NCBI RefSeq assembly: GCF_023223645.1
Contig: NZ_JALKBY010000019.1
Location: forward strand, 1 to 45,219
Reading direction: 5' to 3'
Origin: Natroniella sulfidigena
Lineage (GTDB): Bacteria; Bacillota; Halanaerobiia; Halobacteroidales; Halobacteroidaceae
Length of the DNA stretch: 45,219 nt
The position numbers and the translations under genes are program-made. Position 1 is the first letter of the stretch, and every line of letters starts with the position of its first letter. The notes beneath the pieces were generated by a model. It had not been told where the DNA came from. It saw only the letters and a program-made list of their open reading frames with translations, and ran no database searches. Positions 1 to 45,219 of the stretch are shown in pieces.

Positions 1-20
1 GTATCGAACCTTAAAATTAA

Positions 21-66
21 AGGCTCATTCAGCCCCTAAGACAAGCATAAGGGGTTTTCTGAGCCT
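21..66 (-). terminator. Intrinsic terminator after the ClC gene
   Basis: A 7-bp outer stem (AGGCTCA at 21-27 with TGAGCCT at 60-66) encloses a 5-bp inner stem (CCCCT 33-37 with AGGGG 50-54). On the minus strand it is followed by a T-rich run. It lies just past the ClC stop codon and is the likely end of the ion-homeostasis operon. Confidence 0.65.
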
Positions 67-89
67 AACCTTATAAATTAAACTCTAAA

Positions 90-1400
90 TTACTTATCCT
101 CAAAATTATCATAGCAATGTGGAGCCTTCAAAGATTCAATTCTACTAACATAAGATTCCTGATAGATAGTATCATTTCTAGCAATCCATGTTCCAATAAA
201 ACAGACTATCGTAGCTGGCTTAATCAATTCCATACCAAAAACTTCAGCAGCCATTAAAGTCATCGAAATTGGAATATGAGCCGCACTACCTAACACTCCT
301 ACACTTCCTGCTGAAATTAAGGCAATCGGATAAGGAAAGTTAAAAACCTGGGCCAAAAATGCTCCTGTCAATCCACCAACTACTAAACTTGGCACCACAA
401 CCCCTCCACTTGCTCCTGAGCCAAGTGTAAAAGAAGTAGCTACTATCTTACCTATAATCATTAAAAAGAGCATTTGTGTTGTAAATTTACCCTCTATAGT
501 TATAAGCTCAAGTAATGACAATCCTGAACCAAGAATATAAGGAGATATAATTAAGGCTGTTACTCCTACAAGGACTCCTCCTAATGCCGTCTTAAAATAA
601 GGAGGCAAACTCAACCCTTCACTAAAGTGTTCATAGCCATGTAATATCTTAATAAATAAGAGGCTGGTCAACCCAACGATAACACCAACTACTATAAATA
701 GTAAAATATCTCTAGTCGGTACAAAAGTATATTCTAAAGGGACTGGAAAGTTAAAGATTCTAGTCTGTCCTAACATAATAGCATAGACAAAATAAGCAGT
801 AATACTAGAGATAAAGCTGATAAATAAGTTATCGTAATCTAGATCATCTCGATAAATAATCTCAGGGCCAAAGACTCCACCAGCTAAAGGCACAGTAAAG
901 ATCGAGCCAAAAGCAGCACTCATTCCACAAATAGTAATCTTTTGAATGTCTGTCAACTTTAAATTCAACTTGTCACCAACAAAGGAAGCAATTCCTCCTC
1001 CCATATGAACTGCTGGGTCCTCCATTCCAGCTGAACCTCCAAATACAATTGTAAAGACACTAGAAATCAGCCTAATTGGAACAACAATAATATCAGCCTT
1101 TCCCCAGTTCTCATTATAAGCCTTAATGATTGCATCTGCTCCAGGGCCAGCAGCTTCGGAAGCAAAGGTTGAAGTAATTAACCCACTCATAAACAGACCT
1201 ATAATCGGCAATATATATACTAAGTGAGTTTCAGTCAATGAAGCCAATAGTCTCGTTCCTAAATTCAAACTACTTTTAAAGATAACACTTGCCATCCCCA
1301 CAATTACCCCGATCATAACAGCCAATACTGACCATTTCAAAATATACTTGATCGATAAAGAGGTATCTTCAAAAAATTTCCTGGTTTTTAAAGTGAACAT
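90..1400 (-). CDS. ClC-family chloride channel/transporter
   Basis: A 436-residue multi-span membrane protein of the voltage-gated chloride channel (ClC) family, moving Cl- across the cytoplasmic membrane. Family signatures are visible: AAGPGADAI (the GSGIP-like region), GMEDPAVHMGG (equivalent of GREGPxVH, keeping the gating Glu), a PLAGGVFGPE segment and GSGASGGVVVPSL near the C-terminus. The length matches short bacterial ClCs without C-terminal CBS domains. The start is supported by an AGGGGGAGG site 4-5 bases upstream. It is the last gene of the K+ uptake operon, 14 nt after the preceding stop, so Cl- movement probably balances K+ accumulation in osmoadaptation; that role is inference. 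Channel versus H+ antiporter mode cannot be told from sequence alone. Confidence 0.9.
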   Translation of the reverse strand: MFTLKTRKFFEDTSLSIKYILKWSVLAVMIGVIVGMASVIFKSSLNLGTRLLASLTETHLVYILPIIGLFMSGLITSTFASEAAGPGADAIIKAYNENWGKADIIVVPIRLISSVFTIVFGGSAGMEDPAVHMGGGIASFVGDKLNLKLTDIQKITICGMSAAFGSIFTVPLAGGVFGPEIIYRDDLDYDNLFISFISSITAYFVYAIMLGQTRIFNFPVPLEYTFVPTRDILLFIVVGVIVGLTSLLFIKILHGYEHFSEGLSLPPYFKTALGGVLVGVTALIISPYILGSGLSLLELITIEGKFTTQMLFLMIIGKIVATSFTLGSGASGGVVVPSLVVGGLTGAFLAQVFNFPYPIALISAGSVGVLGSAAHIPISMTLMAAEVFGMELIKPATIVCFIGTWIARNDTIYQESYVSRIESLKAPHCYDNFEDK

Positions 1401-1414
1401 TTACCTCCCCCTTC

Positions 1415-2065
1415 TTAAAAAAGACTTTTTTTCTCTGGCTTATGCCAATAGATTACTTCATCTCCTATCTCAAATATATCAATCTCTGATGGTAAATGAT
1501 AGCTTTGATGGCGCAGGATAAGAATTGGATAAGCATTACCTGCAACCTCTTCTTCAAATTGAGTAACTGGTACTTCTTTTAGATCTGACCACTGATCAAC
1601 AACTATCTTCTTAAACTCAATCTCAAGATGAAGATCATGGATCAATTCAGCAAAATCAGCTCCATTCAAGCGAGTAACTATTTCAGCAGAAATAGAATCA
1701 GATGGATTGATTATATTATCTAACTCCATAACTTTAGCCAATTCTCTATATTTATGGCTTACTACCGTCAAAATAATCTCTGGAATTCCCATTTTCTTAG
1801 CTGCTTTTCCTGCCAAAAGATTAGCTTGATCATCTCCAGTAGCACCTATGAATGCTGCTGTATTCTTAGTTCTAGCTTCTTCTAAAATCTGAGGGTCGGT
1901 TGCATCTCCAAAGACAATCTCAACATAAGGATAAACCTCAGAAATATACTCACAAGTCTTTTTATTACTCTCAATCACAGTTATTTTATACTGCTGTGAA
2001 TGCCCCTTAAATAAATCTAACATTTTTTTACCAGTACTTCCTCCACCCGCAATTATAATATGCAT
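1415..2065 (-). CDS. TrkA-N (RCK) domain protein
   Basis: A 216-residue cytosolic RCK-type protein. The N-terminus has the Rossmann nucleotide-binding motif IIAGGGSTGKKML followed by an acidic residue at the end of beta-2 (VIESNK), a GDATDP turn and an AFIGATGDDQANL segment typical of TrkA_N domains. The C-terminal ~80 residues resemble a divergent RCK_C domain. Such proteins gate K+ channels/transporters by binding NAD(H), ATP or, through RCK_C, c-di-AMP. It sits between ktrA-like and ClC genes, so it could regulate either neighbour. A GGGGGA site lies upstream of the ATG. Which partner it gates is unknown. Confidence 0.85.
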   Translation of the reverse strand: MHIIIAGGGSTGKKMLDLFKGHSQQYKITVIESNKKTCEYISEVYPYVEIVFGDATDPQILEEARTKNTAAFIGATGDDQANLLAGKAAKKMGIPEIILTVVSHKYRELAKVMELDNIINPSDSISAEIVTRLNGADFAELIHDLHLEIEFKKIVVDQWSDLKEVPVTQFEEEVAGNAYPILILRHQSYHLPSEIDIFEIGDEVIYWHKPEKKSLF

Positions 2066-2120
2066 TATTAATCCCCCTTTAATTATATATAATTAATACT
2101 TTCAGCTAAATTCAAACAAT

Positions 2121-2777
2121 TTATTTACACATTACATTAACAACCTTTTCTAATTTATCTTTCTCTCCCATAACTACCAGTAAGTCATCCTGACTTATCA
2201 CATAATCTGGCCCTGGTGAGACATTTAAACCATCCTCCGTCTTTGCTGCTATTACATTAACTCCATACCTTCTTCGCAAATCTAAATCCTTTAAACTACG
2301 TCCCACCAAATCACCTGTTGCTAATATTTCAGCAACTCGATAATAAGGTGATAATTCTATATAATCTAACAAGTTGGCAGATATTAAGTTGTTAGCAAGA
2401 CGTTGGCCCATATCCCGTTCAGGATAGACAACCTTATCTGCACCTATCTTAGTTAATAACACCCCGTGTAAATTATCCTGTGCCTTAGCAACAACATATT
2501 CTACTCCTAACTCTTTTAAGATCAATGTTGCTAAAATATTGGCATTTAGATTATCACCAATACTGACAATAGCACTATCAATCTCATTCAATCCTAGTGA
2601 TTTCAAAGCTGTTTCATCTGTTGCATCTGCTTGCACAGCATGGGTTACATAACTGCTTATATCCTGAACCCTTTCTTCATCATAATCTATTGCTAGTACA
2701 TCATAACCTTTATCTATTAAAGTTTTAGCTACACTAGTACCAAAACGACCTACTCCTATTACTGCAAACTGCTTCAT
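2121..2777 (-). CDS. ktrA: Ktr/Trk K+ uptake regulatory subunit KtrA
   Basis: A 218-residue protein with the standard KtrA layout: an RCK_N Rossmann domain (MKQFAVIGVGRFGTSVAKTL, acidic DYDEER after beta-2, QADATDE) over residues 1-135 and an RCK_C domain over 140-218. In low-GC Gram positives the KtrA ring binds ATP/ADP at RCK_N and opens the KtrB pore; RCK_C binds c-di-AMP, which inhibits transport. It lies 17 nt downstream of the ktrB-like gene, as expected for a KtrAB pair. The operon also carries a c-di-AMP riboswitch, so the same second messenger probably acts on both transcription and protein. Start is supported by an AAGGGGGAATAGGTT leader. Confidence 0.9.
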   Translation of the reverse strand: MKQFAVIGVGRFGTSVAKTLIDKGYDVLAIDYDEERVQDISSYVTHAVQADATDETALKSLGLNEIDSAIVSIGDNLNANILATLILKELGVEYVVAKAQDNLHGVLLTKIGADKVVYPERDMGQRLANNLISANLLDYIELSPYYRVAEILATGDLVGRSLKDLDLRRRYGVNVIAAKTEDGLNVSPGPDYVISQDDLLVVMGEKDKLEKVVNVMCK

Positions 2778-2794
2778 AACCTATTCCCCCTTCT

Positions 2795-4129
2795 TTACCC
2801 AACCAAAATTCTCTCTTTAGCATATTTATAATTAGCTTTAACTTTTCTTTGAGCAATTGCTACTATAATTGTCAACGGGCCAACCCTACCAGCAAACATT
2901 GTAATAATAATCAAAACTCTTCCTATTCTCGATAAACCACCTGTTATCCCCGTCGACAGACCAACAGTACCAAAAGCAGAAACTGCTTCAAACAAGAGAT
3001 CCAAAAATTCTGCTTGTTCAGTGATATTTAAGATCATAGTCACTATTAATACTAACAACATAGCAATCAAAACGATCGAAATAGCATTATAGATATCATC
3101 CTTATCTAGCCTTCGTTTAAAAACATCTATATCATCTCTGCCGGTTACCCGAGCATATAAAACCGCCCCTAAAACACCAAAGGTAGTTGTCTTAACTCCA
3201 CCACCAGTCGATCCAGGTGAGGCTCCAATAAACATCAAGATAATCATAAATAATAGAGTAGAACTGCGTAATCCCCCTGTCGGCACAGTATTAAACCCAG
3301 CAGTTCTTGGGGTAACAGCTAGAAAATAAGAAGCTAATGTCTTTTCACCTAAGGTTAACTGACCCAAAGTTGCAGGGTTATTGTACTCCAAAGCAAAGGC
3401 TACAATCATACCGGCAATAATTAAGATCAAAGATATACTCAAAACCATCTTAGTATGTAATGAAAACCTCTTGAAATTCCTATTATTATAAATCTGAGCA
3501 ATAACCGCAAAACCAATTCCACCAATAATAAACAAACTGCTAATCACTAAATTAACCACAATATCTCCAGTGAAATTTTCCAAACTATTACCAAAGATAT
3601 CAAAACCAGCATTATTAAAAGCTGATACTGAATGAAAGATCCCAAAATAGAGTGCCCGCCCTACAGGCATATCCTGGACAAATCTAAGAAATAATAAGAA
3701 TGCACCAATCGCTTCAATACTTAAAGCTACTGTCACTACATACTTAACCAATTTAACAAGTCCTGCTAACTTGAACTGATCAAGATCCTCTTGAATAATC
3801 AGCCTCTCTTTTAAAGTAATCTTTCTACCGACTAGCATCGCAAATAAAGTAGACATTGTCATCAATCCCAAACCACCAATCTGAATCAAGAACATAATCA
3901 CCACTTGCCCAAAGGTTGTAAAAAACTCTGCTGTATTTTCTACAGCCAAACCTGTTACTGCTGTAGCAGATGTAGCAGTAAATAAGGCATCTAATGGATT
4001 CATACCCGCTTGTTGAGTAGTTGCAATCGGTAAACTCAATAATCCTGTCCCCACCACAATAATTATCAAATAACCTAATGATAATATCTGAGCTGGAGAA
4101 AGGCTATGTATATCAAATTTTTGCTTCAT
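2795..4129 (-). CDS. ktrB: K+ uptake pore protein KtrB/TrkH family
   Basis: A 444-residue integral membrane protein of the TrkH/KtrB/HKT family with four pore-loop repeats: ATSATAVTGLAV, SAFNNAGFDIFG, TPRTAGFNTV with GGSTGG-like GASPGSTGGGVKTTT, and SAFGTVGLSTGI. The conserved pore glycines are present in each repeat. Its length and closeness to KtrA (17 nt gap) favour KtrB rather than TrkH. A GTG three residues earlier is in frame, but GGAGGG lies 7 nt before the ATG at 4129, so that start is preferred. KtrB is usually Na+-dependent, which would fit a saline habitat; Na+ coupling cannot be read from the sequence. Confidence 0.9.
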   Translation of the reverse strand: MKQKFDIHSLSPAQILSLGYLIIIVVGTGLLSLPIATTQQAGMNPLDALFTATSATAVTGLAVENTAEFFTTFGQVVIMFLIQIGGLGLMTMSTLFAMLVGRKITLKERLIIQEDLDQFKLAGLVKLVKYVVTVALSIEAIGAFLLFLRFVQDMPVGRALYFGIFHSVSAFNNAGFDIFGNSLENFTGDIVVNLVISSLFIIGGIGFAVIAQIYNNRNFKRFSLHTKMVLSISLILIIAGMIVAFALEYNNPATLGQLTLGEKTLASYFLAVTPRTAGFNTVPTGGLRSSTLLFMIILMFIGASPGSTGGGVKTTTFGVLGAVLYARVTGRDDIDVFKRRLDKDDIYNAISIVLIAMLLVLIVTMILNITEQAEFLDLLFEAVSAFGTVGLSTGITGGLSRIGRVLIIITMFAGRVGPLTIIVAIAQRKVKANYKYAKERILVG

Positions 4130-4150
4130 CACTTATCCCTCCGTTAACTA

Positions 4151-5629
4151 TCACTTCTGAGGCATTAGATACTTAGTATCTTTAATTATTTTCACAATTC
4201 CAAAGAAGATTACTAAAAATTCAAGCCTTCCTAAAAACATTCCAAAAGTCTGAGTCCATAAGATCAAACTAGGTAACTCTGGACTGGTCAATCCAATTGA
4301 TAAACCTACGGTTCCTAGAGAAGAAGCAAATTCAAACATTGACTCCAACAAAGGATAACCGTGGGCTAAAAATATTAAGACCCCTAAAAAATAAGTAATC
4401 ATATAGATAAATATGTAATTAGCTGTCGTTCTAATATACTCTGGCTTAATATATAACTTACTCTCTCCTCGCCAAATATAATTCTCCCTGACCACATTTT
4501 CAGGCAAAAAGAACCCTTGTAACTCCCAAATTAAAGATTTTAACATTAAATAAATTCTAAATAGCTTAATTCCACCAGCAGTCGATCCAATTCCTCCCCC
4601 AATCAACATTAAAATCACCACAGAAAAGACCCCAAATTGATTCCAATTAGCAAAAGTATCAAGAGAGAATCCAGTAGTAGAAATTGCACTTATTATTTCA
4701 AAAACCCCTCTTCTTAAGATACTAGGTAGAGTATCATATAACTCAACCAAAGAAAAATAAGCAACTATTGGTACAAATAAAGCAATTAAAGTAGCTAACA
4801 ATCTAATCTCACCATTTTTAAAGAATATTTTAAACTTACCCTTTAACAAGGCAAAGTGAGTTGCAAAATTAATTGTTCCTAAAATCATTAATACCCAAGT
4901 TACCATCTCTATAGCTAAACTATCCCAATAACCTAAACTATCAACCCTAGTAGAAAAACCACCAGTTGATAAGGCTGCTATAGAATGATTGATAGCATCA
5001 AATAATCCCATACCAGCCAATACATATAGGATTATCCCACTAATTGTATAACCACAATAGATATACATAATGGCCTTAGTTGATCTCCTTACATGAGGCA
5101 ATAACTGATCACTTCTTCCCTCAGCATTATATAATCCAAAACCATACGGATGTAAAATTGAAGATAACATCACAACAACTAAACCAACCCCACCAAAAAA
5201 TTGCATAATACTACGCCACAACAGAAAAACATGTGGACTCTCTGCTACATCAACAACTGATAATCCAGTCGTCGTCCAACCACTTGTCGCTTCAAAGACC
5301 GCTTGCGTAAAGTTAAGCTCTCCTGTAATCACAAATGGTAAAGCTGAAGCAATAATTGCCACAAGCCAAGAGATTAAAACAATAATTCCACCTTCTCTTA
5401 ACGAAAGAGTTGATTCATCTTTAGAATCTATTTTCTTATATAGAAGATAACCGACACTAGTAAATATAATTGAAGGGACCACAAATGCCCTCAAATAAAT
5501 AATTTCATCTGGATAAAAAGGCAAAGCTAATAAAGGTAATAGTAAAAATCCCCCAATTGCCATGATTAAAATACCAATATACTTTATAATCAACTTATAT
5601 CTATTCTTAATTATTTTGTTATACCTCAT
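4151..5629 (-). CDS. trkH: Trk-type K+ uptake pore protein TrkH
   Basis: A 492-residue membrane protein, longer than the downstream KtrB-like one, with TrkH-type pore repeats: EATSGWTTTGLSV, ALSTGGFSTRVD, SAISTTGFSLDTF with GGGIGSTAGGIKLFR, and SSLGTVGLSIGL. An N-terminal pair of helices precedes the first pore repeat, as in TrkH. It would import K+ with its RCK partner, most simply the TrkA encoded 28 nt upstream. Having TrkH and KtrB in the same operon gives two pores of different subtype under one control region. GGAGGAATAATAG precedes the ATG. Confidence 0.9.
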   Translation of the reverse strand: MRYNKIIKNRYKLIIKYIGILIMAIGGFLLLPLLALPFYPDEIIYLRAFVVPSIIFTSVGYLLYKKIDSKDESTLSLREGGIIVLISWLVAIIASALPFVITGELNFTQAVFEATSGWTTTGLSVVDVAESPHVFLLWRSIMQFFGGVGLVVVMLSSILHPYGFGLYNAEGRSDQLLPHVRRSTKAIMYIYCGYTISGIILYVLAGMGLFDAINHSIAALSTGGFSTRVDSLGYWDSLAIEMVTWVLMILGTINFATHFALLKGKFKIFFKNGEIRLLATLIALFVPIVAYFSLVELYDTLPSILRRGVFEIISAISTTGFSLDTFANWNQFGVFSVVILMLIGGGIGSTAGGIKLFRIYLMLKSLIWELQGFFLPENVVRENYIWRGESKLYIKPEYIRTTANYIFIYMITYFLGVLIFLAHGYPLLESMFEFASSLGTVGLSIGLTSPELPSLILWTQTFGMFLGRLEFLVIFFGIVKIIKDTKYLMPQK

Positions 5630-5657
5630 CTATTATTCCTCCAACTAGTCAACTTTA

Positions 5658-6320
5658 TTACTCCCCACCAGTCAAAACATCAAAAGCTTCTGCTTGCCTT
5701 TCTGGTAAAGTAATAATTAATACCTTATCATTTTTCAATAACTTTGTACTCCCTTTAGGAATTACGACCTCTTCTCCTCTAATAACACAACCAAAGACAA
5801 TCTCATCAGGCAGATGAAGTTCCTTTAATCTCTTACCTAATACTGGTGAATCTTCTTTTAAAATAACTTGGGACAAATTGAGCCTTCCTTCTTCAATAGA
5901 TAATAAATTATTTACATCAGTTGTTTCTACCCGCTGTTCAATTAATAATGAAATTAATTTAGTTGTATTAAAGATTGTATCCACACCTAAACTTTTAAAT
6001 ATCTCTTCATTGTCAGGATTATTAATTACGGAAAAAGTTTTAGGAATTTCAAATTCTCTCTGGGCCAACTGACAAATATATAAGTTATCAGGATCATTAT
6101 CAGTTAAAGCTAAAATAGCATCTGCCCTACTTGCCCCAGCTTGCTCCAAATAATCCAACTTAGAACCATCACCATGTATTATCACAGCGTTTAATTTCTT
6201 AGCTAAATTTATACAATACTCTTGATCCTTATTAATAACTGAAACCTGATAACCTTTAGCCAGAAAGTTCTTAGCCAAAAAATAGACTATCTTTCCTCCA
6301 CCTACAATTATAATCTCCAT
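5658..6320 (-). CDS. trkA: Trk system K+ uptake protein TrkA (single-repeat)
   Basis: A 220-residue RCK protein: RCK_N (MEIIIVGGGKIVYFLAKNFL, IHGDGSKLDYLEQAG, ALTDNDPDN) followed by RCK_C (ILKEDSPVLGKRLKELHLPD and GSTKLLKNDKVLIITLP). E. coli TrkA has two such units; this is a half-length form that would assemble as a larger ring. It lies directly upstream of trkH and 2 nt downstream of a TrkA-N-only gene, which suggests that TrkH is gated by a hetero-assembly of these two products. That pairing is inference. AAGGAGCG supports the start. Confidence 0.85.
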   Translation of the reverse strand: MEIIIVGGGKIVYFLAKNFLAKGYQVSVINKDQEYCINLAKKLNAVIIHGDGSKLDYLEQAGASRADAILALTDNDPDNLYICQLAQREFEIPKTFSVINNPDNEEIFKSLGVDTIFNTTKLISLLIEQRVETTDVNNLLSIEEGRLNLSQVILKEDSPVLGKRLKELHLPDEIVFGCVIRGEEVVIPKGSTKLLKNDKVLIITLPERQAEAFDVLTGGE

Positions 6321-6322
6321 TG

Positions 6323-6727
6323 CTAAACGCTCCTTACAATTTTATCTTTAAATTTATCGACCAATAGACTAGTAGGAGTCATTGTAATTACATCTAATTC
6401 TTTATAGATAACCTCTTTTTGTGGATCTAAGACCCTAACCAATACCTTAGGTACTTGATATAATTCACTAGCTATCTGAGCAATCATAGCATTAACATTA
6501 TCATCATCAGTCGTTACAACAACACTGTCTGCTTTAGCCAACTTAGCATCCTTTAAGACTTCTATTTCTGTAGCATCACCTTCAACAGTAAAGCCGGTAA
6601 ACTCCGCTGATAATTCTTCGAATGAGGTAGCATCCTTATCAATTACAACTACATTCTCTTCCTCTTTCGATAATAAATTAGCTAAATAAGACCCTGTTTT
6701 GCCACAACCAATAATTAGAATATACAT
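6323..6727 (-). CDS. TrkA-N domain-only protein
   Basis: A 134-residue protein consisting of one RCK_N/TrkA-N Rossmann domain only (MYILIIGCGKTGSYLANLL, acidic IDKDA after beta-2, VEGDATEIEVLKDA, VVTTDDDNVN), without RCK_C. It probably binds NAD(H) or adenine nucleotide and works with the full TrkA encoded 2 nt downstream. Its ATG overlaps the stop of the preceding receiver-TPR gene (TAATG), so the two are translationally coupled. The lack of RCK_C would make this subunit insensitive to c-di-AMP, unlike its neighbours; that is inference from domain content. Confidence 0.85.
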   Translation of the reverse strand: MYILIIGCGKTGSYLANLLSKEEENVVVIDKDATSFEELSAEFTGFTVEGDATEIEVLKDAKLAKADSVVVTTDDDNVNAMIAQIASELYQVPKVLVRVLDPQKEVIYKELDVITMTPTSLLVDKFKDKIVRSV

Positions 6728-7419
6728 TACTTTCCATCTCCCTCTTGATTCTCATCCCCTAAATTGATTCCTTTTCTTTCATAATTGAATTTAGTTGTTC
6801 TATTTAAATTATCCTTAGCTGGCTGATAAGTTGGATCTAATGATAAAGCAGCTCGATATTTCTTTTGAGCTTCTAAAATCTTATCCCTTAACTCTAAAAT
6901 TACTCCTAACAGATTAAATGCTTCAGGTTTAGAAGTATCCAACGCTACTGCCTTTTGTAAATATTTCTCACCCTTTTTAAAATCTCTTTGATTTATACAC
7001 GACTTAGCATAATTCAGATAATCTTCATAGCTATTTAACTCTTCTTCTTGCAGCTTTGAAGTTCTACGTTCTAATACCTCTTGCACAACCCCTCTAATCT
7101 CATCTGAACTAAACGGTTTCCTTAAGTAATCTAGGGCTCCCAACTTCATAGCTTCTACTGCTGTTTTAACAGTACCAAAGCCTGTAATCATAATTACACT
7201 AGCTTCACTATCTAACTCTTCAATCTTCTTTAGAACTTCCATTCCATCTATCCCCGGTAATTTCATATCAAGTAATATTATCTCAAAATCACCTTCTTCA
7301 ATTTTTTCCAGCCCATCTTCTCCATTGACAGCCGTTACTACTTCATAATCTTTTTCTAAACATTTTGTCAAAGTAATCCTAATATTCTTTTCATCATCAA
7401 TCACTAATACTTTAGCCAT
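6727..7419 (-). CDS. Response regulator: receiver domain plus TPR
   Basis: A 230-residue cytosolic protein. Residues 1-120 are a CheY-like receiver (VLVIDDEKN acidic pocket, phospho-acceptor Asp51 in LLDMKLPG, switch Thr in MITGFGT, Lys in YLRKPF). Residues ~135-200 are helical with TPR-type periodicity (YLQKAVALDTSKPEAFNLLG and a following repeat). There is no DNA-binding or enzymatic output, so it probably acts through protein-protein contacts. It lies between a stand-alone receiver and four Trk/Ktr regulatory genes, so the phosphorelay may act on transporters rather than promoters. AAGGAG lies upstream of the start. Confidence 0.85.
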   Translation of the reverse strand: MAKVLVIDDEKNIRITLTKCLEKDYEVVTAVNGEDGLEKIEEGDFEIILLDMKLPGIDGMEVLKKIEELDSEASVIMITGFGTVKTAVEAMKLGALDYLRKPFSSDEIRGVVQEVLERRTSKLQEEELNSYEDYLNYAKSCINQRDFKKGEKYLQKAVALDTSKPEAFNLLGVILELRDKILEAQKKYRAALSLDPTYQPAKDNLNRTTKFNYERKGINLGDENQEGDGK

Positions 7420-7437
7420 CTTAATCCTCTCCTTTAG

Positions 7438-7800
7438 TTATAAGTATTCTTTAATTTTATTTAATAAATCTTTAGGTTCAATAGGCTTAATTAAATAATC
7501 ATCTGCTCCTAGTTCAGATGCTTTCTGGATATCTTCTTCTTCAGCTTTAGCACTCAACATTAAAATGGGAGTATCATTCATCATTTCATCATCTCTAAGT
7601 GTTTCACAAACTAAAAAACCGTTCATCTTAGGAATCTTGATATCAAGTAAGATCAAATCTGGTTTCCAGTCAAAAGCAGCCTCCACTGCATCAACTCCAT
7701 TACAGACCACCTTAACCTGATATCCAGCATTCTTTAAACACAACTTTAAAACAGTTATTATATTTTTACTATCTTCAACTAATAATATCTTAACCATCAT
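7438..7800 (-). CDS. CheY-like single-domain response regulator
   Basis: A ~120-residue stand-alone receiver domain with the acidic pair in LLVEDSKN, acceptor Asp in LLDIKIPK, hydroxyl switch residue in MLSAKAEEED and Lys in YLIKPIEP. An earlier in-frame ATG at 7809 is embedded in the AAGGATGGGG ribosome binding site, so the tandem ATGATG at 7800/7797 is the likely start. It sits 11 nt after the sensor kinase stop codon and is the first candidate receiver for its phosphate. It has no output domain. Confidence 0.85.
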   Translation of the reverse strand: MMVKILLVEDSKNIITVLKLCLKNAGYQVKVVCNGVDAVEAAFDWKPDLILLDIKIPKMNGFLVCETLRDDEMMNDTPILMLSAKAEEEDIQKASELGADDYLIKPIEPKDLLNKIKEYL

Positions 7801-7811
7801 TAACCCCATCC

Positions 7812-9659
7812 TTACTTAGGTAACTTAAGAGTAAAGGTGAATTTACTTCCCGCTCCTACTTCACTATCAACCCAGATCCGTCCACCATGAGCTTCAATAA
7901 TCTCCTTAGCAATCGCTAACCCTAAACCTGTACCTGTATCTTCATCTTGATCATCACTGACCCGTACAAATTTATCAAATACTTTATTTTGATATTCCTT
8001 AGGAATTCCCTTTCCAGTATCACTAACCGTAATATGAACCTTATGACCTTTCTTCTCAGCACTTAATCTTATCTCTCCTCCGTGCTCAGTATAACGCAAA
8101 GCATTTCCAATTAGATTTGTAATCACCCAACTAATCTTACTTAAGTCTCCATAAACCTCTAAATTTCCTGCCTCTTCTGCTACTAAATCTATTCCACTCT
8201 CTTTAGCCTGTTCAGTAAATGGTCGAAGGGAGACCTCAAAAATCTTAGCAACTTTAATTGAATTAAAATCAAGGTTTATCTCTCCAGACTCTATCTTAGA
8301 AAGATCTAATAACTCATCAACCAAATGATTCAATCGCTCGCAGTCCTCTTTAACAACTGTCAACAATTCATTCTGTTCTTCATTTAATTGACCAATAGTT
8401 TCTTCTAATAACATGCTCACTGCCATACCCATTGATGTTAAAGGAGTCCTAAATTCATGAGAAACCATCGATACAAATTCAGACTTCATTTGATCTACCT
8501 CTTTCAGATGAGTAATATCCTCTAGTAAAACTATTATTAAATTAACTTCATTATTTTCATTTTTTACTGGAGTAGTTGTCATTCTGAAATAACATTCTTC
8601 CTCATCTTGAACAAACCTTAATGCTTCAACATCCCTTATCTTTTGTTCTTCACCTGTTGTTAAGGTTCTAGTAATTAACTCAAAGATTCTTTCTTCTTTA
8701 ATTACTTCTAAAAAATGCTTACCTTTTACCTTTTGTTCATCTAAAGCAAACAATTTTTCTGCTTTAGAATTCATCAATAATAATTTATTTTGATTATCAG
8801 TAACTAATAGCGGGTTGGAGATACTCTTTACAATTGCCTCCGATTTCTTCTTCTCACCAACTAATTTATTGATATTCATCTCTTCATATTCTTTAAGCTG
8901 TTGAGTCATACTGTTAAATTCATGGGCCAACTGACCTATTTCATCTTTAGTACTAACTTCAATCAATTGATCTAAATTACCATCAGCTACCTCTTTTACT
9001 TTTTCAGTTAACTTCTTAGTCGGCTTAATAATCAAATTTGAGATATAATTTCCACTAATTAAGGCGACTATAACTGCTATTATTGAAAAAAACATTGTCG
9101 AATAAATAGCCTGTTCTGCATCATCATTGGCTTTCTGTTGGGCCAACTTCATTTGATCCTGATTGATAATTAATAGATCTCTTGTTTGCTCTTTTATATC
9201 TTCAAATTGAGGCATAATCTCTTCTAAATAATAATCTTGAGCTACTTCAAAATCATCTTGATTAAAGGTTTGTCGTAAGATCAAAAATTTTTCTAAGTAA
9301 TCTTGGTATTCTTCTTTAATCCTCTCTATAATCTCTTGTTCTCCTTTAATAGTAATGTTGTCTTCAGCTCTTGATAAGTGTCTAATAAATTCCATTTGAT
9401 TTTCTTGAAATATATCCAACGCTTTATCTTGCTGCCCAAAAACAAAGAGTAACTCTGCACTATCTTGCCTTTCTAATGCTTCCATCATTCCTTCAGAAGC
9501 AACAACACTGCGATAATTTTCTACCATAATATCATTTATTGCTTCATTTAATTTTAAAAAATTATTAATCGACCACCCTATAGCTCCAATAGTAATTAAG
9601 ATTACTAAAATATATCCTAATAAAATTTTAGTCTTTAAACTCAAATCCTTAACCTTCAT
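7812..9659 (-). CDS. Membrane sensor histidine kinase (HAMP-PAS-HisKA)
   Basis: A 615-residue inner-membrane kinase. A first membrane helix (~9-29), an extracytoplasmic helical sensor (~30-185, like four-helix MCP ligand modules), a second helix (~186-208), a HAMP domain (~209-262), a PAS domain (~268-385) and a HisKA/HATPase core follow in order. The phospho-acceptor is His401 in MVSHEFRTPLTSM; N and G boxes appear as ISWVITNLIGNALRYT, VSDTGKGIP and GTGLGLAIAK. It is the first gene of the operon, directly below the riboswitch and terminator. The two linked response regulators lack DNA-binding domains, so it probably tunes K+ transport post-translationally. It is not a KdpD: there is no KdpD/USP N-terminus. 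Confidence 0.9.
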   Translation of the reverse strand: MKVKDLSLKTKILLGYILVILITIGAIGWSINNFLKLNEAINDIMVENYRSVVASEGMMEALERQDSAELLFVFGQQDKALDIFQENQMEFIRHLSRAEDNITIKGEQEIIERIKEEYQDYLEKFLILRQTFNQDDFEVAQDYYLEEIMPQFEDIKEQTRDLLIINQDQMKLAQQKANDDAEQAIYSTMFFSIIAVIVALISGNYISNLIIKPTKKLTEKVKEVADGNLDQLIEVSTKDEIGQLAHEFNSMTQQLKEYEEMNINKLVGEKKKSEAIVKSISNPLLVTDNQNKLLLMNSKAEKLFALDEQKVKGKHFLEVIKEERIFELITRTLTTGEEQKIRDVEALRFVQDEEECYFRMTTTPVKNENNEVNLIIVLLEDITHLKEVDQMKSEFVSMVSHEFRTPLTSMGMAVSMLLEETIGQLNEEQNELLTVVKEDCERLNHLVDELLDLSKIESGEINLDFNSIKVAKIFEVSLRPFTEQAKESGIDLVAEEAGNLEVYGDLSKISWVITNLIGNALRYTEHGGEIRLSAEKKGHKVHITVSDTGKGIPKEYQNKVFDKFVRVSDDQDEDTGTGLGLAIAKEIIEAHGGRIWVDSEVGAGSKFTFTLKLPK

Positions 9660-9708
9660 TTCTACACCCCATAAATTTATTTTAACTAATAAATAGATTT
9701 AATATAAC

Positions 9709-9740
9709 AAAAAAAGACTACAGCAGGTAGCCATAGTCTT
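9709..9740 (-). terminator. Riboswitch expression-platform terminator
   Basis: On the minus strand AAGACTA (9740-9734) pairs with TAGTCTT (9720-9714), and the 3' arm runs into a seven-T tract. It lies between the c-di-AMP aptamer and the kinase start codon, where ligand-dependent termination would occur. A further 7-bp hairpin (9755-9761 with 9766-9772) separates it from the aptamer. Confidence 0.75.
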
Positions 9741-9799
9741 ATTTATAAGTTAAGTCACTTATCCCTAAGTGATAAATAAAAGACCTTCTACCCTTTTGA

Positions 9800-9922
9800 A
9801 CGCCTACGAGGTTAGCTGCCGGGCTCAGGTCAAAAGGTCACCTTACCAAATTCACTGTCAATGAATTCAGATTCGCCCCAAAAAATGGGTCCCCCGTTTC
9901 CAAATACTAGAATTAGGCGATT
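9800..9922 (-). promoter_or_regulatory. c-di-AMP riboswitch (ydaO/yuaA class) aptamer
   Basis: Read on the minus strand, the region carries the conserved ydaO landmarks in order: ATCGCCTA (5' P1 strand, ~9914-9921), CGGGGGACCCA (9896-9886), GGGGCGAATC (9879-9870), and CAGCTAACCTCGTAGGCG (to 9801). The P1 pair CGCCTA/TAGGCG replaces CGCUUA/UAAGCG of the B. subtilis ydaO RNA, a compensatory change. This class binds c-di-AMP and usually switches expression off, often for K+ and osmolyte transporters. An 8-nt segment within the aptamer (9837-9830, CCTTTTGA) could alternatively pair with TCAAAAGG at 9799-9792, a possible antiterminator; that is inference. Confidence 0.93.
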
Positions 9923-9960
9923 ACATAGATATGTATTATTCAGTTTTTCATGCTACTGCT

Positions 9961-9990
9961 ATTATAACTATAATTTTTTCTATTTGTCAA
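9961..9990 (-). promoter_or_regulatory. Sigma-A type promoter of the K+/Cl- operon
   Basis: On the minus strand TTGACA (9990-9985) and TATAAT (9966-9961) are separated by 18 bp. Transcription would start about 30 nt upstream of the riboswitch aptamer. It is the only consensus-like promoter seen before the ten-gene operon. Confidence 0.8.
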
Positions 9991-10112
9991 GCTAGAAATC
10001 AAATTATTTTAATGTCAAAAAATTATAACACCATAGTCCAAAAATTCCCAATTAGCACTCTGTATTCTTTGTTGAAAATTTGCTCATCCTACTTAGCAAG
10101 GAGGGGATTAAA

Positions 10113-10391
10113 ATGGACTACCTCGAACAGATAGAAGAGACAGATGCTGAAGGCTTATGCTTCCAAGTTAAACATAAGACTTTACAAGTCCCTCGCAACT
10201 TATACCTAGATAAGCTAGATAATTATGACGAACCTTTCAGCGAAGAAGCAGCCCAACACCTAACCCAAAAATACCTTGATTGGAAAGATGATCAAGGATT
10301 ATTGGGAATGATCAGAATTGAAGATAATCCCGAAGAAAACTTGGTTAGATTAGATGTTGCGATGAGATATGTAGTTGAGTGTGAGGAATAA
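10113..10391 (+). CDS. Small hypothetical protein
   Basis: A 92-residue acidic, soluble protein of unknown function. The start is the ATG at 10113, which follows AAGGAGGGG at a good distance; an in-frame ATG 33 nt earlier has no ribosome binding site. No signal peptide, membrane helix or recognisable motif is visible. It is divergent from the riboswitch-controlled operon and is followed by a hairpin that overlaps its end, so it is probably monocistronic. I do not recognise the family. Confidence 0.7.
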   Translation: MDYLEQIEETDAEGLCFQVKHKTLQVPRNLYLDKLDNYDEPFSEEAAQHLTQKYLDWKDDQGLLGMIRIEDNPEENLVRLDVAMRYVVECEE

Positions 10392-10410
10392 AGTTGCCTA
10401 ATGGCAACTT
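10391..10410 (+). terminator. Hairpin after the small hypothetical gene
   Basis: AAGTTGCC (10391-10398), TAAT loop, GGCAACTT (10403-10410): a perfect 8-bp stem beginning at the stop codon. The following tract (TTAGTTTAC) is only weakly T-rich. It also marks one end of the repeat-filled stretch that follows. Confidence 0.5.
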
Positions 10411-10620
10411 TAGTTTACAGTGTACAGTTTACAGTGTACAGTTAAAGAGCAGATCCTTAAAATCAAAAACATTATAACAAAAAAACTATCCTAAGCCGCT
10501 GATAACTCACTTCTTCAAAAATGTAATTTACTACCAGTGGATATTCACTATTCCTTCGGTTTCTTCGAACCCTTCGTGATGAAAAAATCCGCTCTTAGAT
10601 TTTTTCTATCCACTATTCAC
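10411..10620. repeat. Intergenic repeat region (TTTACAGTGTACAG array and palindromic module)
   Basis: After the hairpin comes a tandem of TTTACAGTGTACAG-like units (~10412-10443), then AT-rich sequence, then an inverted copy of the CGAAGGGT...ACCCGAAGG module (~10553-10579), then TTTTTTCTATCCACTATTCACTG at the far end. The last segment resembles the TTTTTTCTATCTACTGTCAACC stretch in the element at 35684-35946, so this is probably a third, decayed member of that family. The end of the region encodes the last residues and stop of the neighbouring minus-strand gene. Confidence 0.55.
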
Positions 10621-11265
10621 TGCTTTTATAGTTACAGTTAACTTATCGATTGCGTCATTATAGCTCCACTGATTAAACGAAGGATGAGGAATTCCCTCAA
10701 TAATCTGTTGCTCTTGAATTAATTTTGAATCATTCTTAACTAAGTTTAAATAAGCATCTGCTAACTTACCACAAGGTACTAAGTATTGGTTGTCAGACAA
10801 CTCATTTAAGGCTTCCACTAACCGCTCCTTAAAATTAACTAGCAAGACCTCTTTGACTTGATTCCACTCCTCCTTTTGATGGCGTCTACTCTTATAATTA
10901 GTTCGTAATTTTTCTAAGATAGCAATGACTCTTTGCTCTTCAGTACTCAAATCATACTCCTTTAATCCTCCCTCTTGCATCGGAGCAGGTGCTACATTCA
11001 AAATACTGAACTTACTTAAATTTTGATACTGCTTTTGGTAATCTTCCTTCTGGCTAACCAGTTTTCCGAATGGCTCTTTAGATTGCTCACCGTAAATATT
11101 CTTAGTCATCTCCACTCCCGAACTACCTGCAACTGGATAGCCATGCTTCATCTCTTGAGTATGGGGTGATTCAAGGATAAAAGTAAGCATCGATTCCTGA
11201 TTGATCAGATCTGGAACATTATAGTTAATAAAATAATCTTCTGTTAATTTTTTCAGTTCTTTCAA
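10606..11265 (-). CDS. Uracil-DNA-glycosylase-like hypothetical protein
   Basis: About 219 residues, soluble. Three segments recall the uracil-DNA glycosylase fold: an N-terminal ILESPHTQEMKHGYPVAGSS loop, a central SILNVAPAPMQ strand, and a C-terminal GIPHPSFNQW segment like the HPS motif of that superfamily. Catalytic residues of a known class cannot be assigned, so activity is uncertain. A GTG at 11274 directly abuts the AAAGGA site, so a TTG start at 11265 is more plausible. It lies 13 nt after nrdG and is presumably co-transcribed with it. Its last codons and stop fall in repeat-derived sequence. Confidence 0.6.
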   Translation of the reverse strand: MKELKKLTEDYFINYNVPDLINQESMLTFILESPHTQEMKHGYPVAGSSGVEMTKNIYGEQSKEPFGKLVSQKEDYQKQYQNLSKFSILNVAPAPMQEGGLKEYDLSTEEQRVIAILEKLRTNYKSRRHQKEEWNQVKEVLLVNFKERLVEALNELSDNQYLVPCGKLADAYLNLVKNDSKLIQEQQIIEGIPHPSFNQWSYNDAIDKLTVTIKAVNSG

Positions 11266-11278
11266 ATCATTCACTCCT

Positions 11279-11776
11279 TTACAATTTTAATTCTATAATT
11301 TTATCTGTTGCTAATGACTCCTTAACATCAATTACTCTTTGATTAGAAGAGCCACGATAGTTTAAATTTAAATCCTCTTTCTCTTCGTCAAAGAGACCAT
11401 CGACCAAGATATCAGTCACTTTTAATAAGCTTAACCACTCTTGATCTTGAATCAAATCTTCATATAAAAAACCTGTATAAGTAATAATATCAAGCTCTTG
11501 CTCTAGCTCTTTAATCTCCTGTCCTAACTGAGCAAACTCTGCTGCCTGAAAGAAAGGATCTCCTCCCGTAAAGGTAACTCCAGTAATCAATGTTTTTTCC
11601 TTAATCTGCTCAATTATCTCCTCTATCTTAAATAACTTACCTCCTGTAAAAGAATGTGTGGCTGGATTATGGCATCCTGAACACTGATGCTCACATCCTT
11701 GGGCAAAGATAGTAAATCTCACTCCTGGGCCATCTACTACACTCTCAGGTGTAATTCCTGCTAATCTAAGTTTCAT
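11279..11776 (-). CDS. nrdG: Anaerobic ribonucleotide reductase activating protein
   Basis: A 165-residue radical-SAM activase that installs the glycyl radical on class III ribonucleotide reductase. The 4Fe-4S/SAM motif is Cys28-x3-Cys32-x2-Cys35 (GCEHQCSGC), preceded by SVVDGPGVRFTIFAQG and followed by TGGDPFF, all typical of NrdG. GAGGAG lies 8 nt before the ATG at 11776; the in-frame GTG three codons earlier overlaps that site. Its usual partner nrdD is not in the window; the downstream neighbour is a glycosylase-like gene. The leader has a terminator-like hairpin, see the separate entries. Confidence 0.92.
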   Translation of the reverse strand: MKLRLAGITPESVVDGPGVRFTIFAQGCEHQCSGCHNPATHSFTGGKLFKIEEIIEQIKEKTLITGVTFTGGDPFFQAAEFAQLGQEIKELEQELDIITYTGFLYEDLIQDQEWLSLLKVTDILVDGLFDEEKEDLNLNYRGSSNQRVIDVKESLATDKIIELKL

Positions 11777-11807
11777 CAATCTCACTCCTCAATTAATAGT
11801 GTCAACG

Positions 11808-11832
11808 AAAAACCAGAGGATAATTCCTCTGG
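11808..11832 (-). terminator. Attenuator-like hairpin in the nrdG leader
   Basis: CCAGAGGA/TCCTCTGG, a perfect 8-bp stem with a 4-nt loop, followed on the minus strand by five T. It sits only about 18 nt upstream of the nrdG ribosome binding site, and no minus-strand gene precedes it, so it can only act on the nrdG leader transcript. On the plus strand no T tract follows. Confidence 0.6.
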
Positions 11833-11875
11833 GGCTAATTAAAAATAAGCCAGTATTCGATTATTAATTAAAGAT

Positions 11876-11920
11876 AAAGTTCAATTTCCCTGCCTAATAA
11901 TGATGTTTTTATTGAACTTT
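11876..11920 (-). promoter_or_regulatory. Inverted repeat in the nrdG leader
   Basis: AAAGTTCAAT (11876-11885) and ATTGAACTTT (11911-11920) are perfect 10-bp arms around a 25-nt spacer. On the transcript the first arm begins within the stop codon of the mini-ORF at 11920-11955. It could be an RNA stem controlling the downstream terminator, or an operator; sequence alone does not decide. Confidence 0.45.
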
Positions 11921-11955
11921 TAGTGAAATAAGTAAATAAAACTAAAGGTGGACAT
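11920..11955 (-). CDS. Putative 11-residue leader peptide before nrdG
   Basis: ATG at 11955 begins an 11-codon reading frame (MSTFSFIYLFH) ending in TAA. An AAGGAGG site lies 10 nt upstream. The peptide is rich in Phe and other hydrophobic residues. Its stop codon overlaps one arm of an inverted repeat, and a terminator-like hairpin follows, an arrangement like leader-peptide attenuation. Such a short frame may be chance. Confidence 0.35.
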   Translation of the reverse strand: MSTFSFIYLFH

Positions 11956-12050
11956 AACCTTAAAACCTCCTTTTAATTACAATAATAAATCATAATAGCT
12001 TATCAAATAATAATAATAGGCTACTAAAATTAAAAGGGGGAATTTCATTA

Positions 12051-12410
12051 ATGCCAACTATGATGAAAACTCATATGGATAAGTATCAAAAATGTATCGA
12101 TATCTGTAACCAATGTATCACAGAGTGTGAATTCTGCTTGGATGCTTGCTTGCATGCACCTGATGTGGATAAGAGAGTAGAATGTATAGAGTTATTAAAG
12201 GATTGTATTGAGATCTGTTCTATCTCTGCTAAATATATGGCAGGTAATAGTAGATTTGCTAGTCAAATCTGTGAATTATGTGCTGAGATCTGTGATGCTT
12301 GTGCAGCTGAATGTGAAAAGTTCGAGGATACTCATTGTCAAACCTGTGCTCAAATCTGTCGTGACTGTGCTGCTGAATGTCGTAATATGGCAGAAGCTCA
12401 TCAATTTTAA
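12051..12410 (+). CDS. Cysteine-rich four-helix-bundle (Csp-like, DUF326) protein
   Basis: A 119-residue protein with 19 cysteines, mostly in CxxxC and CxxC spacing along amphipathic helices (YQKCIDICNQCITECEFC, QICELCAEICDACAAEC, QTCAQICRDCAAEC). This pattern matches the four-helix-bundle copper storage proteins (Csp) and the DUF326 family, in which Cys line the core of the bundle and bind many Cu(I) ions. There is no signal peptide, so it resembles cytosolic Csp3. Metal identity is inferred from the family. A GGGGG-type site precedes the ATG, and a strong terminator follows. No copper pump or regulator is adjacent. Confidence 0.85.
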   Translation: MPTMMKTHMDKYQKCIDICNQCITECEFCLDACLHAPDVDKRVECIELLKDCIEICSISAKYMAGNSRFASQICELCAEICDACAAECEKFEDTHCQTCAQICRDCAAECRNMAEAHQF

Positions 12411-12418
12411 GTTTACCA

Positions 12419-12457
12419 AAACGAGCAGGCTGAAATTATCATCCAGTCTGCTCGTTT
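12419..12457. terminator. Bidirectional terminator between csp-like gene and dapL
   Basis: AAACGAGCAG (12419-12428) and CTGCTCGTTT (12448-12457) form a 10-bp stem between two convergent genes, just beyond both stop codons. It could serve both strands. Confidence 0.75.
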
Positions 12458-12463
12458 CAATGA

Positions 12464-13705
12464 TTAAAAGATAAATTCTTCGCTAGATAGTCTAGCTTTA
12501 ATCTCTTCAATCACCTCTTTTTCTTCCTCTTCATCATCAGCTACAAAAGTCACAGAAAATCTAACAAAAGCCCCAGCATCATCCCAGGGAACTGTCGAAA
12601 TCAGATGTTCTTTAATTAAGTATTGGGAAAACTCTTCTGCCGTTGTAAACTCAACTCCACCTTTGACCCCTTTGGGAACCTGAACATAGAGATAAAAAGA
12701 ACCCTTAGGTTTGGTAACATCAAAACCGACCTCTTTTAGAACCTCCACTAACATTTCATGCCTTCTAGAGTATTTGCTAGATGTCTTTTCTGTAATCTCT
12801 GGATGGTTAAGAGCATAGACACCAGCCTGCTGAATTGCTTTGAATTGACCTGAGTCATTATTATCCTTGACTGTAGCGAAAGCATTAACTACTAAAGGAT
12901 TGCCTGCTACAAAGGCCATCCTCCATCCTGTCATATTGAAGGCTTTGGATAGAGATTGAATCTCAATACCGACCTCTTTGGCCCCTGGAATTGATAAGAA
13001 TGATAGAGGTTGATAGTCATCAAAGGTTAAACCAGCATAAGCTGCATCATGAATTACTATAATATCATTCTCTTTAGCAAAACTGACTATCTCTGTAAAG
13101 AACTCTCTATTAGCTACCGCTCCAGTAGGATTATTAGGATAATTTAAATATAGGAGTTTGGCCCGTTCTATCTGCTCCTCAGTCAAAGTAGATAAGTCAG
13201 GTAAAAATTCATTCTCCTTCAATAATGGTAAATTGACTACCTCACCACCCATCCATTCTGTATGGGTTCCCATTACTGGATAACCAGGTGTAGTCATAAT
13301 CGTAATATCACCAGGATTGATAAAGGCTGCTGGAAGCATAGCTAAAGCAGGCTTAGAACCGATAGAGTGATTTATTTCAGTCTCAGGATCTAAACCTTCA
13401 ACACCATAGAACTCTTTCAGATACTCAGCTGCTGCTTCTTTAAATTCAAAGATTCCATTATCAGCATAACCTCTATTCTCCCATTTCTTAGCTTCTTCAC
13501 AAAGTGTCTTTACTACTCCCTCATCTGCCATCCAATCCGGCTCACCAACACCCATATCTATCAACTCAACATCAGGATGTTCTTCTTTAGCTGCCTGTTT
13601 GGCCCGTTTTATCTTTTCAAATTTATAGATTACATCTTCTTTACCAAACTGCTTACCACCGATTCTATCGGCAAATAATTGTTGAATATAGCTTTCTTGT
13701 GACAT
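12464..13705 (-). CDS. dapL: LL-diaminopimelate aminotransferase
   Basis: A 413-residue PLP-dependent class I/II aminotransferase that would convert tetrahydrodipicolinate directly to LL-diaminopimelate for lysine and peptidoglycan. Seen: IDMGVGEPDW near the N-terminus, the NYPNNPTGA motif, HDAAYAGL, the PLP Schiff-base Lys254 in SLSKAFNMTGWRMAF, and a C-terminal substrate-carboxylate Arg in FVRFSV. The next gene upstream on the same strand is dapF, which supports the LL-DAP assignment over other class I aminotransferases. AGAGGTG precedes the ATG at 13705; the in-frame GTG before it overlaps that site. Confidence 0.82.
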   Translation of the reverse strand: MSQESYIQQLFADRIGGKQFGKEDVIYKFEKIKRAKQAAKEEHPDVELIDMGVGEPDWMADEGVVKTLCEEAKKWENRGYADNGIFEFKEAAAEYLKEFYGVEGLDPETEINHSIGSKPALAMLPAAFINPGDITIMTTPGYPVMGTHTEWMGGEVVNLPLLKENEFLPDLSTLTEEQIERAKLLYLNYPNNPTGAVANREFFTEIVSFAKENDIIVIHDAAYAGLTFDDYQPLSFLSIPGAKEVGIEIQSLSKAFNMTGWRMAFVAGNPLVVNAFATVKDNNDSGQFKAIQQAGVYALNHPEITEKTSSKYSRRHEMLVEVLKEVGFDVTKPKGSFYLYVQVPKGVKGGVEFTTAEEFSQYLIKEHLISTVPWDDAGAFVRFSVTFVADDEEEEKEVIEEIKARLSSEEFIF

Positions 13706-13775
13706 AATAATCACCTCTTTTTATTTTTTCATATACGTCAAATTTGATACTTGTTCTTCTAATTAAACCTATATT

Positions 13776-13884
13776 GATATAAAGCTTAAGTTTAAGGCTG
13801 AGGTTAAGTTTAAGTCAACCACTAGAAACATAAGGGCTTAGCTCTTACTTAGACTTAGACTCAAACTTAAACTGAATTGTAATA
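13776..13884. repeat. TTAAG-family intergenic repeat, copy A (no module)
   Basis: AGCTTAAGTTTAAGGCTGAG at one end and CTTAGACTTAGACTCAAACT near the other form an imperfect inverted repeat; the copy ends in GAATTGTAAT. Unlike the copies at 14808 and 23423, it lacks the 41-bp internal module, giving an empty-site reference. GTCAACTGT-type array units follow it up to the dapF stop. Confidence 0.75.
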
Positions 13885-13930
13885 AAGATCTAGTATTTGA
13901 CTTTATTTTTTTAACTATCAACTGTCAATT

Positions 13931-14785
13931 TTAAACTATCAACTGCTCTTTCCACTCTCCTACAAAGACCTCTTCAGCCGGGCCAACCATATAAACGCGA
14001 TTATTATCCTCAGCCCACTCAATCAATAAGTCACCACCGAGTAAATGGACTACTACTTCTCTATCGGTCAACCCATTTAAGATAGCTGCTACTGTTGAAG
14101 CACAAGCACCGGTTCCACAAGCTAGAGTAACCCCTGCTCCTCTTTCCCAGACTCTCATCTTTAATTCCCCAGAGTTAACTACTTCTATGAATTCTACATT
14201 GGTCTTAGCAGGAAATAAAGGATGCTCCTCAATCAACGGGCCAACTTCACTAACCGGAAATTCATCCACTTGATCTACAAAGATTACACAGTGGGGATTG
14301 CCCATCGAAACAGCCGTCATTTCATACTCTTGGCCATCAACCTCTAGAGGTTGCTTAACTACTTGCTCCTGCTCACTTCCAGCCATCGGAATCTCTTGGC
14401 TCTTTAGGCGGGGTTGGCCCATATCGACCTTGACAGCCTCTACCTTATTATTCTCAATAATTAATTCTGGAATTATAACTCCCGCCAATGTTTCTACTTT
14501 AATCTTTGTCTGCTCAGTCAAGCCCCGCTCATAAAGATACTTAGTAAAACATCTGATCGCATTACCACACATCTCCGGTTCACTGCCATCAGGGTTGAAG
14601 ATTCTCATCCTAAAATCCGCTTCATCTTTTTTAGCTGGTAAAACCAAGACCAATCCATCAGCTCCCACTCCAAAATGCCTGTCACACATTTTTTGAGCCA
14701 ACTGCTCTGGATTAGATATCTTTTTTTCTAATTGATTAATCAAAATAAAATCATTACCTAGCCCGTGCATTTTAGTAAATTGCAT
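13931..14785 (-). CDS. dapF: Diaminopimelate epimerase
   Basis: A 284-residue cofactor-independent epimerase interconverting LL- and meso-diaminopimelate. The two catalytic cysteines are visible: Cys73 in EMCGNAIRC and Cys223 in LACGTGAC, with MHGLGNDF at the N-terminus and MGNPHCVIF in the middle. It is followed by dapL, giving a two-gene route from tetrahydrodipicolinate to meso-DAP. The last residues (EQLIV) and stop codon lie in a CAGTTGATAGT unit of the intergenic array, so the C-terminus may have been altered by the repeat. GAGGAGG supports the start. Confidence 0.95.
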   Translation of the reverse strand: MQFTKMHGLGNDFILINQLEKKISNPEQLAQKMCDRHFGVGADGLVLVLPAKKDEADFRMRIFNPDGSEPEMCGNAIRCFTKYLYERGLTEQTKIKVETLAGVIIPELIIENNKVEAVKVDMGQPRLKSQEIPMAGSEQEQVVKQPLEVDGQEYEMTAVSMGNPHCVIFVDQVDEFPVSEVGPLIEEHPLFPAKTNVEFIEVVNSGELKMRVWERGAGVTLACGTGACASTVAAILNGLTDREVVVHLLGGDLLIEWAEDNNRVYMVGPAEEVFVGEWKEQLIV

Positions 14786-14807
14786 CCGACTCCTCCTCTT
14801 CTTAATT

Positions 14808-14949
14808 GATAAATAGCTTAAGTTTAAGGCTGAGGAAATGGTTTTATTACGAAGGGTTTTTATAAACCCGAAGGTGAGTTTAAGTCAATCACTAGAAACA
14901 TAAGGCCTTAGTCTTACTTAGACTTAGACTCAACCTTAAACTTAACTTA
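14808..14949. repeat. TTAAG-family intergenic repeat, copy B with 41-bp module
   Basis: Same frame as copy A, but GCTGAG is followed by a 41-bp module (14835-14875: GAAATGGTTTTATTACGAAG onward to CCCGAAGGT) with the hairpin GGGTTT-TTAT-AAACCC. The stop codon of the neighbouring gltB3-like gene lies in its right end. Confidence 0.8.
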
Positions 14950-15690
14950 ATACGCATACAAATTTCCATAAGGCCGTGCAGAACAAGGCGCTAGCTTACA
15001 AAACTCAGCATTCAATACCTCTTCTAAATCATAATCAAACTCCTGACAATAACCACTCAAATAACCTTTCAATTCTTTACGATCATCTTCATCAAGACCA
15101 CTGATTTTAACCTCTTGACCAACCTGATAATCTTCTACCTGCCCTCGAATATAAATTACTCCTCCATGCATCCCAGCACCTACATAATTACCGACAATAT
15201 CCTGAGCTTCAGCTCTGTCTAATCCTAATAAAATCATTCTTCCTCCAGCCATATACTCACCAAAGAAGTCACCTGCTGTACCCCCAATAATAATCAAAGG
15301 TTGTTTGTCTTGATAACCTTTCATATGGATCCCAACCCGATAACCTACATCTCCTTTGACATAAACCTCTCCTCCACGCATACTATAACCTAATGTATCA
15401 CCTACACTACCATGAATTATGATCTGACCACCATTCATAGTATTAGCAATCCCATCTTGACCATTCCCATTAATAACTAATTCTGCTCCATTACCGAAAG
15501 CAGCTAGATCATTGCCTGGTGTACCATTAATAATCAGTTTAGCCTGCTCCGTTAATCCATCACCAATATATCGTTGGCCATTGATATTATTCAAGGTTAT
15601 CTCCCGTTCACCTCGGGCCAACAGCTCCTTAATCCTTTGATTCAACTCTCTATAATAAACCCCCTGGGCATCAATTACAGCCATAACCAT
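14947..15690 (-). CDS. Glutamate synthase alpha-subunit domain 3 (GXGXG) protein
   Basis: A 247-residue parallel beta-helix protein equal to the C-terminal GXGXG domain of large-subunit glutamate synthase. Repeated strand-glycine turns are clear (VINGNGQDGIANTMNGGQ, VKGDVGYRVGIHMKG, GNYVGAGMHGGVIYIRG). In the three-gene archaeal-type arrangement it is the scaffold subunit that, with the glutaminase and FMN/Fe-S subunits, makes glutamate from glutamine and 2-oxoglutarate. The ATG at 15684 is also well placed for the AGGGTG site. It is the last gene of the cluster; its stop codon lies in a TTAAG repeat. Confidence 0.9.
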   Translation of the reverse strand: MVMAVIDAQGVYYRELNQRIKELLARGEREITLNNINGQRYIGDGLTEQAKLIINGTPGNDLAAFGNGAELVINGNGQDGIANTMNGGQIIIHGSVGDTLGYSMRGGEVYVKGDVGYRVGIHMKGYQDKQPLIIIGGTAGDFFGEYMAGGRMILLGLDRAEAQDIVGNYVGAGMHGGVIYIRGQVEDYQVGQEVKISGLDEDDRKELKGYLSGYCQEFDYDLEEVLNAEFCKLAPCSARPYGNLYAY

Positions 15691-15776
15691 TCACCCTTTC
15701 TTTATGATTAAAAATTTAAAAGCGATTAAATTTTATTTTGATCTTTAACTATAAATTGTCAACTATCAATTATCAA

Positions 15777-17279
15777 TTACTTTCCCGCATGTTTAATTCC
15801 TAAAATTTCTAATTCTTTATCAGTTAAGTCAATCCCCCGTAACATTAAACGATTACCTCGTAGACTCTCTAACGCATTAATCCCCATTCCACCTAAAATC
15901 TCTTTAATCTCATGGGACCAACCTGTAATCAAGTTCTTAACTCGCTGGGCACCGACTTCAGGATTTAATCTCTTCACTAATTCAGGTCGTTGGGTAGCAA
16001 TTCCCCAATTACACTTACCTGTATAACATTTTTGGCACATATGGCATCCTAGAGAAATTAAAGCTGCAGAAGCAACATAGACTGCATCTGCCCCTAGAGC
16101 AATTGCTTTGACAATATCAGCACTATTTCTAATACTCCCACTGACAACCAAAGAAACATTCTTTCTTAATTCTTCTTGACGTAACCGATCATCAACAGCA
16201 GCTAAAGCCAATTCAACTGGAATTCCTACATTATCACGAATCATAGTCGGTGCTGCTCCAGTCCCTCCCCGATAACCATCAATTGCAATAATATCAGCAC
16301 CAGCACTAGCGATTCCTGTTGCAATAGCAGCTACATTATGAACAGCAGCTATCTTAACAGAGACTGGCTTTTTGTAATCGGTAGCTTCCTTTAAAGCATA
16401 GATTAACTGTCTTAAATCCTCAATCGAGTAAATATCATGATGAGGTGCTGGAGATAAAGCATCTGATCCTTTAGGAATCATTCTCGTTTTAGAGACCTCT
16501 GCTCCTACCTTCTCACCTGGTAGATGACCTCCAATTCCTGGCTTGGCCCCCTGTCCAACCTTGATCTCAACAGCTGCTCCAGCATTTAAATATTCATTAT
16601 GAACCCCAAATCTACCAGAAGCAACCTGAACAATAGTCCTCTCACCATGCTGGTATAAATCTTCATGGAATCCACCCTCACCGGTATTATACATCAATCC
16701 TAAATCACTAGCTGCTTGAGCTAATGACTTACAAGCATTGATACTGATCGAACCAAAAGACATCGCACCAAACATAATCGGAATATCCAACTCTAATTGC
16801 GGTGGTAAATCCTTTAGCTCTCCACTCTCATCAAACTCAATCTGATCAGGCTTACGACCTAAAAAGGTCTTCAACTCCATCGGCTCTCTTAATGGATCGA
16901 TTGATGGATTAGTTACCTGACTAGCATTCAATAGGATATGATCCCAATAGATCTTTTTAGCAGTCGGATTTCCCATCCCCGTCAATAAGATTCCACCACT
17001 AGCAGCCTGCTTTTGAATATTCTCAATCATATTTCCAGTCCAGTTCTTATTCTTCTTATATTCAGATGGATTCTCTCTAATTGTTAAAGCATTCGTAGGA
17101 CATAATTTCACACATCGCTGACAGTTGACACAATCGATATCTTGAGCTACCATCTTCTCTAAATCTTGATCATAAATATGAACCTGATTAGCACACTGCC
17201 GTTCACAGACTTGACAATCAATACATTTATCTCGATCCCGCTCAATTATAAATTCTGGAACTTTATAGTCTAAACTCAT
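15777..17279 (-). CDS. Glutamate synthase FMN/Fe-S subunit (domain 2) with ferredoxin domain
   Basis: A 500-residue protein. Residues ~10-70 hold two 4Fe-4S motifs (CIDCQVCERQC, CVNCQRCVKLCP). The rest is the FMN-binding TIM barrel of glutamate synthase, with FGAMSFGSIS, GEGGFHED, KPGIGGHLPG, IDGYRGGTGAAP and the 3Fe-4S cluster ligands in CHMCQKCYTGKC. It performs the synthase half-reaction, converting 2-oxoglutarate plus ammonia to glutamate. The ferredoxin domain suggests electrons arrive from ferredoxin or an external oxidoreductase, since no GltD small subunit is encoded nearby. Its start overlaps the stop of the amidotransferase gene by 4 nt. Confidence 0.92.
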   Translation of the reverse strand: MSLDYKVPEFIIERDRDKCIDCQVCERQCANQVHIYDQDLEKMVAQDIDCVNCQRCVKLCPTNALTIRENPSEYKKNKNWTGNMIENIQKQAASGGILLTGMGNPTAKKIYWDHILLNASQVTNPSIDPLREPMELKTFLGRKPDQIEFDESGELKDLPPQLELDIPIMFGAMSFGSISINACKSLAQAASDLGLMYNTGEGGFHEDLYQHGERTIVQVASGRFGVHNEYLNAGAAVEIKVGQGAKPGIGGHLPGEKVGAEVSKTRMIPKGSDALSPAPHHDIYSIEDLRQLIYALKEATDYKKPVSVKIAAVHNVAAIATGIASAGADIIAIDGYRGGTGAAPTMIRDNVGIPVELALAAVDDRLRQEELRKNVSLVVSGSIRNSADIVKAIALGADAVYVASAALISLGCHMCQKCYTGKCNWGIATQRPELVKRLNPEVGAQRVKNLITGWSHEIKEILGGMGINALESLRGNRLMLRGIDLTDKELEILGIKHAGK

Positions 17280-18373
17280 ACTCCTCTCCTCCCTTCTAGT
17301 AATCCAATCACTGGCTCTCCACCTCTAGGAGTCCAAACCTTTTCTGGTTCAGGACAGATCTCCCTAATTGCTGACTCTTCACTAGCTACATATGTTCTCT
17401 CCTTATCCTCAGCAACGACTAAAGGTCGTAACTTAATTCTGTCATTCAAAGCTAAAAAGCCATCTTTATGGCCCAAGATAATTGAAAATGGCCCATTCAA
17501 TAAAGCATTACCATAAATGGTTCTGATTGTAGTAACTATCTTCTTCTCCTTTGGCTCCATCCTTTCAATCTGACTCCATAAAGGTGCAGCCACTGCTTTA
17601 ACAGCTGATTCTAAAGATAATTTATGCTTTCTTAACATCAAATCAAATAGATAAGTGATTGCTTCAGTATCGGTCTGCATCGTACACTTATAACCAAACA
17701 TCTCTAAATATCTCTTGTTGGCCCCATATGATGAAATCTCTCCATTATGGACAATTGACCAATCTAATAAGGTAAACGGGTGAGCTCCTCCCCACCAACC
17801 TGGAGTGTTGGTGGGAAATCTTCCATGTGCAGTCCAGAGGTATGCTTCATACTCCTCTAACTTATAAAACTCCCCTATATCTTCAGGATAACCAACTCCC
17901 TTAAAGACTCCCATATTCTTACCACTTGAAACTACAAAGGCTCCCCGATAATTGGCATTGATATTCATCACCGATTGGGCAACATACTCATCATCTGCTA
18001 AGCCAGACTCTGCTAATTTCTGCTCATTTGGTGTAGCGAAATAACGCCAAATAATCGGTGGATTACTAACCTTATCTACCTCTCTAGTTGGTATTTTTTC
18101 TGCTACAACAATATTAAAGTGGCGATTTAAAAAATAATCCACTTCTTCTTTAGCATCTAAATCATCATAAAACATATGAATTGCATATTGCTCCTTAAAT
18201 TCAGGATAGATACCATATGCTGCAAATCCACCTCCTAAACCATTAGAACGATCATGCATCAGGGCAATCGAATCTATAATCTCTTCTCCAGAAAATCTGT
18301 TACCTTTTCTATTTAAGATACCACTGATAGCACAACCAGACATAATCTTCTCTTCTGCTCTACTACCTTTCAT
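17276..18373 (-). CDS. Class II glutamine amidotransferase subunit of glutamate synthase (domain 1)
   Basis: A 365-residue Ntn-type glutaminase domain that releases ammonia from glutamine for the synthase subunit. Recognised by CAISGIL at the N-terminus, LWTAHGRFPTNTPGWWGGAH, IVHNGEISSYGANKRYLE and TDTEAITYLFD. The nucleophile should be an N-terminal Cys; here it is Cys14 from the first ATG or Cys4 from the internal ATG (MSGC), so a short propeptide must be removed. GGGGGGAAGG favours the first ATG. It is the first gene of the glutamate synthase operon, below a promoter with phased TTTTCAT boxes. Confidence 0.9.
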   Translation of the reverse strand: MKGSRAEEKIMSGCAISGILNRKGNRFSGEEIIDSIALMHDRSNGLGGGFAAYGIYPEFKEQYAIHMFYDDLDAKEEVDYFLNRHFNIVVAEKIPTREVDKVSNPPIIWRYFATPNEQKLAESGLADDEYVAQSVMNINANYRGAFVVSSGKNMGVFKGVGYPEDIGEFYKLEEYEAYLWTAHGRFPTNTPGWWGGAHPFTLLDWSIVHNGEISSYGANKRYLEMFGYKCTMQTDTEAITYLFDLMLRKHKLSLESAVKAVAAPLWSQIERMEPKEKKIVTTIRTIYGNALLNGPFSIILGHKDGFLALNDRIKLRPLVVAEDKERTYVASEESAIREICPEPEKVWTPRGGEPVIGLLEGRRGV

Positions 18374-18397
18374 CTGCCTTCCCCCCTTAGAATTATA

Positions 18398-18486
18398 TTT
18401 TCATTATATAAAAGTCAGTTTTCATATTGTATAAATATTATATGATATATTTTCATGATATGCAAGTAAATTTTCATGATATGCAA
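18398..18486 (-). promoter_or_regulatory. Glutamate synthase promoter with phased TTTTCAT boxes
   Basis: On the minus strand TTGCAT (18465-18460) and TATAAT (18442-18437) are 17 bp apart. Four TTTTCAT boxes (plus-strand reading) begin at 18398, 18419, 18450 and 18471, spacings of 21, 31 and 21 bp, close to 2, 3 and 2 helical turns. The last two are part of a perfect 16-bp direct repeat (TTTTCATGATATGCAA), and one overlaps the -35. They look like operator sites for a regulator bound on one DNA face. Confidence 0.6.
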
Positions 18487-18504
18487 TAAAAATCAAAAAA
18501 ATTA

Positions 18505-18526
18505 GAACAGGTAGCTAAACCTGTTC
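18505..18526 (-). terminator. Terminator downstream of glnK
   Basis: GAACAGGT (18505-18512) and ACCTGTTC (18519-18526) form an 8-bp stem; on the minus strand TAATTTTTTTG follows. It ends read-through from amt-glnK just before the glutamate synthase promoter. Confidence 0.75.
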
Positions 18527-18536
18527 CAGCATTATT

Positions 18537-18690
18537 AATATTAAGTTTAAGGCTAAGTCTAAGTTTAAGTAAAACCTAAGCCCTTATGCTTTTAACGGTT
18601 GACTTAGACTTACCTTCGGGTTTATAAAAACCCTTCGTAATAAAAACCATTTACTCAACCTTAGACTTAAGCTATTTTGTAATTAAGCTT
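18537..18690. repeat. TTAAG-family intergenic repeat, copy C (inverted, with module)
   Basis: The reverse complement of the copy B/E layout, with the 41-bp module at 18612-18652 (ACCTTCGGGTTTATAAAAAC onward). It fills most of the 343-bp gap between glnK and the glutamate synthase genes, together with the terminator and promoter described separately. Confidence 0.78.
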
Positions 18691-18716
18691 AACTTTGAAG
18701 TCAGATGCTCATACCA

Positions 18717-19055
18717 CTAAACAGCATCTTGCCCTGTTTCTCCAGTCCTAATCTTAATCGCCTCTTCAATATCATAGATAAAGATCTTACCATCCCCAAC
18801 CTCACCTGTCCTTGCCGTCTTGACAATCGTATCAATCAATTCTTCAACTTTATCATCAGAAATAACAATCTCTATCTTTAATTTTTCCTTTAATTTAACT
18901 TCATACTTAACCCCACGATAGATCTTAGTAGCTCCTTTTTGTTCACCATAACCTGTAATTTGAGTAATATTTAATCCATTAATCCCCAATTCCTCAAAAC
19001 CCTGGATTAACTCCTCCAACTTCTCTGGTCTAACAATACACTCTACTTTTTTCAT
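18717..19055 (-). CDS. glnK: Nitrogen regulatory protein PII
   Basis: A 112-residue PII signal protein that reports ATP/ADP and 2-oxoglutarate and plugs the Amt channel when nitrogen is sufficient. The T-loop region is GYGEQKGATKIYRGVKYEV, with the tyrosine often uridylylated in proteobacteria; the C-terminal signature is TGEVGDGKIFIYDIEEA. Length is normal. It follows amt by 17 nt, the standard amt-glnK pairing (here amt first). AAGGGGAG precedes the ATG. Covalent modification in this lineage is uncertain. Confidence 0.95.
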   Translation of the reverse strand: MKKVECIVRPEKLEELIQGFEELGINGLNITQITGYGEQKGATKIYRGVKYEVKLKEKLKIEIVISDDKVEELIDTIVKTARTGEVGDGKIFIYDIEEAIKIRTGETGQDAV

Positions 19056-19072
19056 CAGTCAGCTCCCCTTTC

Positions 19073-20410
19073 TTATTCTTTCTTATTGACTTCAACAGTC
19101 TTCCAATGTGGTGACACAAAGTCAGGATAGGAAATTGAATCATGTTCAGTCAAATCTAAACCTGTTTTCTCTTCTTCAGGGGAGACACGTAATCCAATCA
19201 CAGCATCTATCACTTCAAATAAAATATAGGCTGTTGTATATGTCCACACTGCTACACTGATTACTCCGATTGCCTGCACAACTAACAGATCAAATCCTCC
19301 ACCATACAACAATCCACCTTCTACTGCTAAAAAACCAACTGCTAAGGTTCCAAAAGCTCCACAAATCCCATGAACTGCTATCGCTCCTACTGGATCATCT
19401 ACATGTAATTGATCAATCAACTCTACTGCATAAATTACAATCATTCCAGCTAATGCTCCAATAATTACTGCTCCAACATTACTCACATCTGCAGTTCCAG
19501 CAGTAATCCCTACTAAACCAGCTAAAGCACCATTTAAGGTCATGCTGACATCTGCATTACCATACTTAATCCAACTGACAATCATTGCCAAAGTTGCTCC
19601 TGCTGCTGCCGCTAAATTAGTTGTTACTGCAATCTCAGCAATGCTTAGATCGATCCCAGCTAAGCTACTACCTGGATTAAACCCAAACCAACCAAACCAG
19701 AGGATAAAGACACCTAAAGCAGCCATCAATAAGTTATGACCTGGCATAGCATTGATTGAACCATCTTCATTATATTTACCAATTCTTGGCCCTAAGACTA
19801 TAGCTCCTGCTAGAGCTGCCCAGCCACCTACTGAGTGAACAACGGTCGAACCAGCAAAATCGATCATACCCATTCCTTCTAACCAACCACCACCCCAAAT
19901 CCAATGACCAACTACAGGATAAATAAATCCAGTAATTACTATACTATAAGCTAAATAGCCACTATACTTAGTTCGTTCAGCCATTGCTCCTGAAACAATT
20001 GTAGCTGCTGTCGCTGCAAAGACAGCTTGGAAGATCCAGAAAGCACTAATCGGGATATCCAGTCCTAGATGTTCAAATCCTCCACTTAAGAAAAAACCCT
20101 CTAGTCCAATAAATTGATTGCCTGTTCCAAACATAAAAGCAAAACCAACTGCCCAGTAAATCAAGGAACCTACAGAAAAATCCATCAAATTCTTCATGAT
20201 GATATTTCCTGCATTTTTGGCCCGAGTAAAACCAGCTTCTACCATTGCAAATCCTGCCTGCATAAAAAAGACTAAAAATGCAGCTAATAAGACCCAAATA
20301 GTATTAATTGCTACTGCATTACTCTCAGCAGTCACCTCTGCTGCAAAAGCTGTAGAACTGAATGCCACTACCATAACCACCAAACTCAAAACAAATAAAT
20401 TCCTTCTCAT
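19073..20410 (-). CDS. amt: Ammonium transporter
   Basis: A 445-residue Amt/Rh channel with a cleavable signal peptide (MRRNLFVLSLVVMVVAFSST, then AFA) and about 11 membrane helices. Conserved elements: [27 protein letters not shown], the DFAGSTVVH segment with the first pore His, and [11 protein letters not shown] with the second pore His. GAGGAG lies 8 nt before the ATG at 20410; an upstream in-frame GTG overlaps that site. It is paired with glnK. Its protein is very similar to the Amt part of the chemoreceptor fusion at 23612-25888, pointing to duplication within the locus. Confidence 0.95.
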   Translation of the reverse strand: MRRNLFVLSLVVMVVAFSSTAFAAEVTAESNAVAINTIWVLLAAFLVFFMQAGFAMVEAGFTRAKNAGNIIMKNLMDFSVGSLIYWAVGFAFMFGTGNQFIGLEGFFLSGGFEHLGLDIPISAFWIFQAVFAATAATIVSGAMAERTKYSGYLAYSIVITGFIYPVVGHWIWGGGWLEGMGMIDFAGSTVVHSVGGWAALAGAIVLGPRIGKYNEDGSINAMPGHNLLMAALGVFILWFGWFGFNPGSSLAGIDLSIAEIAVTTNLAAAAGATLAMIVSWIKYGNADVSMTLNGALAGLVGITAGTADVSNVGAVIIGALAGMIVIYAVELIDQLHVDDPVGAIAVHGICGAFGTLAVGFLAVEGGLLYGGGFDLLVVQAIGVISVAVWTYTTAYILFEVIDAVIGLRVSPEEEKTGLDLTEHDSISYPDFVSPHWKTVEVNKKE

Positions 20411-20446
20411 CTTCTCCACTCCTCTATTCTTGTTTACTTATAAATA

Positions 20447-20500
20447 ATAGCTTAAGTTTAAGGTTGAGGTTGAGTCAACCATTAAACTAATAATCAATTA
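20447..20500. repeat. TTAAG-family repeat, copy D (short)
   Basis: AATAGCTTAAGTTTAAGG followed by TTGAGTCAACCATTAAA: a truncated copy without the right half or module. It lies between nadE and amt and contains the end of the nadE reading frame if the frameshift is corrected. Confidence 0.6.
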
Positions 20501-21222
20501 AAAATTAGGTATTGGGGGTAGCTGTAACTTATGTTCATTCTTAGCTGCTAACTGCTCTACTACTTGTTGAACCTTCTCGTCAGCTTCCCCGTTAAGATAT
20601 AACGATCTATCTCTTTGTAGCTTACTCCTAACTCTTCTTCATCTGTTTGGTTGGCCCATAACCCAGCTGAAGGCGGTTTACTTATAACCTTCTCGGGAAT
20701 CCCTAATATCTTTGCTACTTCCTTAACTTCAGTCTTAACCAAATTACCCAAGGGGGCCAAATCAATACCCCCATCACCATACTTAGTAAAATAGCCCAAC
20801 TTCAATTCACTGCGATTATCTGTCCCCACAACCAAACTATTTCTTAAATTAGCATAATAATATAATGTAGTCATTCGCAAGCGAGGTTTAATATTAGCTA
20901 AAGCTAATTTACTTTTCTGTTGGGTATCTAACCTTGTTACTAAATTTTTATAAGTTTCAATTAGATCAATCACTTCTGTCTCTATTCCAAACTGCTTTGC
21001 TACTAACTGGGCATCCTTCTGATCTTGAGGATTACTAACACAAGGCATAATCACTCCCAACATATTCTCAGAGAATGCTTTCTTAGCTAAGATCGCAGTT
21101 ACTGAAGAATCTATCCCTCCTGATAATCCAACTACTGCACCTTTACAGTCAGCTTCTTCCACCTTCTGTCTAAGCCAGTTTACTAGCTTCTCTACCGTCA
21201 ATTCATAATCTTTGTTGAACAT
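20498..21222 (-). CDS. nadE: NH3-dependent NAD+ synthetase with apparent frameshift
   Basis: NAD+ synthetase converting deamido-NAD to NAD with ammonia and ATP. The PP-loop VVGLSGGIDSS, GTDNRSELKLGYFTKYGDGG and PPSAGLWANQTDEEELG motifs are clear. The uninterrupted frame stops at 20560 after an aberrant end (LTGKLTRRFNK). Moving to the -1 frame at the GGGG run (20587-20590) restores a family-like tail, LTGEADEKVQQVVEQLAAKN then EHKLQLPPIPNF, ending at 20498. One G is missing from that run, either by sequencing error, real mutation or recoding. GAGGAAGG precedes the ATG at 21222. It lies between glnA and amt, so it is probably co-transcribed and uses the same ammonia pool. Confidence 0.85.
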
Positions 21223-21242
21223 ATTTTGACCTTCCTCATCAA

Positions 21243-22577
21243 TTAATAGACTTTCAAATATTCGTCTAATTCCCACTGGTGAACCTGAGTTCGATAAATA
21301 TCCCACTCTATCTGCTTAGCTTCAACAAAATGTTCTAGTACATGCTCTCCTAATGCATCTTGAATTAATTCATTTGCCAATAACTCTTGAACTGCTTCAT
21401 TAATATTACCTGGTAAACTTTCAATTCCTGCTTCTTCCTTTTCTCCTGTTTCCATAGCAAAGATATTTTCTACTATCTCTTTAGGTGGTTCAATTTTATT
21501 CTTGATTCCATCCAATCCAGCTTTTAACATCACAGCAGTTGCTAGATAAGGATTTGCAGAAGGATCTGGATTTCTCATCTCTACTCTAGTCCCAGCTCCT
21601 CGAGCAGCAGGAATTCTAATCAACGCACTTCGATTCGAAGCAGACCACGCCAAATAAACTGGAGCTTCATAACCTGGTACTAGCCGCTTATAAGAATTAA
21701 CTGTTGGATTAGTTATAGGAGTAATTGCTTTAGCATGCTTTAATAACCCTCCAATATAATAATAAGCTGTTTGGCTTAACCCTAACTCATCATCTGGGTC
21801 ATAGAATACATTCTCTCCATCTTTAAATAATGACTGATTCATATGCATTCCAGAACCATTTTCTCCAAAGATTGGTTTTGGCATAAAGGTAGCATGCAAT
21901 CCATGTTCATTAGCAATCGCCTTAGTAACAAATCTAAAAGTAGCAATATTGTCTGCTGTCGTTAATGCATCAGAATATTTAAAGTCAATCTCATGTTGAC
22001 CAGGAGCTACTTCATGGTGTGAAGCCTCCATCTCAAAACCCATCTTCTCTAAAGCTAATACAATATCTCGACGAGCATCCTGACCTGTATCAGCTGGCCC
22101 TAAATCAAAGTAACCACCTTGATCATTTGTAACTGTAGTCGGATTCCCATCTTCATCCTTTTCAAATAAGAAGAACTCTGGTTCCGGGCCAACATACATC
22201 TCATAACCCATCTCTGCTGCTTCTTCTAATGCTTTTTGCAGTACATTTCTTGGCCCGCCAATAAACGGTTCTCCATCTGGAGTATAAACATCACAGATCA
22301 ATCGAGCAACTGTCCCACCAGTTTTTGGCCTCCACGGAAAGATAGTAAAAGTATCATAGTCAGGCTTTAAATACATGTCAGATTCTTGAATTCGAGTAAA
22401 ACCATCTATCGATGAACCATCAAACATTATCTGTCCATCCAAAGCTTCCTCCAACTGCTCTACCGTAATTGCTACATTCTTAATAACTCCTAAAATATCT
22501 GTGAACTGTAACCTAATAAACTTAACATCCAACTCCTCTGCTTGTTGTAATACATCTTCTTTACATAATTGACTCAT
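21243..22577 (-). CDS. glnA: Type I glutamine synthetase (GSI-alpha)
   Basis: A 444-residue glutamine synthetase that fixes ammonia onto glutamate with ATP. Seen: [18 protein letters not shown] (metal ligands), the [13 protein letters not shown] segment, [29 protein letters not shown] and [12 protein letters not shown]. Length is that of the feedback-inhibited GSI-alpha form of Gram positives, and no adenylylation loop of the beta form is apparent. TAAGGAGGAATAAAAATG gives the start. A GlnR-type MerR gene lies directly upstream, as in the Bacillus glnRA locus, and the promoter between them carries 11-bp phased boxes. Confidence 0.96.
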
Positions 22578-22603
22578 TTTTATTCCTCCTTAAAATTATT
22601 TTC

Positions 22604-22704
22604 GTGTAAGTTTTATGTTAACTTTGTGTTAATTATAATCTTTGAGCTTTACTTTGTCAAGAGAAAAACATAAAAAGTTTTTATTCTTAACATAAAGTTT
22701 ACAT
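22604..22704 (-). promoter_or_regulatory. glnA promoter with 11-bp phased TTAACA box arrays
   Basis: Minus-strand TTGACA (22660-22655) and TATAAT (22637-22632) have a 17-bp spacer. Immediately downstream of the -10 are three boxes, starting on the plus strand at 22604 (GTGTAAG), 22615 (ATGTTAA) and 22626 (GTGTTAA), exactly 11 bp apart. Upstream, 26 bp beyond the -35, are two boxes in the opposite orientation, TTAACAT at 22687 and TTTACAT at 22698, again 11 bp apart. The proximal array covers the start of transcription, suggesting repression. Confidence 0.8.
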
Positions 22705-22709
22705 TTAAG

Positions 22710-22949
22710 TCACTTATCCTTCAACTTTCTTTTGATCCCAGCAAGGTTTAACCCCTGCTCCAATAAGCTTTTAATCTCTTTTAACTTTTCAATATCCTCT
22801 TGAGAATAAAGCCTCTGGTTCCCTTGGGTTCGTTCAGGATCAACCAAGCCAGCTTTTTCATAATAACGGACCCGCCGAGCTGTTAACTTAGTCTTCTTCT
22901 CAGCAACACCAATAGAATAAATTGAAGTTGTAGGATTATCTCCAGTCAT
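22710..22949 (-). CDS. GlnR-like MerR-family regulator lacking the C-terminal tail
   Basis: A 79-residue protein that is almost entirely a MerR winged-helix DNA-binding domain: YSIGVAEKKTKLTARRVRYY (helix-turn-helix), GNQRLYSQEDIEKLKEI (wing and helix 3) and LEQGLNLAGIKRKL. This matches the GlnR/TnrA branch by memory of conserved residues (SARxIRYYE, EGNxRLFS, EQGVNMAGIK). Bacillus GlnR has about 130 residues, with a C-terminal tail that senses glutamine-bound glutamine synthetase; that tail is missing here. It lies directly upstream of glnA. AGGAGGGG precedes its ATG. Nitrogen control is inferred from family and position. Confidence 0.82.
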   Translation of the reverse strand: MTGDNPTTSIYSIGVAEKKTKLTARRVRYYEKAGLVDPERTQGNQRLYSQEDIEKLKEIKSLLEQGLNLAGIKRKLKDK

Positions 22950-22984
22950 TATATCCCCTCCTAACTGTATTTTATTTGTTTAAT

Positions 22985-23218
22985 TTAAGTTGATTTATAA
23001 TGCCTCCCCTGATTAAGCATCGCATATGATGTCAGCTTCTTGTACTCTTTTTGGGGTACATACCACTCACCCTTAACCTTCTTCGCTGCCAACTCTCCAT
23101 TTTTAACTCTATTTTCTAGTACAATTAGAGGCTTACCCACCAAAATAGCAACCTCTTTAAGATTCATATATTTTCTACCCTTATATTCCATTTTAGATCT
23201 TTCTATTTCAGTACACAT
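22985..23218 (-). CDS. Small excisionase-like HTH protein
   Basis: A 77-residue basic protein with one winged-HTH of the excisionase/HTH_17 type: YMNLKEVAILVGKPLIVLEN (helix-turn-helix), then NGELAAKKVKGEWYVPQKEY (wing). No sensor domain is present and no integrase or phage gene is nearby. It is the first gene of a two-gene operon with the GlnR-like regulator (35 nt gap). Its own promoter has the 11-bp phased boxes, so it may be an autoregulated nitrogen regulator. GGAGGGG precedes the ATG. Function is inferred from fold and context only. Confidence 0.72.
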   Translation of the reverse strand: MCTEIERSKMEYKGRKYMNLKEVAILVGKPLIVLENRVKNGELAAKKVKGEWYVPQKEYKKLTSYAMLNQGRHYKST

Positions 23219-23240
23219 TTAAACCCCTCCACACTGTTTT

Positions 23241-23352
23241 ATGTTATCTTCATGTTAACTATATGTTAATTATAAACCTTGTATTCGGCTTTGTCAAGTT
23301 ATAATACCATTTATTTTCAGTTTTGTTCAGGATTATACCATGAAGATAACAT
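23241..23352 (-). promoter_or_regulatory. Promoter of the small-regulator operon with phased boxes
   Basis: Minus-strand TTGACA (23297-23292) and TATAAT (23274-23269) are 17 bp apart. Three boxes, ATGTTAT at 23241, ATGTTAA at 23252 and ATGTTAA at 23263, are exactly 11 bp apart and abut the -10. Upstream are ATACCAT at 23335 and ATAACAT at 23346, 11 bp apart, opposite orientation, 37 bp beyond the -35 (one 11-bp step further than at glnA). ATAACAT is also part of an inverted pair with ATGTTAG at 23356. Confidence 0.78.
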
Positions 23353-23422
23353 ATCATGTTAGCTTCGCCTTAGCTATTTAACTCTATCAACTACTGCACT
23401 AGGTAGAAAATTACATTAAATT

Positions 23423-23569
23423 GATAAATAGCTTAAGTTTAAGGCTGAGGAAATGGTTTTATTACGAAGGGTTTTTATAAACCCGAAGGTGAGTTTAAGT
23501 CAACCATTAAAAACATAAGGTCTTAGCTCTTACTTAGACTTAGACTCAAACTTAAACTGAATTGTAATT
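23423..23569. repeat. TTAAG-family intergenic repeat, copy E with 41-bp module
   Basis: Nearly identical to copy B: GATAAATAGCTTAAGTTTAA at the left, module at 23450-23490, and CTTAGACTCAAACTTAAACT at the right. It occupies the gap between the small-regulator promoter and the terminator of the Amt-chemoreceptor gene. Confidence 0.82.
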
Positions 23570-23575
23570 AACCCA

Positions 23576-23609
23576 CAAAAAAGTCCGAACCATAATGGCT
23601 CGGACTTTT
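23576..23609 (-). terminator. Terminator of the Amt-chemoreceptor gene
   Basis: AAGTCCGA (23581-23588) pairs with TCGGACTT (23600-23607), with CCAT/ATGG extending the stem inside. On the minus strand a run of six T follows. It starts just beyond the stop codon. Confidence 0.8.
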
Positions 23610-23611
23610 GC

Positions 23612-25888
23612 TTAAACATTAAAACCTGCTATAGAAACCTCTATCTTCTCTACCATCTCAGCTAACGTCTGTGAAGACTCCATTAAATCCTGTGAGATTT
23701 GATTAATCTCATCTGTATCATCTTTAATCTTTTCCCCTCTAATAGACAACTCTTGTGTATCAGCAGAAGTCTGCTGAATATTAACTGAAGTATTAAGGAT
23801 ATAATCCTCAATCTCCTCAAAAGATTCTCCTGCATCTTCAATTATATCTTTACCTTCCTCTGCTTTCTCTTCAATATCAAGTACAGCTTGCAAACTCGAT
23901 TCTGATTTATTTAATGTCTCTCTAATTAAATTCGCAATCTTATCTGTAGCTTGATTTGTATTATCTGCTAAAGCCCTAATCTCATCAGCTACAACCGCAA
24001 ACCCTTTCCCAGCTTCGCCCCTACGAGTTCTTTCAGAACTCTCCGTAGTAAAACTTGCTCTTGCTGCCTCAATACTAGCATTCAAAGCTAATAAATTAGT
24101 CTGTTCTGCTATATTAGTAATAAAATTAACAATTTCTTCTATTTCAGCAGAATTATTATTCAACTGATTGATCAAATCAACTCCTTCTTCTATTGAGCTA
24201 TTGATCTCTTCCATCTGCTTAATAGCAGCAGACAAACTATCACTCCCCAACTCAGTCTGTGCTGCTGCTTGCTGAGCCAAACTACTGACCTGTTGACTAC
24301 TCGCTGAAATCTGCTGAATACTAGCAGCCATTTCAGTCACATTTCCAGCAGTACTTTCAGTGATCGAATTACCTTTTTGAGCTGAAGTAGATAACTCTTG
24401 ACTAGAGTTAGATAAGATCTCAATCAATTCAGTTAAATCAGTAATTAATGAACTGACCCGTTGATTAGTCCGATTGAAAGTACTTAACAAACCTGCTTCT
24501 CCATCATCAGTCGTATCCAATCTAGTACTAAAATCTCCCTGAGCCATCTTCTTCAATCCCACTAACACCTTCTCAATCGTCTCCCAACTCGCTGCTCCAA
24601 AATCTGAATAAGTACTAGCACCATGCTCTGCTAAATCTAGCCCTTCTATCTCTTCTTTCTCCGAAACTCTTAATCCAATTACCAGATCAATCCCCTTGAA
24701 TAATAAGAAAGCTGTCAGAAATGTCCAAATAGCTACACTGACTACCCCTCTAGCTTGAATCAATAATAACTCAATTCCTCCACCATAAAAATATCCTCTC
24801 TCTACTGCTAATAAACCGACCATCAAAGTACCAAAGCTACCACAAACACCATGAACTGCAATTGCTCCTACTGGATCATCAACATGTAACTGATCAATTA
24901 ACTCAATTGCAAAAATCACAAGAACTCCAGCTAAGCCACCAATTATGATCGCTCCTAAATTACTAACATTTGCCGTTCCTGCTGTAATGCCTACCAAACC
25001 AGCTAAAGCACCATTTAAAGTCATACTGACATCCGCATTACCATATTTAATCCAGCTAGTAATCATCGCCAAAGTTGCTCCAGTAGCTGCTGATAAGTTG
25101 GTCGTTACTGCAATTTCAGCAATACTCAAATCAGTCCCTGCCACTGTACTACCTGCATTAAAACCGAACCAACCAAACCAAAGAATAAAGACTCCTAAAG
25201 CAGCCATCAATAAGTTATGACCTGGAATGGCATTGATTGAGCCATCTTCATTATACTTACCCAACCTTGGCCCGAGTACAATTGCTCCTGCTAATGCTGC
25301 CCAGCCACCTACTGAATGAACAACGGTTGAACCAGCAAAATCAATCATTTCTGATAACCAACCACCACCCCAGATCCAATGACCAACAACTGGATAAATA
25401 AACCCTGTAATCACAATACTATAGACTAAATAACCACTAAACTTTGTCCTGCCAGCCATTGCTCCAGAGACAATTGTTGCTGCAGTCGCTGCAAAAACAG
25501 CTTGAAAGATCCAAAAAGCACTGATTGGAATCTCTAAGCCTAAATGCTCAAATCCCCCACTCAAAAAGAAACCTTCTAAACCAATGAAATTATTCCCTGC
25601 TCCAAACATAAAGGCAAATCCACAGATCCAATAAATCAATGAACCAACTGAGAAATCCATTAAATTCTTCATAATAATATTCCCTGTATTCTTAGCTTGA
25701 CTAAAACCTGCTTCTACCATTGCAAAACCAGCTTGCATAAAGAAGACCAAAAATGCTGCCAGCAATGTCCACATTGTGTCTATTGCTACCCTTTCTGCTG
25801 CTCCTACTTCCTCTACTGCTTCAACAGTAATAGGTAACGCTCCAAGTAGAACCAATACTACCATTAATATAATTACCTTTTTCTGCAC
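23612..25888 (-). CDS. Ammonium transporter fused to methyl-accepting chemotaxis domain
   Basis: A 758-residue fusion. Residues 1-24 are a signal peptide and ~30-405 a complete Amt channel closely similar to the adjacent amt product, with DFAGSTVVH (Asp183, pore His191) and [11 protein letters not shown] (pore His346) intact. After a short linker, ~437-490 is HAMP-like and ~490-758 is an MCP signalling hairpin with [19 protein letters not shown] and [17 protein letters not shown] at the tip. A 12-residue insertion (612-623) separates these tip strands. Known Amt fusions include histidine kinase outputs; here the output would be CheA/CheW. Proposed role: ammonium chemoreceptor or transceptor. 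GTG at 25888 has AAAGGAG at better spacing than GTG at 25897. Confidence 0.9.
24020..24055 (-). repeat. Palindromic insertion inside the Amt-MCP coding sequence
   Basis: These 36 bp encode the 12 extra residues [12 protein letters not shown] at the chemoreceptor tip. On the coding strand they form GAGTTCT-GAA-AGAACTC with an outer CTAC/GTAG pair and a 3-nt bulge. The flanks GTTTTACTACGGAG and CGTAGG resemble the intergenic module (GTTTTATTACGAAG, and CCGTAGG in the copy at 35754-35783), with compensatory stem changes. It looks like an in-frame insertion of the same palindromic element. Confidence 0.6.
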
Positions 25889-25910
25889 CCTACTCACTCC
25901 TTTAAGTCAT

Positions 25911-26011
25911 ATGTTAGGTTAATGTTATGTTAGTGTTAATTATAAGCCAAACAGAGATATTTATCAAGGGTTTAGATAATTATTTTTCACTCTTTTACAT
26001 TATTTTAACAT
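25911..26011 (-). promoter_or_regulatory. Promoter of the Amt-chemoreceptor gene with phased boxes
   Basis: Minus-strand TTGATA (25967-25962) and TATAAT (25944-25939) have a 17-bp spacer. Boxes ATGTTAG at 25911, ATGTTAT at 25922 and GTGTTAA at 25933 are exactly 11 bp apart and abut the -10. Two opposite-strand boxes, TTTACAT at 25994 and TTAACAT at 26005, begin 26 bp beyond the -35, the same distance as at glnA. Confidence 0.8.
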
Positions 26012-26107
26012 CATACTCTGTTAACCAGATATTAATTTGGATTAAATAAGCAAATAATAGGTAATTATATTATATGTTTGATAATGATTTTCTTTCTCAA
26101 TACCTAA

Positions 26108-26153
26108 GAAAATAAAAAGACAAGCTAGAATTCAGATTGAATCCTAGCTTGTC
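26108..26153 (-). terminator. Terminator of the NusG-domain-II-like gene
   Basis: GACAAGCTAG (26119-26128) and CTAGCTTGTC (26144-26153) form a 10-bp stem, followed on the minus strand by TTTTTATTTT. Confidence 0.82.
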
Positions 26154-26162
26154 CCATAAATC

Positions 26163-26630
26163 TTAAAAAGTCATTGCATCAATATCCTCTTCTGTTTCTG
26201 TTTCCTGAACTGTTTCAACTGTAACCACCATCTTAATTGGCATTGAAACAATCATCTCATACGATTCACTAATCCAGCCCATCTCATGATGAATCGGCAA
26301 CGGAGAAATTTCGCTACTCAAGCGATCCAATCTTACTTCCCCATCCTGCATCAGCAAAACCCCTTGATACTTCTCACCTTCAAAGCTAAAGTCAAACTCT
26401 ACCCGTTCTAGCTCTTCAGTTTCAAGTAACTCATGCCGATAAACTTCCTCATTATCCATCGTAACAACGACATCCTTACTACCATCAACTTCCTTAGTTA
26501 TTACCTTAGGAGTTAATACTAACATTGATAAGCTAATCAAGATAACTAAAACTACAACCACTTTGTCCGCAACAGTCATTATCTTATTAATTTTATCCAA
26601 TCCTAGCTTTTTTATCATTATTATCACCAT
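26163..26630 (-). CDS. Membrane-anchored NusG-domain-II-like protein
   Basis: A 155-residue protein with one N-terminal membrane helix (VADKVVVVLVILISLSMLVL) and an exported beta-rich domain. The pattern of a short DGSKDVVVTMDNEEVYRHEL strand pair, GEVRLDRLSSEIS, MGWISESYEMIVSMPIKMVV resembles stand-alone NusG domain II (DUF1312) proteins, whose corresponding segment usually contains CPDKxCVxxGWI and a following Cys. Here the cysteines are absent. Function of these proteins is not established. The in-frame ATG at 26618 may be the true start. It lies between the Amt-MCP gene and an esterase, with its own terminator. Confidence 0.55.
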   Translation of the reverse strand: MVIIMIKKLGLDKINKIMTVADKVVVVLVILISLSMLVLTPKVITKEVDGSKDVVVTMDNEEVYRHELLETEELERVEFDFSFEGEKYQGVLLMQDGEVRLDRLSSEISPLPIHHEMGWISESYEMIVSMPIKMVVTVETVQETETEEDIDAMTF

Positions 26631-26715
26631 CTTAGATAATTATTTTTATCACATATCCTTCATTTAACCATTATATATCATATTCACATTAAAATAAAGG
26701 GTTGATAAGAATAAT

Positions 26716-27450
26716 TTAATCCTGTAAAAATTCAATTATCCGCTGGTGAACTAACTCTTTCTCTGGCCCTAAGGTAACTACGTGTCCAGATTCTTCTAAC
26801 CATAATATATCCTTTTCTTGGCTCGCTACCTGATTATAAATCATTTCTGCACTAACCGGTTTTACCGTCTGATCTTGGTGCGATTGAATAATTAAAGTAG
26901 GACATTCTACTTGTTCTAAGTTATTTTTAGCTAACTTCATTAATTTCAACAAACAAGGTACAGTTCTGACCGGAGTAGCCGAATAACCAACATCATATGT
27001 TTCATATTCCAGCTTCTCTCCACCGCTAGAATAGTTAAAACGTTTCAAATATTTCAAGACTGGAGTCAAATAAGCCAATTTATTGTAAATCTTGATTGGG
27101 GCAGCTATAGAGACTACCTTATCCACAGCATAATTTTGTGCTAATAATAAAGATAGTATCCCACCCATTGATAAACCTAGTAAATACACCTTACTATATT
27201 CTGCTCTTAACTTCTGATATTCCTCTTCAACTGCTGCTAACCAATCCTGCCAATCTGTCTGCTCCATGTCTTCCATAGAAGTCCCATGTCCAGGTAATAA
27301 AATCCCCTTAACCGTATAACCTTCTTGGTGTAAAGCTTCTCCTAACAATCTCATATGAGCTGGAGAACCTGTAAATCCATGAATCAACAAGCAAGCAGTC
27401 TGATTTCCTTCAAAATAAAATGGTTTCGCATATTCAGAAAGATAGTCCAT
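26716..27450 (-). CDS. Alpha/beta-hydrolase, carboxylesterase/monoacylglycerol lipase type
   Basis: A 244-residue cytosolic serine hydrolase. LLIHGFTGSPAHM supplies the oxyanion loop, the nucleophile is the Ser in GLSMGG, the acid is likely Asp in SHQDQTV, and the His lies in ESGHVVT near the C-terminus. Length and motifs fit the Est30-like carboxylesterases of Gram positives. GGGGTG lies 8 nt before the ATG at 27450; the longer in-frame extension has no such site. No operon partner is evident. Confidence 0.88.
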   Translation of the reverse strand: MDYLSEYAKPFYFEGNQTACLLIHGFTGSPAHMRLLGEALHQEGYTVKGILLPGHGTSMEDMEQTDWQDWLAAVEEEYQKLRAEYSKVYLLGLSMGGILSLLLAQNYAVDKVVSIAAPIKIYNKLAYLTPVLKYLKRFNYSSGGEKLEYETYDVGYSATPVRTVPCLLKLMKLAKNNLEQVECPTLIIQSHQDQTVKPVSAEMIYNQVASQEKDILWLEESGHVVTLGPEKELVHQRIIEFLQD

Positions 27451-27490
27451 TAACTTAACACCCCTATAATTACACATGTGCGTCAACTTA

Positions 27491-27623
27491 ACACATAATT
27501 GATATATAGTGTCAGTGGTTCGTGTCTGTGTCTGTGAAGTTCAAGTCCTTTAAACCTTCTAAACCAAAGGATTTTGACCTTGATTTTTTACTGACACAGA
27601 CTACGGACACTGACACATAATTG
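27491..27623. repeat. Intergenic imperfect inverted repeat
   Basis: GTGTCAGTGG...GTCTGTGTC near 27509-27534 is mirrored by GACACAGAC...CACTGACAC at about 27592-27616, around an AT-rich core. ACACATAATTG occurs at both outer edges (27491-27501 and 27613-27623) as a direct repeat. It resembles a small non-coding mobile element, distinct from the other families here. The rest of the gap up to 27683 shows nothing else clear. Confidence 0.5.
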
Positions 27624-27683
27624 TAATAAAGCTTCACTTCGAATCCCTATAATACAAAAAATTATCTTAAGTTAACGCCGATA

Positions 27684-28967
27684 TTATTGAACATTAGCTT
27701 CCTCTACCTTAGTAATTGCATGCTTAGTAGACAATGGCCCATAAACTTCACTTAGTATACTGGCAAACAGGATAATATTAAAGATCAATAAGCCAACTCT
27801 AGGATCATCTGCAAAATCTTGTTGTACCCTATATGCTAAAGCCAAAGATAGACCACTTTGCGATAACAAACCCATTCCGATATGCTTCTTAATCTTCTCT
27901 TGGGCACCACCTAACCAAGCTCCTAAATATGATCCCCCTATCTTACCACTAACTCTAGACAAAGTATATACTAAAGCAACCAGTAAAAAGACACCAGAAG
28001 TTAACGTTGATAACTTTATTTTAGTCCCTACTAAAATAAAGAACATAGCATACAATGGAATACTTAAGGTCTCCTGTTCTGCACTGATTTCTAAATTCTT
28101 ACGAGCAAAATTTTGATAAGCAAAACCAACCGCCATATTAGTAAGCAATGGCGATAGGTGTAATAGTGTTGCACTAGCCGTAGCTCCAAATATTGTAGCT
28201 ACTAATGTCAGTACTTTTTTAGTCTTATCATGCAAACTAACCATAAACCTCTGAGAAATATATCCTAATAAAAGTCCAAGGATTGCTGAACCTACTATTT
28301 CAACCATAGGAAATAAAATAACATTACTAAAAGAAATCTCTCCTACCCCTGAATACTTAATCAGAGCAATTGGCTTAACCAGACTAAAGATAATCAAAGC
28401 TGCAGCATCTCCAAGACCTACAACAGCCATAATCATTGATGTCAAAATTCCTTGAGCATTATATTCTTGTAAAACCATTACAGTAGAACCAGGTGCACTT
28501 GCTGTAGCTAATCCTCCAAAAATTAAAGCAACATAAATAGGTTGGCCCAATAATAAGATACCCGAAGTTACTAATATAAATGCTGCTAAAGCTTGTATAA
28601 TTACTATCCAAAAAATCGTCTTGCCAAAGTTTTTAAACATCTTAATTGAAAGTTCCGTTCCAATAGTAAATGCAATAAATGATAAAGCCAAATCTCCTAC
28701 ATAATCAAAACTGCTAATTGTGTAAGCATACCATTCTTTTTGTACTTCTGTTAAAAAAGGTAACCTTTCCACTAAACTAACACTTAAAAAGATCCCTAAA
28801 AAGACATACCCAACTATAATTGGCATCCTGATTCTCTTAGTCAAAAGTACCATAATTAATCCTAAGAACATCAAACCACCAATTAAATAGATCGCCTTAT
28901 TACTAGCTCGATTAAGCATCATCCATTTTTGTAATTCTGTCAAAGTACTAACTGCTTCTAAATTCAT
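27684..28967 (-). CDS. CPA2-type cation:proton antiporter (Kef/NhaS-like)
   Basis: A 427-residue membrane protein with about 12 helices. The N-terminus (LTKRIRMPIIVGYVFLGI), FIAFTIGTELSIKMFKNFGK and GGLATASAPGSTVMVLQEY are typical of Kef-type Na+(K+)/H+ exchangers. There is no C-terminal RCK domain, so gating must come from elsewhere; the CBS protein encoded by the overlapping upstream gene is a candidate. The ATG overlaps that gene's stop by 4 nt. It would exchange monovalent cations for protons in the cytoplasmic membrane. Ion specificity is not deducible. Confidence 0.88.
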   Translation of the reverse strand: MNLEAVSTLTELQKWMMLNRASNKAIYLIGGLMFLGLIMVLLTKRIRMPIIVGYVFLGIFLSVSLVERLPFLTEVQKEWYAYTISSFDYVGDLALSFIAFTIGTELSIKMFKNFGKTIFWIVIIQALAAFILVTSGILLLGQPIYVALIFGGLATASAPGSTVMVLQEYNAQGILTSMIMAVVGLGDAAALIIFSLVKPIALIKYSGVGEISFSNVILFPMVEIVGSAILGLLLGYISQRFMVSLHDKTKKVLTLVATIFGATASATLLHLSPLLTNMAVGFAYQNFARKNLEISAEQETLSIPLYAMFFILVGTKIKLSTLTSGVFLLVALVYTLSRVSGKIGGSYLGAWLGGAQEKIKKHIGMGLLSQSGLSLALAYRVQQDFADDPRVGLLIFNIILFASILSEVYGPLSTKHAITKVEEANVQ

Positions 28968-29422
28968 TTTTCAACTTCCTCCATTTCTAATAGATAACAT
29001 AGTAGATCTGCTCGTGAAATATAGCCTCTTAATTTTTCTTCATGATTAACTACATATAATCGAGACTCTTCATTTTCTAGCATAATTTCAGCTACATTAT
29101 TCATCGAATCAGTCTCTCTAATAGCTATTTTAGTAGGAGACATATACTCCTTAATCTCCCTACTCTTAATTTCTTGCAAATTTTGTACAGCTTGATTAAC
29201 TTCAGGTAATAACTTATGCACCTTTAAGACACCATACTGTTCAGGAATAACATTTTTTAAAATATTTTCACTATAGATCGTACCTAAGAATTTATTATCT
29301 TTATCAACTACAGGCAAAACACTTGCCTCAATTTTATACATAAGTTTAATTACTTCAGCAACATTTTCATTAGCACAGACTGAATTAAGCGTTCGCATCA
29401 TATACTTTTTAACTAAACTCAT
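28964..29422 (-). CDS. CBS-domain pair protein
   Basis: A 152-residue soluble protein with two CBS motifs: residues ~8-65 (MRTLNSVCANENVAEVIKLM, VVDKDNKFLGTIY) and ~88-148 (YMSPTKIAIRETDSMNNVAE, VVNHEEKLRGYISRADLL). Such Bateman modules bind adenine nucleotides and regulate partner proteins. Its reading frame overlaps the PfkB-like gene by 14 nt at its start and the antiporter gene by 4 nt at its end, so all three are tightly coupled. It may be the nucleotide sensor for the antiporter; that is inference from context. Confidence 0.88.
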   Translation of the reverse strand: MSLVKKYMMRTLNSVCANENVAEVIKLMYKIEASVLPVVDKDNKFLGTIYSENILKNVIPEQYGVLKVHKLLPEVNQAVQNLQEIKSREIKEYMSPTKIAIRETDSMNNVAEIMLENEESRLYVVNHEEKLRGYISRADLLCYLLEMEEVEK

Positions 29423-30374
29423 CTATATCGACCTCCACTTCTTCAATAGTAATTCTAGCTAAATTTTCTTCAACCTGAGCTCGATCCTCAAGAAAAATCT
29501 CTTTTCTCTCTGCTACTGCCAAGGCTGCTGCTCCAGCATGTCTATTAGCTTCAACAAAATCAAATCCATTCCTAAAAATATAATTAAAGAAAGCTGCATG
29601 ATAAGCATCACTTGCTCCTAATAAATTCCTTTGCCTAAAATTCTTAGCACTCAATATATAAACCTTTCTTTTATCAAAAAGCAATTGCTTATTATGATAT
29701 GGAACTATTGCATGAACTGCCCCTGCCTCCTGTAACTTACGTCCTACACGATAATAATCTTCAAACCGCACTGTCCTGATATCTAATATCTTATTTATAT
29801 GTCTAAAATAAGGTGCAACCACTTGTGGCTCCTCTTTTAAAGCTCTGTTTAACTCTTCCCCACTAGCATGTAAATAAACTTCTTTACCTTCCTGATGACA
29901 AATTTGAATTAGCTTTTGATAAATATCAAAATTAATTCCCTCTGGAACAGAGCCAGCAATCATAACTAAATCACTATCTACAATTCCACGCTTAAATCTT
30001 TCCAGTAAAACTTCTATATCATTAGGTTCAACTCGATAAGTATAATCATTATAATGAGTATACGTTACAGGATTCTTACCAATAACAAAAATATTATTTC
30101 TCATTTCATTTTCTGTATAAACATAATTGGTAGTAACTCCATACTCTTGAACCATTTTTTCAAAGAACAACCCTTGCTTACCACCAACAAATCCTATATT
30201 CTGAACATCAGCATAGCCTAACTTCTTTAAATTTATTGCACTCAATAACCCTCTTCCTCCAGGAGTTACTTTTATATTTTGCTCATGATAAATATATTGA
30301 TTTAAATTGATATTATCCCGCTCTACAAAAAACTCCCTATCTATTGCTGGATTTAAAGTAACTGTTGTTATCAT
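29409..30374 (-). CDS. Divergent PfkB-family carbohydrate kinase
   Basis: A 321-residue ribokinase-fold protein most like 1-phosphofructokinase/tagatose-6-phosphate kinase: TVTLNPAIDREFFV at the N-terminus and AGSVPEG in the middle. The first signature, normally PGGKGINVA, is TPGGRGLLSAI, and the ATP-site signature GAGD is GASDAYHAA (Asp256 kept). These changes suggest altered specificity or loss of catalysis. GAGGTGG lies before the ATG at 30374. It leads an operon with a CBS protein and a cation antiporter, with no sugar transporter or other glycolytic gene nearby, so a regulatory role is possible. Confidence 0.82.
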   Translation of the reverse strand: MITTVTLNPAIDREFFVERDNINLNQYIYHEQNIKVTPGGRGLLSAINLKKLGYADVQNIGFVGGKQGLFFEKMVQEYGVTTNYVYTENEMRNNIFVIGKNPVTYTHYNDYTYRVEPNDIEVLLERFKRGIVDSDLVMIAGSVPEGINFDIYQKLIQICHQEGKEVYLHASGEELNRALKEEPQVVAPYFRHINKILDIRTVRFEDYYRVGRKLQEAGAVHAIVPYHNKQLLFDKRKVYILSAKNFRQRNLLGASDAYHAAFFNYIFRNGFDFVEANRHAGAAALAVAERKEIFLEDRAQVEENLARITIEEVEVDIDEFS

Positions 30375-30458
30375 TGTCGGCCACCTCACTTAATCTTTCT
30401 GATTTAGTGAATTCACATTACTAAGCTCTAACTAATTTATCTTTATTCACTACCTTTT

Positions 30459-30487
30459 ATTATATTACTTCTTTAATTTCTTGTAAA
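30459..30487 (-). promoter_or_regulatory. Promoter of the PfkB-CBS-antiporter operon
   Basis: On the minus strand TTTACA (30487-30482) and TATAAT (30464-30459) are separated by 17 bp, about 85 bp before the PfkB-like start codon. Confidence 0.6.
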
Positions 30488-30500
30488 GCTTACAACTCAA

Positions 30501-30525
30501 AATAGCACTCTAGAAGAGTGCTATT
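30501..30525 (-). terminator. Terminator of the arg operon
   Basis: AATAGCACTCT (30501-30511) and AGAGTGCTATT (30515-30525) form an 11-bp perfect stem with a 3-nt loop. On the minus strand a short T run follows, downstream of the argD stop. Confidence 0.82.
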
Positions 30526-30554
30526 CTGACAGTTATTTGATTCTGAAATTATTT

Positions 30555-31742
30555 TTATTCAACTAATATCTGATCTAATGCTCCAATTAATTGATCAACA
30601 TCTTCTGTAGTAATAATCAATGGCGGTAAAAATCTAAGTACCTTCTTACCTGCAGTCAGGGCCAACACCCCTTCATCTAACAGCTTCCCTACAACTTCCT
30701 TGCCATCAATCTCTAACTCCACCCCAATCATCAAACCTTTCCCTCTGACTTCAACAACTGAATCATACTCTTCAACCAACTGCTCCAATTGTTCCCTAAA
30801 ATAAGATCCAACCTCTTTTGCATTCTCCAAAATATTATCTTCAAAAATAACCTGCAATGTTGTATAAGCCGCCTGACAAGCCAATGGATTACCTCCAAAT
30901 GTTGATGCATGATCGCCTGGTTTAAAAGCTTGGGCAACTTGATCTTTAGCTAAAAAAGCACTGACCGGCATACCATTGCCTAATGCCTTAGCCAAAGTAA
31001 AGATGTCAGGTTCAACACCATAATTTTGATAAGCAAATAACTCTCCTGTTCGTCCAATTCCTGTTTGGATCTCATCAAAGATCAATAAGATGCCTGCTTG
31101 GTCACATAACTCCCTTAAACCTTGTAAGTATTCCTTTTGAGCTGGGTTTACGCCCCCTTCACCTTGAATCGGCTCCACCATAATTGCTGCTGTCTGCTCT
31201 GTAATTGCTTCTTTAGCAGCAGTTAGATCATTATAAGGAACATGTTTAAATCCTTCTGGCAGAGGAGTAAAGGCCTTTTGATATTTAGTCTGACCGGTGG
31301 CAGCTATGGTAGATAAGGTTCGACCATGAAAAGACTCCTTAGCTGTTATAACCTCGTATTTCTCCTCACCCTGCTCCTTAAAATACTTCCTTGCTAACTT
31401 AATCGCTCCTTCATTCGCTTCAGCCCCACTATTTCCATAAAACACTTTATCTCCACAAGAATTCTCAACTAATAACTTAGATAATTTAGCTTGAATCTCA
31501 AAATAATATAAGTTAGAAGCATGTAATAACTTATCAACCTGCTCTTTAAGTGCTTCAGTTACCTGAGGGTGCTTATAACCTAAGGCATTAACAGCAATTC
31601 CAGCAGCAAAATCTAAGTATTCAATTCCTTCATTATCATATAGATAAACGCCTTCTCCTTTTTCTAAAACAATTGGAAATCTTTTTCCAAAAACATTCAT
31701 AAAATAATCTTGATCAGCTTGAATTACATCTTCTTTTAGCAT
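30555..31742 (-). CDS. argD: Acetylornithine aminotransferase
   Basis: A 395-residue class III PLP aminotransferase forming N-acetylornithine from N-acetylglutamate semialdehyde. Seen: YFMNVFGKRFPIVLEKGEG, FYGNSGAEANEGAIKLARK, SFHGRTLSTIAATGQ, LIFDEIQTGIGRTG and the PLP Lys in TLAKALGNGMPVSAF. It is the last gene of argCJBD. GGGGGG lies upstream of its ATG. A role in succinyl-DAP or GABA metabolism is unlikely given the arg context. Confidence 0.93.
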   Translation of the reverse strand: MLKEDVIQADQDYFMNVFGKRFPIVLEKGEGVYLYDNEGIEYLDFAAGIAVNALGYKHPQVTEALKEQVDKLLHASNLYYFEIQAKLSKLLVENSCGDKVFYGNSGAEANEGAIKLARKYFKEQGEEKYEVITAKESFHGRTLSTIAATGQTKYQKAFTPLPEGFKHVPYNDLTAAKEAITEQTAAIMVEPIQGEGGVNPAQKEYLQGLRELCDQAGILLIFDEIQTGIGRTGELFAYQNYGVEPDIFTLAKALGNGMPVSAFLAKDQVAQAFKPGDHASTFGGNPLACQAAYTTLQVIFEDNILENAKEVGSYFREQLEQLVEEYDSVVEVRGKGLMIGVELEIDGKEVVGKLLDEGVLALTAGKKVLRFLPPLIITTEDVDQLIGALDQILVE

Positions 31743-31857
31743 AATATCCCCCCTAAAACAATTGACAGTTTACAATTGACAATTTACAGTTAAAAACATA
31801 ATTTCTTTTCTAAGTTTTAATATTTACTAATCACCAATTACTAATTACTAGTCACTA
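31743..31857. repeat. TTGACAGT/TTTACAGT array between argB and argD
   Basis: Tandem degenerate units (ATTGACAGTTTACA, ATTGACAATTTACAG) at about 31757-31790, then AT-rich sequence and ACTAATTACTAGTCACTAA. The argB stop codon lies in the edge of this region. It is the same family as the arrays at 10412, 32747, 38092 and inside the elements at 35684 and 40465. Confidence 0.6.
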
Positions 31858-32724
31858 AATGCTCTTATCCGTCAGCATTGTTCCAATTCCGCGATCAGTA
31901 AATATTTCTAATAATAATGAATGAGGCACTCGTCCATCTAAGATATGTGTCTTATTGACATCAGATTCTAAAGCATCCATGCAAGCCTCAACCTTAGGAA
32001 TCATCCCACCTTTGATTCTATTACCTTCGATCATTCTACTTGCTTCCTCAATTGTCAATCTTGATATTAAGGAGTCCTCATCCTCAGGATCAGTCATAAT
32101 CCCTTCCACATTAGTCAATAAGATCAATTTCTCTGCTTGTAAAGCTCCAGCTAATTTGCCAGCTACCAGATCAGCATTGATATTATAGCTATTCCCTTCT
32201 AAATCAACTCCAACAGGAGCTACTATCGGTAGATAATCACTCTTAATTATTGCCTTTAAGACTTCAGGATTGATCTGTTCAACCTCTCCTACATAACCCA
32301 AATCAACATCATCTACCTTATATTTTTGAGCTTGGATCAAATTATTATCCTTACCTGATAGGCCAACTGCTTTATTTCCTGCTAGATTGGCCAAAGAAAC
32401 AATCTGGCTATTTACTCGTCCAATTAAGACCTGCTCTACAACCTCCATAACCTCTTTAGTTGTAATCCGCAAGCCTTGATGAAATTCACTCTCAACTCCT
32501 AATTTATCCAAGGTCTGACTGATTGCTGGCCCGCCACCATGAACAATCACTGGATTGACTCCTACATATTTTAATAATGTAATGTCCTTTAAAACTGATT
32601 CCATCAAATCCTGATTAACCATTGCATTACCACCATATTTAATTACGACAGTCTTGCCCGAAAACTCTCTAATGTATGGTAACGCTTCAATTAAAATATC
32701 CGCCTTCTCAATTAACTCTTCCAT
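31855..32724 (-). CDS. argB: Acetylglutamate kinase
   Basis: A 289-residue amino-acid kinase phosphorylating N-acetylglutamate. Signatures: VVIKYGGNAMVN, PVIVHGGGPAISQTL, INADLVAGKLAGAL and LLTNVEGIM, then IKGGMIPKVEACMDAL. The N-terminal helix before the kinase core (EKADILIEALPYI) is of the kind seen in arginine-sensitive, hexameric NAGKs. AAGGATAGGTG precedes the ATG at 32724; the in-frame GTG upstream overlaps it. Feedback inhibition by arginine and possible PII binding are family features, not shown here. Confidence 0.94.
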   Translation of the reverse strand: MEELIEKADILIEALPYIREFSGKTVVIKYGGNAMVNQDLMESVLKDITLLKYVGVNPVIVHGGGPAISQTLDKLGVESEFHQGLRITTKEVMEVVEQVLIGRVNSQIVSLANLAGNKAVGLSGKDNNLIQAQKYKVDDVDLGYVGEVEQINPEVLKAIIKSDYLPIVAPVGVDLEGNSYNINADLVAGKLAGALQAEKLILLTNVEGIMTDPEDEDSLISRLTIEEASRMIEGNRIKGGMIPKVEACMDALESDVNKTHILDGRVPHSLLLEIFTDRGIGTMLTDKSI

Positions 32725-32740
32725 TAATCTCACCTATCCT

Positions 32741-33036
32741 TACTTAATTTAGTGTACAGTGTATAGTTTACAGTGTACAGTTAAAAACCTTTAATTCATA
32801 AAAATAAAATTCTACTTCTATTTATAAAACAATAGCATTCTTTTGATTGTAAATCTTTTTTGCTCTTACTCAAACTTAGCCTTAAACTTATACTTAAACT
32901 TAAGGCTTTAATATAGCAAACATCTTATTCCTAATAGAATTAACACAAAGATTGATCCCTACAAAATTAATTTTGGCTTAAACTCTTTTTTTGCTCTTAT
33001 TCTTACTCAAACTTAAACTTAGACTCATACTTAAAC
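32741..33036. repeat. Repeat-filled gap between argJ and argB
   Basis: The 303-bp gap holds a TTTACAGTGTACAG array (about 32747-32785) and two degenerate TTAAG-family segments (about 32861-32909 and 32975-33041; TTGCTCTTACTCAAACTTAG, ACTCAAACTTAAACTTAGAC). I see no gene, promoter or terminator in it. The argJ stop codon falls in the right-hand segment. Confidence 0.6.
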
Positions 33037-34248
33037 TCAAGTATGATATTCCCCATTGATCTCAACATATTCATAAGAGAGATCACAAGTCCAGACCCGA
33101 TCGACAGCTTCTCCTAAATTCAGATTAACCTTTAACTTGATCTCATCAGTGGTTAATAGCTCTTCTAGCTCCTCTTCGTAATTAAGTACGGTCTCATCTT
33201 GATCAAGTAATAATAGGTCATTCATTCTGATCTCCAGTTTAGCTAAATCAATATCTATCCCACTAGCTCCAACTGCTGCTACTATTCTTCCCCAGTTAGG
33301 ATCTTCACCGAATAAAGCAGTCTTAACTAAATTGGAGTTAGCTATCTTTCTAGCAACTACTTCTGCATCAGATTTATTTCTTGCTCCAGCTACCTCTACC
33401 TCTACAAACTTAGTAGCTCCTTCACCATCCAGTACAATCTGATGGGCCAACACCTTAGTAACATACTGCAAAGCTGCTACAAACTTCTCATAATCTTGAT
33501 CTTGCTCTTGAATTGAAGAATTACCTGCCTGGCCATTCGCTAGAATAGATACCATATCATTAGTACTTTGATCTCCATCGACAATGATCTTATTAAAGGA
33601 GTTGTTAACTGCCTTGCGCAAAGCTTGATCTAGCAGTTGAGCATCAATAGCTAGATCAGTCGTTAGAAAAGATAACATTGTTGCCATATTTGGCTCTATC
33701 ATTCCTGAACCTTTAGCTATCCCTCCAATCGTAACAGTTTCTCCTCCAATCTCAACCTCTACTGCTAACTCCTTAGAATATGTATCGGTCGTCATAATCG
33801 CTTCTGCAGCATGGGCACTTCCCGTCTCACTCAAGTTAGCTGCTGCCTTCTTAATCCCTTCTTCAACCTTATTCATCTCCAAAAACTCACCAATAATTCC
33901 TGTTGAAGCAACCAAGATCTGATCTTGCTTTAGGTTTAACTCTTCTGCTGCCAACTCTTCCATGCGTTCAGCATCAGACCAACCTCTCTTTCCCGTACAG
34001 GCATTGGCATTCCCACTATTGACTACTATTGCTTGGGCCAATCCATCTTCACAATTTTCTCGACTCAACTTAACCGGAGCTGCTGAGCATTGATTGGTAG
34101 TAAAGACGGCAGCCACCTTAGCTGAATTCTGACTATAAATTAAGGCTACATCCCTACCTTCACTCTTAATTCCTACTTCAACTCCTGCTGCCAAAAAACC
34201 TTGTGGTGCAGTTATTCCTCCTATAACATCTTGATAATCTTCTGCCAT
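33037..34248 (-). CDS. argJ: Bifunctional ornithine acetyltransferase/N-acetylglutamate synthase
   Basis: A 403-residue proenzyme that recycles the acetyl group from N-acetylornithine to glutamate. The autocleavage site precedes nucleophile Thr190 in KGSGMIEPNMATML, giving alpha and beta chains. VVNSGNANACTG and GEDPNWGRI are also family signatures. Whether it is mono- or bifunctional cannot be decided; no separate argA is in the window. It lies 20 nt after argC. The C-terminus (NGEYHT) is standard, with the stop at the edge of a repeat. Confidence 0.95.
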   Translation of the reverse strand: MAEDYQDVIGGITAPQGFLAAGVEVGIKSEGRDVALIYSQNSAKVAAVFTTNQCSAAPVKLSRENCEDGLAQAIVVNSGNANACTGKRGWSDAERMEELAAEELNLKQDQILVASTGIIGEFLEMNKVEEGIKKAAANLSETGSAHAAEAIMTTDTYSKELAVEVEIGGETVTIGGIAKGSGMIEPNMATMLSFLTTDLAIDAQLLDQALRKAVNNSFNKIIVDGDQSTNDMVSILANGQAGNSSIQEQDQDYEKFVAALQYVTKVLAHQIVLDGEGATKFVEVEVAGARNKSDAEVVARKIANSNLVKTALFGEDPNWGRIVAAVGASGIDIDLAKLEIRMNDLLLLDQDETVLNYEEELEELLTTDEIKLKVNLNLGEAVDRVWTCDLSYEYVEINGEYHT

Positions 34249-34268
34249 TTACTTATCCCCCCAGTCAC

Positions 34269-35303
34269 TTATAAATATAACCCAGCATCTTCTAAACCTA
34301 AGTCTTCCCTCCAACCAGCCATTAGATTCAAATTCTGAATTGCTTGGCCCGCTGAGCCTTTAACCAAATTATCAATAGCTGAAATAATAATCACTCGACC
34401 AGTAGCTTGATCAACCTCAAGCCCTAAATCACAATAATTAGAACCTGCTACAAACTTTATCTCTGGTAATCTCTCTCCAGGCATAATTCTAACAAATTGA
34501 TCTCCTTTATAAAACTGTCTATAATAATCTATTATTGTAGATGAAGAAAGATCCTCCTTCAAATCAGCATAAATAGTAGCCAAAATCCCCCGTTTAATTG
34601 GTAATAGATGTGGGGTGAAAGATAAATTAATTTCTTTGTCTGCTACTAAAGATAATTTTTCTTCAATTTCAGAAGTATGGCGATGATTAGCAACTTTATA
34701 AGCCTTAAAGCTACTATCAACCTCGCAAAAATGGGTTCCCAAACTGACCTTTCTTCCCGCTCCAGTCGTACCTGATTTAGCATCAATAATGATACTATTT
34801 TGATCAATCCAACCCTTGTCCAATAATGGGGCAAGGGCCAAAATAGAAGCCGTTGGATAACAACCTGGATTGGCCACTAGCTCACTTGTAGCAATTTGTT
34901 CTCTATTCAACTCTGGCAATCCATAAACCCCTTGCTCCAACAGCTGAGGACTATTATGTTCTTGATACCATTCTTCATACTTAGCAAGTTCTTGATAACG
35001 ATAATCACCACTTAAATCAATCACCTTCAGCCCTGCCTCAACTAACTTAGGAACGACTGTCATCGAAATCCCATGTGGTAAAGCAGTAAAAACAACATCT
35101 GACTCTTCTTGTAATTGTTCAATATTTAATTTTTGACATTCAATATCAATCTTAGTAGACAGATGAGGATATATATCTGATATCTTCTCTTCCGAAAAGC
35201 TATTAGAAGTTAAGGTCTTTAACTTTACTTCTGGATGATCTGCTAATAATCTAACTAATTCCACTCCAGTATAACCAGTAGCTCCAACTACACTTACATT
35301 CAT
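34269..35303 (-). CDS. argC: N-acetyl-gamma-glutamyl-phosphate reductase
   Basis: A 344-residue NADPH-dependent reductase of arginine synthesis. The Rossmann motif VVGATGYTGVELVRLL is at the N-terminus, the catalytic Cys148 is in ANPGCYPTAS, and KSGTTGAGRK and HRHTSEIE are conserved further on. It is the first gene of argCJBD. AGGAGGGG precedes the ATG. A promoter with ARG-box-like sites lies about 40-70 bp upstream. Confidence 0.96.
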   Translation of the reverse strand: MNVSVVGATGYTGVELVRLLADHPEVKLKTLTSNSFSEEKISDIYPHLSTKIDIECQKLNIEQLQEESDVVFTALPHGISMTVVPKLVEAGLKVIDLSGDYRYQELAKYEEWYQEHNSPQLLEQGVYGLPELNREQIATSELVANPGCYPTASILALAPLLDKGWIDQNSIIIDAKSGTTGAGRKVSLGTHFCEVDSSFKAYKVANHRHTSEIEEKLSLVADKEINLSFTPHLLPIKRGILATIYADLKEDLSSSTIIDYYRQFYKGDQFVRIMPGERLPEIKFVAGSNYCDLGLEVDQATGRVIIISAIDNLVKGSAGQAIQNLNLMAGWREDLGLEDAGLYL

Positions 35304-35337
35304 AATTTAACCCCTCCTAGTACATACCTAGTAATTA

Positions 35338-35372
35338 TTAATAATTATACAGAAAAAAGAATAAAAATACAA
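35338..35372 (-). promoter_or_regulatory. argC promoter with two ARG-box-like sites
   Basis: Minus-strand TTGTAT (35372-35367) and TATAAT (35349-35344) are 17 bp apart. TGTATTTTTATTCT (35371-35358) and TGTATAATTATTAA (35351-35338), 20 bp apart, each differ at two positions from the ArgR operator pattern TGAATWWWTATTCA. They overlap both promoter elements. AT richness makes chance matches possible; argR itself is not in the window. Confidence 0.5.
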
Positions 35373-35431
35373 GCAAAAGTCTCACTTTCTACTAAGATTA
35401 ATTTCAAACAAAAGTCTGTTCAACCTTTAAA

Positions 35432-35611
35432 TCACCCCTTCAATAGCTGAATTCCTAAAAAGAGACTCCCTCCACCGGCAATAATCCCTAACGCCCAACT
35501 AGGTACTAAATTAATAATCAAACCTGCTCCAACTAAACATAATACGAAACCAACTCCACTTCTTACCTTCAAGCTATTACGAGTTACCATCCTCTTTAGC
35601 TTAGTTAGCAT
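35432..35611 (-). CDS. Small membrane protein (59 residues)
   Basis: ATG at 35611 is preceded by AAGGTGGGG. The 59-residue product has a basic N-terminus (MLTKLKRMVTRNSLKVRSG), a first membrane helix (VGFVLCLVGAGLIINLV) and a second, glycine-rich one (WALGIIAGGGSLFLGIQLL), ending KG. Good ribosome binding site, codon use and hydrophobic pattern make it a likely real gene that is too short for usual cut-offs. The family is unknown to me. Confidence 0.65.
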   Translation of the reverse strand: MLTKLKRMVTRNSLKVRSGVGFVLCLVGAGLIINLVPSWALGIIAGGGSLFLGIQLLKG

Positions 35612-35683
35612 AATATCCCCACCTTTTTATTGAGGTATAATTACTATATGTAGTTTGACCTCAATCTGTGCAAGGGATTATGC

Positions 35684-35946
35684 AATATTATGGCACTTCC
35701 GTGCCACAATATTGAATTGACAGTTTACGGTGGATACGATTTTTGTGATTTTCACGAAGGGTCTTGATAAAGACCCGTAGGTACAGTTTACAGTTGAAAA
35801 GCAAAACCTTAAAAGTTTAAGACCTTTAAAAAATTTTATGCTTAGGGGGTTAGAGTGATTTTGAATTTAGATTTTTTCTATCTACTGTCAACCGTCAACT
35901 GTCTACTGTCAACTGATATAAAGCGGCACAATGCCACTTTATATCA
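35684..35946. repeat. Palindrome-capped intergenic element (copy 1)
   Basis: Left cap: CAATATTATGGCAC-TTCC-GTGCCACAATATTG (35684-35715). Right cap: TGATATAAAGCGGCA-CAA-TGCCACTTTATATCA (35914-35946). Between them are TTGACAGTTTACGG at the left, a CGAAGGGTCTT...ACCCGTAGG module (35754-35783), an AT-rich core, and CTGTCAACCGTCAACTGT at the right. The right end is almost identical to the reverse complement of the left end of the element at 40465. The helicase stop codon lies in the right cap. Confidence 0.72.
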
Positions 35947-37455
35947 TGAAATTTGATCCTTAATCTCAGTTTCAATAATGCTTTTGAGAATGCTCTGTTC
36001 TAATGATTGATCAGTCTCCTCTTTGACAACAAGATCCAAATCACCGATTACATCTTCAAACAAATTAATCTTCTTATCTAATAATTCTACAATCTTTTCT
36101 TCGATTGTATCTTGAGTAGATAGATTATAAATCTGTACATCTTTATCTTGTCCTAATCTATGCACTCGACCAATCCTCTGTTCTACCTTCATTGGGTTCC
36201 AGGGTAGATCATAATTGATGATCGTATTACAGAATTGTAGATTGATCCCCTCTCCTCCTGCTTCTGTACTGATTAAAACATCACCATTTTCCATAAACAT
36301 GCGTTTGGCCCGTTCTTTTTGGTTATCTGATAATCCTCCACTGAAGACAACAGGTTGAAACCCTTTATGATATAAATAATAGCAGATATACTCCTGAGTA
36401 GCTCGATATTCAGTAAAGACGATTGCTTTTCCTTCAGTTTGATTCAATATCTCTTCTAAAACCTTGATCTTTTCATTCTCTTGAATCTCAATTGCCATCT
36501 CTAACAAAGATTGAAGTTGGCTTTGAATCGCACTATAACTCTTTTTTTTGCACATCTTCTCTAAAGTATGAGCTGCAGCATAAGCACTACTACAGACCTC
36601 ACGTTGTAAGGTCAATAGGTTAAAGATACTATTATTACTAGGATTCTTTTGGTACTCTACTTTAATCAACTCAGTTATTTGATCATAAAGCTTCTTCTCT
36701 TCATCTGTCAAATCGAGTGAAATTAACTCCACATCTCTATCTGTAGCTTCATAATCAGCATCTTCTCTACGATTACGAATCATTACTTCAGATAAAGACT
36801 CCTGCAGCTGATCTAAATTCTGTGCTTGATGCTTATCTTTAACATACTCTTCTTTAAACTGCGAATAATCTCCAAAAAGATCAGGTCGCAGTAATGATAC
36901 TAAGTTATACAACTCTTCTAAATCATTTTGGATTGGAGTAGCAGTCAATAATAATAAATATTTTTTAGGAATTTTATTGACAAACTTCCAATTCATCGTC
37001 TCAGAATTTTTAAGGCGTTGTGCTTCATCAACAATCACTAAATCAAAACCTCGCTCACAAATAAAGTCAGCATGAGGCTCCCTTTTAGCCTTATCTAACG
37101 AAGAGATAATTACATTAAAATAATGCCAGCCTCTTCCTTTACGATTATTAAAAACATCAATCTTAAATTTATCAGTTAACTCATTCCACCATTGATACCC
37201 TAAAGAAGCTGGTGTCAATACTAAACAGGTCTCTATTTCTTCCCTAGCAAGATACTCCTTTAAAATCATTCCCGCTTCTATAGTCTTTCCTAAACCAACT
37301 TCATCTGCCAATAAAGCTCTACCATCCATTTCATTTACTACTCGATCTACAGTCTTAACTTGATGAGGCAAGAGTTCAAATTCTTTCTCCTGCCAATGGT
37401 CTGCTAATTCCTCCATAGCTACTAATTCTGTTTGCTCTAGTGTATCTATTTCCAT
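35944..37455 (-). CDS. SNF2-family DEAD/DEAH helicase (RapA-like)
   Basis: A 503-residue Swi2/Snf2 ATPase. Motif I is DEVGLGKT (51-58), motif II DEAQ (143-146), motif III LTATPIQND, motif V GGEGINLQ and motif VI QRIGRVHRLGQ. Both RecA-like lobes are present, with no extra DNA-binding domain, so it resembles the short RapA/HepA-like helicases that remodel DNA-protein complexes. GAGGTG lies before the ATG at 37455. The C-terminal stop (TGA) is part of a palindromic repeat, so the native C-terminus may have been changed. No restriction or defence partner gene is adjacent. Confidence 0.9.
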   Translation of the reverse strand: MEIDTLEQTELVAMEELADHWQEKEFELLPHQVKTVDRVVNEMDGRALLADEVGLGKTIEAGMILKEYLAREEIETCLVLTPASLGYQWWNELTDKFKIDVFNNRKGRGWHYFNVIISSLDKAKREPHADFICERGFDLVIVDEAQRLKNSETMNWKFVNKIPKKYLLLLTATPIQNDLEELYNLVSLLRPDLFGDYSQFKEEYVKDKHQAQNLDQLQESLSEVMIRNRREDADYEATDRDVELISLDLTDEEKKLYDQITELIKVEYQKNPSNNSIFNLLTLQREVCSSAYAAAHTLEKMCKKKSYSAIQSQLQSLLEMAIEIQENEKIKVLEEILNQTEGKAIVFTEYRATQEYICYYLYHKGFQPVVFSGGLSDNQKERAKRMFMENGDVLISTEAGGEGINLQFCNTIINYDLPWNPMKVEQRIGRVHRLGQDKDVQIYNLSTQDTIEEKIVELLDKKINLFEDVIGDLDLVVKEETDQSLEQSILKSIIETEIKDQIS

Positions 37456-37599
37456 TTCTCTCACCTCAATATTTGCTTCTATTATTTATTATTGTTACCT
37501 TAAAAACTTATTCCATAAATTTAAATTAATGAAATAGAGTTAATTTTAGTTTAAATTAAGATTATTATAACAACCTTTATAAACTATACTTTAAAATAA

Positions 37600-37641
37600 A
37601 CTAACCCCAATAGATACATAAGTATCCATTAGGGTTAGTTA
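37600..37641 (-). terminator. Terminator of the 149-residue hypothetical gene
   Basis: AACTAACCC (37600-37608) pairs with GGGTTAGTT (37633-37641), with GATAC/GTATC continuing the stem inside. On the minus strand TTTATTTT follows. The stem overlaps the stop codon of the gene. Confidence 0.8.
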
Positions 37642-38084
37642 TTTCTGACCCAACCATCTTCTTTTAAGATAAAATGTACTTCATCCTCATCCTCTTCTAA
37701 ATTATCTAAAATACCCTCTAGTTCTTTAAATGCTGCTTCCAATTTAGCAAATTGATCTGCCTTTATTTCTGCTAAAATTGATTTGTCAGCATAATCAAAC
37801 TGAATTTTAAAATCAGGTACTACTTGCTGTTCATCACCTTCAATAAAAATTTCTTTGAATCTTTCCCATAATTCTTTGCCTAATTCTTCTAAAAAACCAC
37901 TACTAACTGCTCCTAAAACATACTTAACTATAATCAATAATACCTGTTCACTCTCAACAAACTGCTTTTTTGATTTTTTCTGTAAACTTAAAAAGCCTCC
38001 TTGCACTACTTCAGAAACATCATCTAATTGGCCCTCTAATTTAACTTCAACCTCTAAATGTTTATCTTTAATCCTTATCCCCAC
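37635..38084 (-). CDS. Hypothetical protein, 149 residues
   Basis: An unrecognised acidic protein. The N-terminal third is beta-like (IRIKDKHLEVEVKLEGQL), the middle has a short hydrophobic helix (VLLIIVKYVLGAVSSGFLEE) that could be a membrane-associated or buried segment, and the C-terminus is charged and helical (FAKLEAAFKELEGILDNLEE) ending in FILKEDGWVRN. No catalytic motif is visible. It stands alone with its own terminator. Its upstream leader overlaps a TTTACAATTGACAG array. Confidence 0.65.
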   Translation of the reverse strand: MGIRIKDKHLEVEVKLEGQLDDVSEVVQGGFLSLQKKSKKQFVESEQVLLIIVKYVLGAVSSGFLEELGKELWERFKEIFIEGDEQQVVPDFKIQFDYADKSILAEIKADQFAKLEAAFKELEGILDNLEEDEDEVHFILKEDGWVRNN

Positions 38085-38091
38085 CCCATAT

Positions 38092-38158
38092 CAATGTACA
38101 ATGTACAATTTACAATTGACAGTTTACAGTTAAAAATTAATAATTGATAGTTGACACC
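38092..38158. repeat. TTTACAATTGACAG array
   Basis: Degenerate tandem units (AATGTACAATGTACAATTTA, ATTGACAGTTTACAG, TTGATAGTTGACA) between two minus-strand genes; same family as the arrays at 10412 and 32747. Confidence 0.6.
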
Positions 38159-38181
38159 CCTAAAGTCAAAATCTAATCATA

Positions 38182-38571
38182 TTAAACAGCATTGATCCCA
38201 ATCATGCCACCTAAAGCTGAAACTGCAAAGCCAATTGCTACTCTTGTTACCAATCCTAATGAAATAGTAATAGGTGTCCATAAACTCCCCAATAAAATAA
38301 TAACTGCCATATAAATTACCCCTACCAGCCCTCCATTGAGCCAACCATTATTTTGAGCAGAATAAGATGCAGCAACTCCTCCCACAAATAACGCCAAATA
38401 ATTTAAAGCAAATAAAATTGTATTAACTGAATTACTAGTAATATTAGTTAAACTAATAATCACTCCTAAAAAAATACTACTGCTCAACAAAATAATCAAA
38501 CTTACTATTAGACCTCGCAGAATACTACTTGTTTTTATAAAAGACATATTATTTTGTGATCTAGTCATCAT
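38182..38571 (-). CDS. TIGR04086-like small membrane protein
   Basis: A 129-residue protein with four predicted membrane helices. The segment LFVGGVAASYSAQNNGWLNG followed by GLVGVIYMAVIILLG is characteristic of the TIGR04086/DUF3792 family of Firmicute membrane proteins, whose function is unknown. The ATG at 38571 follows GGAGGGG; an upstream in-frame ATG overlaps that site. Confidence 0.75.
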   Translation of the reverse strand: MMTRSQNNMSFIKTSSILRGLIVSLIILLSSSIFLGVIISLTNITSNSVNTILFALNYLALFVGGVAASYSAQNNGWLNGGLVGVIYMAVIILLGSLWTPITISLGLVTRVAIGFAVSALGGMIGINAV

Positions 38572-38655
38572 ACTCCCCTCCATTTATTATAAAATATTCA
38601 GCAAAAAACTAATTATGACTCTAAAATAATTTTTTCTCCTCCCCAAATTAAAAAA

Positions 38656-38673
38656 AGTGGCTGCTTAGCCACT
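38656..38673 (-). terminator. Terminator of the CPBP protease gene
   Basis: AGTGGCT-GCTT-AGCCACT stem (38656-38673) followed by seven T on the minus strand. Confidence 0.82.
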
Positions 38674-38693
38674 AAATTTAATCCTATTCAAGT

Positions 38694-39434
38694 TTAAATA
38701 ACATCTAGGTACCAAACAATATAAATTACAATGACTACTAATAAGTTCCAAACACTATGAGCTATAATGGATGAATAAAGTGAATTTGTCTTTTCATATA
38801 GCCACGCCAAAATAACTCCACCTAAAAAAGTAGGTAGAAAAACCCACAAGCTGAAATGGGCCAACCCAAATAAAGCTCCATTTAAAATTAAACCTCTAGT
38901 TTTACCCATTTTACTCTTACAATAAGGATAGACAAAACCTCTAAAAAAAATCTCCTCAGTAACTGGAGCAATGATAATTATTATAGAACTCTGTAATAAA
39001 AAAAATAATAGAGTTTGAGAATTCAACAAATTATAAATAACTTGCTGAGCTGGAACTTCAATTCCAAATAAGTTAGATACTAAACCATAAAAGAAGTTAT
39101 TTATAGTTATAATCATCAAACAGATGATTACCCCACCTAAAAAACCATACTTCAAACTAACCCTAAAATTTTTATTTTTCAAGCCAAATTCCTGTAAGGT
39201 TACTCCATATTTAACTACTGCCAAAAACAATGTCAACCCTGCTAACAGCAAAGCTTGAATTAAATTAAGCAATAAAGGCTTAATTAATCTCAAATAATCA
39301 AATTGCAAAAAAGTTTCTATTAACCATTCCAAGCCCAAAAAAACTATAAATGTTAGACCAAATGTTAATGATAAAATTAATATAATATCTGCTAAATCCC
39401 ATTTGACCTTAGAGTCAGTTAACATCTCAGCCAT
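38694..39434 (-). CDS. CPBP-family intramembrane glutamic protease
   Basis: A 246-residue integral membrane protein of the CPBP/Abi (Rce1-like) family. Motif 1 is APVTEEIFFRGF (Glu160, Glu161, Arg165), motif 2 FGLAHF (His193) and motif 3 IIAHSVWN (His226, Asn230), all within membrane helices, so the active site is intact. Members process prenylated proteins or peptides or act in immunity to bacteriocins; no bacteriocin gene is adjacent, so the substrate is unknown. It has its own terminator. Confidence 0.9.
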   Translation of the reverse strand: MAEMLTDSKVKWDLADIILILSLTFGLTFIVFLGLEWLIETFLQFDYLRLIKPLLLNLIQALLLAGLTLFLAVVKYGVTLQEFGLKNKNFRVSLKYGFLGGVIICLMIITINNFFYGLVSNLFGIEVPAQQVIYNLLNSQTLLFFLLQSSIIIIIAPVTEEIFFRGFVYPYCKSKMGKTRGLILNGALFGLAHFSLWVFLPTFLGGVILAWLYEKTNSLYSSIIAHSVWNLLVVIVIYIVWYLDVI

Positions 39435-39496
39435 CCAAATACCGCCTTCCTAATATCACTTCCTTTTATATCAATAATATTCTAGCCCCTAATTGA

Positions 39497-40384
39497 TTAT
39501 TCTTCTTCATCCTCAGTAACTGAGAAAGTTTGTGTAATTACTTCTCCTTCTTCTCCAAATGGCCCATATTCTTCTCCATTTTTAATTACTATAACTCCTG
39601 CTGCATTACCAATCCTTATTTCAATTTCACTACCTAAAAAGGAATTTACTTCTCCAGTAACTGTAGAACCTTCAAAAACTTCTTCACCATCAACAATAAC
39701 TAGATACCATGTATCTTCAATAGTCTCAATTTTTAAGTCTAACTCTTCAGTTTGACTAAACTCTCTTTCTTCTTCTATACCTTCCTCTTCCATATTTTCT
39801 TGTTCTATATATTCTTCTTCTCCTTCTAACTCAGTTATAGTTTCTTCTGGCTCTTCTAATTCATCTACAAGATCATCTCCTAAATCTTGCTCAACTTCTT
39901 CTTCAAGTTCCTCATCAACCTCTTCTTCAATGTCACCAACAACCTGCTGAATTCTTTGCAACGGCTGGAAATTAAAAGTTTCTGGATTATCAATCAAATG
40001 ATAGACCCGATTACCCACAAAACCAAGCACTCCTACAGCTAATATCCCAGATATTACTATAGTGAAAATAAGTAATATGTTTTGATTTTTATCCATTCGA
40101 TCAACCAGCTTTTCTTTGAAGGTAATCTCTTCTTCAACTTCTCCTTCTAGCTCCTTCTTAAAGCTCTTATAATCTGCCAAAATCTCTTCTTGATCTAAAC
40201 CTAAATAATTAGAATAAACCTTCAAAAACCCTCTTATATGAGTCTCCTGCTTTATCTGCTCAAAATTGCCTGTTTCAATTGACTTTAAGTAATCCTTTCT
40301 GATTTTAGTATCATTTTCAGCTTGCTCTAGAGTGATTCCCAATTGTTCTCTCTTATCTTTCAATTTTTTTACAAATTCAGGCAT
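39497..40384 (-). CDS. RodZ-like HTH membrane protein
   Basis: About 295 residues. N-terminal HTH_25 domain (~1-70: KREQLGITLEQAENDTKIRK then DYLKSIETGNFEQI and HIRGFLKVYSNYLGLD), one membrane helix (LLIFTIVISGILAVGVLGFV), a strongly acidic Glu-rich linker, and a C-terminal DUF4115-like beta domain (LDLKIETIEDTWYLVIVDGE). RodZ links MreB to the membrane and helps set cell shape. GGAGGG favours the ATG at 40384; a longer in-frame opening runs into a palindromic repeat and is not credible. The acidic linker is unusually long, perhaps a halophile trait. Confidence 0.85.
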   Translation of the reverse strand: MPEFVKKLKDKREQLGITLEQAENDTKIRKDYLKSIETGNFEQIKQETHIRGFLKVYSNYLGLDQEEILADYKSFKKELEGEVEEEITFKEKLVDRMDKNQNILLIFTIVISGILAVGVLGFVGNRVYHLIDNPETFNFQPLQRIQQVVGDIEEEVDEELEEEVEQDLGDDLVDELEEPEETITELEGEEEYIEQENMEEEGIEEEREFSQTEELDLKIETIEDTWYLVIVDGEEVFEGSTVTGEVNSFLGSEIEIRIGNAAGVIVIKNGEEYGPFGEEGEVITQTFSVTEDEEE

Positions 40385-40464
40385 TCTATCCATCCCTCCT
40401 CTTGGCACTCCTCTTAATATTTCGACATTTCCATCTAAAATCCTTTTTTTAACAAAGAGTAAAT

Positions 40465-40665
40465 TGATATAAAGTGGCACTTTGCCACTTTATATCAGTT
40501 GACAGTGAACAGTTGACGGTTGACAGTTAAAACCATTTAAAACTTAAACCCAAAACCAATCTAAAGCTATAATTCTAAGGCTTTTCATAGCTCTTAAGAT
40601 TTTGACCTTCAACTGTAAACCGCAAACTCAATATTGTGACACAAAAGTAGTACAATATTGAGTTT
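40465..40665. repeat. Palindrome-capped intergenic element (copy 2)
   Basis: Left cap: TGATATAAAGTGGCA-CTT-TGCCACTTTATATCA, a perfect 15-bp palindrome (40465-40497). It is followed by GTTGACAGTGAACAGTTGAC, an AT-rich core, TTCAACTGTAAACCGC, and a right cap AACTCAATATTGT/ACAATATTGAGTT (about 40625-40664). It is the inverted relative of the element at 35684-35946, without the internal module. It fills most of the 347-bp gap between the RodZ-like and GntR genes; only the GntR terminator is seen besides. Confidence 0.72.
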
Positions 40666-40696
40666 ATTGTTAAACAAATCACAATCCATACAAAAA

Positions 40697-40724
40697 TATA
40701 AGGTCGTCAATTTACGACCTTATA
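40697..40724 (-). terminator. Terminator of the GntR gene
   Basis: TATAAGGTCGT (40697-40707) and ACGACCTTATA (40714-40724) form an 11-bp stem; on the minus strand TTTTTG follows shortly. Confidence 0.8.
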
Positions 40725-40731
40725 TCCCAAA

Positions 40732-41469
40732 TCAGCCTCGATTTCTTAAAACATGAAATTCAAATTTATCGCTTCGAAAATAATTTCTAGAATATAAAAC
40801 AGGATTATCTCGATCATCATAATGCATCTGTTTTAATAACAATACAGGAGTGCCAACTGATAAATTCAGCTTTTCAGCCAATAGTTCATCAGCTACTACA
40901 GGAACAATATCTGTTACAGCATAGCTAATATAAATATTACACTGCTTTTGTAAATAATTAAACAAAGAGACTGTCATCTGTTCTGAACTAAAGTCATCCG
41001 GTAATAACTCTTGTGGCAAATAATCTTTACAAAAAGCTACCGGCTCTTCATTAGCAGTTCTAGTCCGTTGTAAAACAGTCAGTTTTTCATCTTCATTTAG
41101 ATCAAGTTCTTTAGCTAAATCTTTCTCTTGATAATCTAATTTAACCCCTAAATCTATCGTTCCCGCTTTTAAACCCATTGCTTCAATCGTCTCAGTAATA
41201 CTGATCAACTCTTCAATCCCACTTTTAAATAATGCCAATTTCTCTGTAATAAAAGTTCCTACTCCTTGACGCCGATTAACCTTACCTTCCTTTTCTAAAA
41301 CCCGTAATGCCTCACGTAAAGTAGCTCGACTGACCCCAAAGTTTTGAGATAATTTTGCTTCCGATGGCAAACGATCACCTGGTTGATAAGTACCATCATC
41401 AATCTTCTCATCAATCTTCTCCTTAACTAGTATATATAATGGTCTAGAATCTTCTCTAATCAAATTCAT
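40732..41469 (-). CDS. GntR-family (HutC/UTRA) transcriptional regulator
   Basis: A 245-residue regulator. Residues ~8-75 are the GntR winged helix (DRLPSEAKLSQNFGVSRATL then REALRVLEKEGKVNRRQGVG), and ~95-240 a UTRA effector domain (LDLNEDEKLTVLQRTRTANE, EPVAFCKDYLP, LLLKQMHYDDRDNPVLYSRN). The HutC subfamily senses small metabolites such as histidine, sugars or phosphonates. No obvious target operon is next to it; it lies 64 nt downstream of ftsK. The ligand is unknown. AAGGAG supports the start. Confidence 0.9.
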   Translation of the reverse strand: MNLIREDSRPLYILVKEKIDEKIDDGTYQPGDRLPSEAKLSQNFGVSRATLREALRVLEKEGKVNRRQGVGTFITEKLALFKSGIEELISITETIEAMGLKAGTIDLGVKLDYQEKDLAKELDLNEDEKLTVLQRTRTANEEPVAFCKDYLPQELLPDDFSSEQMTVSLFNYLQKQCNIYISYAVTDIVPVVADELLAEKLNLSVGTPVLLLKQMHYDDRDNPVLYSRNYFRSDKFEFHVLRNRG

Positions 41470-41533
41470 CTTATCATTCTCCTTACCTTTTTATTTTTAT
41501 TTAGTCTTTACTATTAAGTAATATTTACTTAGA

Positions 41534-43933
41534 TTAATCGTCGGCTAGCATCTTTTCCATCTCCTCTTTACTGATTAGGACTTCTCGGGCCTTACTGCCC
41601 CGATGCGGGCCAACAATATTTTCTTCTTCCATCGTATCAATCATTCTGGCAGCTCGGTTATAACCAATCCTCAATTTGCGTTGTAACATAGAGATTGAAG
41701 CTCGATTATTAACTACTAACCTGACTGCTTTCTCATACAGCTCATCTTTGTCATCCTCTAATTTAATATCAACATCTTTATTCTTTATTTTTGCTATCTT
41801 ACCAGCATACTCTGGCGTATCTTGCTTTTTAATAAAGTCAACAACTTGATTCAATTCAGCATCAGAGATAAATGCCCCCTGTAATCTACGAGGTTGATTA
41901 GCATCAACTGGAGCAAACAACATATCCCCTTTACCTAACAACTTCTCTGCCCCTCCAGTATCCAAAATAGTCCTTGAATCTGCTTGAGATGATAAGGCAA
42001 ACGAAACACGTGTTGGAATATTGGCCTTAATCACACCTGTTATTACATCTACTGAAGGTCTTTGAGTAGCTAGGACCAAATGAATTCCTGCTGCCCTAGC
42101 CTTCTGGGCCAACCGACAGATAGCATCTTCTACTTGAGCAGCAGATACCATCATCAAATCGGCCAACTCATCAATAATCACCACTACATAAGGTAATGGA
42201 TCTTTATCTTTCTCTTTAAGATATCTATTATAACTATCAATCCCCCGTGCTCCACTAGCTGCAAATAATTCATACCTATTTTCCATCTCTTGGACAACCC
42301 ATCGCAAGGCAGATGATGCCTTCTTAGGATCTGTCACTACTGGAGCAACCAAGTGAGGAATCTTTTTATAGATTGTCAACTCCACCATTTTAGGATCGAT
42401 CAATAAGAACTTAACTTGATCAGGAGTAGCTTTATAAAGAATACTACTAATTATTGAATTAATGAAGACACTCTTACCAGAACCAGTCGCCCCTGCTACC
42501 AACATATGAGGCATCTTTGCCAAATCAGCTACAGCAGGGTTACCATCTATATCTTTCCCCAAACCGATAGTCAACTTAGATTCAGCAGCTTGAAACTCCT
42601 CTTTTTCCAAAATCGCTCCTAAAGTAACTAATGATTGTTCTTGGTTAGGAATCTCGATTCCTACAGCAGATTTACCAGGAATTGGAGCCTCAATCCTAAT
42701 ATCAGTAGCTGCTAATGATAAGGCAATATCATCCGCTAAATTTAAGATCTTACTCACCTTAGTTCCAGGTGCTGGATGAATCTCGTAACGAGTAATCGTT
42801 GGCCCGTAATTAACATCTGTAATCTCTGCTCGAACCCCAAAGTTATCGAGTGTCTCCTTTAAAATTTCAGTCTTATCAACAAATCCATCTACCTCTTTTT
42901 CATCCAAGTTCAACAATGATAAATCTGGCAGTTGATATTCATCAAAATCTAACTGCTCTTGTTTAGCCGAATCAGTCTCTAATCTCTTTTTGATCCGCTT
43001 TTTAGGCTGGTTGTCCTTGTTGGTTACAACTTCTTGCTCAGTAGTATCCTGCTTTACTTTCTCCGCTGTAGCAGCTACTTCTTGTCTAGCTTGCAAATTA
43101 CTAGAACTAGTAGTCGGTTGCTTAGAAGCAGTCTTATCTTTAGACTTTTTTACTTTCTTCTTTTTCTTAATCTTTTTTGCTCGTTTAGGCTTCTTCTTAG
43201 CTTTCTTTTTCTGCTTGCTAATCCTACTTTTATTCTTTTCTTTTTTATTTGAGCCAGCAGCCTGCTTTGACTTAGAATCAGTTTTTTCTTTATTCTGCTG
43301 AGAAGTAGTATTATTTTTCTTCAATTTAGCAAAAAAAGCTTTCACTGACGGAATAAAATTACTGAGCTTATCCTTTAGTTTTTCCTTTCTAGCAATAGAT
43401 TTATCCTTAAAGATAGTAAATATCTTTTCAATCTTAACTTTAGCTTTTAATAATAAATTAATTAATAATACATCTGTTAGTAACAGTATTCCTATCAAAA
43501 AGAGAGCAGCCAAAACAACATATGCCCCCACTTCAGCAAAAAACTTGCGTAAGATATATAAAAAGACAGCCCCAATTATACCCCCACCTTGACCTTGTAA
43601 ACCTGCTTCAAACTCTTGGGGATGCTCAATTCCTAAATGAGAAGCAATTAAAAAGTTTAATACAATAACCATAACTCCAACCATCCTAGAGCTGATCTTT
43701 ACCTTGATTTTGCTATTATAGATCATCTTAATTCCCCATATCAATAACAAAAAAGGTATAGTATAGATACCTTGTCCAATTATAAATCTCAACCCTCGTG
43801 CTAAACTATCACCTATAATTCCTGTATCTTGAGATAATAAATTAATTGCATTTAAAATAGCCAATACTATTAAAATAATACCAAAAAACTCATATTTTCT
43901 TTTAGCAAAAATCTCTTGTAATGTCTCCTTCAT
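41534..43933 (-). CDS. ftsK: DNA translocase FtsK/SpoIIIE
   Basis: A 799-residue septal DNA pump. Residues 1-165 contain four membrane helices, ~175-330 is a Lys/Ser/Gln-rich linker with a strongly basic KKKAKKKPKRAKK stretch, ~340-720 is the alpha/beta RecA-type motor (Walker A GATGSGKS near 480, Walker B VVIIDELADLMM, LATQRPSVDVITG), and ~735-799 is the winged-helix gamma domain (RASISMLQRKLRIGYNRAAR) that reads polarity sequences. Length and layout match Firmicute SpoIIIE/SftA-like proteins with membrane anchors. A GGTGAGAAATAG leader precedes the ATG. Confidence 0.95.
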   Translation of the reverse strand: MKETLQEIFAKRKYEFFGIILIVLAILNAINLLSQDTGIIGDSLARGLRFIIGQGIYTIPFLLLIWGIKMIYNSKIKVKISSRMVGVMVIVLNFLIASHLGIEHPQEFEAGLQGQGGGIIGAVFLYILRKFFAEVGAYVVLAALFLIGILLLTDVLLINLLLKAKVKIEKIFTIFKDKSIARKEKLKDKLSNFIPSVKAFFAKLKKNNTTSQQNKEKTDSKSKQAAGSNKKEKNKSRISKQKKKAKKKPKRAKKIKKKKKVKKSKDKTASKQPTTSSSNLQARQEVAATAEKVKQDTTEQEVVTNKDNQPKKRIKKRLETDSAKQEQLDFDEYQLPDLSLLNLDEKEVDGFVDKTEILKETLDNFGVRAEITDVNYGPTITRYEIHPAPGTKVSKILNLADDIALSLAATDIRIEAPIPGKSAVGIEIPNQEQSLVTLGAILEKEEFQAAESKLTIGLGKDIDGNPAVADLAKMPHMLVAGATGSGKSVFINSIISSILYKATPDQVKFLLIDPKMVELTIYKKIPHLVAPVVTDPKKASSALRWVVQEMENRYELFAASGARGIDSYNRYLKEKDKDPLPYVVVIIDELADLMMVSAAQVEDAICRLAQKARAAGIHLVLATQRPSVDVITGVIKANIPTRVSFALSSQADSRTILDTGGAEKLLGKGDMLFAPVDANQPRRLQGAFISDAELNQVVDFIKKQDTPEYAGKIAKIKNKDVDIKLEDDKDELYEKAVRLVVNNRASISMLQRKLRIGYNRAARMIDTMEEENIVGPHRGSKAREVLISKEEMEKMLADD

Positions 43934-44065
43934 CTATTTCTCACCTCACATTGACTATTTCTACTTTAACTAAAAAATTCCTTCTTGAATCACCTACAAA
44001 TTGAACCATTTATTCATATTCCACTATAATATATTTTCCCATTAGATATAAAATATACATAAAAA

Positions 44066-44086
44066 AAGTTGCTCCTCCGGCAACTT
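44066..44086 (-). terminator. Terminator of the Na/Pi cotransporter gene
   Basis: AAGTTGC (44066-44072) pairs with GCAACTT (44080-44086); seven T follow on the minus strand. Confidence 0.82.
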
Positions 44087-44132
44087 AGCTTGAGTCTAAG
44101 ATTGAATTTAAGTAAAACCAAAAATAATCAAT

Positions 44133-45089
44133 TTAATCCTTAGCTAAATTGACTATTGCTTTGATAAATAATCCTTTAACCGGCAACACAATAACAACAT
44201 TATAGATATTGAATATAGTATGAGCATTAGCAATCTGCCGGGGCAGGCTCGTACTTGTTTCTCTAACCAACTGAATAAATAACGGCAAAATTGGTAATAT
44301 AGCTACTACTCCCACAACATTAAATAAAACCTGTCCCCAAGCTGTCTGTTTAGCTGCTTGAGAGCTACCCACCCCAGCTAAAACACCAGTAATACAGGTT
44401 CCAATATTACTTCCTAATGATAAGGTGATGGCCAAAGGTAGGCTGATCAAATTCAGCTTGGCTAACACAATAATCACTCCCGTTAAAGCACTACTACTTT
44501 GAATTAATGCTGTAATTATAATCCCTAAAATAATTCCTACCATAGGAACAGCTGTAGATTTTGCTAGTAGGTTAATAAACCATTCTGCTTCTTTAAAACT
44601 GGTCATGGTCAAAGCCATCAGCTCAAGCCCTACAAATAAAATACTAAAACCCAATACTCCTCTAGCAATATACTTTAAAAACCTTCTTTTAGTTATTAAA
44701 TACAAGAAATAAATAAGCAAGCCACTAAGAGTAATTAGCCACAAATAATCTTCTAATTGAAAAGAGAGTAGTTGAATAGTCACTGTAGTTCCAATGTTGG
44801 CCCCCATAATCACTCCAAAAGCTTGTTCTAATGATAACAAGTTAGCATTAACTAAACTGACAATAAGCACACTGGTCGCACTACTACTTTGAATAACCAT
44901 TGTTATCAAAGTCCCAGTTACAATACTAGCCAATGTATTAATCGTTAATAGCCTCATTATCCTTTCTAAATTATCGCCCGCTGCCTGATAGAAGCTATCT
45001 TTAACCAGCTGCATCCCGAACCAGAATAAACTAAGTCCACCTAACAATTGAGTTATAGATATAGCTAACAATTTAAAGACCCCTTTCAA
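44133..45089 (-). CDS. Na+/phosphate cotransporter family protein (NptA/PNaS)
   Basis: A 318-residue membrane protein with the two inverted Na/Pi-cotransporter repeats: TMVIQSSSATSVLIVSLVNA with GVIMGANIGTTVTIQ, and ALIQSSSALTGVIIVLAKLN with SLGSNIGTCITG. The QSSSA and GxNIGT motifs bind Na+ and phosphate in this family. It lacks the C-terminal PhoU domain found in longer bacterial members. The start is a TTG, supported by AAAGGAG six nt upstream and no nearby ATG. It is a single gene at the window edge, with its terminator downstream. Confidence 0.9.
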   Translation of the reverse strand: MKGVFKLLAISITQLLGGLSLFWFGMQLVKDSFYQAAGDNLERIMRLLTINTLASIVTGTLITMVIQSSSATSVLIVSLVNANLLSLEQAFGVIMGANIGTTVTIQLLSFQLEDYLWLITLSGLLIYFLYLITKRRFLKYIARGVLGFSILFVGLELMALTMTSFKEAEWFINLLAKSTAVPMVGIILGIIITALIQSSSALTGVIIVLAKLNLISLPLAITLSLGSNIGTCITGVLAGVGSSQAAKQTAWGQVLFNVVGVVAILPILPLFIQLVRETSTSLPRQIANAHTIFNIYNVVIVLPVKGLFIKAIVNLAKD

Positions 45090-45219
45090 CTATCACTCCT
45101 TTCTAACCATATTATATAGGAAGTTAATCTATTACTCTTTATTGCATTGTTTCTGATAAATCAAGTATTTTCTAAAAATAATTTCATAGTCCCACTTTAA
45201 GCTACTTTTGAATGGGCTT

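Follow-up and report, generated by a model that had tools for sequence, protein, structure and literature searches.

Tandem arrays of GlnR-type half-sites at nitrogen promoters of Natroniella sulfidigena and its relatives

The 45,219-nucleotide stretch of the Natroniella sulfidigena genome analysed here (the window) carries, at three nitrogen-linked promoters, tandem arrays of boxes that follow the half-site letter rule of the MerR-type regulator GlnR, unlike the boxes at pstS promoters of the same order. GlnR is known as a weak symmetric dimer that acts on palindromes, aided by glutamine synthetase (GS). The explanation that we favour, with a probability of roughly 0.7, is that a GlnR variant uses direct-repeat arrays as operators, with predicted binding that would repress at the transcription start under nitrogen excess. 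The half-site rows suggest that a GlnR-type repressor can act in rows besides the symmetric pair.

All features of the three promoters lie on the minus strand. The type I glutamine synthetase gene glnA (21243–22577) is preceded by a proximal array at 22604–22631, in which three TNACA boxes at an 11-bp step sit directly downstream of a -10 TATAAT (22632–22637) that is separated by a 17-bp spacer from a -35 TTGACA (22655–22660), and further upstream by the convergent pair ATGTAA N5 ATGTTA (22688–22704). The small-regulator operon encodes hthX (P0002, 22985–23218, 77 aa; weak HTH_17 similarity, E 0.055, below the family cut-off) and then a short GlnR-like protein (P0001, 22710–22949, 79 aa), which is a GlnR winged-HTH head without the C-terminal tail. 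Its promoter combines an array at 23241–23268, a -10 TATAAT at 23269–23274, a -35 TTGACA at 23292–23297 with spacer 17, and an upstream pair at 23336–23352 whose second box is degenerate, reading TGGTA in the window and TAATA in the sister species (L069). The third target, an ammonium transporter fused to a methyl-accepting chemotaxis signalling domain (23612–25897; the Amt-chemoreceptor gene), has its array at 25911–25938, its -10 TATAAT at 25939–25944, its -35 TTGATA at 25962–25967, again with spacer 17, and the pair ATGTTA N5 ATGTAA at 25995–26011. The preliminary description of this DNA had placed three boxes at exact 11-bp steps at each promoter, and all nine were found where it put them; the abutting -10 and the 17-bp spacer likewise hold for all three. 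Its box consensus RTGTTA is right overall, with the exception of the box at 22604 (GTGTAA), and its opposite-strand upstream pairs are present, although with TGTAA variants and the one degenerate box. From the distal upstream box to the array start the distance is 73, 84 and 73 bp at the glnA, small-regulator and Amt-chemoreceptor promoters, which confirms one added 11-bp step between pair and array at the small-regulator promoter. The start sites had also been called unlinked, which does not stand: the promoters are separate, but all lie inside one 3.4-kb nitrogen cluster.

That this regularity exceeds chance, as had been argued, is borne out by counts at three scales. The core TNACA-N6-TNACA-N6-TNACA has three exact matches in the 2.6-Mb genome, which are the three arrays, and its reversed control has none. 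Searched genome-wide as three RTGTTA boxes at 11-bp steps, the pattern returns the same three arrays, two exactly and one with one mismatch, and three further matches at two mismatches, with two in the reversed control at up to two mismatches. Within the window and with at most one mismatch, the core matches five times against 0.50 expected from shuffles, a count reached in 0 of 100 shuffles; the five are the three arrays, one overlapping register and one match touching the glnA upstream pair. Across 13 genomes of the order, at the same tolerance, there are 50 matches against 3 in the reversed control; these 50 include some Pho boxes, and eight were not fetched (G005 C1:340598, 345047 and 345073; G006 C37:32226; G007 C9:818918; G008 C29:82264; G010 C40:2579; G012 C8:78603). 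Since these genomes are related and so do not count as independent samples, the significance in the Rayleigh and shuffle figures is overstated.

The preliminary description had staked its case beforehand on conservation in relatives, and three-box arrays were indeed seen in 12 of the 13 genomes examined in the order, chiefly at nitrogen genes. G009 has one such nitrogen-type (N-type) array, G012 carries GlnR and showed no N-type array in the one of its two matches inspected, and amt has no match in either genome. The array targets support the proposed nitrogen regulon: they comprise glnA, amt, the amt-chemoreceptor gene, nadE, the short GlnR gene and class-III aminotransferases, together with peptidase M20, an XRE regulator with amidohydrolase, LamB/YcsF and transporters. 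An array precedes the short GlnR gene in this genus and also, when two mismatches are allowed, in G006 and G007. No three-box array was found near the long GlnR gene in the order (loci L093–L106), which counts against the favoured explanation. An Amt-protein search had among its 80 listed loci two from the order (Halonatronum saccharophilum and Orenia metallireducens); 13 of the 80 served as genome handles, with GlnR matches in 6 of the 13.

We catalogued 38 promoters, all from regions fetched deliberately around pattern matches. They derive from 42 rows after removal of four: two rows of pstS type, the L091 row and a second array at L076. Overlapping registers (L072:10008, L073:10004, L076:10060, L082:9888, L090:10009, L091:4814, L092:9873), a two-mismatch match (L082:594), the L107 match from another family, and L090:10818 and L092:10681, both before response-regulator genes, were also left out. 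A convergent upstream pair, phase-locked to the promoter, is present in 22 of the 38, in line with the fixed helical phase between flanking arrays that had been proposed; the pair is centred at about -61 (6 of 22), -71 (13 of 22) or -82 (2 of 22) relative to a transcription start presumed from the position of the -10. Class-I activators have sites at helical steps such as -61, -71 and -82, and we see close to an even chance that the same regulator, in a manner compatible with the favoured explanation, uses the pair as a separate activating site under nitrogen limitation, with no contact between the arrays. A loop between the flanking arrays, as had been suggested, may account for the fixed phase, but a class-I-like upstream site would account for it equally well, and at the Paenibacillus nif promoter an upstream GlnR site is reported to activate and a downstream one to repress (PMC6191146). 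Activation would, however, hardly be needed at the 29 of 38 promoters that are near consensus (at most one mismatch of 12, the -10/-35 fit being the best of nine placements), and 16 of the 38 have no pair by the score used. The phase from upstream pair to array is about 7 of 11, whereas that of a fused palindrome is 2 of 11; this difference makes a single continuous GlnR lattice through the promoter unlikely, and we rejected a palindrome-phased lattice running from the pair to the proximal array on that ground.

The proximal array lies over the presumed transcription start, as had been described, and this position suits repression. Boxes 2 and 3 would be transcribed, which would permit repeats acting in the RNA leader through TRAP-like binding to regularly spaced motifs. 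We consider this highly improbable and rejected it on position, as the first box lies at the -10 and start and the conserved upstream pair is untranscribed. A spacing of 11 bp also corresponds to roughly one turn of the DNA helix, and the letters match a DNA half-site.

The letters of the boxes bear on the identity of the regulator. The 114 boxes of the 38 arrays depart from RTGTTA 41 times, and 28 of these departures fall at the position that GlnR leaves free in TGTNA; the remainder are spread over T (5), G (1), T (0), A (1) and R (6), such that the boxes conform to the half-site rule T, G, T, N, A of MerR-type GlnR. In the 28 boxes from five pstS promoters retrieved with the same search pattern, the fourth position never departs and T and G do; T at position 8 occurs in 71 of 76 N boxes versus 5 of 28 pstS boxes, and pstS was identified at all five promoters compared, in five genomes of the order. 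GlnR is reported to read T, G, T and A through one tyrosine and two arginines (PMC9249791), and the base-reading residues R25, R28 and Y29 are invariant in all 24 aligned GlnR-type proteins, short and long.

These observations bear on the possibility, preferred in the preliminary description over a MerR-type GlnR, that the arrays are occupied by tandem dimers of an OmpR/PhoB-type response regulator. Tandem 11-bp direct repeats are present, arrays with a similar core and the same orientation precede pstS in the same order, and a survey of 62 PF00486 matches in the 13 genomes (a tree of 55 rows, from which six weak matches with E >=1e-6 and one 55-aa frame were left out) yielded a single clade with a member in 13 of 13, as universal as GlnR. 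That clade, however, is PhoB/YycF-like, both models matching below their cut-offs, and in the window's genome its gene is 2 kb away from the pstS box; in two genomes of family f2 the gene that immediately precedes pstS encodes a regulator of another OmpR-type clade. No observation linked the universal clade to the N arrays. The letter rules also differ, the fourth position being free in N boxes and fixed in pstS boxes, and both the hybrid palindromes and the tie to glnR described below would be left unexplained. An OmpR-type reader is thus unlikely, and the preference for it is unsupported: the TGTNA letters, the contrast with pstS boxes and the hybrid sites favour GlnR.

Sites that join the two operator types were found at a glnA gene in four of the five family f2 genomes (G008, G009, G011 and G012), where the canonical TGTNAN7TNACA palindrome carries one more half-site exactly 11 bp out on both sides. 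The exact palindrome is absent within 300 bp upstream of glnA, hthX and the Amt-chemoreceptor gene of the window, where the best matches have one or two mismatches, a point against GlnR as the reader. At glnR promoters of the class, a TNACA box precedes the -35 TGACA by exactly 11 bp in 16 of 17 cases (14 of 15 and 2 of 2; the first set held 16 loci, of which 15 were scored and L051, at a contig start, dropped out); since the -35 hexamer itself contains TGACA, only the other box of this repeat is informative. Promoters of glnR with the 11-bp repeat often have no left half of the palindrome. The repeat was found in 0 of 18 glnA upstream regions, one of them 226 bp, from 15 genomes without GlnR at E <=1e-12. 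A GlnR gene is present in many genomes of the class in which arrays were sought at glnR, glnA and amt. Among three named Bacilli genomes, Jeotgalibacillus keeps the 11-bp step with a single mismatched letter, and the two Paenibacillus have a 10-bp step.

Candidate readers were sought among MerR_1 (PF13411) proteins. The window's genome yielded two matches, in open frames of 89 and 146 aa, which are the short and the long GlnR; each of the array-bearing G003, G004 and G010 yielded a single match, its long GlnR. The predicted structure of the short GlnR (pLDDT 90.6) best matches the GlnR-DNA complex 4r4e (TM 0.89); GlnR and TnrA lead its fold matches, followed by CarH. A CarH-type reader was rejected for the window's genome, where the only two MerR_1 matches are GlnR-like and have no B12-binding domain. 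The long GlnRs share a conserved C-terminal tail, LxSLYPVSNRAxL, which resembles and does not match the GS-binding motif XG(E/D)XSRF given in PMC9249791; short GlnRs have no such tail. It could be that only the tail-less short GlnR, alone or with hthX, reads the arrays as a BldC-like head-to-tail filament while the long GlnR is confined to palindromes. BldC, a small MerR-like protein, is described as binding direct repeats head to tail by its wHTH alone (PMC5859096), truncation of the GlnR tail is reported to strengthen DNA binding (PMC9249791), and the short GlnR gene, whose product is tail-less, is preceded by an array. This reading is nevertheless distinctly unlikely, as arrays occur in five genomes in which the search detected no short GlnR (G003, G004, G008, G010 and G011), and hthX was matched in this genus only (2 of 61 genomes), on which ground it was rejected as a general reader. 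No BldC chain appears among the 45 listed sequence matches of P0001.

In the mechanism that we propose, the boxes would be MerR-type GlnR half-sites (TGTNA/TNACA) set head to tail at an 11-bp step in place of the 17-bp palindrome. GlnR winged-HTH heads would fill the three boxes from the -10 across the presumed start, and under nitrogen excess the occupied array would block RNA polymerase at a promoter otherwise close to consensus. The likely nitrogen sensor is the full-length GlnR encoded on contig C31 of the window's genome, whose tail would contact glutamine-inhibited glutamine synthetase. The tail-less head, encoded behind an array in some genera, may be an autoregulated second player. The upstream convergent pair could provide a second docking site in fixed helical phase with the promoter, serving either activation under nitrogen limitation, comparable to site I of Paenibacillus nif, or stronger repression. 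Against this mechanism, Paenibacillus work reports that dimerisation is required for GlnR binding (PMC6191146). As a rather doubtful extension, one glutamine-inhibited GS oligomer may act as a scaffold: by binding several GlnR tails, it would seat the attached heads simultaneously on all five half-sites, three proximal and two upstream. If so, the promoter would be surrounded by a GS-centred repression complex, a nitrogen counterpart of the CarH tetramer in which the enzyme replaces the tetramerisation domain. The number of GlnR heads per GS complex becomes directly testable on such arrays.

Among known systems, the GlnR/TnrA operators of Bacilli share with the arrays the TGTNA half-site, the conserved reading head, the targets (glnA, amt and nitrogen scavenging) and sites that flank the promoter, a layout also present at Paenibacillus nif; B. 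subtilis glnRA is likewise reported to have two cooperative sites, one overlapping the -35 (PMC6191146). The arrays differ in that three proximal and two upstream half-sites replace the 17-bp palindrome in 11-bp head-to-tail order and the proximal array begins at the -10. CarH operators, described as three or four tandem 11-bp repeats nnnnTnnACAn overlapping promoter elements (PMC9304148, PMC8156234), similarly present MerR-type heads with direct repeats ending in ACA, but CarH senses light and binds B12, and both described cases are tetramers. BldC also places a small MerR-like head on direct repeats, although these are 9-bp AATTXXXXC repeats (PMC5859096) rather than an 11-bp step with a TNACA core, and P0001 matches GlnR structures best. 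PhoB/PhoP boxes share the tandem 11-bp direct repeats and a similar core and differ in their letter rule and, in the same order, in their neighbour gene pstS.

Full-text searching of a literature collection returned no paper on Halanaerobium and GlnR or on nitrogen regulation in Halanaerobiales, and the arrays offer a searchable signature for nitrogen regulons in halophilic anaerobes. Rows of direct repeats built from one half-site, together with the surviving hybrid sites, illustrate how an operator can change from palindrome to array. In B. subtilis, 35 GlnR sites have been reported without a canonical box (PMC5569456), and half-site rows may be relevant to these as well.

The minus-strand layout at the three window promoters (glnA, the small-regulator operon and the Amt-chemoreceptor gene) is TTGACA or TTGATA, 17 bp, TATAAT and then immediately TNACAY-N5-TNACAY-N5-TNACAY. 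The phased arrays reported in the preliminary description are borne out, as three TNACA boxes at 11-bp steps have 3 exact matches in the whole 2.6-Mb genome, all in the window, against 0 for the reversed control. Its opposite-strand pairs are likewise present, with each -35 preceded upstream by two copies of the same box, again 11 bp apart, but at the middle promoter the pair is imperfect.

These arrays are conserved across the order. The three-box pattern, with at most one mismatch, has 50 matches in the order's 13 genomes versus 3 for the reversed control, and our catalogue holds 38 array promoters from 12 genomes, including G003, a member of the window's family (Halobacteroidaceae, order Halanaerobiales, in NCBI taxonomy). 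In 29/38 the -10 runs straight into the first box and the spacer is 17 bp, and 29/38 also differ from the TTGACA/TATAAT consensus by no more than one mismatch. Nitrogen-type arrays in the fetched regions precede glnA, amt and amt-chemoreceptor fusions, as well as nadE and the gene for short GlnR (in the window, a 79-residue head without the C-terminal tail). Others precede genes for class-III aminotransferases, a peptidase M20, LamB/YcsF and transporters, a dapF-led pair, and an XRE regulator gene with an amidohydrolase gene after it. The window's own fusion of an ammonium transporter to a chemoreceptor signalling domain (23612-25897, minus strand) lies under such an array, and comparably long Amt frames (750-995 aa) occur in six genomes (G002, G003, G005, G006, G007, G010). 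The array-driven glnA of G008 (L084:10046-11377) contains a single in-frame TGA, which reflects either an error in sequencing or a defective gene copy. Between the array promoter and glnA or amt, immediately behind the promoter, G002-G007 encode a family of ~60-residue proteins (L071:11734-11916, plus; L072:7415-7621, minus; L073:10049-10240, plus; L074:7767-7973, minus; also in L077 and L083). The three members searched gave weak, below-cut-off Pfam matches (E 0.013 to 0.13); the family resembles the composite beta domain of urease alpha or of amidohydrolases, here standing alone, and is a candidate small nitrogen-regulated protein.

A convergent RTGTNA pair at 11-bp spacing, scored within 1.25 mismatches, lies upstream of 22/38 array promoters, compared with 0 to 4 of 38 at spacings of 7-10 and 12-16 bp, 1 on the other strand, and a mean of 0.75 (at most 3) in 300 dinucleotide shuffles. 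Pair-to-array distances cluster at 61-64, 71-75 and 84-85 bp, with one at 104, giving a mean resultant of 0.776 on an 11-bp circle. Relative to a presumed start 7 nt past the -10, pair centres fall at about -61 (6), -71 (13) and -82 (2), with one at -102; the -61/-71/-82 stepping is that of class-I activators. Across the 22 pair-bearing promoters, the phase of the pair differs from that of the fused GlnR palindrome.

The OmpR-type regulator proposed earlier appears to give way to MerR-type GlnR. Nitrogen boxes deviate from RTGTTA chiefly at the position ignored by GlnR, whereas 28 boxes at five pstS promoters show 0 deviations there, so these letter rules tell two kinds of box apart. Three GlnR residues read T, G, T and A in GlnR-DNA structures (PMC9249791), and these base-reading residues are invariant in 24/24 aligned proteins. 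The window's genome has four OmpR-type matches; the single OmpR clade represented in all 13 genomes is PhoB/YycF-like, its local gene lying 2 kb from the box preceding pstS. Both MerR_1 matches in this genome are GlnR-like, and array-bearing G003, G004 and G010 have one each, the long GlnR. Two genomes of family f5 (L008 and L007; G015, G024), a family in which our search found no GlnR, each contain one near-identical array, GTTTTATGCCTATGTTAAGTTTRTGTTA.

The 11-bp step also extends the canonical palindrome. At a glnA of four f2-family genomes, two half-sites 11 bp apart are followed, after N7, by two inverted half-sites 11 bp apart, the last overlapping the -35. Among 15 glnA upstream regions, the 11-bp TNACA repeat lies at the -35 in 10, after the -10 in one and is absent from four, including one region 102 bp long and one near miss; at the -35 it occurs in 0/18 glnA regions from 15 genomes without detected GlnR. 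Class-wide, glnR promoters carry it at the -35 in 14/15, plus 2/2 in a further set, a test of limited weight because the -35 itself supplies one box of the pair; the sole exception belongs to another class and has a 12-bp step. The step is 10 bp in two Paenibacillus, 11 bp (one letter off) in Jeotgalibacillus and 11 bp in a Tepidanaerobacteraceae bin.

In the passages covered, wherever a motif is given for a GlnR site it is a palindrome (PMC9249791, PMC5859096, PMC6191146, PMC5569456, PMC3412718, PMC9948412), and some sites without a recognisable motif are reported (PMC5569456). Our literature searches, whose scope took in few subscription papers, found no description of GlnR direct-repeat, 11-bp or tandem arrays, nor of such arrays under Halanaerobium or Halanaerobiales GlnR or nitrogen regulation; the nearest working precedent is CarH (PMC9304148, PMC8156234). 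We infer that GlnR heads probably occupy the proximal row across the start, silencing a strong promoter while glutamine inhibits glutamine synthetase. Head-only short GlnR may provide a repression floor, or compete with synthetase-bound GlnR, because truncated GlnRs are reported to bind DNA more tightly (PMC9249791; PMC6191146), and short GlnR is encoded behind its own array in the window's genus, G006 and G007. The first gene of the window's short-GlnR operon, hthX (22985-23218, minus strand, 77 aa), has weak HTH_17 similarity and is matched in the window's genus only (2/61 genomes).

Follow-up and report, generated by a model that had tools for sequence, protein, structure and literature searches.

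The glutamine synthetase gene glnA and its neighbours in the window (the whole 45,219-nucleotide stretch of Natroniella sulfidigena DNA under analysis) probably belong to an order-wide regulon of the GlnR type that works through direct-repeat operators, with a tail-less GlnR paralog encoded beside glnA as its brake and a 77-residue protein as a Natroniella addition. The elements of this system are plain to see: the genes, a triple 11-bp array, the conservation of that array and of the gene set behind it, the base-reading residues, and the paralog.

Two small regulatory genes beside glnA

The minus-strand gene order is amt-MCP fusion, 77-aa protein, 79-aa protein, glnA, nadE, amt, P-II. The genes that matter most here are:

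21243..22577, minus strand: glnA, type I glutamine synthetase, 444 aa (Pfam, structure matches)
22710..22949, minus strand: tail-less GlnR-like protein, 79 aa, a MerR_1 winged helix-turn-helix (wHTH) only (ORF, Pfam, solved-structure match, alignment)
22985..23218, minus strand: BldC/Xis-like wHTH protein, 77 aa, genus-restricted (ORF, Pfam, homolog search, structure model)
23612..25897, minus strand: ammonium transporter fused to an MCP signalling domain (amt-MCP), 761 aa, the third array target

Two minimal HTH genes ahead of glnA had been predicted, and two there are: minus-strand open reading frames of 79 and 77 codons' worth of protein. Against solved type I synthetases, the GlnA of the window scores 687 bits with 7tdp and 635 bits with 4lnf. 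Natroniella acetigena (G001; same genus as the window's genome) has a locus with identical gene order and arrays, and in comparison with it dN/dS is about 0.20 for the 79-aa and about 0.20 for the 77-aa protein, the mark of purifying selection.

The 79-aa protein is a bare MerR_1 domain (Pfam, 78 bits). Its best solved relative is GlnR 4r4e (75.8 bits), and the closest structures are three of GlnR, followed by TnrA. Alignment shows it stopping at the end of the DNA-binding domain, where the linker and tail of its full-length relatives start; five orthologs likewise stop there. The motif XG(E/D)XSRF, by which the GlnR tail binds feedback-inhibited glutamine synthetase, is absent. This is the GlnR-like protein without a C-terminal tail that had been foreseen; because it is the synthetase-binding tail that is missing, the protein is by sequence a tail-less paralog and not GlnR proper. 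Its base-reading residues R25, R28 and Y29 are invariant and match R28, R31 and Y32 of Staphylococcus aureus GlnR, which read TGTNA (TNACA on the other strand) (PMC9249791). The 79-aa protein thus appears equipped to read GlnR half-sites, and would be expected to bind them. Its gene adjoins glnA in six of the eight genomes of family f1 (three genera) and in none of the five of family f2; half of the array-bearing genomes of the order do without the protein. The tail-less proteins lie on one side of a single branch in 92% of bootstrap trees, with moderate branch support (80/82) and a long branch for G002. The pair had been expected to be conserved near glnA: this holds within the genus, but beyond it the tail-less gene stands alone, in three genera.

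The 77-aa protein is harder to place by sequence: its HTH_17/excisionase match is weak (Pfam, 14-17 bits; the PHROG excisionase match is weak too), and a sequence search of solved structures yielded nothing meaningful. Its predicted fold is a winged helix whose nearest matches are RacA, BldC and Xis (AlphaFold, mean pLDDT 74, core near 85-90), and the model matches BldC with Z 6.7 (1.8 Å over 51 residues), which falls below the Z of 8 needed to rule out a match through a fold that is simply widespread. As modelled, it resembles the BldC family in being a stand-alone MerR-like wHTH with no effector domain. The TGTNA-reading residues are not seen in it, and BLASTP finds no match between it and the 79-aa protein, so there is no sequence sign of common ancestry. 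It is found in two genomes only, the window's own and that of N. acetigena; searches of phages, plasmids, viral contigs and 398 genomes of the phylum returned no homolog but the window's own. (Weak matches in G004, G006, G007 and G056 are to generic HTH_17-like proteins outside nitrogen loci, and were set aside.) The original prediction of an excisionase-like partner lacking phage context has held up: the fold is BldC/Xis-like, no phage genes are seen among the Pfam-scanned ORFs, all of which are housekeeping, transport or nitrogen genes, and no integrase or mobile element is linked to the 77-aa gene, whose neighbours are nitrogen and housekeeping genes.

A full-length GlnR-like paralog of 141 aa is encoded elsewhere in the genome (L071 3708-4133; G000 C31), behind purR and not with glnA. 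It has a GlnR-like DNA-binding domain with the base-reading R, R and Y retained, as in the 79-aa protein, and a conserved tail motif, RGLTSLYPVSNR (GLTSLYPVSNR), whose likeness to the SRF motif is only loose. (Several f6 relatives have tails of the KGDLSRF type.) A full-length GlnR-like protein is present in every f1 and f2 genome, and such proteins occur in the class beyond the order. Because it is present throughout f1 and f2 and keeps R, R and Y, while the tail-less and 77-aa proteins are patchily distributed, sequence comparison makes the full-length protein most likely the ancestral reader of the array. It had been suggested that the two small proteins divide sensing and binding between them. 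There is no need for such a division, because a full-length GlnR-like protein with a tail exists in the same genome.

The amt-MCP fusion is a putative ammonium chemoreceptor. Similar long open frames are present in G003, G005, G006 and G007, each with a triple array; in N. acetigena (L008, about 503-862) the chemotaxis part looks interrupted by approximately 350 bp of foreign-looking sequence. A strong terminator hairpin lies 3' of amt-MCP in the window (23577-23609), and a long imperfect inverted repeat with 20-nt arms, 80% complementary, occupies 23430-23558, between amt-MCP and the pair operon. An Rfam match to rli42 at the terminator was rejected (28 bits against a gathering score of 80, probably just the hairpin); the Rfam scan returned nothing else.

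Direct-repeat arrays in the window and across the order

Three promoters of the window share one design:

23269..23297, minus strand: pair core promoter, TTGACA (23297-23292), 17 bp, TATAAT (23274-23269)
23241..23268, minus strand: pair operon array of three 11-bp direct repeats, TAACATATAGTTAACATGAAGATAACAT, immediately following the -10
23336..23352, plus strand: pair promoter, upstream arm, a reversed direct pair with one mismatch, TACCATGAAGATAACAT
22632..22660, minus strand: glnA core promoter, TTGACA (22660-22655), 17 bp, TATAAT (22637-22632)
22604..22631, minus strand: triple 11-bp direct repeat of glnA, TAACACAAAGTTAACATAAAACTTACAC
22688..22704, plus strand: glnA promoter, upstream arm, a reversed direct pair, TAACATAAAGTTTACAT
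25939..25967, minus strand: amt-MCP core promoter, TTGATA (25967-25962), 17 bp, TATAAT (25944-25939)
25911..25938, minus strand: triple 11-bp direct repeat of amt-MCP, TAACACTAACATAACATTAACCTAACAT
25995..26011, plus strand: amt-MCP promoter, upstream arm, a reversed direct pair, TTACATTATTTTAACAT

The pair promoter had been said to carry the same box array as that of glnA, and so it does: the two are homologous, 74% alike over 62 nt, with triple 11-bp repeats in a common layout of TTGACA, 17 bp, TATAAT and then immediately TAACATATAGT TAACATGAAGA TAACAT. A pattern scan of the whole genome finds three copies of the triple array, before the pair, glnA and amt-MCP. All three promoters carry 11-bp direct repeats; the palindromic operator TGTNA-N7-TNACA is not among them. 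The upstream pair lies 27 or 38 bp above the -35, helically phased with the promoter, and the gaps separating it from the array-plus-10 element are 51, 62 and 51 bp. (The second glnA of the genome, at G000 C28:125592-126593 (L002), has a different promoter with two direct half-sites at 11 bp, one of which forms the -35 TTGACA.)

Is the operon autoregulated, as was also predicted? The array does lie in its own promoter, and from that operator position the tail-less paralog is probably autorepressed. Autoregulation of the tail-less gene is not general, since in G002 and G005 no array stands in front of it.

The array reaches far beyond the pair. Allowing up to one mismatch, 12 of the order's 13 genomes carry the triple array, against one of 46 other genomes of the class; the reversed pattern, serving as control, has zero matches in the same scan and over 31 genomes, which puts the array far outside what chance would give. 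Behind it are glnA, amt, amt-MCP, nadE, an ORF of 60-68 aa, regulator genes and a few transporters. (The 60-68 aa ORF sits between array and glnA or amt in four genera (L078 3878-4084; L051 2916-3098; L098; L119); the two copies scanned have no Pfam match, and the ORF may resemble CooT.) Most array-bearing genomes of the order are without the 77-aa protein, and half of them have no 79-aa protein, so the array is not the private target of the pair; the 77-aa protein, missing from all but two genomes, cannot be what maintains it. The claim that the pair is the regulator of the arrays finds no support in this distribution, in which the tail-less gene stands beside glnA in only part of f1 and none of f2. 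The proposed two-protein nitrogen regulator of new design is thus only partly borne out: the tail-less paralog and its companion survive, but the array predates the pair and extends beyond it.

Same-orientation half-site pairs in f1 peak at a single spacing. The 32 f1 regions upstream of glnA and amt hold 48 same-orientation TNACA pairs at 11 bp (the mean for other spacings is 1.8), and a single region has the canonical GlnR palindrome; the f2 regions gave 14 direct pairs and four palindromes. When a set of 31 regions was separately compared with shuffled sequence, it held 32 pairs at 11 bp where 0.4 were expected. (A technical note: these upstream-region counts are not all independent, for neighbouring genes in one cluster overlap.) A second class of promoter, in f2 and f4 (G008, G009, G011, G012, G014), has the palindrome TGTNA-N7-TNACA with a third half-site 11 bp on that coincides with the -35. 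(In B. subtilis, glnRA has a palindrome and then a half-site in the -35, a point of background to which no weight is given here.) Linkers of this class are far closer to those of the triple arrays than random linkers are, which points to one reader for both. In f1, as the sequences read, the outer palindromic arm is gone and the direct pair alone remains. The best reading of these comparisons is that the operator of one reader changed from palindrome-plus-half-site to direct repeats.

The upstream reversed direct pair, TGTNA-N6-TGTNA, occurs (with at most one mismatch) in 19 of 35 distinct array promoters, the promoters having been collected with up to two mismatches, so that a few may be false; shuffled sequences give 3.9, with a maximum of 9. 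Its start positions group between -64 and -67 relative to the -10; further ones fall near -57, -77 and -88, in steps of about a helical turn. It is absent from many array promoters, and it occurs in genomes without the tail-less protein.

A probable self-limiting brake and its rivals

How the arrays might be bound, what repression and signal might consist of, and what the 77-aa protein may contribute can be sketched as follows. 1) The operator unit is TNACA, the half-site typical of GlnR (TGTNA when read on the opposite strand), three of them head-to-tail, one helical turn (11 bp) apart and right behind the -10, where bound protein would block RNA polymerase. 2) The 141-aa protein would be activated as usual by glutamine-inhibited glutamine synthetase. 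3) The 79-aa protein is a duplicate minus linker and tail, and should read the same half-sites without autoinhibition and without synthetase contact. In GlnR the tail holds back DNA binding until feedback-inhibited synthetase releases it (PMC6191146, PMC9249791), and a natural tail-less copy should for that reason bind without synthetase: with its tail removed, S. aureus GlnR(1-87) has a higher affinity for DNA than the full-length protein, at 9.9 versus 75 nM (PMC9249791), and Paenibacillus polymyxa GlnR minus 25 C-terminal residues binds more tightly and loses its response to synthetase (PMC6191146). GlnR also exists mainly as a monomer, and its dimer interface is small (PMC9249791). 4) Because its operon has the same operator, the 79-aa protein would be made when nitrogen runs short and repression is lifted, and would then settle on the arrays, acting as a self-limiting brake, independent of synthetase, on glnA, amt-MCP and its own operon. 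5) If neighbouring protomers bound head-to-tail in the manner of BldC, whose minimal MerR-like domain stands head-to-tail on direct repeats (PMC5859096), the 79-aa protein and full-length GlnR could occupy one array together. 6) The 77-aa protein is a recent Natroniella addition, and probably joins, stiffens or antagonises the GlnR-like assembly on the array.

It counts against this account that the GlnR/TnrA-DNA complexes described in the literature consulted are all symmetric dimers on palindromes, and that the co-occurrence of the array with a GlnR-like protein lies mostly inside one order, close to a single phylogenetic event. In a bolder and rather doubtful extension, GlnR-family domains would form head-to-tail assemblies on direct repeats in place of symmetric dimers, with two opposite arms flanking the promoter, full-length, tail-less and BldC-like subunits mixing, and only some subunits contacting synthetase.

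Might another order-wide regulator read the triple array, leaving GlnR-like proteins to the palindromic and -35 type sites? GlnR is known from palindromes only, reading of the array by GlnR-like proteins is deduced, and the array is confined to one order while full-length GlnR-like proteins range wider in the class. Yet half-site and linker are common to the palindrome-bearing promoters, the array stands before genes of the classical GlnR regulon (compare PMC3412718), and class genomes without a close GlnR-like protein have no array; we regard such a regulator as highly improbable. That the 77-aa and 79-aa proteins are jointly the nitrogen regulator, the former covering the 11-bp repeats as Xis or BldC would and the latter giving specificity or signal, is very unlikely: glnA and amt have the arrays in front of them even where the 77-aa protein is missing, and also where both are, and the half-site belongs to GlnR. 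The two genes do share one operon and an overlapping history in Natroniella, and the fold of the 77-aa protein resembles that of proteins whose protomers are spaced about one DNA turn apart (BldC on its long site, RdfS as proposed; PMC5859096, PMC11963761). It may yet help in that genus.

The upstream arm suggests yet another role for the tail-less protein, that of a TnrA-like activator binding the reversed pair once GlnR repression is lifted, and turning up glnA, amt-MCP and its own operon under nitrogen limitation while the downstream triple is left to full-length GlnR. P. polymyxa GlnR has sites on both sides of its nif promoter, activating from the upstream one and repressing from the downstream one (PMC6191146), and the upstream pair, found in about half of the array promoters, is in phase. 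Many array promoters nevertheless lack it, it is also found where the tail-less protein is absent, both arms have the same half-sites and offer no basis for separate readers, and the core promoters lie close to consensus and require little activation. Activation of this kind is a quite unlikely alternative to the self-limiting brake.

Comparison with known systems

What is new here is a variant of the GlnR system: direct-repeat, often two-armed operators, a tail-less paralog and a genus-specific BldC-like companion. If the account is right, it shows an operator and its reader moving from mirror to head-to-tail symmetry, with some promoters still holding both arrangements. It also provides a natural "GlnR without sensor", so that the role of the tail becomes testable through two paralogs in one cell. 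From the operator, the nitrogen regulon of halophilic anaerobes can be clearly predicted; a literature search found no study of it.

With the MerR-like GlnR and TnrA of Bacilli the system shares the base-reading residues of the wHTH, the TNACA half-site, a regulator gene that adjoins glnA and stands under its own type of operator, and a regulon of glnA and amt. It differs in its 79-aa protein without linker or tail, in its 11-bp direct repeats over the -10 and start in place of a 17-bp palindrome, and in the extra full-length GlnR-like gene elsewhere in the genome. The P. polymyxa nif promoter is likewise flanked by GlnR-type sites (I and II), but these are of palindrome type and 118 bp apart, whereas here direct-repeat arms lie near the promoter (PMC6191146). 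BldC of Streptomyces offers a minimal wHTH without effector domain, direct repeats at about one helical turn, and a fold match to the 77-aa protein; in the whiI site its repeats, AATTNNNN(C), are spaced at 9 bp, it is a developmental regulator, and the arrays here persist in genomes that have no BldC-like protein. Excisionases and recombination directionality factors (Pukovnik Xis, RdfS, Tn916 Xis), together with RacA, share the fold of the 77-aa protein and, for excisionases, a weak PHROG match; its gene, unlike theirs, sits in a nitrogen operon, away from any integrase, phage or ICE.
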